Source of the DNA: Lacrimispora saccharolytica
Lineage (GTDB): Bacteria > Bacillota > Clostridia > Lachnospirales > Lachnospiraceae
DNA length: 46,732 nt
Reading direction: 5' to 3'
NCBI GenBank assembly: GCA_016899975.1
Contig: JACJJN010000026.1
Span: forward strand, 1-46,732
Positions 1-46,732 of the stretch are shown piece by piece (position 1 is the stretch's first letter; each line of letters starts with the position of its first letter). Made by a program: the position numbers and the translations under genes. The notes beneath the pieces are model-generated. The model worked only from the letters and a program-made list of their open reading frames with translations, did not search any database and had not been told where the DNA came from.

Positions 1-45
1 AGGCTTTTTATTGATATCCTACACGCTCCTGCTTACTCCATTCAC

Positions 46-63
46 CCCAGCATAGCTGGGGGA
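46..63. terminator. Small GC-rich hairpin upstream of aroC
   Basis: CCCCAGC and GCTGGGG pair around a three-base ATA loop. Only a weak T-rich stretch follows, so this is a possible terminator of a gene lying left of the window. No gene is visible in the first 300 bases apart from the aroC promoter and leader. Confidence 0.35.
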
Positions 64-178
64 TTAGGCTTTTCATTTATATATGGTACCCTTTCTGCTT
101 GAAATACAAACCCATTATAATCGCTGCCTATGGGTTTGTCAAACAATTCCGTGGTCTTTTCCCTGCATATTTTTCATC

Positions 179-207
179 TTTACGCAGACTTTCGAATCCG
201 CTATAAT
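179..207 (+). promoter_or_regulatory. Predicted sigma-A promoter of aroC
   Basis: A perfect -10 box TATAAT at 202-207 lies 17 bases after a -35-like TTTACG at 179-184. The roughly 90-base leader ends in a GGAGG ribosome-binding site at 294-298, five bases before the aroC ATG. Seen by eye; no transcript data. Confidence 0.5.
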
Positions 208-303
208 AGGTTTTACAGACCGGATTTTTTCTGTTATTTTCTGGAACAGCAGCGTTAATTTTATAACAGGAACGGGACTGAATTTTAATCACTGGAGGTA
301 TCT

Positions 304-1398
304 ATGCCTGGTTCAACATTTGGAACACTTTTTCGTATCACCACCTGGGGAGAGTCCCACGGCAAAGGCATCGGCGTCGTGATCGACGGCTGCCCGGCAG
401 GACTTCCCCTGAAAGCACAGGATATTCAGGAATACCTGAACCGGAGAAAACCCGGACAAAGCCGCTATACCACACAGCGCAGCGAACCCGACCGGGTAGA
501 GATCCTCTCCGGTGTTTTTGAAGACCGGACGACCGGAACGCCCATTTCTCTGTTGGTTTATAACAAAGATCAACATTCAAAAGATTACAGCGAGATCGCA
601 TCCTGCTACCGTCCAGGTCACGCAGATTATACCTTTGACGCAAAATATGGTTTCCGGGATTACCGTGGCGGCGGACGTTCTTCCGGAAGGGAAACCATCG
701 GACGGGTCGCAGGAGGCGCTGTCGCCGCAAGGCTTCTGTCGGCTCTCGGTATTTCTTTCTGCACCTACACCCGTGCCATCGGTCCGGTACAGATCCAGAA
801 TTTTTCCAGGGAGGAAATTTTCAACAACAAGCTGTACATGCCTGACAGCGAAGCGGCGGAAAAAGCCTCTGAATATCTGGAAAGCTGCATGGCTGCGAAA
901 AATTCTGCCGGCGGGATCATCGAATGCGTCATCCACGGCACGCCCGCCGGTCTCGGAGAACCGGTATTTGACAAACTGGACGCTTCCCTTGCCAAAGCAG
1001 TGATGTCCATCGGCGCCGTCAAAGGCGTGGAGATCGGCGATGGATTTCAGGTTGCCGCTTCCACCGGCCTCACGGACAACGACGGCTTTCATATCCGCCC
1101 GGACGGAATAATCGAGAAGACCTCCAATCATGCCGGAGGAATCCTGGGCGGAATCAGCGACGGCAGTGACATCATCCTCCGTGCGGCGATCAAACCGACG
1201 CCGTCCATTGCCTCGGAACAGCAAACCGTCAGCCGTGCCGGAGAAGAAATCACCCTCTCCATCAAAGGACGCCACGATCCGGTCATCGTGCCAAGAGCGG
1301 TTGTTGTGGTCGAGGCGATGGCTGCCCTGACACTGGCAGACGCTCTGCTGATGGGCAGCGTTTCAAAGCTGGAAAACTTATACAAAATCTGGAAATAG
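304..1398 (+). CDS. aroC: Chorismate synthase
   Basis: Converts 5-enolpyruvylshikimate-3-phosphate to chorismate, the last step of the shikimate pathway, in the cytoplasm using reduced FMN. The 364-residue product has the usual family length. It carries the N-terminal signature GESHGKGIGVVIDGCPAG (about residues 17-34), the central block RPGHADYTFDAKYGF followed by the glycine/arginine-rich DYRGGGRSSGRET stretch (about 103-130), and the C-terminal signature RHDPVIVPRA. The start at 304 is fixed by GGAGG five bases upstream. It stands alone on the plus strand with its own promoter and a strong terminator; no other shikimate gene is in the window. Confidence 0.97.
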   Translation: MPGSTFGTLFRITTWGESHGKGIGVVIDGCPAGLPLKAQDIQEYLNRRKPGQSRYTTQRSEPDRVEILSGVFEDRTTGTPISLLVYNKDQHSKDYSEIASCYRPGHADYTFDAKYGFRDYRGGGRSSGRETIGRVAGGAVAARLLSALGISFCTYTRAIGPVQIQNFSREEIFNNKLYMPDSEAAEKASEYLESCMAAKNSAGGIIECVIHGTPAGLGEPVFDKLDASLAKAVMSIGAVKGVEIGDGFQVAASTGLTDNDGFHIRPDGIIEKTSNHAGGILGGISDGSDIILRAAIKPTPSIASEQQTVSRAGEEITLSIKGRHDPVIVPRAVVVVEAMAALTLADALLMGSVSKLENLYKIWK

Positions 1399-1413
1399 AA
1401 CACAATGGGAAAA

Positions 1414-1457
1414 CCGGAAGAAATTCCTCAATTTTTGAATTTCTTCCGGCTTTTTAT
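1414..1457. terminator. Bidirectional terminator between aroC and the lactonase gene
   Basis: A perfect 13-bp stem (CCGGAAGAAATTC with GAATTTCTTCCGG) has a ten-base loop and is followed by CTTTTTAT on the plus strand. It lies between convergent genes: aroC on plus, lactonase-family gene on minus whose stop begins at 1459. Confidence 0.85.
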
Positions 1458-2512
1458 CAGACACCCTGTTTGGTAATGAGGATGCAGTTCGGGGTTTCCA
1501 CCTTCATCGGACGGCCTTTCTGTACCAGCACGTTTTTCTCATAATCGATGGCAAATGTCGTCACGGTATTGGACTCATGGTTTGCCACTGCGATATGCTT
1601 TCCATCCGGGAACATCGCAATATCTTTCGGATATTCTCCGCTGATCGGCAGCGCAAATTTCTTGTCCAGGCATCCGGTCTCTTCATCGATCTTGAACATC
1701 GCCACGGTATTGTCTCCTGCCGTGGATGTGAACAGATATTTGTGATCCGGTGACAGGCAGATTCCTGCTGCGGCATCGTGGGCACGGTCTACGTTGTCAG
1801 AGGTTGTACTCACGGTCTGAATCTTTTCGAATACAGGTCCTTTGTCACCGTTGGTATAAGTATATACCTCCACCTCGTTGTGAAGCTCACAAATCAGATA
1901 AGCGAATCTTCCGTCCGCGCTGAATAACAGTTCTCTCGGACCGGACTCCCGCTCACAGCGAAGGATGTCCACCAGTTCGATCCGGTCTCTCTGCTGGTTG
2001 ATCCGGTAAAGTTTTACCTGGTCGATACCATTGTCCACCGCGCACAGATATTTATTGTCCGGCGTCGGTACAACACAGCTGACATGAGGACGGAAATTGC
2101 GCTCTGCCACGCTTCCCAGGCCTTTATGGAATACACCGTCCATCACGCTTCCCAGCCTTCCGTCCCGATGGGTGTGTACAACCGTCACTTTTCCGTCATG
2201 GTAACCTGCAACAAAAAGATATCTGCCGGTCTGGTCTACAGAGAGGTAACATCCTCTCATTCCGTCGATATCCACTTTATTGATCGGCGTCAGATCTCCA
2301 TCCGGCTCTACAGCAAAGACTGCAACACCTTCATCGGCGATGGAATACAGATATTTTCCGTTCAGAGAACGGCAGATATGTGAAGAATTATTGACCGGTA
2401 CCACTTTTCGTTCTGTCAAAGTTCCTTCCTCTACATCTACATCATACAGATGAATGCCTATACTGCTTCCGTGTGTATAGGTTCCCACATACGCTACATA
2501 TTTCTCACTCAT
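1457..2512 (-). CDS. Lactonase family protein (YbhE/6-phosphogluconolactonase-like beta-propeller)
   Basis: A 351-residue protein of the seven-bladed propeller lactonase family, whose founding members hydrolyse 6-phosphogluconolactone. Visible repeats are of the propeller type: VAYVGTYTHGSSIGIHLYDVD at the N-terminus, RPHVSCVVPTPDNKYLCAVDNG in the middle and CLSPDHKYLFTSTAGDNTVAMF then EYPKDIAMFPDGKHIAVANH near the end. The start at 2512 (MSEKYVAY) is preferred over 2524 because an AGG-type ribosome-binding site lies at a better distance. Substrate cannot be read from sequence, since many family members are not true Pgl enzymes. It follows the sigma-factor gene by 64 bases without an obvious terminator, so co-transcription is possible. 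Confidence 0.85.
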   Translation of the reverse strand: MSEKYVAYVGTYTHGSSIGIHLYDVDVEEGTLTERKVVPVNNSSHICRSLNGKYLYSIADEGVAVFAVEPDGDLTPINKVDIDGMRGCYLSVDQTGRYLFVAGYHDGKVTVVHTHRDGRLGSVMDGVFHKGLGSVAERNFRPHVSCVVPTPDNKYLCAVDNGIDQVKLYRINQQRDRIELVDILRCERESGPRELLFSADGRFAYLICELHNEVEVYTYTNGDKGPVFEKIQTVSTTSDNVDRAHDAAAGICLSPDHKYLFTSTAGDNTVAMFKIDEETGCLDKKFALPISGEYPKDIAMFPDGKHIAVANHESNTVTTFAIDYEKNVLVQKGRPMKVETPNCILITKQGV

Positions 2513-2576
2513 GGCAAATTCCATCCTTTCTGCTTTCCAAGTACTCTATGGGTATTCTAACACACTTTTCAGCTTT

Positions 2577-3092
2577 TTACCAGAAAGAAGTCAGCTTGTT
2601 TCCGACCATACTTTTCAGTTTTTTCACAGCTCTGCTGTAAATGCATTCCAGGGACTGGATGCTTTTGTTCATTCCGAAACTGATATCCCGGTAGCTCTTC
2701 CCCTCTCTTCGTTTGTTGATCACTTCCCGTTCCACCGGGCGCAGCGCCATGATACACTCTTCAAGAATTTCCCGCTCAAAATCGTCTTCTTCCTCGTCCG
2801 CATAGAATCCCTCCATCTCTTCCATGGGATACAGGATCTCACTGCAATAATTTTTTCTCCGTTTATGATTCCGCACCTTATAGTAAGCTGTCTTCCACAG
2901 CCATTTCCTGATCTGTGCATCCTTCAGATCCCGGATATCATGAAATTTTTCCCAGAAAACCACCCATACATCTTCCATCAGGTCAATTGCCGTTTCCCGC
3001 TCCACCCCAAGGTCACGAACCAGATATAAAAATAAGTCATCACTGTATTGGCAGAAATATTTTGTAAACCGTTCCTCATTCGTTTCTTTCAT
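2577..3092 (-). CDS. RNA polymerase sigma factor, ECF (sigma-70 family)
   Basis: A 171-residue two-domain sigma factor. The N-terminal half (FTKYFCQYSDDLFLYLVRDL, then DLMEDVWVVFWEKFHDI and RKWLWKTAYYKVRNHKRR) matches sigma region 2. The C-terminal half (LRPVEREVINKRREGKSYRDIS, then SLECIYSRAVKKLKSM) matches region 4, the helix-turn-helix that reads the -35 box. An acidic linker (YADEEEDDFE) separates them. No anti-sigma gene is adjacent: downstream is the lactonase-family gene, upstream is the purL terminator. What it responds to is unknown. Start at 3092 lies behind a GGAG-like sequence. Confidence 0.88.
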   Translation of the reverse strand: MKETNEERFTKYFCQYSDDLFLYLVRDLGVERETAIDLMEDVWVVFWEKFHDIRDLKDAQIRKWLWKTAYYKVRNHKRRKNYCSEILYPMEEMEGFYADEEEDDFEREILEECIMALRPVEREVINKRREGKSYRDISFGMNKSIQSLECIYSRAVKKLKSMVGNKLTSFW

Positions 3093-3234
3093 ATAAAAAT
3101 CTCCTAACTTCGTTGGTTTTCGAACATTTCTGATTCCCTTCTACATATATAATGTAAGGAAATATCGAAACCTTGCACTTTTTTAGGAAATTTTTTACAT
3201 TTTTTTAAATATTTATCTGAAAAACCGGTTCATC

Positions 3235-3285
3235 AAAAAAGGACTTCCGGAAGATTTTCACTCTTTCGGAAGTCCTTTTTTATTC
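3235..3285 (-). terminator. Terminator of purL
   Basis: GGACTTCCGGAAGA pairs with TCTTTCGGAAGTCC, with poly-A on the left and TTTTTT on the right, so it can work in either direction. On the minus strand it closes the purL transcript. No plus-strand gene ends here. Confidence 0.85.
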
Positions 3286-3298
3286 CTGCAGGCAACGA

Positions 3299-3363
3299 GC
3301 CAAGCGGACATGCTTGCATGTCCATTTGGCGGTGCTGTGTGTCGGTGGCACACGGCTAGCGCC
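3299..3363. repeat. REP-like double palindrome after purL
   Basis: Two adjacent inverted repeats sit between the purL stop and its terminator. The first (3299-3330) has arms GGACATGC and GCATGTCC two bases apart, extended by GCCAA and TTGGC outside. The second (about 3328-3363) pairs a GGCGGTGCTGTGTG-like arm with CACACGGCTAGCGCC. Layout and position in a 3' untranslated region resemble bacterial REP/BIME elements. No second copy was found in this window. Confidence 0.55.
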
Positions 3364-3375
3364 GACCGAACTTTC

Positions 3376-6300
3376 TTATTTGAAGTATGCCACACCGGAT
3401 TCAAACAGCTTCAAATCCTGCTCTCCGTAAATGTTGACTGCCACGCCATTGTCACGCCGCTCGGAATGCGCCATCTTTCCAAGCACACGTCCATCCGGAC
3501 TGGTGATTCCCTCGATTCCACAGTAGGAACCATTGATGTTCCAGTACTCGTCGTTGGTGAAGTTTCCGTCCAGGTCACAGTAGCGGGTCGCGATCTGTCC
3601 GTTTGCCATGAGTTTCTCAATCCATTCCCTGCTTGCAACAAATCGGCCTTCGCCGTGGGATGCCGGGTTGGTATATACACCGCCAAGCTGTGCGTTTGCA
3701 AGCCATGGGGATTTGTTGGTCACAACTTTGGTATAAACCATCTTGGAAATATGGCGTCCGATGGTATTAAAAGTCAGTGTCGGAGAATCCGCCTGCTGTC
3801 CAACAATCTCTCCATATGGAACCAGTCCAAGTTTAATCAGCGCCTGGAATCCGTTGCAGATACCAAGTGCCAGTCCGTCTCTTTCATTCAGAAGCTTCAT
3901 AACCGCCTCTTTGATCTTCGCATTCTGGAATGCGGTTGCAAAGAATTTCGCGGAGCCGTCCGGCTCATCACCTGCGGAAAATCCACCCGGGAACATGATG
4001 ATCTGTGCTTCACCAATAGCTTTTTCAAAGATTTCCACAGAATCGCGGATATCCTCTGCCGTCAGGTTCTTGAAGACTCTGGTGATCACCTTCGCGCCAG
4101 CACGTTCAAACGCTCTTGCACTGTCATACTCACAGTTGGTTCCCGGAAATACCGGAATAAACACGGTCGGCTGTGCCAGCTTATGAGAGCAGATATGCAC
4201 GCTGTCCGTCCGATACAGTCCGTTGACAATGGAAGCCTGCGGATCCGCCGGTGCAACATTCAGTTCCTCTGCCTGAGCAATTTCCGCTCCGGACACGGTA
4301 CGGAACACTTTTTCCAGCGGTGCTTTCCATGCGTTCTCCGCTTCCTCAACGGAAAGCTTCATATCTCCGTAGGAGAAAGCGCCATCGTCGGTCACTTCAC
4401 CGATCACCGTGTAGGTGCATGCCAGTTCGCCGACTTTTCCGTCTGCCACCTCGCAGATCAGGTCGCCGAACAGCGGGCTGAACAGATCTCTCGGATCTAC
4501 GTTATGCTCTACCTTTGCGCCCATTCTGTTTCCGAATGCCATCTTGGACAGCGCAGCCGCGATACCCTGACGATCTACGGCGTAGGCAGATACGATTCTG
4601 CCTGCCTGCATATCCTGATGTACTCTTTCATACAGATCCATAACTTCCTCATAGTTCGGCAGATCGTAGCTGTCCGTCGGAATATGGATCCATACCAGAC
4701 GGTTTCCTGCCTTCTTCAGTTCCGGAGTCACGACATCTTTCAGCTTCGCCACATCCACCGCGAAAGATACCAGAGTCGGCGGAACGTCGATATCGTTGAA
4801 GGTTCCGGACATACTGTCCTTTCCTCCGATAGACGGAAGCTGGAATCCCATCTGTGCGTCATAAGCGCCGAGCAGTGCCGCGAACGGCTGGCTCCAGCGT
4901 GCCGGATCCTCGGTCATTCTGCGGAAATATTCCTGGAAGGTAAAGCGGATCTTTTTGAAATCACCGCCTGCAGCAACGATCCTTGCGATGGATTCTGTCA
5001 CCGCATAGATCGCTCCATGGTAAGGGCTCCAGCTTGAAACGTACGGATCAAAGCCGTAGCTCATCATCGTAACGGTTTCGGTCTTTCCATCCGGAACCGG
5101 AACCTTCGCCACCATCGCCTGGGTCTCTGTCATCTGATATTTTCCGCCGTACGGCATCAGTGTGCTGCCTGCGCCGATGGAGGAATCGAACATTTCCACC
5201 AGGCCTTTCTGGGAGCATGTATTCAGATCGGACAGCGTTTCCAGCCATTTTGCCTTCACATCGGCAATGTCTCCGGAGCGTTTCAGCACCGTATCTGCCT
5301 TTGCAGGAATTTCCACATACACATCATTTTCCTGATGCGCGCCGTTGGTATCCAGGAATGCACGGGAAATATTGACGATTTCTTTGCCTCTCCAGCTCAT
5401 CACCAGACGCGGCTCTTCCGTTACCACCGCAACCTCTGTTGCTTCCAGGTTTTCTTCCCTTGCATATTTCATAAATGCTTCACGGTCTTTCGGATCGATC
5501 ACCACTGCCATTCGCTCCTGGGATTCGGAAATGGCGATTTCCGTTCCGTCCAGGCCCGCATATTTTTTCGGCACCTTGTCCAGGTTGATCTGCAGTCCGG
5601 CTGCCAGTTCTCCGATGGCAACAGATACACCGCCCGCACCGAAGTCGTTACATTTTTTGATCAGAAGGCTGACCTCTCTTCTGCGGAAAAGTCTCTGCAG
5701 TTTACGCTCGGTCGGCGCATTTCCTTTCTGTACCTCTGCGCCGCAGGTCTCGATGGACTCTGTGGTGTGTACCTTGGAGGAACCGGTAGCTCCGCCGCAG
5801 CCGTCACGACCGGTACGTCCGCCCAGCAGGATGATGATATCGCCCGGATCGGAATTTTCACGGACAACAGCGTTTCTTGGCGCCGCTCCGAGAACTGCTC
5901 CGATCTCCATACGTTTTGCCACATAGTTTGGATGATAAATTTCTTTTACATATCCCGTCGCCAGACCGATCTGGTTTCCGTAGGAACTGTATCCGTGAGC
6001 CGCCTCGCGTACCAGTTTCTTCTGCGGAAGTTTTCCTTCCAGAGTTTCGCTCTGCGGACGGGTCGGGTCTGCCGCGCCGGTCACACGCATTGCCTGGTAC
6101 ACATAAGTACGTCCTGACAGCGGATCGCGGATCGCGCCTCCAAGACAGGTCGCAGCGCCTCCGAACGGCTCAATCTCCGTCGGATGGTTGTGCGTCTCGT
6201 TCTTGAAGTTGATCAGCCATTCTTCCTCCACACCGTCTACATCCACCGGTACAACGATGGAACAAGCATTGATCTCATCGGACTCTTCCTGATCCTGCAG

Positions 6301-7173
6301 CTTGCCCTCCGCTTTCAGTTTGCGCATCGCCATCAGCGCCAGATCCATCAGGCAGACAAATTTATCCTCACGTCCATGGAAGATCTCTTCCCGGTCGCTC
6401 AGGTATTTTTCATAACTCTTAACCATCGGCTCTTTGTAATCTCCCTCGCCGAAGGTGACATTTTTCAGTTCTGTGGAGAAGGTCGTATGACGGCAGTGAT
6501 CGGACCAGTAAGTATCCAGTACGCGGATCTCCGTCATGGAAGGATCTCTTTTCTCCTCATTCTTAAAATAATTCTGAATATGAAGGAAATCCTTGAAAGT
6601 CATCGCCAGACCAAGGGAATCATACAGCTCTTTCAGTTCCGGCTGTCCCATCTCTGTGAAGCCATCGAAAATCTTTACGTCCGCCGGCTCCTCAAAATTT
6701 GTCACCAGGGTTTCCGGTTTTTCCAGACCGATCTCGCGGGAATCCACCGGATTGATGCAGTGGTTCTTCACTGCCTCCAGCTGATCGTCTGTAATATCCC
6801 CTTCGATCACATAGGTAGTTGCGGAACGGATGATCGGGTTCTCGTCCTCTTTCAGGAACTGCAGACACTGAACGGCAGAGTCTGCTCTCTGATCAAACTG
6901 TCCCGGAAGAAATTCTACCGAAAAGATTTTATCCTGCGGATGATGCGGGAACTCCTCCAGATAGAAGTCATCTACCGGCGGCTCTGCAAATACCACATGG
7001 CAGGCTTTCTCAAACGTCTCGTCACTGACATTTTCCACATCGTAACGGATCAGGATTCTCACGTTTGTGACAGAAGAAAGATTCAAATAATGTCTGATCT
7101 CATGTTTCAGCTCTTTCGCCTGCACTGCAAAATCAGGTTTTTTCTCTACATATACGCGTTTTACTGTACTCAT
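3376..7173 (-). CDS. purL: Phosphoribosylformylglycinamidine synthase, single-chain
   Basis: Fourth step of de novo purine synthesis: FGAR + glutamine + ATP to FGAM. At 1265 residues it is the large single-polypeptide form seen in Clostridia. The N-terminal part is the PurS-like/linker region; two ATP-grasp-like AIR-synthase halves follow, with NHPTEIEPFGGAATCLGGAIRD (about 330) and DFGAGGVSVAIGELAAG (about 510). The C-terminal glutaminase shows VFPGTNCEYDSARAF, the MFPGGFSAGDEPDGSAKF block, the nucleophile cysteine in GICNGFQAL, and SHGEGRFVA with the His/Glu pair. GGAGG lies 7 bases before the start. It stands alone; other pur genes are not in the window. Confidence 0.97.
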   Translation of the reverse strand: MSTVKRVYVEKKPDFAVQAKELKHEIRHYLNLSSVTNVRILIRYDVENVSDETFEKACHVVFAEPPVDDFYLEEFPHHPQDKIFSVEFLPGQFDQRADSAVQCLQFLKEDENPIIRSATTYVIEGDITDDQLEAVKNHCINPVDSREIGLEKPETLVTNFEEPADVKIFDGFTEMGQPELKELYDSLGLAMTFKDFLHIQNYFKNEEKRDPSMTEIRVLDTYWSDHCRHTTFSTELKNVTFGEGDYKEPMVKSYEKYLSDREEIFHGREDKFVCLMDLALMAMRKLKAEGKLQDQEESDEINACSIVVPVDVDGVEEEWLINFKNETHNHPTEIEPFGGAATCLGGAIRDPLSGRTYVYQAMRVTGAADPTRPQSETLEGKLPQKKLVREAAHGYSSYGNQIGLATGYVKEIYHPNYVAKRMEIGAVLGAAPRNAVVRENSDPGDIIILLGGRTGRDGCGGATGSSKVHTTESIETCGAEVQKGNAPTERKLQRLFRRREVSLLIKKCNDFGAGGVSVAIGELAAGLQINLDKVPKKYAGLDGTEIAISESQERMAVVIDPKDREAFMKYAREENLEATEVAVVTEEPRLVMSWRGKEIVNISRAFLDTNGAHQENDVYVEIPAKADTVLKRSGDIADVKAKWLETLSDLNTCSQKGLVEMFDSSIGAGSTLMPYGGKYQMTETQAMVAKVPVPDGKTETVTMMSYGFDPYVSSWSPYHGAIYAVTESIARIVAAGGDFKKIRFTFQEYFRRMTEDPARWSQPFAALLGAYDAQMGFQLPSIGGKDSMSGTFNDIDVPPTLVSFAVDVAKLKDVVTPELKKAGNRLVWIHIPTDSYDLPNYEEVMDLYERVHQDMQAGRIVSAYAVDRQGIAAALSKMAFGNRMGAKVEHNVDPRDLFSPLFGDLICEVADGKVGELACTYTVIGEVTDDGAFSYGDMKLSVEEAENAWKAPLEKVFRTVSGAEIAQAEELNVAPADPQASIVNGLYRTDSVHICSHKLAQPTVFIPVFPGTNCEYDSARAFERAGAKVITRVFKNLTAEDIRDSVEIFEKAIGEAQIIMFPGGFSAGDEPDGSAKFFATAFQNAKIKEAVMKLLNERDGLALGICNGFQALIKLGLVPYGEIVGQQADSPTLTFNTIGRHISKMVYTKVVTNKSPWLANAQLGGVYTNPASHGEGRFVASREWIEKLMANGQIATRYCDLDGNFTNDEYWNINGSYCGIEGITSPDGRVLGKMAHSERRDNGVAVNIYGEQDLKLFESGVAYFK

Positions 7174-7242
7174 TAGGTTCCTCCATTTTTCTTCTCATGG
7201 CTTCCGAACATGCCGCAGCGGCTGCGCCGGGTATCTTTCGGA

Positions 7243-7317
7243 TGCAGACAGTCTGCGCCTGTCTGCAGTCTTACGCTGTATTCAGTGTATCATATTCTTT
7301 CTTATAAGTAAAATTAA
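7243..7317 (-). promoter_or_regulatory. Tentative purL promoter with structured leader
   Basis: On the minus strand TTAATT (7312-7317) is spaced 17 bases from TATGAT (7289-7294). The roughly 110-base leader contains a stem of TGCAGACA/TGTCTGCA at 7243-7267 and further GC-rich pairing around 7210-7235. I could not match it to the purine riboswitch core, so any leader control is a guess. Confidence 0.3.
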
Positions 7318-7371
7318 TATACCTAATTTCAATTATAAGCTCATCTTATCTAGGATGTTTTTGCAGAAAAT

Positions 7372-7420
7372 GAGGGCATCTGAACCTTTTCAGAATTCAG
7401 ACACCCTCGCTCTTTTTTTT
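7372..7420. terminator. Terminator downstream of hpf
   Basis: GAGGGCATCTGAA pairs with TTCAGACACCCTC with two mismatches around an 11-base loop. The T-run (TCTTTTTTTT) is on the plus-strand side; on the minus strand the tail is only ATTTTC. It probably ends the hpf transcript before the purL promoter, but the asymmetry is odd. Confidence 0.6.
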
Positions 7421-7457
7421 ATTTTCTGCTATTCATTTCCTGTTGCCGGAAGAAATC

Positions 7458-7985
7458 TTAAAACTCCGGTTCGATCAGTCCATAGGTATTTCCTTTTCTC
7501 TTGTAAACAACATTTACTTCATCTGTTTCAGCATTGCGGAAAACATAGAAATTATGTCCCAGCAGTTCCATCTGTACACATGCGTCTTCCGGGAACATCG
7601 GTTTCATGCCGAATTTCTTGCTGCGGATGATGCGGATCTCCTCGTCTTCCATATAGTCATTCTCGATATATGCTTTCTGGAAATTGCCGCCTTCCTGTTT
7701 TTTGTCTACGATCTTTGTTTTGTATTTGCGCAGCTGGCGCTCGATCACTTCTTCCACCAGATCGATAGATACGTACATATCGTTGCTCACCTGCTCGGAG
7801 CGGATGATGTTGCCCTTTACAGGTATCGTTACTTCTATCTTTTGTCTTTCTTTCTCTACACTTAATGTGACAATCACTTCGGTATCGGGTGTGAAATATC
7901 TCTCCAGCTTACCGAGCTTGTCCTGGACCGCTGCTCTTAAACCCTCCGTTACGTCGATATTTTTTCCGCTAATTGTAATCTTCAT
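7458..7985 (-). CDS. hpf: Ribosome hibernation promoting factor, long form
   Basis: Binds the 30S subunit and dimerises 70S ribosomes into inactive 100S particles in stationary phase or stress. The 175-residue length identifies the long form: an N-terminal HPF/YfiA domain (MKITISGKNIDVTEGLRAAV, then KLERYF, VTLSVEK and a basic helix IERQLRKYKTKI, about 1-95), a variable linker rich in charged residues, and a C-terminal dimerisation domain (KPMFPEDACVQMELLGHNFYVFRNAETDEVNVVYKR, about 120-165). An AAGGGG-type ribosome-binding site precedes the ATG. It has its own promoter at 8050-8078. Confidence 0.96.
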   Translation of the reverse strand: MKITISGKNIDVTEGLRAAVQDKLGKLERYFTPDTEVIVTLSVEKERQKIEVTIPVKGNIIRSEQVSNDMYVSIDLVEEVIERQLRKYKTKIVDKKQEGGNFQKAYIENDYMEDEEIRIIRSKKFGMKPMFPEDACVQMELLGHNFYVFRNAETDEVNVVYKRKGNTYGLIEPEF

Positions 7986-8049
7986 GATGTCCCAACCCCT
8001 TTGCTAAGAATTTTACCGGTGTTTTACATTACCACCTGTAAGTAAGTAT

Positions 8050-8078
8050 ATTATAGCAATCGCGTGGGAAAAACGCAA
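8050..8078 (-). promoter_or_regulatory. Predicted sigma-A promoter of hpf
   Basis: On the minus strand TTGCGT (8073-8078) and a perfect TATAAT (8050-8055) are 17 bases apart. The start codon of hpf lies about 65 bases downstream. Confidence 0.65.
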
Positions 8079-8140
8079 TAGATTTTAGAATATTCACCAA
8101 CTTTTTATAATTTTACTGTCAATTTTTGTAAGGGAGGTGA

Positions 8141-8238
8141 GGGCGGACGGAAGAGGGCAGACGGAAGAGGGCGGACGGAAGAGGGCGGACGGAAGAGGGC
8201 GGACGGAAGAGGGCGGACGGAAGAGGGCGGACGGAAGA
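8141..8238. repeat. 14-bp tandem repeat, seven copies
   Basis: GGGCGGACGGAAGA is repeated head to tail seven times over 98 bases. Only the second copy differs (G to A at the fifth base). The unit is not a multiple of three and no real gene spans it; both strands have long open frames only because the repeat contains no stop. It lies about 60 bases upstream of the hpf promoter. Near-perfect copies suggest recent expansion or an unstable repeat. Confidence 0.95.
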
Positions 8239-8346
8239 GGGCGGGATGCAGGATTCGTGCTCACTCCGACATCCGGACAGACAGGGCAGTTTGTAGTCGC
8301 AAGCACTGAATTCCTGCATCCCGCCCCCGCGCCGCCGCCCTCTTCC
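8239..8346. repeat. Large inverted repeat abutting the tandem array
   Basis: A perfect 15-bp arm GGGCGGGATGCAGGA (8239-8253) pairs with TCCTGCATCCCGCCC (8312-8326), continued inward by TTCGTGCT with AGCACTGAA. Further out, GCCCTCTTCC (8337-8346) is complementary to the tandem-repeat unit, so the array looks like an expansion of the left outer arm of this palindrome. The 40-base loop holds no recognisable gene. From 8347 to about 8590 nothing else is seen except AT-rich sequence and a weak possible hisA promoter. Confidence 0.8.
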
Positions 8347-8616
8347 TGGTCTTCTCATTCTCCGGTGGGGTGTGGTGAGCATTTGGAATTTGCCGAAGTT
8401 TTCATCGAATGCATTTAGATGAGTAAACGGCTTTGGGGAATATATTAGAAGAATGAGATAGGGGATTTAAGATTCATTTAAAATAGATTTATGATAGATG
8501 CTGAAAAGATTTTGGATTGCTTTTGTATGTTTTCTTAATCATTTTGTAGGGTGACTTTAGTTGGATGATGTGGTAAAATTTTTGAATAAGTAATAAGTTT
8601 GGAGGGATGGAAAGGG

Positions 8617-9393
8617 ATGAAGTTTCGGCCGTGTATTGATATTCATAATGGTAAGGTGAAGCAGATTGTCGGGGGGAGTCTGAGGGATGAGAGGGATCAG
8701 GCGGTGGAGAATTTTGTCGCGGATCAGGATGCGGCTTTTTTTGCGGAGTTTTATCGGAAGCGAGGGATTTTCGGGGGGCATGTGATTTTGTTGAATTCCA
8801 GGGACTCTGGATTTTATGAAAAGACCCGGCAGCAGGCGTTTGGGGCACTTCGTGCTTTTCCGGGCGGGCTCCAGGCTGGCGGCGGGATTACGACGGAGAA
8901 CGCTGCTTCTTTTCTGGACGCGGGGGCAAGTCATGTGATCGTTACTTCTTTTGTTTTTAAAGATGGCCGGGTTTCTTATGAGAATCTGGAATTGCTGAAG
9001 CGTGAGGTGGGGAAAGAGCATCTTACTCTGGATCTGAGCTGCCGAAAGAAGGATGGGAAGTATTTTATTGTTACGGACCGCTGGCAGAAGTATACGGACG
9101 TGGCACTTTCTCTTCCGGTGCTCCGGGAACTTTCTTCTCACTGTGATGAGTTTCTGATCCATGCGGTGGATGTGGAAGGGAAAGCGCAGGGGATCGAAGT
9201 TCCGCTGGTGCGTCTGCTGGCGGAGCTTGATGATTTTCCGGTCACCTATGCCGGAGGGGTCGGGAGTTTTCAGGATCTTGAGCTTCTGAAAAAAGAGGGG
9301 AAAGGCAGGATTGATGTGACCATCGGAAGTGCTCTGGATCTGTTCGGCGGCTCTATGCCGCTGGAGGAGGTTTTAAAATATAGCAGCTGCTAA
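8617..9393 (+). CDS. hisA: Phosphoribosylformimino-5-aminoimidazole carboxamide ribotide isomerase, eukaryotic (HIS6) type
   Basis: Catalyses the Amadori isomerisation of ProFAR to PRFAR, the fourth step of histidine synthesis, on a (beta/alpha)8 barrel. The sequence follows the plant/fungal type rather than the common bacterial HisA: FRPCIDIHNGKVKQIVGGSL at the N-terminus, FPGGLQAGGGI, GASHVIVTSFVF, LDLSCRKKDGKYFIVTDRWQKY, FLIHAVDVEGKAQGI and VTYAGGV...GRIDVTIGSALDLFGG. Start at 8617 (MKFRPCI, 258 residues) is preferred over a TTG at 8599 because GGAGGG lies ten bases upstream. It is isolated from any other his gene and its codon use is richer in G and T than its neighbours. Confidence 0.9.
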   Translation: MKFRPCIDIHNGKVKQIVGGSLRDERDQAVENFVADQDAAFFAEFYRKRGIFGGHVILLNSRDSGFYEKTRQQAFGALRAFPGGLQAGGGITTENAASFLDAGASHVIVTSFVFKDGRVSYENLELLKREVGKEHLTLDLSCRKKDGKYFIVTDRWQKYTDVALSLPVLRELSSHCDEFLIHAVDVEGKAQGIEVPLVRLLAELDDFPVTYAGGVGSFQDLELLKKEGKGRIDVTIGSALDLFGGSMPLEEVLKYSSC

Positions 9394-9453
9394 GCTGGAG
9401 CGTGCAGTAAATCTCCATACCTGACGAAATAGCTGCAAACTATTTTCAAAACT

Positions 9454-9505
9454 TTCGGCAGAGGGAAAGCCCAATGTACAGCTTACCCTCTGCCGAATAT
9501 TTTTT
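9454..9505 (+). terminator. Terminator of hisA
   Basis: A perfect 12-bp stem (TTCGGCAGAGGG with CCCTCTGCCGAA) around a 20-base loop is followed by TATTTTTTTAG. It touches the stop codon of the convergent MATE gene. Confidence 0.88.
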
Positions 9506-10863
9506 TAGTCTCGTTTCAGCGGAAAAAACTCTCCGTTCTGATAGCGCTTCAGAAGGATGACCGCCGCGATGGAAGCTGCCAGTTCAGATACCGGGAAGGC
9601 AATCCAGATACCGGACGCTCCCAGGAAACGTGACAGGATATATCCTGCGGGAACGGTGATGACCAGCTGGCGCAGCAGGGAGATGAGCAGGGATTCGCCG
9701 CCCCGTCCAAGGGCTTCAAATACTCCGGCAAATACCGTGCCCACCGTGGAGATCAGGAAACCGAGAGAGATGATCCTCAGTGCCGTCTCTCCTTCCGCAA
9801 GCAGCTCCGCGTCTGCCTGGAACAGCTGCAGGATTCCTCCCGGAACCGCCAGGGACAGGATGGTTCCAAGCAGCATGATCGCCGCGGTTCCAAGGAGGCA
9901 GTACCGGATGGTCTGACGCACCCGCTCATACTGTCCGGCGCCGTAATTGTAACCGATGATCGGCCGCATGCCCTGGATCATTCCGTTTGCCGGCATATAA
10001 ATAAAGGTCTGCAGTTTGAAATAAATTCCAAGCACCGCCACATAGACCTGAGAAAATGCCGCGAGAATGCCGTTCAGCGCACTGACCAGCAAAGAGGGCA
10101 TCATCAGCATCATGGAAGAGGGAATCCCCACGGAATAAATTTTCCGGATCAGCTGCCAGTCTTTTTTCAGATATCTGGGGTGGATCGTCACGCCCGGATT
10201 CCGGTGCAGGTATACCACCACGTATAAAAGAAAAGCGCCGATCTGCCCGATGACAGTTGCGATGGCAGCGCCACGAACACCCATGGCAGGGAAGCCCAGC
10301 AGCCCGAAGATCAGGATCGGATCCAGAATGATATTGATAATACATCCTGTAGCCAGCAGAACCATCGTAGTCTTCATCGCGCCGATTCCCTGATAAATCT
10401 TTTCCAGCGCGATCTGGAGAAGACTTCCGAAGGAAGCGCACAGCACCACATACGTATAATCGCAGGCATTTTTCAGAATTTCAGGGCTGCCCGTAAACAG
10501 CTGCAGAAACGGCCTTGTCACAACCAGTCCGAAAATTATAAAAAGCACACAGTGTACCAGTGTCAGCGCCATTCCCATGGTCGCCGTCTCATTTGCTTTC
10601 TCCTGGTTTTTCTCACCGAGGCTGATGGAAAGGGCGGAACTGATTCCCACACCGATGCCCACCGATACCGCCGTGACAATATTCTGCAGGGGATAGGCAA
10701 GAGAAACCGCGGTCAGTGCCTCCGTGCCGAGCCACGACACGTACATACTGTCGACGATATTATACAGAGACTGCACCAGCATCGACAGCATCATTGGAAG
10801 GGACATGCTGAACAGCAGCGAAAGCACCGGCTTTTCGCCCATCTTGTTGTTCTGTTTTTCCAT
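9505..10863 (-). CDS. MATE family efflux transporter
   Basis: A 452-residue, 12-helix cation-coupled multidrug/metabolite exporter of the MATE superfamily. Recognisable: SLPMMLSMLVQSLYNIVDSMYVSWLGTEALTAVSLAYPLQ in the first two helices, GVGISSALSISLGEKN, the repeat-2 start SVGIPSSMMLMMPSLLVSALN, and NGMIQGMRPIIGYNYGAGQYERVRQT, the MATE second-half motif. Length is normal. Substrate cannot be inferred. GGAGG lies just upstream of the ATG inside a 35-bp sequence also found upstream of the Hpt gene. It may be controlled through a 20-bp palindrome at 10907-10926. Confidence 0.93.
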   Translation of the reverse strand: MEKQNNKMGEKPVLSLLFSMSLPMMLSMLVQSLYNIVDSMYVSWLGTEALTAVSLAYPLQNIVTAVSVGIGVGISSALSISLGEKNQEKANETATMGMALTLVHCVLFIIFGLVVTRPFLQLFTGSPEILKNACDYTYVVLCASFGSLLQIALEKIYQGIGAMKTTMVLLATGCIINIILDPILIFGLLGFPAMGVRGAAIATVIGQIGAFLLYVVVYLHRNPGVTIHPRYLKKDWQLIRKIYSVGIPSSMMLMMPSLLVSALNGILAAFSQVYVAVLGIYFKLQTFIYMPANGMIQGMRPIIGYNYGAGQYERVRQTIRYCLLGTAAIMLLGTILSLAVPGGILQLFQADAELLAEGETALRIISLGFLISTVGTVFAGVFEALGRGGESLLISLLRQLVITVPAGYILSRFLGASGIWIAFPVSELAASIAAVILLKRYQNGEFFPLKRD

Positions 10864-10865
10864 AG

Positions 10866-10900
10866 TTTCCTCCTTCCTGACGCACTTACTGCGTCATCAA
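10866..10900 (-). repeat. 35-bp leader repeat, copy 1 (upstream of MATE gene)
   Basis: In the gene sense this block reads as a hairpin TGACGCA-GTAAG-TGCGTCA followed by GGAAGGAGGAAA, the ribosome-binding site. It matches copy 2 at 12567-12601 in 32 of 35 bases, and both end within four bases of a start codon. Confidence 0.85.
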
Positions 10901-10906
10901 GGTAGA

Positions 10907-10926
10907 TTTGGAAGTTTACTTCCAAA
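10907..10926. promoter_or_regulatory. 20-bp palindrome upstream of the MATE gene
   Basis: TTTGGAAGTTTACTTCCAAA has two perfect 9-bp arms around TT. It lies in the probable 5' leader of the MATE gene, 44 bases before the ATG. It could be an operator or an mRNA hairpin; no regulator gene is adjacent. Confidence 0.5.
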
Positions 10927-10975
10927 CTTTGCTCCTTAACATTTTTATAAAATCTTCTGTTTTCGAACATGGAAA

Positions 10976-11025
10976 GAAAAAAACCACACCGCTCTGTTTA
11001 TGCTGAAACAGAAAAACCGGCATGG
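10976..11025 (-). terminator. Terminator of the Hpt/HD-GYP operon
   Basis: On the minus strand an interrupted stem (CCA..CCG..CTGTTT with AAACAG..CGG..TGG) ends in TTTTTTT. It lies about 100 bases after the response-regulator stop and before the MATE gene. Confidence 0.65.
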
Positions 11026-11122
11026 CTTTTGAAAGCTCCAAATATTCGATTCTCTGCGGCAGTCCGCCGCATCACCTCTGAAAGATTATCATATCTTTTC
11101 CTAACCGTCAAGTACGTTTCTC

Positions 11123-12181
11123 CTACAGATTTTCCTTTATTTTGAGAAATACCTCTACCAGCTCCGGATTGAACATCCCGCATTCTCCGCTGCTGATCAT
11201 CTGTACCGCTTTTTCCTTCTCAAAAGGTTCCTTGTAACAGCGCCGGCTCACCAGGGCGTCATATACATCCGCCAACGCCACGATCTGTGCCCAGATGCTG
11301 TTTTCTTCTCCAGCCAGATGATCCGGATAACCGGAACCGTCCCAGCGCTCGTGGTGATGGCGGCAGATATCATACGCATAGGAAAATACAGGATTCTGCT
11401 CCACATTGGGCATCCGTTCGATCATTTCTGCGCCCTTCAGCGTATGTATTTTCATTTCTTCATATTCTTCAGGAGTCAGCCGCCCCGGTTTGTTCAGAAT
11501 GCTGTCGGGAATCGCAATCTTTCCAATGTCATGCATCATCGATGCAGTCGCGATCTGCTCAATCTGTTCGTCACTCAGTTCACAGCCGGGATATCCTTTT
11601 TCTCTCAGCGCCCGGAGCAGAATCCGGGTCAGCTGGTAAATATTCTGAATATGCTGTCCCGTCTCGCCGCTGCGGAATTCAATGGCAAGAGCCAATGTTT
11701 CAATCACATTCCGGCTGAGGGCATTGACTTCTTTCACTTTTTCCTCTATGATCTCCGCCTGATGCTCCACAGTTTCTCTCAGCTGCTCCTTGGTACAGTA
11801 CAGATCGACCACGCTCCGGATCCTCTGCTTCAGGAAATAGGGGATGAAAGGCTTTTCGATAATATCCTTGACTCCGAGACTGTAACCTTCGTACATGTTT
11901 TTCTCTGATGCATCTGCCGTGATCAGAAAGACCGGGATATCCTGTCCAATATTGTGCTCTTTCATAGATTGAAGCATCTCAAAACCGTTCATGACAGGCA
12001 TGACCACATCCAACAGGACTGCGGCAATCTGCCCGTCGTACTGCTCCAGCATTTTAAGCGCCTCCTGTCCGTTCTCCGCCTCTATGATCTTGTATTCATC
12101 TTCAAAAATGCTGCTGAGTATCGCACGGTTCATTTCCACATCATCTACGATCAGCAGATAATTTTTCTCTGTCCCGGCCAT
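11123..12181 (-). CDS. Response regulator with HD-GYP domain (probable cyclic-di-GMP phosphodiesterase)
   Basis: A 352-residue two-domain protein. The N-terminal receiver (about residues 5-125) has LLIVDDVEMNR with the acidic pair, the phospho-acceptor Asp in VLLDVVMPVMNGFEML, and the conserved Lys in IIEKPF. A coiled linker (REQLRETVEHQAEIIEEKVKEVN) leads to an HD-GYP domain with MMHDIGKIAIPDSILNKPG, HHHERWDGSGYPDHLAGE and ALADVYDAL, metal and substrate residues present. Family knowledge: HD-GYP proteins hydrolyse c-di-GMP. Start at 12181 is chosen for its GGAAGGAG site six bases upstream; a GTG at 12205 would overlap the Hpt stop. It is 20 bases downstream of the Hpt gene. No histidine kinase is adjacent. 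Confidence 0.92.
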   Translation of the reverse strand: MAGTEKNYLLIVDDVEMNRAILSSIFEDEYKIIEAENGQEALKMLEQYDGQIAAVLLDVVMPVMNGFEMLQSMKEHNIGQDIPVFLITADASEKNMYEGYSLGVKDIIEKPFIPYFLKQRIRSVVDLYCTKEQLRETVEHQAEIIEEKVKEVNALSRNVIETLALAIEFRSGETGQHIQNIYQLTRILLRALREKGYPGCELSDEQIEQIATASMMHDIGKIAIPDSILNKPGRLTPEEYEEMKIHTLKGAEMIERMPNVEQNPVFSYAYDICRHHHERWDGSGYPDHLAGEENSIWAQIVALADVYDALVSRRCYKEPFEKEKAVQMISSGECGMFNPELVEVFLKIKENL

Positions 12182-12201
12182 AGGTTTCTCCTTCCCGTCT
12201 G

Positions 12202-12564
12202 TCACTGTCCCGGCTGTTCAAGCATGCCGATCACATTCAGATATGTTTGCATCTGTTCTTTCAATACCAGATACAGAGGTTCAATCTTTTCCGTATGATC
12301 CTCTCTCACCGCCTGCACAAGTTCACTGCTGGTCTGATATCCTTCTTCCAGCCCCAGGTTTCCCAAAACCCCCTTCAGTGTGTGCGCATAACGCTCGATT
12401 TCCGACAGGGTCTGTGATTCCACCGCTTCCGTCAGTTTCTGAAACGTCTCATCCTGCTGCAATTTATATAAAAATCTGGCATACATATCCTCCCTGCCCA
12501 TAAAACGCGCCAGAGCTCCTTCCAGATCAACCTTCAGATACTGATCCAATTCACATACTTTCAT
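12202..12564 (-). CDS. Hpt (histidine phosphotransfer) domain protein
   Basis: A 120-residue stand-alone Hpt domain, a helical bundle that relays phosphate between a hybrid kinase and a response regulator. The phosphorylatable His is in YAHTLKGVLGNLGLEE (about residue 61), the classic HxxKG context. The rest (LKVDLEGALARFMGREDMYARFLYKLQQDE before, LEEGYQTSSELVQAVRED after) fits the four-helix fold. It is the first gene of a two-gene minus-strand operon with the HD-GYP regulator, which is likely its partner. The kinase must be elsewhere. Its ribosome-binding site lies in leader repeat copy 2. Confidence 0.88.
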   Translation of the reverse strand: MKVCELDQYLKVDLEGALARFMGREDMYARFLYKLQQDETFQKLTEAVESQTLSEIERYAHTLKGVLGNLGLEEGYQTSSELVQAVREDHTEKIEPLYLVLKEQMQTYLNVIGMLEQPGQ

Positions 12565-12566
12565 TT

Positions 12567-12601
12567 TTTCCTCCTTCCTGCCACACTTGCTGCGTCATCA
12601 A
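12567..12601 (-). repeat. 35-bp leader repeat, copy 2 (upstream of Hpt gene)
   Basis: Same block as at 10866-10900, including GGAAGGAGG and the dyad, here weakened to TGACGCA-GCAAG-TGTGGCA. It ends two bases upstream of the ATG. A TATAAT box lies further upstream at 12633-12638 (minus strand) but with no good -35. Confidence 0.85.
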
Positions 12602-12666
12602 AATTTTCGTTTTCCGTCTTTGCAGCAATCCTATTATAACATAAGCTGTACTGCTGGAAAACACCA

Positions 12667-13914
12667 TTACGAAATCATGTGCAGAAACAATCCGCTGCGC
12701 AGTTTCGGCTCGAACCAGGTAGATTTGGGCGGCATCAGTCTTCCCTGATCGGCTGCACGGAACAGTTCTTCCATAGAAGTGGGATACAGGGCAAAGGCTG
12801 CCCCTCCCTGCGCATCCACCAGTCTTTCCAGTTCCGAAAGCCCCCGGATTCCTCCGATAAACTGAATCCTTTTGTCCGTTTTGGGATTCTTGATCCCCAG
12901 AACAGGAGACAAGATCTCATTCTGAAGAATGGAAACATCCAGCGACTCCACCGCATCCGTACGGTTTTTCTCCGTCTTTTCTTCCAGTTCGTACCACTGT
13001 CCGTCCAGATACATGGAAAACCTGCCTTTCTCCTTTGGATGAACCGCCGAAGGAAGAGGTGTCATACGAAATTTCTCACCCACGTGGTTCAGAAATTCCT
13101 CCCTGGAATATCCGTTCAGATCCTTCACCCAACGGTTATAATCCAACACCTTCAGTTCATTTTCCGGAAAAATCACAGAAAGAAAGGCTTCTGCTTCCGG
13201 TTTTTCTTCCAGGCGCTGTCCTTCCGGAACTTCCTTTTCTCTTCTCTTTCTCGCCACCCGCACCGCAGAGGCTGCCCGGTGATGGCCGTCCGCAATATAG
13301 AGACTGTCCATAGCCTCAAAAATCTCACAGATGCTCCGGATGGTTTCCTCATTTTCAATTTTCCAGACCTGATGACGAATTCCATCCTCTGCTGTGAAAG
13401 AATAAATCGGAACCGCCTTCTTTTCCCGTTCCTCCAGTTCCGTCAGCTTCTGATTTTTTCTGCACGCAAGAAAAATCGGACCCGTCTGTGCCCCGCAGGC
13501 TTCCACATGACGAATCCTGTCTTCTTCTTTCTCCGGTCTGGTATTCTCATGGCGTTTGATCACACCATTTTCATAATCCGCCACGGAAGCACAGCAGCAC
13601 ACTCCGGTCTGAGTACGTCCGTCCATCGTTAATTCATACAGATAAAGGCAGGGTGATTTCTCCTGAATGAACTCACCCCTGCCTATCATTTCCCGCAGTT
13701 CATTTCCTGCCGCCTGGTACACAGCCGGCGAATACATATCCGTATTCTCGTCAAACTGCGCCTCCGGCCTGTCGATTTTCAGAAAGGAAAAAGGATTTTT
13801 TTTCACTTCCTCTGCCGCTTCGCTGCGGCTGTATACGTCATAGGGCAGGGCCGCTATTTTCTCCGCCAGATCCTGTCTCGGTCTCACTGCACAAAACGCT
13901 TTTATTTCAACCAT
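12667..13914 (-). CDS. DUF1015 family protein
   Basis: A 415-residue protein of a conserved family (DUF1015) without an established biochemical role. Family hallmarks visible: the N-terminal FCAVRPRQDLAEKIAALPYDVYSRSEA, KNPFSFLKIDRPE, GVIKRHENTRPEKEEDRIRH in the centre and the strongly conserved LYIADGHHRAASAVRVA, then LKVLDYNRWVKDLNGYS. Start at 13914 (MVEIKAF) is chosen because GAGAGG lies just upstream and homology begins there; the frame is open for 45 more codons but those look non-coding. In other bacteria the gene often sits near D-3-phosphoglycerate dehydrogenase; here it does not. Confidence 0.88.
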   Translation of the reverse strand: MVEIKAFCAVRPRQDLAEKIAALPYDVYSRSEAAEEVKKNPFSFLKIDRPEAQFDENTDMYSPAVYQAAGNELREMIGRGEFIQEKSPCLYLYELTMDGRTQTGVCCCASVADYENGVIKRHENTRPEKEEDRIRHVEACGAQTGPIFLACRKNQKLTELEEREKKAVPIYSFTAEDGIRHQVWKIENEETIRSICEIFEAMDSLYIADGHHRAASAVRVARKRREKEVPEGQRLEEKPEAEAFLSVIFPENELKVLDYNRWVKDLNGYSREEFLNHVGEKFRMTPLPSAVHPKEKGRFSMYLDGQWYELEEKTEKNRTDAVESLDVSILQNEILSPVLGIKNPKTDKRIQFIGGIRGLSELERLVDAQGGAAFALYPTSMEELFRAADQGRLMPPKSTWFEPKLRSGLFLHMIS

Positions 13915-14105
13915 TGGTTCTACCTCTCTTTTCCGTTGCCACAGCAAAGAATCTGCCCGCATACTTTTGCCCGTATCGCAGGCCACCTGCTGACCGGCTG
14001 CAACTATTCTACATAACCTATGTAAAATGCACTCCTCTGAGAACGTCAATTCTCTGCAGATCCTTTACAGCTTTTTCAGAATTCTTCTGCCGTTACCGTA
14101 AAATT

Positions 14106-15194
14106 CTACTGTTTTGCTGCCGTGAGAAATTCCCACACCGCAGCTGCAGCCACGAAGATGATCCATGTGCCCCACCATTTCATCGACGCAAAACTGCAGA
14201 CCAGGTAAATCACGGTGATCAGGATCCAATAAGAATCTTCATATTTTTTCAGTCCGCCCTTTTTCTTCTTTTTTTTTATGATCCGCTCTGCCGCTTCTTC
14301 CTCTGTCATTCCTCGCTTCAAAAGCGTTTCCTGCGCTTCGCGGATCACCGTTGCCGAAACGATCAGATGAACGCCAACACCGACGATCAGAAACATCAGC
14401 ACCACTCCCATCAGCACAAGCACTTCCTTTGAATCAGAAATGCCTGCAAGGAGCACAGGAACGACACTGACAATGCACATACAGACACCGACCATCACAC
14501 TTTTGCGGTAAACATCCTCAAAGGCTTCTTTTTCTTCCTGAACCGCCTCAGCAACTCCTGGTTCAAGAATGTAATGCTTTTTGGAAAGATACTGATATTT
14601 CTCTATTTTTGACGCGCTGCCGATAAAAATCACTACCGCCCATGCGATCAGCAGCAAAAGCAGTACGGTTCCAATCCCTCCGGCAATATTTTCTGCTCTG
14701 ACGGAATTTCCCATGGCCACAGATCCCGCTGCGACAGAGCCGACCAGCGCTGCCGGGGCAAAGATACAAAGCATGACACCGCGGCCCAGCTGACGTCCGT
14801 ATTCCCCCATCTGTTCCAGGTAATCCAACGCTTCGCTGAAAGAAACCCTGCGATAGTATTTTCCATTTTCATCTTCCATCTCTTCCGGAGCGACCCATTC
14901 ACCTTCCAGAACCTGTTCTTCCGTTTCGTTCCCTGTCTTCTCCCCGGAAAACAGTTCCTGATCCGGATCCGGGGGTTCTGTCTCCTCCTCCATGGTTTCC
15001 TCCTCTTTCAGAAGGAAGTCTGTGGACACAGAAAACAGCCGGGACAGATCCAGAATACGGTTCAGATCCGGAAGGCTGGTTCCGCTCTCCCACTTGGACA
15101 CCGACTGCCGGGAGACCCCCAGCTGCTCTGCCAGTTCCTCCTGGGACCATCCCTTTTGTTTTCTCAACATCAATATCTTTTCTGATAAGGTCAT
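14106..15194 (-). CDS. XRE-family transcriptional regulator with C-terminal membrane domain
   Basis: A 362-residue protein. The first 65 residues are a Cro/CI-type helix-turn-helix ([45 protein letters not shown]). An acidic linker follows (about 70-135). The C-terminal half has about six hydrophobic segments in pairs: [95 protein letters not shown] and [20 protein letters not shown] basic run ([14 protein letters not shown]) precedes the last two. This architecture is common in Clostridia and suggests a membrane-anchored regulator, ligand unknown. Start at 15194 (MTLSEKI) has GAGG upstream. Confidence 0.88.
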
Positions 15195-15363
15195 ATCTCC
15201 ATCCTCTTTTCTCATCTGCTCTGCTTCCATTGGCAGCAAAATCTTTCGCTGTCATTCAGCTTTTCTCTTTATCAGAAGTATAGCAGATTTCCTCACCGGA
15301 TTCTATCAATCAGAGTTGATATTTTTTATGCAACCAACGGTTGCGGTTCCTGCTCACCGCCGG

Positions 15364-15999
15364 TCATACACCGTTTTTCTGGCAGATATCTTTCAGACAG
15401 CATTTCTCGCAGTAAGGTTTTGTGCGGGCTGTGCAGACGTCTCTTCCATGGTAGACCAGACGATGGCAGAAATCACTGCCTTCCTCCGGCGGGATAATCT
15501 TCCACAGCGCCATCTCCACCTTTTTCGGTTCCTTGATCCCATCCACCAGGCCGATACGGTTGACCAGACGGATGCAGTGGGTATCCGTCACAATTGCCGG
15601 TTTTCCAAACACATCGCCCATGATCAGGTTCGCGCTTTTCCTTCCGACTCCCGGCAGCTTCAGCAGAGCATCAAAATCGTCCGGCACATGTCCGCCGTAT
15701 TCATCCCTCAGGATCTTCATACAGGCGCTGATATCCCTTGCTTTGCTCCGTCCCAGACCGCAGGGGCGGACGATGGCTTCGATTTCATCCACCTCCGCTT
15801 TCGCCAGCGCATTGACATCCGGATATTTTGCATACAGATCCTGAACCACCACGTTGACCCTGGCATCCGTGCACTGTGCCGCCAGCCGGACGCTGACCAG
15901 CAGTTTCCATGCCTCGTTATAATCCAGCGTACAGCCGGCATCCGGATATTCTTTCTTCAATCGTCCGATCACTTCCAGTGCAAGTTCTTCTTTTGTCAT
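15364..15999 (-). CDS. nth: Endonuclease III
   Basis: Base-excision repair DNA glycosylase/AP lyase for oxidised pyrimidines. The 211-residue protein has the helix-hairpin-helix LLKLPGVGRKSANLI with the catalytic lysine, the catalytic aspartate in IVTDTHCIRLVNR, and a C-terminal [4Fe-4S] motif. The cysteine spacing reads C-X7-C-X2-C-X5-C (CTARTKPYCEKCCLKDIC), one residue longer in the first gap than the classic C-X6-C. Start at 15999 has AAAGGAG five bases upstream; the frame is open further but would overlap the upstream MATE gene. It follows that gene by 11 bases, so it is probably co-transcribed. Confidence 0.95.
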   Translation of the reverse strand: MTKEELALEVIGRLKKEYPDAGCTLDYNEAWKLLVSVRLAAQCTDARVNVVVQDLYAKYPDVNALAKAEVDEIEAIVRPCGLGRSKARDISACMKILRDEYGGHVPDDFDALLKLPGVGRKSANLIMGDVFGKPAIVTDTHCIRLVNRIGLVDGIKEPKKVEMALWKIIPPEEGSDFCHRLVYHGRDVCTARTKPYCEKCCLKDICQKNGV

Positions 16000-16010
16000 A
16001 ATTTCTCCTT

Positions 16011-17354
16011 TCAATCCCGTGTCAGTTTTTTCACCCAATTACCATAATTCACTTCCAGAAATGCCGGAATACATTTAAACACCTGATCCGCGTTCAGGCA
16101 GCACACAACGACCACCGGCGACGCTTCCACCACAAATGCCATAATCAAAGACAGCGGGATCACGATGCACCAGATACTGATCAGATCCATCCGCACCACG
16201 AACATCGCATTTCCCCCGCCCCGGATGATGCCGTTGTTCGTCGGCATCTGGTAGGACATCGTCACGCAGATCACGCTGAGAATGATCAGGAAACTGTTCG
16301 CCATCTCCCTGGTTTCCGGTGACAGATCATAAAGATTCAGAACCGGTATCCGCAGGAAGAACAGACAGATCCCCGATACCAGGCCGATCATTACAAACAT
16401 CTTCTGAAGCCGTCGGGCATACAGCCGCACGCGGCTCATATCTCCCTCTCCGATGGTCTTTCCGATCAGCACCGAAGCCGCAGAAGACGCTCCCACCGCC
16501 ATGGATTTGATCATCAGGAACAGATTGGATGCCGCGCTGTTTGCCGCGATCGCCCGCGCCGTCATATGACCAAGGATTGCCGTTTGCATCGCTGTGTTGA
16601 GTCCCCACAGTCCCTGTACCACCAGCATTGGCAGTGTTGTCTTATAATAATCTTTGCGCAGGATCCTGTCTGTGTGAAAGTAATCGCTGATCCGCATCTT
16701 CAGGTTCGGCTCCTTTTTCAGCACATACCAGACAGCCACCGCACACTCGATGATCCTTGCCGCCAGCGTTCCGATTGCCGCGCCGATGACTCCAAGCTGC
16801 GGCGCGCCGAATTTTCCATAGATCAGCACGTAGTTGATGCAGCAGTTGATCACCAGTGTTGAAACGGACAGATAAAATGCAATCTTCACAATCTCAACAC
16901 TGCGGAGCGTGGCAAGCAGGATGGTTGTCACTGCAAAAAACAGGTAGGTAAAACGGATGACCGCCAGATATTTCACACCCTCGGCAATGATCGCCTCATC
17001 CGTCGTAAACAGTCCCACCGCCCGATGAGGAAACAGGCTGACCGCCAGAAACAAAATCAGAGCAAATGCCAGCCCTGTATGCATCGCTGTCGCCGCAATT
17101 TTTTTCACCGGTCCGATCTGCTTTTTGCCCCAATACTGGCTGCAGAAAATAACCATTCCGTCCCCTGCCGCCATTAAAAGCTGCTGGTAGATAAACTGGA
17201 TCTGATTGACCGCCGCCACGCCGGACAGGGAAGTTTCGCTGTAAGCTCCCAGCATGATATTGTCCGCCAGATTGACGCTCAGAGAGATCACATTCTGGAA
17301 AACCAGCACGATATACATTGCAAAAAAAGTTCGGTAAAAACGTTTATCTTTCAC
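16011..17354 (-). CDS. MATE family efflux transporter
   Basis: A second 447-residue MATE transporter, only distantly similar to the one at 9505. Typical features: FQNVISLSVNLADNIMLGAYSETSLSGVAAVNQ in helices 1-2, MAAGDGMVIFCSQYWGKKQ, a second-half start TTLPMLVVQGLWGLNTAMQTAILGHM, and GASSAASVLIGKTIGEGD. The start is GTG at 17354 with AAAGGA upstream. It sits between a P-loop protein and nth on the minus strand. Substrate unknown. Confidence 0.92.
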   Translation of the reverse strand: MKDKRFYRTFFAMYIVLVFQNVISLSVNLADNIMLGAYSETSLSGVAAVNQIQFIYQQLLMAAGDGMVIFCSQYWGKKQIGPVKKIAATAMHTGLAFALILFLAVSLFPHRAVGLFTTDEAIIAEGVKYLAVIRFTYLFFAVTTILLATLRSVEIVKIAFYLSVSTLVINCCINYVLIYGKFGAPQLGVIGAAIGTLAARIIECAVAVWYVLKKEPNLKMRISDYFHTDRILRKDYYKTTLPMLVVQGLWGLNTAMQTAILGHMTARAIAANSAASNLFLMIKSMAVGASSAASVLIGKTIGEGDMSRVRLYARRLQKMFVMIGLVSGICLFFLRIPVLNLYDLSPETREMANSFLIILSVICVTMSYQMPTNNGIIRGGGNAMFVVRMDLISIWCIVIPLSLIMAFVVEASPVVVVCCLNADQVFKCIPAFLEVNYGNWVKKLTRD

Positions 17355-17426
17355 AGTTTCATTTCCTTTGTCCTGTCGTATTTTTCTTCTGCATTTTACT
17401 GCTTTTTTACTGTTTTGTACCCTTTC

Positions 17427-17933
17427 TCACAGTTCCTCTGTTACCCGCAGAACTTCCCCTGCGGTCTCCCGCGGTGAGAATCCGGATACATCGATTTTTA
17501 TCGTATTCAGCGTTTCATACAGCGGCAGCCTGCTCTTGCTCCGCTCCAGCACATCCTCCGTCCGCAGTCCCGTCTCAATGTCCTTTCGGATACGCCTTTC
17601 CAGTTCTTCCGGAGCGCAGACGAGAGAAATTCTGTAAACCTGATATTTCCCGACGTCCAGTTTCCGGAGGATCTCATCGATGATCCCCTGTTCATGCATC
17701 ACCCAGCAGAAAACAATAGTTTCATAGGCACTGCACCGGAGAAAATTATTAAGAAGAAAGCAGATATTTTCCATCACCATCGCTTTCGTCTCTTCATTCA
17801 CCTGAAACGGCTCCATGTCCCAGCACCAGTCCCCGTCCAGAAACACACAGTTGGGCAGCTGCCTTTTCAGTATCTGACAGACCGTGGTTTTTCCCACACC
17901 CATCGTTCCTCCGATCAGATATAATCGCTTCAT
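17427..17933 (-). CDS. P-loop nucleotide kinase-like protein
   Basis: A 168-residue P-loop NTPase. MKRLYLIGGTMGVGKTTVCQIL is a Walker A motif directly at the N-terminus, followed by FLDGDWCWDM, a pattern seen in small kinases where an Asp binds the phosphate acceptor, and later by VCAPEELERRIRKDIETG, a lid-like arginine-rich helix. It resembles AAA_33-type or shikimate/adenylate-kinase-fold proteins; no substrate can be assigned. Start at 17933 is set by GGGAGG five bases upstream. It lies 61 bases downstream of the ThrE-type pair. Confidence 0.8.
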   Translation of the reverse strand: MKRLYLIGGTMGVGKTTVCQILKRQLPNCVFLDGDWCWDMEPFQVNEETKAMVMENICFLLNNFLRCSAYETIVFCWVMHEQGIIDEILRKLDVGKYQVYRISLVCAPEELERRIRKDIETGLRTEDVLERSKSRLPLYETLNTIKIDVSGFSPRETAGEVLRVTEEL

Positions 17934-17994
17934 TTCTTCCTCCCTAGAATGTGTTTGAACATTCATTCCTGCCTCTGCATCTTTTCCTTGCCGT

Positions 17995-18459
17995 TTACCT
18001 CTGCGGTTCTGAGGTTCTTTTCCTGCCCGAAAGTCGGCGGAACAATCCCTGGGGAAGTTCAAACACCAGCAGGATGCCAAGAACGATCGCTACCGCTATT
18101 TTTAAAGTCAGAAACCCTCTCTGCCCCGCCTGCTCCAGTTCATTGGTCACAACATAATAGGCCGTCCAGTAGATTCCCGCCCCCGGAACCAGCGGAAAGA
18201 TCCCGGAAATCAGGAAGACCGTTACCGGACAGCTCCTTTTCACGGCAAAAAGCCGTGACAGGAATACCACCACAACATTGGCAAAAAAAGTCGCGATCGG
18301 CTCGGAACACCACAGCAGCAAGATCTCATAACATACCCATCCGGTTCCGCCGATCAGCCCGCACAATCCGTAATATTTTCTCGGCACCTGAAACAACAGG
18401 GCAAAAGCCATCGTTCCAATGCACGCCGCCAAAAATTCCCATAGAATCCTCACACTCAA
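17995..18459 (-). CDS. Threonine/serine exporter family protein, second subunit (ThrE_2/DUF3815 type)
   Basis: About 154 residues with four or more hydrophobic helices (AACIGTMAFALLFQVP, LIGGTGWVCYEILLLWC, FANVVVVFLSRLF, VFLISGIFPLVPGAGIYWTAYYVV). The motif FPLVPGAGIY parallels IPLVPGVAFT in the partner gene, as expected for the two halves of ThrE, which are one chain in Corynebacterium. The best start is TTG at 18459: GGGAGG lies nine bases upstream and the TTGA overlaps the stop of the partner, indicating translational coupling. ATG codons at 18468 and 18489 are alternatives, but the first directly abuts the ribosome-binding site. Substrate (amino-acid export) is inferred from family only. 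Confidence 0.82.
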   Translation of the reverse strand: MSVRILWEFLAACIGTMAFALLFQVPRKYYGLCGLIGGTGWVCYEILLLWCSEPIATFFANVVVVFLSRLFAVKRSCPVTVFLISGIFPLVPGAGIYWTAYYVVTNELEQAGQRGFLTLKIAVAIVLGILLVFELPQGLFRRLSGRKRTSEPQR

Positions 18460-19238
18460 AGCAGCCATCCTCCCGCAAAATGATGCCATCCCATCATAAC
18501 CAGACCGACGCCCATGGCGATACAGAACGTCACCAGCAGAGCGTCCAGCATCCGCACCGCCCCGGCGATATAATCCTCATCCGCAATATCCCGGATTGCA
18601 GTGGTAAACGCCACACCAGGCACCAGCGGAATGATCGAACCGATGATCATTTCTCCCAGATGGTGTCCGATCCCACACTGATACAACAAAATACCAAACA
18701 GAGTCACCAGCGCGCCGCCGGAGATATTTGCCGCGATCTTGGAAAGCCGCCCACGTGCCAGATACAGAAGATACAGATACAAAACAATCCCTGCCGCAAA
18801 CGCCGCAAGACTGTCCACCGGATCTCCGCCGAACAGAAAGCAGAAACAGGCGCTGCCCACTCCGGAGGCAAGAACCTGATGACTTTTTGGTTTTGGCGGC
18901 ATTTTTTGGATCTGGATCAGCCGCTCTCTTGCCTGTGCGGGCGTGTGTTTTCCTTCCACGATCTCCCGGGAAAGCTGATTGACCGCCGTCACCCGGTCCA
19001 GACGGGCCGCACTCAATGGAATATGGCGGACTCTGGCAAAGTCCTGCTCCCGGTCGCTCCCAGCGGTAAGAAAAATTCCGCTGCTCAGCACAAAGGCATC
19101 GCTGGATTCCACACCGTATGCCCTGGCAATCCGGAAGATGGTCTCCTCCACCCGAAAAATTTCAGCGCCGCTGGCAAGCAGGATATCCCCTGCCAGAGCC
19201 GCCACATCCAGCGCTTCACGCCTGTCTCGTTTCTCCAC
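18456..19238 (-). CDS. Threonine/serine exporter family protein, first subunit (ThrE_1/DUF1212 type)
   Basis: About 260 residues. The cytoplasmic N-terminal part has LDVAALAGDILLASGAEIFRVEETIFRIARAYGVESSDAFVLSSGIFLT, the DUF1212 hallmark, and VRHIPLSAARLDRVTAVNQLSREI. Five hydrophobic helices follow, including GEMIIGSIIPLVPGVAFTTAIRDI. The start is taken as GTG at 19238, eight bases after GGAGG. An upstream ATG at 19292 is rejected because it lies inside the promoter. The pair is expected to form one membrane exporter with the next gene. Confidence 0.86.
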   Translation of the reverse strand: MEKRDRREALDVAALAGDILLASGAEIFRVEETIFRIARAYGVESSDAFVLSSGIFLTAGSDREQDFARVRHIPLSAARLDRVTAVNQLSREIVEGKHTPAQARERLIQIQKMPPKPKSHQVLASGVGSACFCFLFGGDPVDSLAAFAAGIVLYLYLLYLARGRLSKIAANISGGALVTLFGILLYQCGIGHHLGEMIIGSIIPLVPGVAFTTAIRDIADEDYIAGAVRMLDALLVTFCIAMGVGLVMMGWHHFAGGWLL

Positions 19239-19270
19239 TTCTTTTTCCTCCGTCTCTCCCAATTGATTGC

Positions 19271-19299
19271 AGTATAGCACGAGATTCTTCAATCAACAA
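19271..19299 (-). promoter_or_regulatory. Predicted sigma-A promoter of the ThrE-type pair
   Basis: On the minus strand TTGTTG (19294-19299) is 17 bases from TATACT (19271-19276). Transcription would begin about 25 bases before the GTG start at 19238. Confidence 0.7.
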
Positions 19300-19315
19300 C
19301 TGCTTTTCTCATAAC

Positions 19316-19361
19316 AAATGAGGATATTTTTCCCTCCGGCGAAAGAAAAATATCCTCATTT
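19316..19361. promoter_or_regulatory. Perfect 16-bp inverted repeat between divergent promoters
   Basis: AAATGAGGATATTTTT pairs perfectly with AAAAATATCCTCATTT around a 14-base GC-richer loop. It lies between the -35 boxes of two divergent promoters (19294-19299 and 19373-19378), so it does not end any gene. It may be an operator, a promoter insulator or a relic of a terminator. Confidence 0.6.
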
Positions 19362-19372
19362 CCATTGAAAAC

Positions 19373-19401
19373 TGTTGATTTGCTTCCCAATATGCTATAC
19401 T
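19373..19401 (+). promoter_or_regulatory. Predicted promoter of the D-2-hydroxyacid dehydrogenase gene
   Basis: TATACT at 19396-19401 is preceded at 17 bases by TGTTGA (19373-19378). The ATG at 19434 follows an AAAGGA-type ribosome-binding site. Confidence 0.55.
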
Positions 19402-19433
19402 GGAAAAAGATCATACGAAAGGAATAGAGAACA

Positions 19434-20363
19434 ATGAAGATCGTTTTTTTAGACGCAAAGACACTGGGAGATGATATTGACTATACTCCCTTTGAACAGC
19501 TTGGAGAAGTCGTGAAATATCCTTTTTCCACCCCGGAGGAAATTGCCGGACGCGCCAAAGGCGCTGATGTGCTCGTGGTCAATAAAGTACAGATCAATGC
19601 CCGGACCATCCCTTCCCCGGAAAAGCTGAAGCTTGTCTGCGTCACCGCTACCGGCACCAACAATCTGGACAAAGAGTACCTTGCCAAATGGAACATCCAG
19701 TGGCGCAATGTCGCCGGATACTCCACAGAATCTGTGGCGCAGCATACCTTCGCCGTGCTGTTTTATCTGATGGAACATCTGCGCTATTACGATGATTATG
19801 TAAAAGACGGCCATTATATCAACGACCAGATCTTTACCCATTTTTCCAGAACCTTCCACGAACTGAACGGATCCGTCTGGGGAATTCTGGGGCTTGGCGC
19901 CATCGGCCGCAGAGTGGCAGATATCGCCGGAATGTTCGGCGCGGATGTGATCTATTACTCAGCATCCGGCGCTCCCGCACAGGAAGGATATCATCAGGTG
20001 GATTTTGAAACCCTGCTTCGCCGGTCAGATATTCTGTCCATCCACGCGCCGCTGAACGAATATACGCAGGGTCTGATGAACGCGGAAGCGTTCCGCAAAA
20101 TGAAGTCCGAAGCGATCCTTCTGAACATGGGCAGAGGACCGATCATCTGCGAAGCAGATCTCGCCGATGCCCTGAACCATCATGAAATCCTGGCTGCCGG
20201 TCTGGATGTCCTCTGCGAAGAACCGATGGCGAAAGACAGCCCGCTGCTCACTGTCACAGATCAGAGCCGGCTGTTCATCACCCCGCATATCGCCTGGGCG
20301 GCTGTGGAATCCAGACAGCGGCTGATGAAAATTGTCGCCGGTCAGATCCGGGATTTCTTTTAA
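19434..20363 (+). CDS. D-2-hydroxyacid dehydrogenase (glycerate/hydroxypyruvate dehydrogenase-like)
   Basis: A 309-residue NAD(P)-dependent oxidoreductase of the D-isomer-specific 2-hydroxyacid family. The cofactor fold shows GILGLGAIGRRVADIAGMFGADVIYYSASG (about 148-177). The catalytic Arg lies in LLNMGRGPII, Glu in LDVLCEEP, and His in ITPHIAWAA. The catalytic domain N-terminus (KLKLVCVTATGTNNLD) is typical of glycerate dehydrogenase-like enzymes. Exact substrate is uncertain. It stands alone with its own promoter and terminator. Confidence 0.92.
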   Translation: MKIVFLDAKTLGDDIDYTPFEQLGEVVKYPFSTPEEIAGRAKGADVLVVNKVQINARTIPSPEKLKLVCVTATGTNNLDKEYLAKWNIQWRNVAGYSTESVAQHTFAVLFYLMEHLRYYDDYVKDGHYINDQIFTHFSRTFHELNGSVWGILGLGAIGRRVADIAGMFGADVIYYSASGAPAQEGYHQVDFETLLRRSDILSIHAPLNEYTQGLMNAEAFRKMKSEAILLNMGRGPIICEADLADALNHHEILAAGLDVLCEEPMAKDSPLLTVTDQSRLFITPHIAWAAVESRQRLMKIVAGQIRDFF

Positions 20364-20376
20364 AATGCCTGTTCCT

Positions 20377-20423
20377 GGTGAAGGACGTTCCTCCGAAACA
20401 TCCTTCACCGATTTCAATTTTTT
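20377..20423 (+). terminator. Terminator of the D-2-hydroxyacid dehydrogenase gene
   Basis: GGTGAAGGA pairs with TCCTTCACC around a 15-base loop and is followed by a short spacer and TTTTTT. Confidence 0.7.
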
Positions 20424-20470
20424 GCAATTCTGGTATGACTAAATTTTTCAAGGTATGCGTCACAGTTTGT

Positions 20471-20530
20471 GGAAATCTGTTCCGAACTCAGGCAGCACAT
20501 TACGCTTCCTGCGTTCGGAACGAATTTCTC
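20471..20530. other. Long hairpin downstream of the TIGR04076-HMA gene
   Basis: GTTCCGAAC (20479-20487) pairs with GTTCGGAAC (20513-20521); the stem extends inward with CAGG/CCTG and outward with AT-rich partial pairing. No U-tract follows on either strand, so it is not a standard terminator; it may stabilise the 3' end of the minus-strand transcript. Confidence 0.45.
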
Positions 20531-20543
20531 ACAAAATATATTT

Positions 20544-21077
20544 TCAATCAATTTTCTCAACCGTATAATCTCCACATTGTTCCACTGCCATTTTCAGTGC
20601 CGCATCTTCCACATCGTTCTCCAGATACACCTCCGTGAATTTTTCCCGAAAACTTACCGTAGTTACACCTTCCAGCGCTTCCAATGCCGCCCTGATCTTC
20701 TCTCTGCACTTCTCACAGCCAATCCCCGAAATATACAGAACTTTATAGTCCATCCGCTCAATTTTGAAAACAACCGGTCTTGTCCCGTCAGAGCAGCATG
20801 CAATCATGATTCTCTCGTCCTTCATCCAGCCCCGCATAATGGATCCGTCCTGTAATCCCGTATAAATATATCTGGCAACAGCATCCCATGCTTCCGAACA
20901 CTGTCTGCCCATTCCCATTTTCCAGAAATCATCCGCCTCTCCATAACGCTCAAAAATAAATTCATCCCCTATCTCATACATAGGACAGGCTCCAGACTCC
21001 GGATTCGCACAATACTGTGCCTGAAGTTCCGGGTATAATTTCTTGTCAATTACGGTTAATTTCACTTTATGCTGCAT
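20544..21077 (-). CDS. TIGR04076-like protein fused to a heavy-metal-associated (HMA) domain
   Basis: A 177-residue protein with two parts. The first about 95 residues (KVKLTVIDKKLYPELQAQYC, then SGACPMYEIGDEFIF, FCSEAWDAV-like QCSEAWDAVARYIYTG and MIACCSDGTRPVVFKIE) match the small cysteine-containing TIGR04076 family of unknown function. The last about 70 residues (YISGIGCEKCREKIRAALEALEGVTTVSF) form an HMA/copper-chaperone-like ferredoxin fold; the CxxC is preserved as GCEKC. Fusion of the two suggests a metal-binding or thiol role (inference). Start at 21077 has GGAGGAG upstream. The gene on its upstream side is a radical-SAM fragment. Confidence 0.75.
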   Translation of the reverse strand: MQHKVKLTVIDKKLYPELQAQYCANPESGACPMYEIGDEFIFERYGEADDFWKMGMGRQCSEAWDAVARYIYTGLQDGSIMRGWMKDERIMIACCSDGTRPVVFKIERMDYKVLYISGIGCEKCREKIRAALEALEGVTTVSFREKFTEVYLENDVEDAALKMAVEQCGDYTVEKID

Positions 21078-21157
21078 AATCTCTCCTCCTCCGTTGTAAT
21101 TACTGCTTCACAAGTGAATGTTTTCCTATAGATTACCTAATTGTCTTCCTGTGTTTT

Positions 21158-21590
21158 TTAATCAAAAAGACTTAACTGCCTGTATTCTCTTTCTTCAGGA
21201 AATTCATTTAAATACGCAAAAACATCCTCGACACGGTACAGGATCCCAGCTTCCCGGCAGGCCGTTTCAAACAGCGCTGTAAGGCGATCATGATTGGGAC
21301 TCATTATCTCATAAGCATTCCCATAGGTACGCTGGTACTTCTGTTTCAATCCCGGAAAATACTGGTTCAGCGCCTGATAAAAGTATTCCCTGTCACCTTC
21401 ACGCAGGGTCACTCCCATCCCCATATTCATAATCCCCTTTACCCCGGCTTCCAGACAGCAGTGCAGGATCCTTGCGATATTTTCTTCTGTGTCATTGATA
21501 AAGGGCAGAATCGGCATCAGCCAGACAACCGTCGGAATCCCTGCCTCTCTCATAATCTTCAGCACCCTGACCCGCTCACTGGTCATGCAG
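21158..21590 (-). pseudogene. C-terminal fragment of a radical SAM protein (SPL-like family)
   Basis: About 140 residues homologous to the C-terminal half of the SPL-type radical SAM proteins: ERVRVLKIMREAGIPTVVWLMPILPFINDTEENIARIL, then GVKGIMNMGMGVTLREGDREYFYQALN and a C-terminal FPEEREYRQLSLFD. The N-terminal half with the CxxxCxxC cluster motif is absent; upstream of about 21590 the sequence becomes unrelated. An internal ATG at 21586 is not a genuine start. This is the left edge of the patchwork region. Confidence 0.75.
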
Positions 21591-21671
21591 ACCTTAGCAT
21601 ATATGGGAATGGGAGTATTCCACCGTCCTATACCTCATCCCTGTAACTTATCCACCGTATCAGTTCATTAT

Positions 21672-21688
21672 AAAAATCTTAGATTTTT
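21672..21688. other. Short AT palindrome near the breakpoint
   Basis: AAAAATCT and AGATTTTT flank one base. It lies in the roughly 120-base stretch between two gene fragments, where no gene is recognisable. Confidence 0.4.
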
Positions 21689-21713
21689 GTCTTGACAACT
21701 GAGCCACTATAGT

Positions 21714-22504
21714 CGGCCTGCTGTACCTGCCAACTACACGCAAGACATCGAAACTGGAGGTTCTATCGAAGCCAAATATATGGCAGCTGGTGGTCATGAA
21801 GTATCTACTTATGAGGAACCTGTATTGCAAAGTTTTTCAAAATATACGATTTATTATCCGACCGAACTCGAAACAACCGATGAAAAATATCCTGTCATCG
21901 TTGTCTGCAATGGAAGCGGCACTCCTATATCCAAATTTCCTTCTGTCCCGGAACATTTTGCCTCGTGGGGATTTATTGTAATCGGAACAGAAGAAGGATA
22001 TGATTGGAGTGGATTTAGCGCAGAAATGTGTATCAGGCACTTGCAGAAGCTCAATGATAACGAAAGAATAGACGAGAATGAAAACGTATTCTATCAGAAA
22101 GTAGATTTTGATAATGTAGGTATTGTTGGGCATTCGCAAGGCGGAGTCGGTGTACTGAACGCCGTTACAGAACAGAAGCATGCGGATATATATAAAACCG
22201 CTGTAAGTCTATCCCCCACCAACAAAGAACTGGCACATAATCTGGAATGGGATTATGACGCAACGCTTGTTGACACCCCTATTTTATTGATTGCGGGGGC
22301 AGGCGGTGGAGATGATTGGGTCATAACAGGTGAACAACTTCAAGCCATCTATTCTGACATAGACAATAATAAAGTCATGTTACGCAGAAAAGACACCCCG
22401 CATAACGAGACACTTTAAGCAGCTAATGGCTATGTGACGGCTTGGTTTATGTGGCATCTTCAAGGCGATGATGAAGCAGCAAAAGCATTTGCAGGCGACA
22501 ATAC
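21714..22504 (+). pseudogene. Alpha/beta hydrolase family pseudogene (N-terminus missing, in-frame stop)
   Basis: Reading from about 21714 the frame gives RPAVPANYTQDIETGGSIE and continues into a dienelactone-hydrolase/lipase-like alpha/beta hydrolase with the nucleophile elbow GIVGHSQGGVGV. The signal-bearing N-terminus is absent: a stop lies upstream and no start with a ribosome-binding site is visible. A TAA at 22416-22418 interrupts the frame, but the same frame continues with AANGYVTAWFMWHLQGDDEA, the expected C-terminus of this family, to about 22504. So a sense codon has mutated to a stop and the end is also cut. An ATG at 21780 could still yield a 212-residue piece. Confidence 0.8.
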
Positions 22505-22510
22505 AGAAAT

Positions 22511-22660
22511 ATTAGTTTTTATGTAGGAGTTGAAGCTATTGAAAAGTTTGCGTTGAAATTAGAAGACGTTGTCACTAAGAAAAATGCACTATATTTTCCT
22601 TATGACAGCGCATTACCTGCAAAATTGATTGAAAATATTGCAAAATGGTGTTTAAGTTGA
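22511..22660 (+). pseudogene. DUF1801 (YdhG-like) C-terminal remnant
   Basis: In a frame different from the preceding hydrolase, the sequence reads ISFYVGVEAIEKFALKLEDV and NALYFPYDSALPAKLIENIAKW, ending at TGA 22658-22660. This is the C-terminal half of a DUF1801 protein (small iron-chaperone-like family). There is no start. The junction with the hydrolase remnant is at 22504-22512. From 22661 to the ABC gene at 22741 nothing else is visible besides a GGAGG site. Confidence 0.65.
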
Positions 22661-22740
22661 AATCTGTTTTGGGCAGTTATGAGAGGGACAACTTCAAAGA
22701 CATCAGCTTATGAAGCAAAATGTAACGGAGGATGATTCAT

Positions 22741-23448
22741 ATGAAATTTGTTATTGAGCATTTGTCGAAAAGCTTTGAGAAAAAAGAAGTTCTTAAAGAT
22801 ATCCATTTCACATTTGAAGAAGGAAAGATCTACGGGCTGCTCGGCAGGAACGGCGCTGGCAAAACAACACTTTTCAATTGTCTGAATCGTGATCTGAAGA
22901 TAGACAGCGGCAGCTTTTATATAGATACGGACGGTACTCGCCATGATGTATCAGCAAATGAGATCGGGTATGTGCTGTCCACTCCTACCGTACCGGAATT
23001 CCTTACAGGCCGAGAATTCTTAAAATTTTTTATGGACATCAATGAGAAGTCCATTAAAAATCCGAAAAGTATCGAGGAGTATTTTGATTATATGAGCATT
23101 GAGCCGAGGGACCGTGATAAACTGTTAAAAGACTATTCTCACGGTATGAAAAATAAAATGCAAATGCTGATCAACATCATCGCCCAGCCGAACATTCTGT
23201 TGCTTGACGAGCCTTTAACATCTCTCGATGTCGTTGTAGCGGAAGAAATGAAGCAATTGCTTCGCTCGTTGAAGCAACATCGTATTACCATCTTCTCCAC
23301 TCACATTATGGACTTAGCGCTTGATCTCTGTGATGAGATTGTACTGCTCAATCACGGCGTGCTGGAAGTTGTGGAGAAAACAGATTCAGACAGCAGAGAA
23401 TTCAAAGATAAGATTATAGCAGCACTGCGGGAGGAAGGAAATGAATAA
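22741..23448 (+). CDS. ABC transporter ATP-binding protein
   Basis: A 235-residue ABC ATPase. Walker A is GRNGAGKTT (about 37-45), the signature is degenerate (DYSHGMKNKMQM instead of LSGGQ), Walker B is ILLLDEP, and the H-loop is FSTHIMD. The family is that of drug/bacteriocin-type exporters with a separate permease, here encoded by the next gene overlapping by eight bases. Start 22741 has GGAGG nine bases upstream. Base composition is more AT-rich than the flanks, and it sits among gene fragments, so it is probably acquired. Substrate unknown. Confidence 0.92.
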   Translation: MKFVIEHLSKSFEKKEVLKDIHFTFEEGKIYGLLGRNGAGKTTLFNCLNRDLKIDSGSFYIDTDGTRHDVSANEIGYVLSTPTVPEFLTGREFLKFFMDINEKSIKNPKSIEEYFDYMSIEPRDRDKLLKDYSHGMKNKMQMLINIIAQPNILLLDEPLTSLDVVVAEEMKQLLRSLKQHRITIFSTHIMDLALDLCDEIVLLNHGVLEVVEKTDSDSREFKDKIIAALREEGNE

Positions 23449-25018
23449 GACGCTTAAAATATCATTCTCCCTGAAAAACACATACCGGGTAAACGGTATT
23501 CTGTTTTCCCTAAAACAGATTCCTCTCTTAAAGCGGCTGCTTCCGGCAACACTGTATAAAGTAAAGGCGCTTAAAATTTTTGCGAATATATTGTCCATAC
23601 TATGGGAAATTCTTTCTACATTCATCGGCAAGTTCCTTTACTTTGTTACGATGGTTTGCGGTATTGGTATCCTGTATAAAGAGCTGCCGGAGAATGAGGT
23701 GTTTCTACATATTCTGTTGATTTTAACTGTGATCGGCAGCTTTGCAAATACCAACCTTTTTAACCCGACAAAGGATAAGTATTATGCGATGATCCTTATG
23801 AGGATGGACGCAAGGGAATATACACTGGTAAACTATATCTATTCCATTCTGAAGGTCGTGATCGGGTTTTTACCATTCACTCTTCTATTTGGTTTGGACA
23901 GAGGTGTGCCTTTGTGGTTTTGCCTGCTTCTGCCCCTTTGTATCGCAGGTATGAAGTTAACATATGCTGCTATCACTCTGTGGGATTATGAAAAAAGAGG
24001 CTTTGGATACAATGAAAATAAGCTGTCTAAATATGTGTGGGGATGTATTGCTCTGCTTTTAGGTGTTACCTATGCTCCGCCTGCCTTTGGATTTGCCGTG
24101 CCGGAAATGGTATCAATGATTCTCTTTTTAGTTTGTATCCCATTGGGGGCAATCGGTCTTAAAAAGGTGCTGACCTTCCGTGATTATTATGCAATCAACA
24201 AGGAATTATTGTCAGGCTTGACAAATCAGATGGACAGCACGGCACAGACTCAGCTTGTAAAACAGGTAAACGAAAAGAAAATTTCAACGGATACTTCCAT
24301 TACCAGCAACCGTAAAGGCTTCGAATACCTGAATGAGTTGTTTATCAAAAGACACAAGAAGATACTTTGGAACTCAACGAAGAAGATTTCCTATGTGTGC
24401 GCTTTCCTTGTCGCCGCAGTGCTTGTGATCGTTTACTTGTTACCGGAAGAAAAATCCGCCATCAACAAAATCGTGATGACTTGGCTTCCGTACTTTGTGT
24501 TTATCATGTACGCCATCAACCGTGGTACGAATTTTACTCAGGCTCTTTTTATGAACTGCGACCATAGTCTGCTGACCTATTCGTTTTATAAGCAGCCGAA
24601 CTTTATATTGCGGCTGTTTCAGATCCGACTGCGTGAAATTATGAAGATCAACGCTGTTCCGGCAATGGTTATCGGCGTCGGGCTGGCGCTGATCCTGTAT
24701 GCTACCGGAGGAACAGACAATCCGCTGAACTATGTGGTTCTGATTGTTTCTATCCTGTGTATGAGCCTGTTCTTCTCGATCCATTACCTTACGATTTACT
24801 ATCTGCTCCAGCCGTATAACGCCGGAACGGAGCTGAAAAGCGGTACATACCGTATTGTTTTGTCAGTAACCTATGTTGTCTGCTTAGCTTTCATGCAGCT
24901 GCGTATGCCAATTATGATCTTTGGGATAATGACAATTGCGTTCTGCGCGCTTTACAGCATAGTTGCGAGCATTTTGGTATATCGTTTAGCGCCCAAAACA
25001 TTTAGACTCCGGACATAA
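23441..25018 (+). CDS. ABC transporter permease-like integral membrane protein
   Basis: A 525-residue polytopic protein with roughly 11-12 hydrophobic segments (for example FLYFVTMVCGIGILY, VVIGFLPFTLLFGL, WGCIALLLGVTYAPP, ISYVCAFLVAAVLVIVYLLP, AVPAMVIGVGLALILYA, NYVVLIVSILCMSLFFSI and MIFGIMTIAFCALYSIVASILV). It is the expected partner of the preceding ATPase: the ATG lies inside the last codons of that gene. It has no close named family that I recognise. The stop at 25016-25018 is directly followed by phage terminase sequence. Confidence 0.85.
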   Translation: MNKTLKISFSLKNTYRVNGILFSLKQIPLLKRLLPATLYKVKALKIFANILSILWEILSTFIGKFLYFVTMVCGIGILYKELPENEVFLHILLILTVIGSFANTNLFNPTKDKYYAMILMRMDAREYTLVNYIYSILKVVIGFLPFTLLFGLDRGVPLWFCLLLPLCIAGMKLTYAAITLWDYEKRGFGYNENKLSKYVWGCIALLLGVTYAPPAFGFAVPEMVSMILFLVCIPLGAIGLKKVLTFRDYYAINKELLSGLTNQMDSTAQTQLVKQVNEKKISTDTSITSNRKGFEYLNELFIKRHKKILWNSTKKISYVCAFLVAAVLVIVYLLPEEKSAINKIVMTWLPYFVFIMYAINRGTNFTQALFMNCDHSLLTYSFYKQPNFILRLFQIRLREIMKINAVPAMVIGVGLALILYATGGTDNPLNYVVLIVSILCMSLFFSIHYLTIYYLLQPYNAGTELKSGTYRIVLSVTYVVCLAFMQLRMPIMIFGIMTIAFCALYSIVASILVYRLAPKTFRLRT

Positions 25019-25019
25019 G

Positions 25020-25171
25020 ACAGCGGCTTGGTTGCCGGTCCGGTGCTGCGGTGGATGATGGACAACATCTTCATCCGTTCCGACCCGGCAGGTAATATCA
25101 AGGCGGACAAGGAAAAATCCACAGGGAAGATTGACGGTACTGTTGCCACCATCATGGCACTTGACCTAGTA
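25020..25171 (+). pseudogene. Phage terminase large subunit fragment, left part
   Basis: Immediately after the permease stop the frame reads SGLVAGPVLRWMMDNIFIRS and then DPAGNIKADKEKSTGKIDG and TVATIMALDLV. This matches the conserved C-terminal end of phage terminase large subunits. The rest of the gene is missing on the left. On the right the frame is broken after ALDLV by a palindromic insertion and resumes at 25327. Confidence 0.8.
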
Positions 25172-25332
25172 TAAGCCGCGATAAATAACCTTATGTTTCG
25201 CTGGTCTGCTTTTCCGATCGCACAGTTGTAAAAGCCTCAGCGTAGCCCGCTACGCCTGCGTTTTTACAACTGCACGCTCGAAAAAGCATCCTCACCGAAA
25301 CAGTAAGGTATTTATCGTGGCTTATACTAGTA
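25166..25332. mobile_element. MITE-like palindromic insertion with 6-7 bp target duplication
   Basis: The interval 25166-25330 is one imperfect palindrome centred near 25248. Each arm is about 80 bases; for instance CTAGTATAAGCC opposes GGCTTATACTAG, and CAGTTGTAAAA opposes TTTTACAACTG. A few bulges separate the matching blocks. It carries no gene. CTAGTA (or CTAGTAT) occurs directly at both ends, 25166 and 25327. Removing 25166-25326 restores a single terminase frame reading ALDLVFRCGND, so this is an insertion of about 155 bp with a 6-7 bp target-site duplication. No transposase is in the window for it. Confidence 0.8.
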
Positions 25333-25395
25333 TTTCGCTGTGGCAATGATACAAGTGCTTCGGTTTATGACAGCCGGGACCCTTTGTTTATATAA
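25327..25395 (+). pseudogene. Phage terminase large subunit fragment, right part
   Basis: The frame reads FRCGNDTSASVYDSRDPLFI and then a stop at 25393-25395. This is the normal extreme C-terminus of the same terminase family as 25020-25171, shifted out of frame by the palindromic insertion. Confidence 0.75.
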
Positions 25396-25407
25396 TCCCA
25401 GAATATT

Positions 25408-25491
25408 TTCCCTTAATAGTGCAATACTAATAAGGGAACTTTCCCTTATCTGATTGACTTATCCCTTATTTTACTCTATAATTTAAGGGAA
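25408..25491 (+). promoter_or_regulatory. Fic promoter with five TAAGGGA operator-like boxes
   Basis: TTGACT (25454-25459) and TATAAT (25477-25482) are spaced 17 bases. Five copies of TAAGGGA or its complement TCCCTTA surround them: 25408-25415, 25431-25438, 25441-25448, 25461-25468 in the spacer and 25484-25491 at the expected start site. Two inverted pairs and a direct pair can be drawn. The layout fits a repressor binding cooperatively; the Fic protein itself has a C-terminal DNA-binding-like domain and may be that repressor (inference). Confidence 0.75.
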
Positions 25492-25509
25492 AATCTCGGA
25501 GGTGAGGTC

Positions 25510-26556
25510 ATGAGAACATTTAATTATTCTGAGATAAAAAATCAAAAGTGGGATTCTGATATTCTCGGTCTGATTGCAGCAATCTATAAAGAAGCAGGCA
25601 AACAGGAACTGTATCTGAAACAGCGCCCGCAGGAACTGGAAAAACTCGTTGAAATTGCCAAGATACAGAGTACTGAGGCCTCTAATGCCATAGAAGGCAT
25701 TGTGACCACGAATACACGAATCAAGCAGCTTGTTGAGGAAAAAACAACGCCCAGGAACCGCGATGAACAGGAAATCGCAGGTTATCGTGATGCGCTGAAT
25801 ATCATCCATGAGAGTTTTGATGCTATTCCAATCACGCAGAACTATATCCTGCAGCTTCATAAAATTCTCTACAGTCATATGAATAACCCTATGGCGGGCA
25901 GAACCAAGAGTGTGCAGAACTATATCAGCGCCACCTACCCGGACGGCCATGTAGAAACCCGCTTTACGCCTCTTGCACCCTACGAAACACCGGAGGCACT
26001 GGACAGAATCTGCGAGGAATATAATCGTGTCATTGGCAATATGGAAGTTGAACCGCTGATTGTTATTCCGATTTTCATTCACGATTTCCTGTGCATCCAC
26101 CCGTTTAATGACGGCAACGGCAGAATGAGCCGCCTGTTGACCACGCTTCTGCTCTATAGAAACGGATTCTATGTGGGAAAATACATCTCCCTTGAGGCGA
26201 AAATCGCAAAGAACAAAGATTTGTATTACGATGCTCTCGGTCAAGCGCAGATCGGATGGCACGAAGGAACGGATGACCCTATTCCGTTTATCAAATATCT
26301 GCTGGGCACTATCCTTGCTGCATACCATGACTTCGAAGACCGCTTTGCTCTGGTAGAAACAAAACTGCCGGCACTGGAAACGGTACGCCGAGCTACAATG
26401 AATAAAATCGGGCGTTTTACGAAGCAGGATATCCGTGAACTTTGTCCTTCTCTGAGCGTCAGTTCCGTAGAGGGGGCGCTACGTAAACTGGTAGCATCCG
26501 GTGAACTGAAACGAGAAGGCAAGGGAAAGAATATCTGCTATTACAGATTGAAATGA
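25510..26556 (+). CDS. Fic family protein (probable AMP-transferase) with C-terminal winged helix
   Basis: A 348-residue Fic protein. The active-site loop is HPFNDGNGRMSRLL (about 197-210), a full HxFx(D/E)GNGRxxR motif, with FTPLAPYETP as the flap. The N-terminal inhibitory helix is present as SNAIEG ((S/T)xxxE(G/N), about 59-64), making it self-inhibited (class II). The last about 60 residues (TMNKIGRFTKQDIRELCPSLSVSSVEGALRKLVASGELKREGKGKNICYY) form a winged-helix-like DNA-binding domain. GGAGG lies seven bases before the ATG. Family knowledge: Fic enzymes transfer AMP to hydroxyl side chains of target proteins. Target unknown; no partner antitoxin gene is adjacent. Confidence 0.93.
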   Translation: MRTFNYSEIKNQKWDSDILGLIAAIYKEAGKQELYLKQRPQELEKLVEIAKIQSTEASNAIEGIVTTNTRIKQLVEEKTTPRNRDEQEIAGYRDALNIIHESFDAIPITQNYILQLHKILYSHMNNPMAGRTKSVQNYISATYPDGHVETRFTPLAPYETPEALDRICEEYNRVIGNMEVEPLIVIPIFIHDFLCIHPFNDGNGRMSRLLTTLLLYRNGFYVGKYISLEAKIAKNKDLYYDALGQAQIGWHEGTDDPIPFIKYLLGTILAAYHDFEDRFALVETKLPALETVRRATMNKIGRFTKQDIRELCPSLSVSSVEGALRKLVASGELKREGKGKNICYYRLK

Positions 26557-26580
26557 TTCCCTCAACAAAACCTATGTTCC

Positions 26581-26820
26581 CGAGAGTGTAAAATAAAGTG
26601 CGGTACACTAAACGAAAGGATGAAAGGATAAATGAGTACAGCACTTATGGCACCCAGAAAAAATAATAAACGTAATAAAGCCGGCATGGCAATTGCCAAG
26701 GCAATCATTGATGAATACCAGCCAAAGAATGCAGAAGAAATGCAGGATGCATTAAAAGAGATCTTTGGACCTATGTTTGAGGCAATGCTTCAAGGGGAGA
26801 TGGATTCCCATCTTGGATAT
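26581..26820 (+). mobile_element. Left end of an IS256-family element, truncated
   Basis: The transposase head starts at 26632 (MSTALMAPRKNNKRNKAGM) and contains AIAKAIIDEYQPKNAEEM, DIFGPMFEAMLQGEMD-like EIFGPMFEAMLQGEMDSHLG, the typical N-terminus of IS256-type (mutator) transposases. Only about 63 of about 400 residues remain; after HLGY at 26820 the sequence switches to the start of an oxidoreductase on the opposite strand. The GAGAGTGTAAAATAAAGTG near 26581 is probably part of the terminal inverted repeat. The right end is absent, so the element cannot move. Confidence 0.8.
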
Positions 26821-26898
26821 GCTCTTTACGGCATCACAGAATTTCACCGCGATCTGTCCCGCACCCAGAATCCCCCATCGAAAGGTTTCCGTGCTCAC
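26821..26898 (-). pseudogene. Start of a Gfo/Idh/MocA oxidoreductase, truncated
   Basis: On the minus strand a GTG at 26898 overlaps the fucU stop (GTGA), with AGGAG a few bases upstream. It encodes STETFRWGILGAGQIAVKFC and DAVKS before ending at the IS256 junction. WGILGAGQIA is the N-terminal nucleotide-binding loop of this oxidoreductase family. Only about 25 codons survive. Its coupling to fucU shows it was the fourth gene of the fucose-type operon. Confidence 0.75.
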
Positions 26899-27335
26899 TC
26901 CGTCACCACTCCTTTTTGTAGCATCACATTGGCATAGAGCGCCGTTTCTCCTGTAGCGATGACTGCGTACGCCTTTCTTGCTTCCTCATAAAAAGCAAAC
27001 CGCTCAATGGTTCCGATTGCTGTCGTTCCTCTTTTCTCATACTTCTTTACGGTCTCTGCGTATTCTGCCCAGATCGGAGTTTCCACAGGATCCCCCGGCA
27101 TCACTTCCATCAGCTGAACCGGATGCTCCACATAGGTATCCAGCGGAAACAGCTGCAGAATTGCCTCCAGCACTTCCACAGTTCCATGACCATCCATGCG
27201 AATCACCCTGGCATCCTTTCCAATACTCTCAGACGGAAAATTTCCGTCTGCAATCACCAGCCGGTCACTGTGTCCCATCTCACAGAGAACCTTCAGAAGT
27301 TCCGGAGATAAAAGTTTCGGTATTCCTTTCAGCAT
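26895..27335 (-). CDS. fucU: L-fucose mutarotase (RbsD/FucU family)
   Basis: Interconverts alpha and beta anomers of L-fucose (or ribose). The 146-residue protein has the family pattern: MLKGIPKLLSPELLKVLCEMGHSDRLVIADGNFPS with the catalytic His, VIRMDGHGTVEVLEAILQLFPLDTYV, and the C-terminal RFAFYEEARKAYAVIATGETALYANVMLQKGV. The presence of GHG and the ending fit FucU rather than RbsD. Start at 27335 has AAAGGA upstream and overlaps the aldo-keto reductase stop by seven bases. It is followed by the truncated oxidoreductase start. Confidence 0.9.
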   Translation of the reverse strand: MLKGIPKLLSPELLKVLCEMGHSDRLVIADGNFPSESIGKDARVIRMDGHGTVEVLEAILQLFPLDTYVEHPVQLMEVMPGDPVETPIWAEYAETVKKYEKRGTTAIGTIERFAFYEEARKAYAVIATGETALYANVMLQKGVVTE

Positions 27336-28387
27336 GTTCCTTTCTCCTCCCATCCGCAGATTGTTCCGTCTTCATCCCACAGATCCTTCCAGTCCGAAGC
27401 CCCCGGCCACAGAAAGACCTGTCCTTTGACCAGACGGCAGTTTTTATCCGCACGGCGGATCATTTCCATTTCTTCTTCCGTCAGCGGATCCGTCACCGCA
27501 CATCTGAGATTTTCCAGATACTGCGCCGGCTTCACGGAAAACGGAATCGGAATCTGTCCGTTCTGCACTGCCCACTTGATGCACACAATGGCCGGATGCA
27601 CCTGGTGCGCCTCTGCAATCTTCACAATCTCCGGCATCTGCGTGTCAGCGACATCTTCCGCCGTCCTGTCACGTTCCGGACGGGACGGAGAGCCGATCGG
27701 GCAGTATCCGATCGGTACCATGCCATGTTCCTGCACATACGCAAACAGTTCCGGCTGCTGGAAACCGGGATGCAGTTCCATCTCAATGGCTGCCGGCCGG
27801 ATCCGGCACTGCGGAAGAACCGCCTCCAGTTTCGGAATTGTCATGTTCGACATTCCGATATGGCGGACCAGTCCAAGCTCCACCAGGCGTTCGCACTGTC
27901 TCCATACCTGCATATACTCCTCTGCAAAAAACGGCCGGGAATCCGGATTTCTGGAATCCCCGTCGCAGCCCGGTGCATGGTAATTCGGAAACGGCCAGTG
28001 CACCAGATACAGATCCAGATAATCAACTCCGAGATCTTCCAGGCTCTGACGGCAGGAACGCTCTACCATACCTTCTCCGTGCATATCGTTCCATACTTTT
28101 CCTGTGATAAAAAGTTCCTCTCTTGTTACACTTCCTTCTTCAAACAGCCGTGTAAGCGCACCGCCGATCTCTTTTTCATTCTGATAAACGCTTGCGCAGT
28201 CAATCAGCCGGTATCCGCCGCGCACTGCACCGTATACAGCTTCCGCGATTTCTGCTGCGCTGTATTTGTCGGAGCCAAAGGTTCCGATTCCGACCGCCGG
28301 AATCTCACATCCCGTATACAGCGTATGTTTCGGCACCTGTGCGGGATCCACCGCTTCCGGAATCACGTTTTTCTTTTCCGTTTCCAT
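27329..28387 (-). CDS. Aldo/keto reductase
   Basis: A 352-residue NADPH-dependent aldo-keto reductase, a TIM barrel. The catalytic tetrad is visible: Asp and Tyr in LIDCASVYQNEKEIG, Lys in FITGKVWNDM and His in LYLVHWPFP. Cofactor residues follow in IPIPFSVKPAQYLENL. A tryptophan-rich C-terminal tail (LWPGASDWKDLWDEDGTICGW) is longer than in typical members. AAAGGG lies before the ATG. It is the second gene of the minus-strand fucose-type operon, 83 bases after the alcohol dehydrogenase. Its sugar substrate is inferred from context only. Confidence 0.88.
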   Translation of the reverse strand: METEKKNVIPEAVDPAQVPKHTLYTGCEIPAVGIGTFGSDKYSAAEIAEAVYGAVRGGYRLIDCASVYQNEKEIGGALTRLFEEGSVTREELFITGKVWNDMHGEGMVERSCRQSLEDLGVDYLDLYLVHWPFPNYHAPGCDGDSRNPDSRPFFAEEYMQVWRQCERLVELGLVRHIGMSNMTIPKLEAVLPQCRIRPAAIEMELHPGFQQPELFAYVQEHGMVPIGYCPIGSPSRPERDRTAEDVADTQMPEIVKIAEAHQVHPAIVCIKWAVQNGQIPIPFSVKPAQYLENLRCAVTDPLTEEEMEMIRRADKNCRLVKGQVFLWPGASDWKDLWDEDGTICGWEEKGTC

Positions 28388-28470
28388 GTTCTGCCACCCT
28401 TTCCAATTTATTCTGATCCCGGGAACCGTCAGATAATTTCTGCATTTCTTCTGCCGGCCCCGTTCCGGCT

Positions 28471-29544
28471 TCAGTCCTGATCAAATACAACCGCAACCTT
28501 ACCGCAGTTTCCTTTTGCCATCAACTGATAAGCTTCACCGGCTTTCTCGATCGGAAATTCATGCGTAATCAGATCTTCCGGATGAATGTTCCATCTGACC
28601 AGACGCTCCACCAGTTCTTCCATACGCCACAGACTGGTCACCCAGGAACCGTAGATGGTCTTCTGTCCGTGAATGATATCAGGGCTCGGCATGAAGGTAC
28701 AGGTTCCTCCCTCTCCGACAAATGCGATTTTTCCCCATTCTCTGGTCGCACGGATGGCCAGCTGACGTCCCGCATCATTGGCGCTTGCATCGATCGCACG
28801 CTCTACACCTTTTCCATTGGTCACGTTAAGGATCTGTTCCAGGGTATCCTCACCGGGACGGAATACATGATCGACAAGTCCGAGTTTCTTTGCCAGATCA
28901 ATCCGGTAGTCATTCATCTCCACACCGATCAGTTTGTTTGCTCCCATCGCCTTTGCCAGCATCAGCGCTGCCAGACCTACCGGACCAAGTCCTGTAACCA
29001 GAACAGCATCATTTCCGCAGATGCCGATTTTTTCAATTGCTTCATAAACGGTACCAAAGCCGCAGGCTACCTGTGCGCCGTCTTTGTAGGTCAGTTCATC
29101 GGGAAGTGCAATCAGATCCTTCTCCTCTGCCAGAATATACGGCGCCATTCCTCCGTTTCTCTGCCATCCGTAGGCTCTGCGGAAACGGCTTTTACAGGAA
29201 ATATAATAGCCTCTGCGGCAATCATTGCATACACCGCATCCGGAAATATGGTACACAATGACGCGGTCTCCTTTTTTGAATCGTCTCAGTCCTTCTCCTT
29301 CTTCCACGATAACTCCGCATGGCTCATGGCCGGCTACCATACCGGGAATATAACCTTCTGCTCCTTTTCCTGTGTGTTCTCTGTAAATACAGCGGATATC
29401 GCTGCCGCAGATAGTGGTTGCCTTTGTCTGGATCAGCACCTCTCCCGGACCCGGTTTCGGAATTTCAAATTCCTTCATCTCTACCGTGCTGTTGCCCGGA
29501 AGCGTCGCACCTACCATTGTTTTGGGAAGCATTCTGACTGCCAT
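28471..29544 (-). CDS. Zinc-dependent alcohol dehydrogenase family protein
   Basis: A 357-residue medium-chain dehydrogenase. The catalytic zinc Cys lies in TTICGSDIRC and the ligand pair in VAGHEPCGVI; the structural zinc cluster is CGVCNDCRRGYYISC. The cofactor fold is VLVTGLGPVGLAALMLAKAMG. It resembles sorbitol/threonine-dehydrogenase-like enzymes; with fucU next door, an L-fucose or sugar-alcohol dehydrogenase role is plausible. Start at 29544 (MAVRMLPK) has AAGGAGG nine bases upstream; the frame runs further but that part is promoter. First gene of the minus operon, divergent from an AraC regulator. Confidence 0.88.
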   Translation of the reverse strand: MAVRMLPKTMVGATLPGNSTVEMKEFEIPKPGPGEVLIQTKATTICGSDIRCIYREHTGKGAEGYIPGMVAGHEPCGVIVEEGEGLRRFKKGDRVIVYHISGCGVCNDCRRGYYISCKSRFRRAYGWQRNGGMAPYILAEEKDLIALPDELTYKDGAQVACGFGTVYEAIEKIGICGNDAVLVTGLGPVGLAALMLAKAMGANKLIGVEMNDYRIDLAKKLGLVDHVFRPGEDTLEQILNVTNGKGVERAIDASANDAGRQLAIRATREWGKIAFVGEGGTCTFMPSPDIIHGQKTIYGSWVTSLWRMEELVERLVRWNIHPEDLITHEFPIEKAGEAYQLMAKGNCGKVAVVFDQD

Positions 29545-29601
29545 TTTATCATTCCTCCTTATTCTCTGACTCTCTTGCGAATCGTTCCTTCCTATGTCTT
29601 T

Positions 29602-29607
29602 ATTATA
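29602..29607 (-). promoter_or_regulatory. -10 box of the alcohol dehydrogenase operon
   Basis: A perfect TATAAT on the minus strand, without a recognisable -35 at 16-18 bases. A missing -35 beside a divergent AraC gene suggests activator-dependent transcription (inference). Confidence 0.5.
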
Positions 29608-29690
29608 GCAGTCTTTCCGCACGGAATAAGAGAGGACAGCGACAAAAGCAGCGGATTGATGTCGGATCATCGAAAGTCGTAATCTTTCAG

Positions 29691-29719
29691 TTGAAGAAAC
29701 CTCCGGGACCCTTTATAAT
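29691..29719 (+). promoter_or_regulatory. Predicted promoter of the AraC-family gene
   Basis: TTGAAG (29691-29696) and TATAAT (29714-29719) are spaced exactly 17 bases. The AraC ATG follows at 29752 behind an AGGAAAGG site. Confidence 0.7.
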
Positions 29720-29751
29720 AAACAGACAGAAACAACAGGAAAGGCTGACTT

Positions 29752-30636
29752 ATGAAACAGACACAGATTACCACGGGAAAATTCTACGACAAAATTGATC
29801 TTTCCTTTTCCATCGGCAATGTACGGTGCCACGCGCTGAAATTCTCCTTTGAACCACTACGCCGTTCTTTCCCCAGTCACAGCCACAGCAGCAACAGCTG
29901 GGAAATCCACTATATTTCCGCCGGAAAAGGTACCGTCACCCTGAACCATGTGCCGTACCAGGTACGTCCTTCCACACTCTTTATCACCGGCCCTCATGTG
30001 GAACATTCGCAGCTTCCGGATCCGGAAGATCCCATGGTGGAATATTGTGTCTACCTGAAGTTTGACTCCAGAAACCGTCCTCTGATCCAGGAACAGAATC
30101 CGGATTTTCTGAATCGCTTTTTCCGGACAGAACAGTTTCTGGGACAGGACAGACAGAATCTCAGACCTCTGATGGAAGCGTTGTTTTCTGAGCTGGAACA
30201 CAGGCAGATCGGCTGCCGCACGGTACTGGAAGCTCTTCTCTGCCAGCTGCTTGTTTTCACGGTCCGGAATCTGGAGATGCCGAGAAACCAGGAAACTTCA
30301 CCGGAATCCTCTCTGGCGGACCGCAACTACCTGATTATCGAAGAATGTTTTCTGTATGAATACCGGGATCTTACGCTGGAACAGCTTTCTTCCCGTCTTG
30401 GCTTAAGTCAGAGGCAGACGGAGCGCCTGCTTCAGAAGCATTACGGAAAGACATTTCTCCAGAAAAAATTTGAAGCCAAAATGGCGGCAGCCCGGCTGTT
30501 GCTGAAGAATCCCTCCCATACGATCACCGATATTTCCATCCAGCTCGGCTATTCTTCCGTAGAACATTTTTCGGCAGCTTTCCGCCAGTATTACGGGATG
30601 TCCGCAAGAGAATGGAGGAAACAGGGAGAAAACTGA
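29752..30636 (+). CDS. AraC family transcriptional regulator
   Basis: A 294-residue regulator. The N-terminal cupin has HSHSSNSWEIHYISAGKGTV (about 44-64), the sugar-binding pocket type. The C-terminal pair of helix-turn-helices reads LTLEQLSSRLGLSQRQTERLLQKHYGKTF and ITDISIQLGYSSVEHFSAAFRQYYGMSAREWR, the standard AraC signature. Divergent from the alcohol dehydrogenase operon, it is the likely activator of the fucose-type genes in response to a sugar (inference). It ends at a strong terminator. Confidence 0.92.
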   Translation: MKQTQITTGKFYDKIDLSFSIGNVRCHALKFSFEPLRRSFPSHSHSSNSWEIHYISAGKGTVTLNHVPYQVRPSTLFITGPHVEHSQLPDPEDPMVEYCVYLKFDSRNRPLIQEQNPDFLNRFFRTEQFLGQDRQNLRPLMEALFSELEHRQIGCRTVLEALLCQLLVFTVRNLEMPRNQETSPESSLADRNYLIIEECFLYEYRDLTLEQLSSRLGLSQRQTERLLQKHYGKTFLQKKFEAKMAAARLLLKNPSHTITDISIQLGYSSVEHFSAAFRQYYGMSAREWRKQGEN

Positions 30637-30669
30637 TATGTCTCTGTTTCTCATCAAAAAAAGTTCCCT

Positions 30670-31413
30670 TCAGTCCGGAATTCTCTTCCGGACTGTTTTT
30701 CTGAAAAAATCAAACAGTTCCAGAAAATCTTCTGCAAACGGTGAGGATGGAAGTGTTACAAACCAGAACTGGCGTTTCAGATACAGGACATGTTCCGGCA
30801 GAGGCTCAATTTCCTCCCGCTCCAGTTCTTTTCTGACCGCTACCCGATAAGCAAAGGTAATACCTCTGTCCTGCTTCACAAGTTCCAATATCACAGGAAT
30901 GCTTTCAAACTGACTGATTTTCTGAAAGTTACTGAGTTCAAATCCTCTGGCAGACAACACACTTTCCAGAATATCTCTGGTCCCGCTTCCCGGCTCGCGC
31001 AGCAGCAGCGGTGCCTGAAATGCCTGGCTCAGTCCCGTCATCCTGCTGTACTTTCCTTTTTTTCCGCAGAATCCCAGAAACTCTGCATCCATCCACGCTC
31101 TGCACTCATATTTTCCATGCTCAAAATTCCCTTCGATCAATGCAAAATCAACAATCCCGTCTTCCAGAAGTTCAATCAGTGTTCTTGTATTATTTACTGT
31201 CATTTCTACCGGACGGTCCGGATAATGGTCCAGAAGATCTCCGGCAATCAGAGGCATCACCCCTTCATTGATGGAACGCGTCACACCGAAACGAATCGGA
31301 ACCTCCGATTCCTGTCTCATTCGGAATGCAATCTGCCGGTCCATCGTATGCAGTCTCCGTGTCAGTTCATACAGTTCTTTTCCCTTATCTGTCAGCACCA
31401 GCCGCCCGTTTTT
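30670..31413 (-). pseudogene. LysR-family regulator, DNA-binding domain deleted
   Basis: The frame holds the end of the LysR HTH linker (EKNGRLVLTDKGKELYEL, then TRRLHTMDRQIAF) and a full effector-binding domain: VPIRFGVTRSINEGVMPLIAG, IVDFALIEGNF, PLLLREPGSGTRDILESVL and a C-terminal FAEDFLELFDFFR. About 55 N-terminal residues with the helix-turn-helix are missing. Upstream of about 31413 the sequence is the coding strand of a YeiH-type transporter, so a deletion fused the two divergent genes. It cannot bind DNA in this form. Confidence 0.85.
30671..30700. terminator. Terminator between AraC gene and LysR remnant
   Basis: CAGTCCGGAA and TTCCGGACTG pair around five bases, with TTTTT on the plus side and poly-A on the other, so it serves both convergent genes. 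It overlaps the stop codon of the LysR remnant. Confidence 0.88.
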
Positions 31414-32342
31414 TTCCGACAGTCGGAGCCGCCGTTTTTGCCATCGGCCTTGGCATTCTGTGCGGCAATACCTTTCTGAACCATGCATATCTGAATGCAG
31501 GCACTTCCTTTTCCGAACGGAATCTTCTGGAATACTCCATTGTCCTGACCGGTGCCACACTTATGCTGAAAGATATTTTTTCTCTGGGCCTTGGCGGTCT
31601 TCTGTTTATCGCTTTTCAGATGACAGGAACCATTGCCGCAGCTTACCTGATCGGCCGTCGGATGAAATTCAGTCGAAAATTTTCCCTTCTGATGTCCGCC
31701 GGAAATGCCGTCTGCGGATCCAGTGCCATTGCCACGGTTTCCCCTGTTCTGAAAGCTGATGCAAAAGAAAAAGGAATCTCTGTCACCATCGTAAATCTTA
31801 CAGGCACTATCCTGATGGTTCTGCTTCCGCTTGTCACCCAGATTCTGTATCATCATGAAATGCTCCCGACCACCGCAATGACAGGCGGCGTCCTGCAGTC
31901 CATCGGACAGGTGATCGCTTCTGCCGATCTGATTGGTCAGGAATATATCGCCGGTGCAACCATTTTCAAAATTCTTCGGATTGTTTTTATCGTTTTTGTT
32001 GCTCTTGCTTTTTCCCGAATGAACGCCACTGAAGAAGGAAAACTTTTTGATCGCACTCCGTCCGGGAACAATGCTGTACGAACCGGCATTCCATGGTTTA
32101 TCATCGGCTTTTTCCTGATGGCTGTTCTTTACACGATTGGTCTGATTCCGGAATCTCTTTCGGATCTCGCTCACACAATCAGCGGACAGTTTGAAATCAT
32201 CGCTCTGGCAGCCATCGGTATGCGGGTAAAATTCAGAGATCTGGCAGCAGAAGGACCGAAAGCCCTCTGCTACGGACTTGCTGTGGGAACCGTACAGATT
32301 CTTCTGGCGGCAATACTGATTCGTGTATTTCTGCATTACTGA
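31411..32342 (+). pseudogene. YeiH/UPF0324 family putative sulfate exporter, N-terminus deleted
   Basis: From about 31411 the frame reads FPTVGAAVFAIGLGILCG, then SERNLLEYSIVLTGATLMLKDI, FSLLMSAGNAVCGSSAIATVSPVLKAD, IGMRVKFRDLAAEGPKAL and a final helix. These are the conserved blocks of the YeiH family, including the GNAVCGSSAI signature. The first 30-40 residues with the initial helix and any start signal are absent; an ATG at 31326 would begin in LysR antisense sequence. Members usually sit opposite a LysR gene, exactly the pair fused here. Confidence 0.85.
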
Positions 32343-32366
32343 CAACGATTTTCCGCATACTGGAAA

Positions 32367-32418
32367 ATCCCCGGGGAAGCAGTACGACCTTTCGCTTTCC
32401 CGGGGATCTTCTGTTTTT
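32367..32418. terminator. Terminator between YeiH remnant and hydrolase operon
   Basis: A 14-bp stem (ATCCCCGGGGAAGC with GCTTTCCCGGGGAT, one mismatch) around a 13-base loop is followed by CTTCTGTTTTT. It separates the converging YeiH remnant and glycoside-hydrolase operon. Confidence 0.8.
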
Positions 32419-32844
32419 ACACAATCACTTTTCTCATTTTTCCGTCCGCATCAAACTCCAGAGGTGCCGTGCAGATTTCTCTGTGCCATCCCTTTCCTTC
32501 CGGATACTGTTCCAGCGGTGTGCCGAACCGGTGAAAGGCAATCACGTACTCATTCCGGTCCGGAACTTTGCAGATACTGTGATGCCCTGTTCCGAGCACA
32601 CCTTTCCTTTTATCTTTCTCAAGAATCACCTTTTCAAAAGAAACCGGTCCGTAAAGATTGTCTGATGTCCCATAATTCACATGGTAATTTTCACTTCCCG
32701 TATCATCACAGGACCAGGTAAAGTGATAAAGTCCGTTCCGTTTCAGCACAGTTACCGCTTCCCGGAAATCATAGAGACCCTCCAGATGTTTCATGGTTTC
32801 CGGAAGAATGTGTACCATATCCTCTGCCAGTTTCACAACCGCAG
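32417..32844 (-). pseudogene. GH43-like glycosidase C-terminal remnant
   Basis: The frame reads KLAEDMVHILPETMKHLEG, DFREAVTVLKRNGLYHFTWS, YHVNYGTSDNLYGPVSFEKV and VLGTGHHSICKVPDRNEYVI. These blocks belong to the C-terminal half of GH43 five-bladed propeller glycosidases (arabinofuranosidase/xylosidase-like). The N-terminal blades with the catalytic Asp are missing. Upstream, the sequence is the N-terminus of a GH29 gene in a different frame, so a deletion joined the two at about 32840-32850. Confidence 0.8.
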
Positions 32845-33276
32845 TCCGAACCGCATTCCATACTTTCTGGCAGCCTGCTCCCACAGAGCACAGATATCCT
32901 TGTGAGGGCCCACCTTCACGGAATTGAACCGGTTGATTCCGGAATCATAGTTGAAAAAGTTGTCGTGATGGGTGGCCTGCGCCACAAAATACCGTGCTCC
33001 CGCATTGTAATACAGCTCCATCAGTTCTTCCGGACGGAAATTTTCCGCCTTCCAGAGTGCACAGACATCCTTGTATCCGAATCTGGACGGATGGCCGTAG
33101 GTCCGGACGTGATAATTGTACTGTGGGCTTCCCTGAACATACATGTTCCTCGCGTACCAGTCTCCGAACATCGGTACACTCTGCGGCCCCCAGTGACTCC
33201 AGATTCCAAGCTTCGCGTCCCGGAACCATTCGGGACACTCAAACTCTCTGAGTGATTCAAACGTTGCTTCAAACAT
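32845..33276 (-). pseudogene. GH29 alpha-L-fucosidase N-terminal remnant
   Basis: About 144 residues: CPEWFRDAKLGIWSHWGPQSVP, MFGDWYARNMYVQGSPQYNYHVRTYGHPSRFGYKDVC, then AGARYFVAQATHHDNFFNYDS and EQAARKYGMRFG. HWG.QSVP, FGDWYARNMY and THHDNFF are GH29 hallmarks. The catalytic nucleophile region lies beyond the breakpoint and is lost; the frame stops three codons later. AAGGAGG-like sequence precedes the start at 33276, so the 5' end is intact. It follows the GH2 gene by 59 bases. Confidence 0.82.
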
Positions 33277-33335
33277 CTTTTTGCTTCCTCCTTCTCCCGT
33301 TTTCCCGCTTTGTCTCCCCCCTCAGAAAGACAAAA

Positions 33336-36300
33336 TCACACCGGTTCCATCCGATAGCTCATCGTATATTCTCCTGCTCCGATCTGATATTCCGGATGAA
33401 TGGTCTGAAACCATCCGGTATCTCCGCCAAGTCCGGCAAAGATTCCGTCAATATGAAGCCAGATTCTGTCCCCTTCGGGCAGTTCATGCCAGTGGGCCGC
33501 CTGCTCATACTCCCGGATACTGTTTCTGTGTGCGTCAAAATGAAACGGCGTCTCTGCCTGAATTCTGATGCCGCAGCCTGCCTGATCTCTCAGTTCCATC
33601 CATTCCGTATCCTCATGACCGCCCCACTCGCCCGGTACGAGATACGGGCATTCCTGCTCATCTACCTGTTCCCGGTAAGCACCGATGGGAACACTCATCT
33701 TCCGGTCCGGATACGTTTCCGTCTTTCCCCGTCCATACCAGTTCACCTCACAGAACTCCTTCGGAACCTGCAGTTCCGTCCCGATTCTCGGCAGACAGGG
33801 ATATCCTTCCGGCACGCTGGTGTCCATGCGCACCTGGATCTTTCCTCCGCTCTCAAACGTATAGTGAAGATCTGTACAGATCTTTTCTCTTCCGGTTCCG
33901 GATTCCCAGGTTCTCCTTACCGTAATCCGGACACTTTTTTCTCCGATTTCCGTTTTTACCGTCTCGGTGGTTCCTTTCAGCTGATCCAGCCCTGCTTCTT
34001 TCCATGCATCCGCATAGGAAGACGCCACACCGCCGCAGGCGCGGTCAATTCCCGTCGGTGCACGGTAAAACGTTTCCTCCGGCCCGGACATCAGCAGCTG
34101 TTTTCCTCTGACGGTCCATTCGGTGATCCGCCCGGCCTTTGTGTCAAAGACAACGGCCGTTTCCCCGTCTTCCATCTTTATTACGTCTCCCAGAACGGAG
34201 GTTTTCAGACTTCCTCCGCTCTTCTCCTGTTTCTTTGTACGCTTTTTCTGAAGCACAAACTGCTTCCAGAACACAGGGTATCCTTTTGGTGCCCACCACT
34301 GATCTTCTTTGAGCACCACAGAAAGATTCAAGGTATAATCGGAATCCGGATCCATGGTTTCCGTTTCCAGCGGAAGCCGAAGTTCTGTTTCCTGATCCGG
34401 TTCCGCTTCCAGGTTCTCCACACATCCGCTCTGTATGGAACTTCCGTTCTTTTCCACCCTCCAGAGAAGCTGATATTCTTCCATATTTTTCCAGCAGAAC
34501 CCGTTGACAAGCGTGATCTCTTCCGGACGCCCCGGCTTTTGACGTATCTCAATCGGAGACTGCTGAATTTTCAGTTCCAGAGCACCCGGATGCGGTTCCA
34601 GATCCGGGGTCAGAATTCCATCCAGACACATATCCGGGGTGGAATCCACCACGTTTTCGTTAAAATCTCCTCCATATCCCCAGTGTGGTTCTCCTGTCTC
34701 ATCCCGATAGATCAGGGTCTTGTCCGTCAGCGCCCAGACAAATCCCCCCTGAAATCTGGGGTAATTTCTGACACATTCCCAGAATTTCCAGACATTTCCG
34801 TTGCTGTTTCCCTTGGCATAGGCATATTCACACATGATCATCGGACGGCGGTCCGCAGGATCCTGTACCTCCCTGGCTGCCCATTTCAGATCCGGATACA
34901 TCGGAACACGGATATCGCTGATCAGTGATGACGGATCGCCGCTCTCATACTGAATCGGACGGAACGGATCATAATACCGGATCCATCCGGCCATAGCCGC
35001 CTGATTTGCTCCGGATCCCGACTCATTTCCCAGCGACCAGATCAGAATCGACGGATGATTCTTATCGCGCAGTACTGTTCTGACAGCCCGTTCCAGATAC
35101 GCTCCGGCCCACTCAGGATCCGTGGACAGCGTTCTTTCAATCCCATGTGTCTCTATGTTGATCTCATCCACGAGATAAATTCCATACCGGTCGCACAGCT
35201 CATACCATCTGGGATCGTTGGGATAATGACACGTTCTGACCGCATTGAAATTCAGCTGCTTCAGCACACGGATTTCCTTCTCCATCCATTCTTTCGGGAT
35301 TGCTCTTCCATACTCCGCATGATGTTCATGACGGTTAACCCCACGCACAATGAGACGCTTTTTGTTTACCCGCAGCACTCCGTCCTCTCCGATTGCAACC
35401 GTTCGAAAACCGATGTTCTGGCGTTCAAAATCCACAGCTTCGCCTGCCTCATTTTTCAGTGTGAATACCAGCGTATACAGGTGCGGCGTCTCATCCGACC
35501 ACAGAAGAATCTCCTTCACATCGATCTGAAAAAAGGCGGCACCCGTTTCCATCGGAAAACGGCTTCTGTCATACATGCTGGCCTGTCCTCCCACAGGACT
35601 CTGCACTCTGCACAGGCTCCTTCCCTCCGGGTCCAGGAGTTCCATTTCCACAGAAGTATCCGCATAGCCGTCTTCCCGGTTCACATAGCACCAGGCTGTC
35701 ACCTGACCGTCTTTCAACACTTCATCCGGAAGCGCAAATACCTTCCAGTCTCTGATATGAATCTTCGGCTTTGCATAAAGAGCCACCGGACGGAAAATTC
35801 CGGACAACGACCAGTAATCCTGGTCTTCCAGATAACTTCCGTCGCAGAACCGCATCACCTGAAGCGCAATCCTGTTTTTTCCGGGATGTACCAGTTCCGT
35901 GATTTCAAATTCCGCCGGAAGCTTGCTGTCCTGGGAGTATCCTGCCAGGATTCCGTTGACCCAGAGATAGAAACAGGATTCCACACCTTCAAAATTCAGA
36001 TAAATACTTTTTCCGTCCCACGCCGCAGGCAGCTCTGCCTCCGTCACATAACATCCCGTAGGATTATCACCGGTCACAAACGGAGGATTCATCTCTCTCT
36101 TTCCCGTTTTCCTGCTGGCACAGATCGTATATCGTTCTTCATCCGCCCTGCCCATGGGATAGACATAATTGGTATAAACAGGATAACTGTATCCCTGCGT
36201 CTCCCAGTTTCCGGGAACTTTTATGTTATCCCACGCTGAAACATCATATTCTTCTTTATAAAATTCCTCCGGCACACAGTCAGGTCCGGCCGCCAGATGA

Positions 36301-36458
36301 AACTTCCAGGTTCCGTCCAGACTCAGCACATTGCCCGAACTTCCTCTTTCCCCTTTGGCAGCTTCCTCTGCGGATTCCCACGCTCCCCAGGGACTGTGCA
36401 TCGGCTCCCTGTTTTTCTGTGTGACCCGCTGGTTTTCCCAGTCCAATCGTTCTTTCAT
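33336..36458 (-). CDS. GH2 beta-galactosidase (LacZ type)
   Basis: A full-length 1040-residue LacZ-type enzyme. Sugar-binding domain (about 50-220: LDGTWKFHLAAGP, YTNYVYPMGR, LNFEGVESCFYLWVNGILAGYSQDSKLPAEFEITELV), immunoglobulin-like domain, then the TIM barrel with acid/base Glu in ILIWSLGNESGSG and nucleophile Glu in MIMCEYAYAKGNSNGN. A C-terminal LacZ domain 5 (FDTKAGRITEWTVRGKQLLMSGPEETFYRAPTGID) is complete. No signal peptide. It follows the other GH2 gene by 58 bases in the minus operon and probably removes terminal beta-galactose. Confidence 0.94.
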   Translation of the reverse strand: MKERLDWENQRVTQKNREPMHSPWGAWESAEEAAKGERGSSGNVLSLDGTWKFHLAAGPDCVPEEFYKEEYDVSAWDNIKVPGNWETQGYSYPVYTNYVYPMGRADEERYTICASRKTGKREMNPPFVTGDNPTGCYVTEAELPAAWDGKSIYLNFEGVESCFYLWVNGILAGYSQDSKLPAEFEITELVHPGKNRIALQVMRFCDGSYLEDQDYWSLSGIFRPVALYAKPKIHIRDWKVFALPDEVLKDGQVTAWCYVNREDGYADTSVEMELLDPEGRSLCRVQSPVGGQASMYDRSRFPMETGAAFFQIDVKEILLWSDETPHLYTLVFTLKNEAGEAVDFERQNIGFRTVAIGEDGVLRVNKKRLIVRGVNRHEHHAEYGRAIPKEWMEKEIRVLKQLNFNAVRTCHYPNDPRWYELCDRYGIYLVDEINIETHGIERTLSTDPEWAGAYLERAVRTVLRDKNHPSILIWSLGNESGSGANQAAMAGWIRYYDPFRPIQYESGDPSSLISDIRVPMYPDLKWAAREVQDPADRRPMIMCEYAYAKGNSNGNVWKFWECVRNYPRFQGGFVWALTDKTLIYRDETGEPHWGYGGDFNENVVDSTPDMCLDGILTPDLEPHPGALELKIQQSPIEIRQKPGRPEEITLVNGFCWKNMEEYQLLWRVEKNGSSIQSGCVENLEAEPDQETELRLPLETETMDPDSDYTLNLSVVLKEDQWWAPKGYPVFWKQFVLQKKRTKKQEKSGGSLKTSVLGDVIKMEDGETAVVFDTKAGRITEWTVRGKQLLMSGPEETFYRAPTGIDRACGGVASSYADAWKEAGLDQLKGTTETVKTEIGEKSVRITVRRTWESGTGREKICTDLHYTFESGGKIQVRMDTSVPEGYPCLPRIGTELQVPKEFCEVNWYGRGKTETYPDRKMSVPIGAYREQVDEQECPYLVPGEWGGHEDTEWMELRDQAGCGIRIQAETPFHFDAHRNSIREYEQAAHWHELPEGDRIWLHIDGIFAGLGGDTGWFQTIHPEYQIGAGEYTMSYRMEPV

Positions 36459-36516
36459 ATCACAGTTCCTTTCTGTACCTTCTCCTGCTTTCTGACTGCA
36501 GACATCCGTTGTTCCG

Positions 36517-38949
36517 TTATCTGACCGCCCATACTCTGAGGAAACGGACTCCCTGCATTTCCCTGTTCCAGAAAAGCTTTACAAACCGTATTTTTTTCGT
36601 CTCCATCCTCTGATACAGCGGTTCTTTCCACGCGAGAGTCATCGGCTCGTATGTTTCACCGTCGGAGGAAACCCAGACCGTCACAGTCTCTTCTCCTGTT
36701 CTTCCCGCAAACACAGCCTCAACACCGGTAATCTCCTTCTCTCCTTCCAGGTCGAGACAGATCCACGCATTTTCCTCTTCCCTGGGAATCCAGCAGCCGC
36801 TTCCCGTATCTGTCACCTGACTCGGCTCATGCCCCGGCTTTGCACTGCTTGCAAACACCGGACGGGCATTGGCCAGATCGTAATATTCCTCTGCAACAGG
36901 AGCCGGCGTCAGATACGGAGGGCGCTCCATCGGCACCAGTGTCCGGTTCCTTTTTTCTCCCACCGCTGTCACCTGAATCCGCACCGGTTCCATTCCTTCT
37001 GATCTCGCTTCAATCCGATTGATGCCGCCATAATAGCTTCGGAACTCAATGGCAGCCTGCCCGTCCAGAAAACTGTTGGTTTCCGTAGAAAAAGTGATAC
37101 TCTTTCCCGTCGGAAAAATACCGTCACCCTCCACAACTTCCATCGTTACTTCCCGGTCACAGTCCACCCGTCTGCCCTGGCGGTCTTCTGCAGTGACACA
37201 CAGCCACACGTCTTCCTGCCCATCGGCCTTAAATGCTTCCCGGTCAGCCGTCAGCTGCAGATGATCCGGAATCCCTCTGACCGACGGTTCCGGCGCCGGA
37301 ATCCCCAGAAGTTCTTTCCGGTACCAGTACCAGGCGTTCAACGGAAGCCGGTAATAGTCGACCATTCCCATGGCTCCCATATTGCCCAGAATACTTCCGT
37401 GATGAAAGGCACACCACAGCGCCTTTCCTGAGCGCCACTTCGGGTCTTCCACCTCCACTCCGTCATGAAAATTAGCGGAAAACGGACCGGGACGGAAGGA
37501 AACCTGACTTCCGTACTCGGACACAAAACTCGGGAATCCGGGATCCTGATACAGACTTGCCCCGTCTCCGTTGTATCCTGCCACATCTCCCAGAACATCA
37601 AAACCGCCTCTCTGCGCGCCTCCCACGGCCGCCTTTCTGGAAGGATCCAGCGCATGCACCTGTTCCACCAGCTGCTTTACCAGTTCTCTGGCTTTCGGCA
37701 GCACCTCTTCCTCACTGAAAAACGGTTCGTTACAGACACTCCAGATAATAATCGACGGATGATTCCGGTTGACCAGAATCATTTCCTCCAGCGCCCTTTT
37801 GCAGCTTTCCTCAAAAGGCTTCTGGTCTTCTTCCCGTACCGGATAGGCGCTGCTTGTCCAGTAGCCCTCCTGCTTGAGTCCCCCGGTTCCCCAGAAACAG
37901 AGTTCTGACCAGAACAGTACACCGATTCTGTCACACTCCTCGGCAAAAAACGGATGATGCGGATAATGGGAGCCCCGGATGAAATTCATGCCGCAGTCCT
38001 TGATCCTCTGAATATCTCTTGTGATTCCTGCCCGTGTCACTGCGTCCGCCCATCCGGCATGATCCTGATGAACGTTGGCACCCCAGATCTTATACGGTTT
38101 TCCGTTCAGATAAAATCCCGTATCCTTGTCAAACCGCATCGTACGGATTCCGAAATCTGTGTCATAGACATCTTTTTTCTCTGTTCCGTCATACAGTTCA
38201 CTCGTCATCCGGTATCTCACCGGATCTTCCGGCGACCAGAGTCTTGGTTCCTCCAACAAAAACTCCATGGACACGGTCTGTGAGCAGCCGTTTTCCAGAG
38301 CATGCTCCCTCTCAGCCACCGTCTTTCCATCCAGAGAAATCCTGTTGACCAGACGTAGGGCGGTCTTTTTCTGTTCTTCCGATTCCGGAACATGGATCGT
38401 CACCTGCGCTTCCAGCCGTGCAGCATCCGGTTCCAGCTGTCTGGTCCATACAAAGGTTCCCATCCAGTCCACACAGACCGGATCCGTCAGAATCAGGGAT
38501 ACATCGCGATAGATCCCGCCGTTGAACTGATGCTCACCCGCCCGCGGCGCAAGCTGTGCATCCCATTCATTGTTCACACGGATAAACAGTTCATTGACAC
38601 CCTCTCTGCACATTCCGGTCAGATCAATGACAAACGAGGTGTATCCTCCTCTGTGCTCCCCGACCGGCATCTGATTCAGAAAGACTTCTGCACACTGGAA
38701 CACACCGTGAAACTCCAGAAGCAGCCGTTTTTTCAGATCTTCTGCGGAAAGCTGCAGTTCTCTTCGGTAGCACCCGTATCCCACATAAAATTCGTTTTCC
38801 ATAAAATACGGAATTCCGAACGAATGCGGCAGTCCGACATCCGGCCACTGTTCCCAGTCGCCGGTCTCATCCGCTTCGCGGAATCCGTAGACAAATTTCC
38901 AGCCATTATTCAGCAGACGGCTCTCTCTTTTTCTCTCTGTCCTTTCCAT
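36517..38949 (-). CDS. GH2 family glycosidase with C-terminal discoidin-like domain
   Basis: An 810-residue GH2 enzyme. Jelly-roll N-domain (LLNNGWKFVYGFREADETGDWE, FHGVFQCAEVFLNQMPVGEHRGGYTSF), then a barrel with acid/base Glu in SIIIWSVCNEPFFSEEE and nucleophile Glu in FPSFVSEYGSQVSF. The last about 130 residues (NARPVFASSAKPGHEPSQVTDTG, WICLDLEGEKEITGVEAVFAG, VSSDGETYEPM, FVKLFW) look like an F5/8-C/CBM32-like carbohydrate-binding domain. Start at 38949 (MERTERKRE) has GAAGG upstream and lies one base after the GH31 stop. Substrate probably a beta-galactoside or related; not determinable. Confidence 0.9.
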   Translation of the reverse strand: MERTERKRESRLLNNGWKFVYGFREADETGDWEQWPDVGLPHSFGIPYFMENEFYVGYGCYRRELQLSAEDLKKRLLLEFHGVFQCAEVFLNQMPVGEHRGGYTSFVIDLTGMCREGVNELFIRVNNEWDAQLAPRAGEHQFNGGIYRDVSLILTDPVCVDWMGTFVWTRQLEPDAARLEAQVTIHVPESEEQKKTALRLVNRISLDGKTVAEREHALENGCSQTVSMEFLLEEPRLWSPEDPVRYRMTSELYDGTEKKDVYDTDFGIRTMRFDKDTGFYLNGKPYKIWGANVHQDHAGWADAVTRAGITRDIQRIKDCGMNFIRGSHYPHHPFFAEECDRIGVLFWSELCFWGTGGLKQEGYWTSSAYPVREEDQKPFEESCKRALEEMILVNRNHPSIIIWSVCNEPFFSEEEVLPKARELVKQLVEQVHALDPSRKAAVGGAQRGGFDVLGDVAGYNGDGASLYQDPGFPSFVSEYGSQVSFRPGPFSANFHDGVEVEDPKWRSGKALWCAFHHGSILGNMGAMGMVDYYRLPLNAWYWYRKELLGIPAPEPSVRGIPDHLQLTADREAFKADGQEDVWLCVTAEDRQGRRVDCDREVTMEVVEGDGIFPTGKSITFSTETNSFLDGQAAIEFRSYYGGINRIEARSEGMEPVRIQVTAVGEKRNRTLVPMERPPYLTPAPVAEEYYDLANARPVFASSAKPGHEPSQVTDTGSGCWIPREEENAWICLDLEGEKEITGVEAVFAGRTGEETVTVWVSSDGETYEPMTLAWKEPLYQRMETKKIRFVKLFWNREMQGVRFLRVWAVR

Positions 38950-38950
38950 T

Positions 38951-41368
38951 TCAGATCCTTCTCTCCCGCACAATCTCAAAGCCGATGTCCCCCTTTCTCC
39001 ATCTGAGATCTCCGGTGGTCTCGCAGGAAACCTTCTGTTCCCGCTCGTTCCATACCAGTCTGGTCTCGCAGAACTCTCCTGTTTCATATCCGTAGCCGTC
39101 TCCGGCATCCTCATACAGAACAGCGGTTCCGTCTTTGCCCGGATAAATCTTTACCGTCACAGGCATTCCTTCCATCCGGCGGGTGCACACGTTCGGTTCC
39201 ATCGTCGGCAGAAGCGTTCCCTCTTTCACAAACAGCGGAAACTTCTCAAGGGGAGCATCCGAAAAGATCCACTGTCCGCCCTCATATCTTTTGCCCGTCC
39301 AGTAATCGTACCATCCAATCGTTCCCGGAAGGTAGACCCTGCGCCGGAAGCACGGATCTGCCGCTTTCGGATCTTCTGTTTCCTTCCGCTCCCGCTCTGC
39401 TTTGCCGTTTTCCTCCATCGGCTCCGTCACCGGGCAGACCAGAAGAGAATCACCAAGCAGATATTCGTCCTTCAGCTCACAGGCCGTTCTGTCCTCCGGG
39501 AAATCAAAGGCCAGCAGGCGCAGCATTGTCCGGTCTTCCTTGTATACCTGCCACGCCGCCGAATACAGATACGGCAGCAGACGGTATCTCTCTTCACACA
39601 TCTTTTTCAGCGCATCGTAGTACGGTTCCCCCAAAGCTCCGAATTCCCACGGCTCTCTGGCAAACTCGGTTCCGTGGCTGCGGAAGACCGGGAGAAAGGC
39701 TCCGAACTGGAACCACCGGACATACAGTTCCCGGTAGGCCGGATCCGCTGTTCCCTCCGGATATTCCCCGTTCCAGAACCACACATTTCCTTCCGTCACA
39801 AAGAAGGCTCCGATATCCACGGTCCAGTACGGCAGACCGCTGGCGGACAGGGAAAGACCTGCCGTGATCTGACGGCGCAGCGTCTCCCAGCTGGCGGAAA
39901 TATCCCCAGACCACAGGACCGTGCCGTACTTCTGGCTTCCCGTATATCCGCTTCTGGTCAGGTTCATCACGCGTGTTTCCCCGCTCTTGTTTCTCTGAGA
40001 TTCATAGATCGCCTTTGCATGATACAGCCCGTAGGCATTGATCCGGTCCATCGGCATGCAGCTTCCGGCTTCCTCCACATATTCCTGATACATACGCGAC
40101 GGTTCCGGCTCTTCTTTGTGATTCCACTCCGGCGTCACCGGCTCGCTTGAATCACACCACCAGGCATTCACCCCATGACAGCCGAGCCCCTCTTCCAGCT
40201 GCTTTGCATACAACGCCCTTCCCTCTTCGGAAAACGCATCATAGATCTCCGTCCCCGGCAGCAGCAGCCCTCTTTGCTCAAATTCCCGGAAGTTTTCACA
40301 CGCTCTGCTCATATTCGGCCAGATGGACATCATGAAATGAACACCCTTTTCCCCGATTCTCCGGACCATTCCGGCAGGATCCGGAAACCGCCTGGCATCA
40401 AAGGTTTTCTGTCCCCACAGATCCCCCTCCCAGGACTGCCAGTCCAGAATAATTCCATCCAGCGGGAAGCCGCTGTCCCGGAACTTCTGTACCGTCTGCT
40501 CGATCTCTTCGGCCGTCTCATATCGTTCTTTTGACTGCAGATATCCGAACGCCCATTTCGGAAGCATCACTGCTTTTCCGGTCAGACGCCGGTTTTCCGC
40601 TGCCGCCTCCTCCATCGTTTCCCCGGACAGGAAACAGTAATCCAGCATTTCATCCCCTTCCGTCCGGAAATATGAACCAAAGCTGTCATCATGGAACACC
40701 GCCGCGCCCTGTGTCGTCAGAAGGATTCCGTAGCCCTTGCTGGAAAGCAGCATCGGAACGGCGATTTTCTGGTTGGCCTGATGCAGATACTGCATGGTTC
40801 CTCTCAGATTCAGAACGCCTTGCTGATGCTGTCCCAGCCCGTACAGACACTCCTCTTCAGAAAATTCGAATCCGATATGGGTCCGGTACAGCGTCCGATC
40901 CATCTTTCTTCTGGCGTGACGAAGCACCTTCTTTGCCCCATCTGCCGTCTGAACGGTTTCCACCGCCTCTTCCTGTCCTTCCAGAAGTGTTCCGGTCTGG
41001 TAAGCCTCCATTCTTCTGGCGCCTTTTGGTGCTTCCGACAGGAGTATCGTTCCGTCCGCTTTCTCAAACACAAGACGTCCTGTGCTTTTCTCCACACAGA
41101 TGCACAGCCTTGAACTTCTGATCCTTATTTTTTTCTCTTCCTCGCAAAGCTCCCATTCTTTCTCTGCCGCTTCCGGTCTTTTGGGAATTTCCAGCTCTGC
41201 CCCCTGTGTTCCGGAAAAACTTCCGTTTTCCGTCCAGGATACCCGGACACTCTGGCCGGTCAGAGGCCGAATACGCAGAATTCCCGCCTCCGATTTCAGA
41301 TAATAGCTTCCGTCTTTCTCATACCATTCCAGGATTTCCCCGGATGCTCTTGCCGTTCCGTGCAGCAT
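38951..41368 (-). CDS. GH31 family glycosidase (alpha-xylosidase-like)
   Basis: An 805-residue GH31 enzyme if translated from ATG 41368, which has GGGGAGG ten bases upstream. N-terminal galactose-mutarotase-like region, then FPLDGIILDWQSWEGDLWG, the nucleophile in GVNAWWCDSSEPVTPEW, the acid/base in TVLWSGDISASWETL and FRSHGTEFAREPWEFG. WWCDSSEP resembles alpha-xylosidases of xyloglucan loci more than the WIDMNE of maltases. The frame is open upstream and continuous with a GH127 remnant, so a 1183-residue fusion could also be made. It is followed at one base by the GH2 gene. Confidence 0.9.
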   Translation of the reverse strand: MLHGTARASGEILEWYEKDGSYYLKSEAGILRIRPLTGQSVRVSWTENGSFSGTQGAELEIPKRPEAAEKEWELCEEEKKIRIRSSRLCICVEKSTGRLVFEKADGTILLSEAPKGARRMEAYQTGTLLEGQEEAVETVQTADGAKKVLRHARRKMDRTLYRTHIGFEFSEEECLYGLGQHQQGVLNLRGTMQYLHQANQKIAVPMLLSSKGYGILLTTQGAAVFHDDSFGSYFRTEGDEMLDYCFLSGETMEEAAAENRRLTGKAVMLPKWAFGYLQSKERYETAEEIEQTVQKFRDSGFPLDGIILDWQSWEGDLWGQKTFDARRFPDPAGMVRRIGEKGVHFMMSIWPNMSRACENFREFEQRGLLLPGTEIYDAFSEEGRALYAKQLEEGLGCHGVNAWWCDSSEPVTPEWNHKEEPEPSRMYQEYVEEAGSCMPMDRINAYGLYHAKAIYESQRNKSGETRVMNLTRSGYTGSQKYGTVLWSGDISASWETLRRQITAGLSLSASGLPYWTVDIGAFFVTEGNVWFWNGEYPEGTADPAYRELYVRWFQFGAFLPVFRSHGTEFAREPWEFGALGEPYYDALKKMCEERYRLLPYLYSAAWQVYKEDRTMLRLLAFDFPEDRTACELKDEYLLGDSLLVCPVTEPMEENGKAERERKETEDPKAADPCFRRRVYLPGTIGWYDYWTGKRYEGGQWIFSDAPLEKFPLFVKEGTLLPTMEPNVCTRRMEGMPVTVKIYPGKDGTAVLYEDAGDGYGYETGEFCETRLVWNEREQKVSCETTGDLRWRKGDIGFEIVRERRI

Positions 41369-42502
41369 CTCGTTTCTGCCTCCCCGTTTCTTTTTCTGTT
41401 TTTCATCGATTTTCCTGTATATCCCCCGACTGCTGGCAGGTTCAGGCGTAAGCGGAACTTCCCGGATTTCCGCCTGCAGCTCCAGTTCCAGAAAACTCCC
41501 TTCGCCAAACGTTCCCGTTACAACCAGGAATCCATCCTCACAGCTGGTTTCACAGACGGCTCCATGCGCCTGCACGTTTTTCACACCCGACTGGCGGAAA
41601 GCAAGTTCCAGGGATACCGCCTGATCCGTTTCCACCTGCAGGCAGGCCCCTGGCTTTTTGGGGAATTCCGACTGCAGACAGAGGGTTGCCTTTGGTTCCT
41701 CCAGATGCAGTTCGGACGACACAAACATGTTCAGAAAAATCCGGCCCTTCTCCTCAAACCAGATATTTTTCTGAAGCTCTGCCGCCGCTTCCACTCCGCT
41801 TCCCGTGCAGCACCAGAAATCCCCGTACGGGCTGCTGAATTTTTTTCTGCTGTCCGCCCCCATCGGCTGATGATACTGGGACAATCCCGTTTTTCCGCTG
41901 AATGCATTCAGCACTGCATTGTATTTCAGGCTTTCCAGATGCTCCAGATACTGCAGCCTGTGTTCCGGGTCATACCGGAGCAGATATTCCAGAATCTTTT
42001 CCGTATTGTGCGCACAGCAGCTTTCGCTTTCCCCTCCGGTCAGGTACGTACGGTCCAGCCGGTTCGCTCCCCAGTGCTCCGCCTGTTCCGATACTCCGCC
42101 CCGTAGAAAATGTTCCGCCCGGGAACTGCTGTTTCCGTTGGCAAAGGTTCTCGGCCGGATCATCCGGTAAAAATTCACGCCGGCCTTTCGATACGTTTCC
42201 TCTCCGGTCACCGCGTACCGGTGCAGCGCTCCTGTGATCATCGGCAGATGCGTATTCGCATGAAGATCCGAAAGCACATCGTTTCCCTCCGCCATGTTTC
42301 CCAGCAGATAGTCCCATCCTTCCAGAGGTTCCGCATCCGACTCCATTCCTGCGTTTTTTCTGAAACTGTACATCAGTCGTTCAAGATCGAATTCTGCCAG
42401 ATACTTCCGGACCAGCTCCTGCCGGTGACGGAACACCGGATCTTTCAGGATCACGCCTGAGGCCGGGAAGGAATGCATTTCCCTTTCAGAATGTTTCTTC
42501 AT
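41369..42502 (-). pseudogene. GH127 (DUF1680) beta-L-arabinofuranosidase remnant fused in frame to GH31
   Basis: About 378 residues in the frame of the GH31 gene. The N-terminus (GVILKDPVFRHRQELVRKYLAEFDLERLMYSFRKNAG) and later blocks (DVLSDLHANTHLPMITGALHRYAVTG, SESCCAHNTEKILEYLLRYD, SPYGDFWCCTGSGVE) are GH127. The zinc/catalytic motifs ExC and WCC are kept. About 150 residues of the barrel are missing between EPLEGW and DYLLGNM (near 42311-42319) without a frame change, and the C-terminal beta-domain is cut before a basic linker (EKQKKKRGGR) leading into GH31. Start at 42502, overlapping the GH95 stop by 17 bases. Confidence 0.7.
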
Positions 42503-44720
42503 ACGCAGTTCCCGCTTTCAGTTCAATTTCCTTTTCTGCCCCGTTGACACGCAGCTTCATCTTCCGGTCATACCCGGACACGATGCGCACGCGGGTCACC
42601 TTGCTGTCCTTCCATTCCATGTCCAGTTCACTTTTGCCCCGCAGTCTCAATCCTCTGACAGAACCTGTCTTCATCTGCTCTGGAAGCGCAGGAAGCAGAT
42701 ACACCGTATCCGTCTGACTCTGTACCAGCATTTCCGCCAGCGCCGCTGCCGCTCCGAAATTTCCGTCGATCTGGAAAATTGCTCCGTCTCCCATCGGATG
42801 ATTGTCCATCAGATTCGGGAATGTGCTTCCGGTAAGAAGCGCCCGGAAGTTTTCATATGCTTTTTCTCCCTCTCCGAACCTTGCCCACAGTCCGATGATC
42901 CATGCCCGCGACCATCCTGTATGGCCGCCTCCGTTGGCCAGACGGCGTTCCAGCGTTACTCTTGCCGCCTTCATCAGTTCCGGCGTCTGTTCCGGATTTA
43001 TCATGGTTCCCGGGTACATTCCGTAAAGATGAGAAATATGGCGGTGTCCCGGCTCCGCCTCTTCATAATCCTCCATCCATTCCTGCAGCTGACCATACTT
43101 TCCGATTTTCAGCTTTGGAAAAGATTCCATCAGCTTCTTCGCAGCACAGACCTCTTCTCCTTCTTTTCCCAATACCCTGCAGGCTTTCAGGTATCCGTCA
43201 AAAAGTTCGTACAGAATCTCCACATCCATCATCGGACCTTCGCAGAGATGGCCCTGGGTTCCATTCGGAAGAATATAGGTATTTTCCGGTGAAATGGAAG
43301 GGGAGGTAATTCTCGTTCCGTCCGGTCCTTCGATCAGAAAATCCCGGAAAAACAGCACGTTTTCTTCCAGTACCGGGAAATACCGCTCCAGAAATTCACG
43401 GTCCATAGTATAACTGTAATGTTCCCAGATATGAGTGGCCATCCACGCCTCTCCCATCGGCCAGAAGGTAGACGTAATACAGTGATCCTGCGGTGCTGTG
43501 TCCGCGTAAAGATCCGTGTTGTGATGCGCCATCGATCCGCGGCATCCGTACATTTCCCGTGCTGTCTTCTTTCCGTTTTCACAGACACGTTCCAGCAGTT
43601 CAAAAAACGGAAGATGGCATTCGGAAAGTGCTCCGCTTTCCGCCGCCCAGTAATTCATCTGGGCATTGATATTGATCGTGTACTTGCTTTCCCATGCCGG
43701 TGTCAGACTGTCATTCCAGATTCCCTGCAGATTGGCCGGAAGCGAACCCTCGCGGCTGGAAGCAATCAGAAGATATCTTCCATACTGATAATACAGAGCC
43801 GCGATTCCGGAATCTTCTTCACCGTCCTTTACTCTCTGCAGCCGGATATCCGTCGGAATCTCATCCATAGCTTCCATTCCTTCCAGAGACAGGCAGACAC
43901 GACCGGCCAGTTCCTGATAATCCCGGATATGTTCTGTCCGCAGCTCCTGCCAGGATTTTTCCGCTGCCCCTGCAATCTGTTTCCGTGCCGCCTCCACATA
44001 AGCGCCCGGATGGCGGAAACTGGTCTCAACAGCCAGGTAGATCACAGCACTGTCTGCCTGTTCCACAAGCAGATGCTCTCCGATTTTTCTGACGGTTCCG
44101 CCTTCCGTCACAATCCGTGCCATCACACAGAATCCGATTCCTCCGTCTGCTTCACTGCCCGCCGTAAACCATACGGTGTCTTCTCCCTCTGTGCAGACTT
44201 CATCGGTCCAGTTATGGCATCTTCCCAGATGACAGTCAAAGGAAAGTCCTTCTGCCTGGTCACACTCCAGACGGACCGCCAGAATCTGCGCCGGCCAGGA
44301 AGAGATCACTTCCCTGTGATACTTCACACCGCCTGCCATGTAATCCACCGAAACAACACCGGTTTCCAGATCCAGCGCTCTTTGATATCCTTCTTCCTGC
44401 TCCTGTCCATGGAAATTCAGATACAGTTCTCCCGCGGTCTGATAAGACCGCTCAGAATTCGGGGTACCTGAAAGCGCATACATCGCAAGGCGCTCCGCTT
44501 CCTCCGGCTTTCCTTCCCGCAGCAGCCGCCGCACTTCATCCAGATACTTTGCCGCGTCCGGATTGATCCGGTTCAGCGGTTTTCCGCTCCAGACGCTGTC
44601 CTCGTTGAGCTGAATCATCTCCTCTTTTACTTTTCCGAATACCATGCCTCCCAGTCTTCCGTTTCCTGTCGGAAGTGCTTCGCACCACTGGGATGCCGGC
44701 TGTCGATACCACAGTTTCAT
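42486..44720 (-). CDS. GH95 alpha-L-fucosidase
   Basis: A 744-residue intracellular GH95 enzyme (no signal peptide), expected to release alpha-1,2-linked L-fucose or a related sugar by inversion. N-terminal domain: [27 protein letters not shown] and [16 protein letters not shown]. The (alpha/alpha)6 barrel shows [31 protein letters not shown]-type sequence, [12 protein letters not shown] with the catalytic Glu, and [13 protein letters not shown] plus [16 protein letters not shown]. Length is a little short for the family but all blocks are present. First gene of the hydrolase operon behind a promoter and a dyad at 44755-44785. Confidence 0.94.
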   Translation of the reverse strand: [744 protein letters not shown]

Positions 44721-44754
44721 GATGGTGTTCCTCCCTGTTTTCTTCCCGTAATTC

Positions 44755-44785
44755 CAGGGGATAAATCTGTCAGTTTTATCCCCTG
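44755..44785 (-). promoter_or_regulatory. Perfect 11-bp dyad in the hydrolase operon leader
   Basis: CAGGGGATAAA and TTTATCCCCTG flank nine bases. It lies between the -10 box and the GH95 start and has no U-tract on the minus strand. Its place just after the predicted start site fits an operator for a repressor of the hydrolase operon. Confidence 0.6.
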
Positions 44786-44806
44786 TATTTCTCCAATTTT
44801 ATCTCT

Positions 44807-44835
44807 ATTATAACGTTTTCCTGCGAAGTCATAAC
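44807..44835 (-). promoter_or_regulatory. Predicted promoter of the glycoside hydrolase operon
   Basis: A perfect TATAAT (44807-44812, minus) has only a weak -35 (GTTATG at 44830-44835, 17-base spacing). It would drive GH95, GH127/GH31, GH2, GH2 and the GH29/GH43 remnant. Confidence 0.55.
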
Positions 44836-44898
44836 AGAGATATCTGACATATTGGATGCCTCCATGTCGTGTCATCGACACTACAGTTTCCCCTTATC

Positions 44899-46591
44899 TT
44901 ACCGTCTGATCATCACGGATATTTTTTCGCCGGCTTGGAATGCAGCGGTTATACTTTTCTGATCTTTTCCCAGTATGTTTCCGTTTATCCGGAATTCAGA
45001 CGCTCCCCTTCTGTACATAATTTCGATCTTCTGATCGCGCACTGAAACAAGATCTGCTTTAATCCATTCCGGACTCCATTCCATATATTCCAATTTCATC
45101 CATGTGTACAACCAGATTCCTTCAATTCTTCCTGTTTTCAAAGTTTCCGGCATCGCCGGAAGAAACTCTACCATACCAGGACTGGAAAATACGCACATTT
45201 CCGCCAGAATTGCCGGCATGGCTCCCTGCAGATCCGGAAAACGCACTGCGTATGGATAATGATTAGTGTTCAATGCTTTTGTGACATAACCATGGCTCAT
45301 CAGATACTGCAGATTATATACCGTATCCTCCAGATCTTTCAGCCGTATTGCTGAAAACAGGCGATGGATGATTCCATGTGCAGATTCGTCCTGATGACCT
45401 CGCTTTCTGTTGGAAATCATAATTGCTCTGGCAAGTTCCGGTTCATTCTCCCAGGTCAGTTCGTGGCCCGGCCAAAGAGCATAATGATGAGATACATGCC
45501 GATGATTATAATTTTCAGGGATCCCAGGCCACGCCCATTCCTTGAGTCCTCCTTCTTCGTCCAGAAGATAAACGGGCAATTCTTTTCTCTGTTTTTCCCA
45601 GTGAGGAATCTGTTCCTTTTCAATTCCAAGTTCTTTGCATCCTTCAATCAGATGATCCAAAACCTCTCTGCAGATCATAATATCCATGACTGAGTTGATG
45701 CTGGTAGCGCAAAGTCCCTCCGGTTTCTGAATATAATATGGGGTAGGATTTTCAGGGGAAAACGACGGATAAAAAATCGTCCTTCCGTTTTCATCTCTGT
45801 CACATGCATAATCCTCAAAAAACAGTGCAATTTCCTTCAGTGCCGGAATGATTCTTTCTTCCAGAAATTTTTTATCTCCTGTAACAAGGTAATAGCCCCA
45901 GAATTCGTTGTAGATCCATCCCAGGCATCCTGTCCAGCAATAATGCGGATATGTCGAAGAAAAATGGTACAAAAGCCCGGAATCATAATCACAATGAATA
46001 CTTGCCAGTACACCTCTTGCTCCAAACAGTCGCTGTGCATTTATCCTGAAATCTTCAAACTTGTTTTCGTAATACCGGAAGTATGTATCCATTTCTTCAA
46101 ACAGACCCGTACTGTTTCCGGAACAGACCTGCAGATTCGTATTGATATTGTGCTGCCCCCACAACGGAGGAATCGTTCCTGTATCTGCGATCTGATAAAA
46201 TCGTCCCATATCGTACAGTTTTTCAAGCATTACCGGATCCAGCTGTCCTTTTGTATGTATCTGCGCCAGCAGTTCTTCTCCGGCCATTTCATAGTCTTGA
46301 TCGTCCGAACGGAAACGGATTCCTGATCTTCTCATCTTTTCTCCGAGATATGTCTGATTTTCCTTTCTCAGCTCCTCAAAGTCGAAGTTCTTCTGCATTT
46401 CTTTTTTCAGTTCTTTTCCACATCCAAAACGGAAATTCTTTTCTAGCTTGACTGTTTTGGAAATCACCAGCAGACTCTTTGCATCTCGAACGCTGACTTT
46501 TCTCCCTGTTCCCTCCATCTGTCCGCCTTCAGGAATAAAACGAACAACACTGCAGTAGCCTTTTTCACCATATTCCGGATCATTGGTCCTA
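44899..46591 (-). pseudogene. GH95-like glycoside hydrolase, N-terminus removed by IS3-family element
   Basis: The frame is open from the IS boundary at 46591 (TNDPEYGEKGYCSVVRFIPE) and continues through MEGTGRKVSVRDAKSLLVIS into a GH95-type barrel: PPLWGQHNINTNLQVCSGNSTG, TGCLGWIYNEFWGYYLVTGD, YPSFSPENPTPYY with the catalytic Glu, NHRHVSHHYALWPG and HQDESAHGIIHRLF. About 200-250 N-terminal residues of a normal GH95 protein are missing. An ATG at 46518 could still start a 539-residue piece. It lies upstream of the intact GH95 gene in the same orientation. Confidence 0.8.
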
Positions 46592-46732
46592 TGTCAAGAT
46601 TTAGCGCAAGTTAAAATGAGAAATTTATCCTCATCTTAACTTACTAAGAGCTGTCCGTTTGTCTGTGTCTGCTCATATAGTTTTTCAAAGTCATTTGGCG
46701 ACATATAATCGCAATGACTATGAATACGTTTG
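46592..46732 (-). mobile_element. 3' end of an IS3-family insertion sequence
   Basis: The element end begins TGTCAAGATTTAGCGC at 46592, the TG...CA type of IS3-family terminal repeats, and its inside runs off the window. The minus strand encodes the end of a DDE transposase. The target gene at 46591 is broken directly at this boundary. Confidence 0.75.
46636..46732 (-). CDS. IS3-family transposase OrfB, C-terminal 31 residues (partial)
   Basis: The minus strand reads KRIHSHCDYMSPNDFEKLYE and then QTQTNGQLLVS before TAA at 46636-46638. The pattern HS..YMSP.DFE is the standard C-terminal end of IS3/IS150-type transposases. The rest lies beyond the window edge. Confidence 0.75.
   Translation of the reverse strand, partial: KRIHSHCDYMSPNDFEKLYEQTQTNGQLLVS

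Follow-up and report, generated by a model that had tools for sequence, protein, structure and literature searches.

The hairpin and the interrupted terminase gene

The window analysed here is the whole 46,732-nt stretch of contig JACJJN010000026.1 from Lacrimispora saccharolytica. A near-palindrome of 165 nt, which reads CTAG-TATAAGCC...GGCTTATA-CTAG, was located at window positions 25166-25330, and no gene was seen inside it. Its outer arms (25166-25203 and 25293-25330) are 84% complementary and its inner arms (25207-25246 and 25249-25288) are 78% complementary. When the stretch 25150-25345 was folded as RNA, the fold scored -94 kcal/mol, compared to a mean of -45.4 (sd 3.8) for shuffled sequences (z -12.8), and none of the 200 shuffles folded as well. 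The original prediction of a near-full-length palindrome without a gene was thus borne out. The element proper (G...C, 159 bp; A-type in the grouping given below) most likely occupies 25169-25327, and the covariance model R1 scored 186.9 bits at 25166-25330. We take as the + strand the one with CAGCGTAGCCCGCTACGCCT at the apex; it is the + strand of the window, and the conserved apical core, CCTCAGCGTAGCCCGCTACGCCTGCG with the loop CCCG, lies on it at 25235-25260. The left CTAG target copy is at 25166-25169, where TA (25167-25168) is the dinucleotide that was probably duplicated, and the right copy is at 25327-25330, with its TA at 25328-25329.

The hairpin splits the final codons of a gene for the large subunit of a phage terminase, which is on the + strand; its 5' part lies at 25022-25165 (the frame was followed from 25022) and the 3' part, with TAA at its end, at 25331-25395. 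When the flanks were joined at CTAG, they read SGLVAGP...MALDLVFRCGND...LFI*, a C-terminus of 70 aa, and the joined product matched terminase large subunit families in the PHROG comparison. The 70-aa query matched 209 phage records, with a query coverage of 80% or more in 158; the best of the phage matches listed ran unbroken for 64 aa over 192 nt at 85.9%. Moreover, the genome contains another terminase copy (C180:8868-9063, 78%), which is uninterrupted and aligns across the insertion site without a gap. Removal of the insert and one target copy therefore restores the frame, as had been claimed, and the C180 copy provides the empty site; intact terminases do not already contain the element. 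A target duplication (CTAG or TA) and an empty site, both general features of MITEs, are accordingly present at this locus. Next to the relic, the 348-aa ORF at 25510-26556 contains HPFNDGNGR, which we take to be a Fic-type motif.

Target site, copies and subfamilies

In the copies with clear boundaries, CTAG was found on each side and the bases beyond it were unrelated; in copies such as L002 and L033, CTAG was the sole sequence common to both sides. The original prediction had described a direct duplication CTAGTA(T) of 6-7 bp. The direct flanking repeat was confirmed, but its length was not, since other copies share CTAG alone and the TAT is the element's own end. Among 64 rows, which were selected by a score itself favouring CTAG and in which one locus (L115) was counted on both strands, 37 carried CTAG at both boundaries, 23 at one and 4 at neither. 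The inner G and C were invariant in all 64 selected rows, and the outer C, T and A varied. Four IS5-family relatives (L298-L301) could all be read as YTA/G...C/TAR, this being one of several possible registers. Because of the invariant inner bases, the variable outer bases and this reading of the IS5-type relatives, the duplication is most likely the TA within the CTAG target, which would give the 159-bp element at 25169-25327. The hairpin element thus has the CTAG/YTAR target of IS5_3/IS427-like elements, and CTAG direct repeats are described for an IS5-group element in the literature (PMC9241763). Insertion into hairpin loops was also considered and rejected: swapping the flanks of 77 copies made little difference to how palindromic they were (mean 1.23 for the real and 1.10 for the swapped flanks).

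When the core CAGCGTAGCCCGCTACGCC was searched in the own genome of the window with up to 3 mismatches, 10 forward and 9 reverse matches were obtained, corresponding to 18 places, one of which matched on both strands. According to their ends, two places are A-type (the window type), seven are B-type (CTAGTACAGCG...) and nine are C-type (CTAGAGCGTGTTTG..., some truncated). The C-type ends, likewise with up to 3 mismatches, gave 48 forward and 41 reverse matches in this genome and 0 for a reversed-pattern control; a relic of such an end lies in the window at 17944-17971, where CTAG is followed by AATGTGTTTGAACATTCATTCCTG. By BLAST, matches were found in 9 of the 61 genomes of the relatives set, own genome included, and R1 detected the element in 30 of 150 Lachnospiraceae genomes. 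The exact 26-mer of the core was present in 82 stretches of named records, which covered Blautia, Fusicatenibacter, Coprococcus catus, Hespellia and Murimonas, as well as records titled Lachnospiraceae, Eubacterium, Eubacteriales and, once, Bacterium. The element is therefore not single-copy. It is short, carries no gene, has inverted-repeat ends and is multi-copy, as MITEs generally are. Together with its dispersal in relatives, the short flanking duplication and the empty-site relative, these observations support the original view of a mobile, non-autonomous, MITE-like element, here part of a family in gut Lachnospiraceae.

No A-type match was obtained in plasmids. In phages, D-type gave no match, and two partial matches to the element were found, both at the extreme ends of faecal 'Bacteriophage sp.' records (MT837746.1 and MT838414.1), where they probably reflect assembly breaks at a repeat. 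In viral contigs, the A and B ends occurred in 5 and 2 stretches, respectively, none of which had the element by eye, and neither the A/B core nor the D/Streptomyces core was matched (0 each).

The subfamilies were compared with one example per type (A, B, C and D). Of the 27 apex columns, the own-genome and D types agreed with each other in 21-25, and comparisons with the C-type of the genome G132 gave 10, 18, 18 and 21. In the outer 50 columns, only 10-25 were identical, except within the C-type (47). Between C-type and A-type, 23 of the 27 apex columns and 27 of 81 middle columns agreed, and R1 also detected C-type copies (L117, E 1.3e-12). The homology of C-type to A-type, which is judged mainly from the apex, is probable but not proven.

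The core of the D-type, a diverged subfamily (L325), matched at 82% over 62 nt (E 2e-6) in two plasmid loci of Streptomyces that are almost identical to each other, and the Streptomyces locus is a long palindrome too. When this palindrome was used as the query, 24 plasmid records were matched, all of them from Streptomyces. In 11 Streptomyces loci, inverted ends G...C were sought, and candidates scored higher when TA stood outside. The resulting lengths were 158, 158, 160, 160 and 160 for five loci, 172 for one and 184-185 for the other five. TA stood on at least one side in 10 of the 11, on both sides in 6 and as the full CTA/.../TAG in 4. GCGTTGTCGTC and CTCCGCCTTGC are common to the Streptomyces hairpins and two D-type sequences caught by pattern. 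R1 did not detect the Streptomyces hairpins; therefore, they are linked to the window type through the D-type only.

Several unusual arrangements were seen among the copies. Two elements (L159 and L151) are located within near-perfect palindromes of about 400 nt in one MAG (JAQUXP), in one copy of 211 nt (L134) two core matches are separated by 46 bp, and one copy (L118) has ends from two different subfamilies, which leaves the ends unpaired. The own genome also holds a second dispersed palindrome, GTAACNGTTCAGCYRGCTGAACNGTTAC (e.g. L048-L069), which was matched 68 times in either direction at up to 3 mismatches and 0 times in the reversed-pattern control. Several of its copies adjoin a common stretch, GGCATCCGCCCAT..., and the hairpins L004 and L006 are located in or beside it.

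Length, arm pairing and genomic placement

The 101 full-length R1 matches listed were chosen as spanning the model, so that shorter forms fall outside the list; 93 of them were 164-166 nt long including both CTAGs. The shorter forms were of 113 nt (C136:143713-143825 in the own genome; G116), 114 nt (G034) and about 84 nt. In the 56 sequences of alignment A1, standard pairs made up 94.9% of the cells when scored on the structure derived from A1 itself, compared to 79.0% with shuffled partners and 33-49% with slid partners, and 26 of 46 pairs had changed on both sides. Alignment A2 comprised 21 sequences, 20 of which were absent from A1 and R1 but had been found with the R1 model. Standard pairs in A2 reached 93.7%, compared to 74.6% (shuffled) and 28-45% (slid), and 31 of 42 pairs were doubly changed. 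Some unpaired positions were conserved like the paired ones, in particular CTKGYCT opposite CATYCT. G.T and A.C mismatches were similar in number (54 versus 39 of 2568 cells, with 13 of the 54 G.T in one column), which we take to speak for a constraint on the arms as DNA rather than RNA. Rfam gave no match at the gathering score, the best sub-threshold match having an E value of 0.32.

With ORFs of at least 100 aa from a rough caller, 11 of 88 copies were placed within an ORF and over 60 nt away from its 3' end, though ORFs made up 85% of the flanks; without the 60-nt rule, the count was 22 of 52, compared to 78% of the flanks. In a set of 99 copies, frames open for 80 codons or more that take their stop codon from the boundary tetramer were counted; there were 15 on the left of the + strand (13 TAG, 2 TAA) and 2 on the right (two-sided binomial about 0.002). 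Both right-side cases are copies located inside ORFs in the placement count. Of 97 copies, 67 had the + strand as the G-rich one (p 2e-4), a bias that was weak for the main A group (16 of 27) and the B group (19 of 30) and stronger for the others. In the near-complete genome G132, sampled GC skew put the + strand on the leading strand at 6 of 6 full-length R1 places, one of which is near the skew switch. Copies within one genome are not fully independent in these counts. Moreover, coding bases also lay mostly on the + strand, likewise in 67 of 97 copies, and the skew therefore cannot separate replication from transcription.

Candidate mobilising transposases and the nature of the element

An IS5-family transposon (DUF4096 and DDE domains, NF033580), which is flanked by CTAG and has the ends of the C-type hairpin, was found in G132, where there are five IS5-family copies. 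The IS at L287 is 885 bp long with both CTAGs present, and its first 20 nt, CTAGAGCGTGTTTGAAAAAT, are identical to those of a 166-bp C-type hairpin at L286; there the hairpin abuts an IS copy, with one CTAG in common. A Streptomyces IS5_3 (L392) agreed in 19 of 20 left-end bases with the hairpin L383, and its right end had no clean match to that hairpin. An IS sharing the element's ends, for which a search had been proposed along with the original prediction, was thus present for the sister C-type subfamily, but none was found for the A-type of the window. Among the PF13340 hits (24 genomes) and the PF01609 hits (10 genomes), no IS had A-type ends; no similar IS was found in this analysis for the A, B or D ends. 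Ends shared with an IS5 transposon, a feature of IS5-family MITEs, were seen in the C-type and one Streptomyces relative only. PF13340 (DUF4096) was present in G132 and absent from the other 23 of 24 element-bearing genomes, own genome included, and the own genome's three PF01609 hits had no CTAG-flanked ends resembling those of the element. Two more IS-like elements (L249 and L257), flanked by CTAG or TAG, have other ends (GGAAACACTGATTAA; GGAAACCTCTGAAAAA).

Other mobilisers were not supported. For an IS630-type enzyme, DDE_3 was absent in 13 of the 15 element-positive genomes among 24 searched, the exceptions being G151 and G002, the latter weakly positive for the element. For a Y1/RAYT enzyme, Y1_Tnp was absent in 6 of the 15 positives (G001, G003, G008, G171, G175 and G176, with a completeness of only 75% for G001 and 68% for G175), and 6 of the 9 genomes that lacked R1 matches had it, so that it is not associated with the element; by eye, the flanks of the own genome's single Y1 gene were unrelated. 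No transposase was recognised by eye as a recurring gene beside the copies in the 25 largest clusters, nor between a pair of C-type ends 1 kb apart in contig C169.

We consider it probable that the element is a MITE of about 159 bp, which inserts at CTAG with duplication of TA and is mobilised in trans by transposases of the IS5 type. In this reading, a DDE enzyme of that type, provided from elsewhere, would recognise both ends and move the element, the window's subfamily included. The subfamilies would have acquired different ends suiting different transposases, and the folded central hairpin would have stayed constrained. Copies would persist mainly outside genes, and the window copy may have been tolerated since the prophage gene that it entered was dead. 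The dispersal, the CTAG target, the empty-site relative, the near-constant length, the co-varying arms and the IS5-family (NF033580) ends on the C-type and one Streptomyces relative were all observed. Nevertheless, a DDE enzyme reading the ends alone leaves the conserved unpaired loops, the near-constant length and the strand bias unexplained.

These features would be accounted for if a folded single strand were the substrate, whether of an IS200/IS605- or REPIN-like enzyme or of another one. This is the main rival, and we regard it as rather unlikely. The arm pairing in A1, the doubly changed pairs in A2, the conserved bulges and the orientation relative to replication (the G-rich strand overall, the leading strand in G132) are in line with it, and compensatory changes are known in REPINs (PMC3116915). 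However, Y1_Tnp is unassociated with the element, the element is one long hairpin rather than two end hairpins, the skew bias is confounded by an equal coding bias, and the C-type and one Streptomyces end match DDE transposons.

An element used by the host at the transcript level appears improbable. The + strand hairpin would be a 3'-UTR structure, and selection on transcripts would have set place and orientation; the scarcity of copies inside ORFs, the genes whose boundary stop codon leads into the + strand (15 versus 2) and the conserved unpaired CTKGYCT/CATYCT loop fit this idea. A conserved RNA is, however, expected to show a different balance than the similar G.T and A.C counts found here, Rfam gave no gathering-score match, presence is patchy (30 of 150 genomes) and no U-tract terminator was noticed by eye. 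Palindromes in general are prone to template switching between their arms, and the likeness of the arms could come solely from such quasi-palindrome correction, with mutational, unselected co-variation free of RNA-like wobble. We hold this to be very unlikely, because correction would erase the internal mismatches that diverged families have in common (the CTTGYCT loop in A1 and A2); the near-constant length also argues against it. It is also conceivable, and we propose it tentatively, that the hairpins form an ancient cross-phylum superfamily of about 159 bp in Lachnospiraceae and Streptomyces, which has kept a structured central core that is strand-specific, exchanged its ends for different IS5-type transposases, and uses the core actively for mobility. 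The core may help as a folded or cruciform substrate, or may link replication or transcription with insertion.

The small mobile repeats of bacteria belong to their least studied mobile DNA, and no paper on this hairpin family was found in full-text searches of the open PMC literature. For this family the target (CTAG) can be named, and the transposase class can be named for some members. Shape, length and direction of the hairpin are kept while the sequence changes, a conservation that a plain MITE would not need, and the core common with Streptomyces makes the hairpin's purpose a directly testable question. Several of the ERIC, RUP, Correia and Rickettsia palindromic elements target TA by means of IS630-type enzymes. 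The present element differs from the RUP- and Correia-like IS630/Tc1 MITEs in the absence of DDE_3 from most carriers, a comparison made at the level of the enzyme. It resembles ERIC, RUP, Correia and Rickettsia palindromic elements in being palindromic, mobile and of a size close to their 100-170 bp, mostly without a gene (PMC10969869). Like the REPINs of RAYT systems (PMC3116915), it is an extragenic palindromic doublet with compensatory changes and proposed mobilisation in trans; unlike them, it has a CTAG duplication and a single long hairpin of near-constant length, and 6 of 15 carriers have no Y1 gene. With the IS5 family (NF033580 transpos_IS5_3; IS427-like) and its MITEs it shares the CTAG/YTAR target and the likely TA duplication, and with the IS5 family also the ends of its sister C-type, identical over 20 nt, and the Streptomyces left end. 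Unlike an IS5-family IS, the window element has no gene, its ends match no IS found, and it has a long conserved hairpin core. The hairpin element is therefore ordinary in kind, as a MITE, and unusual in its constraint.
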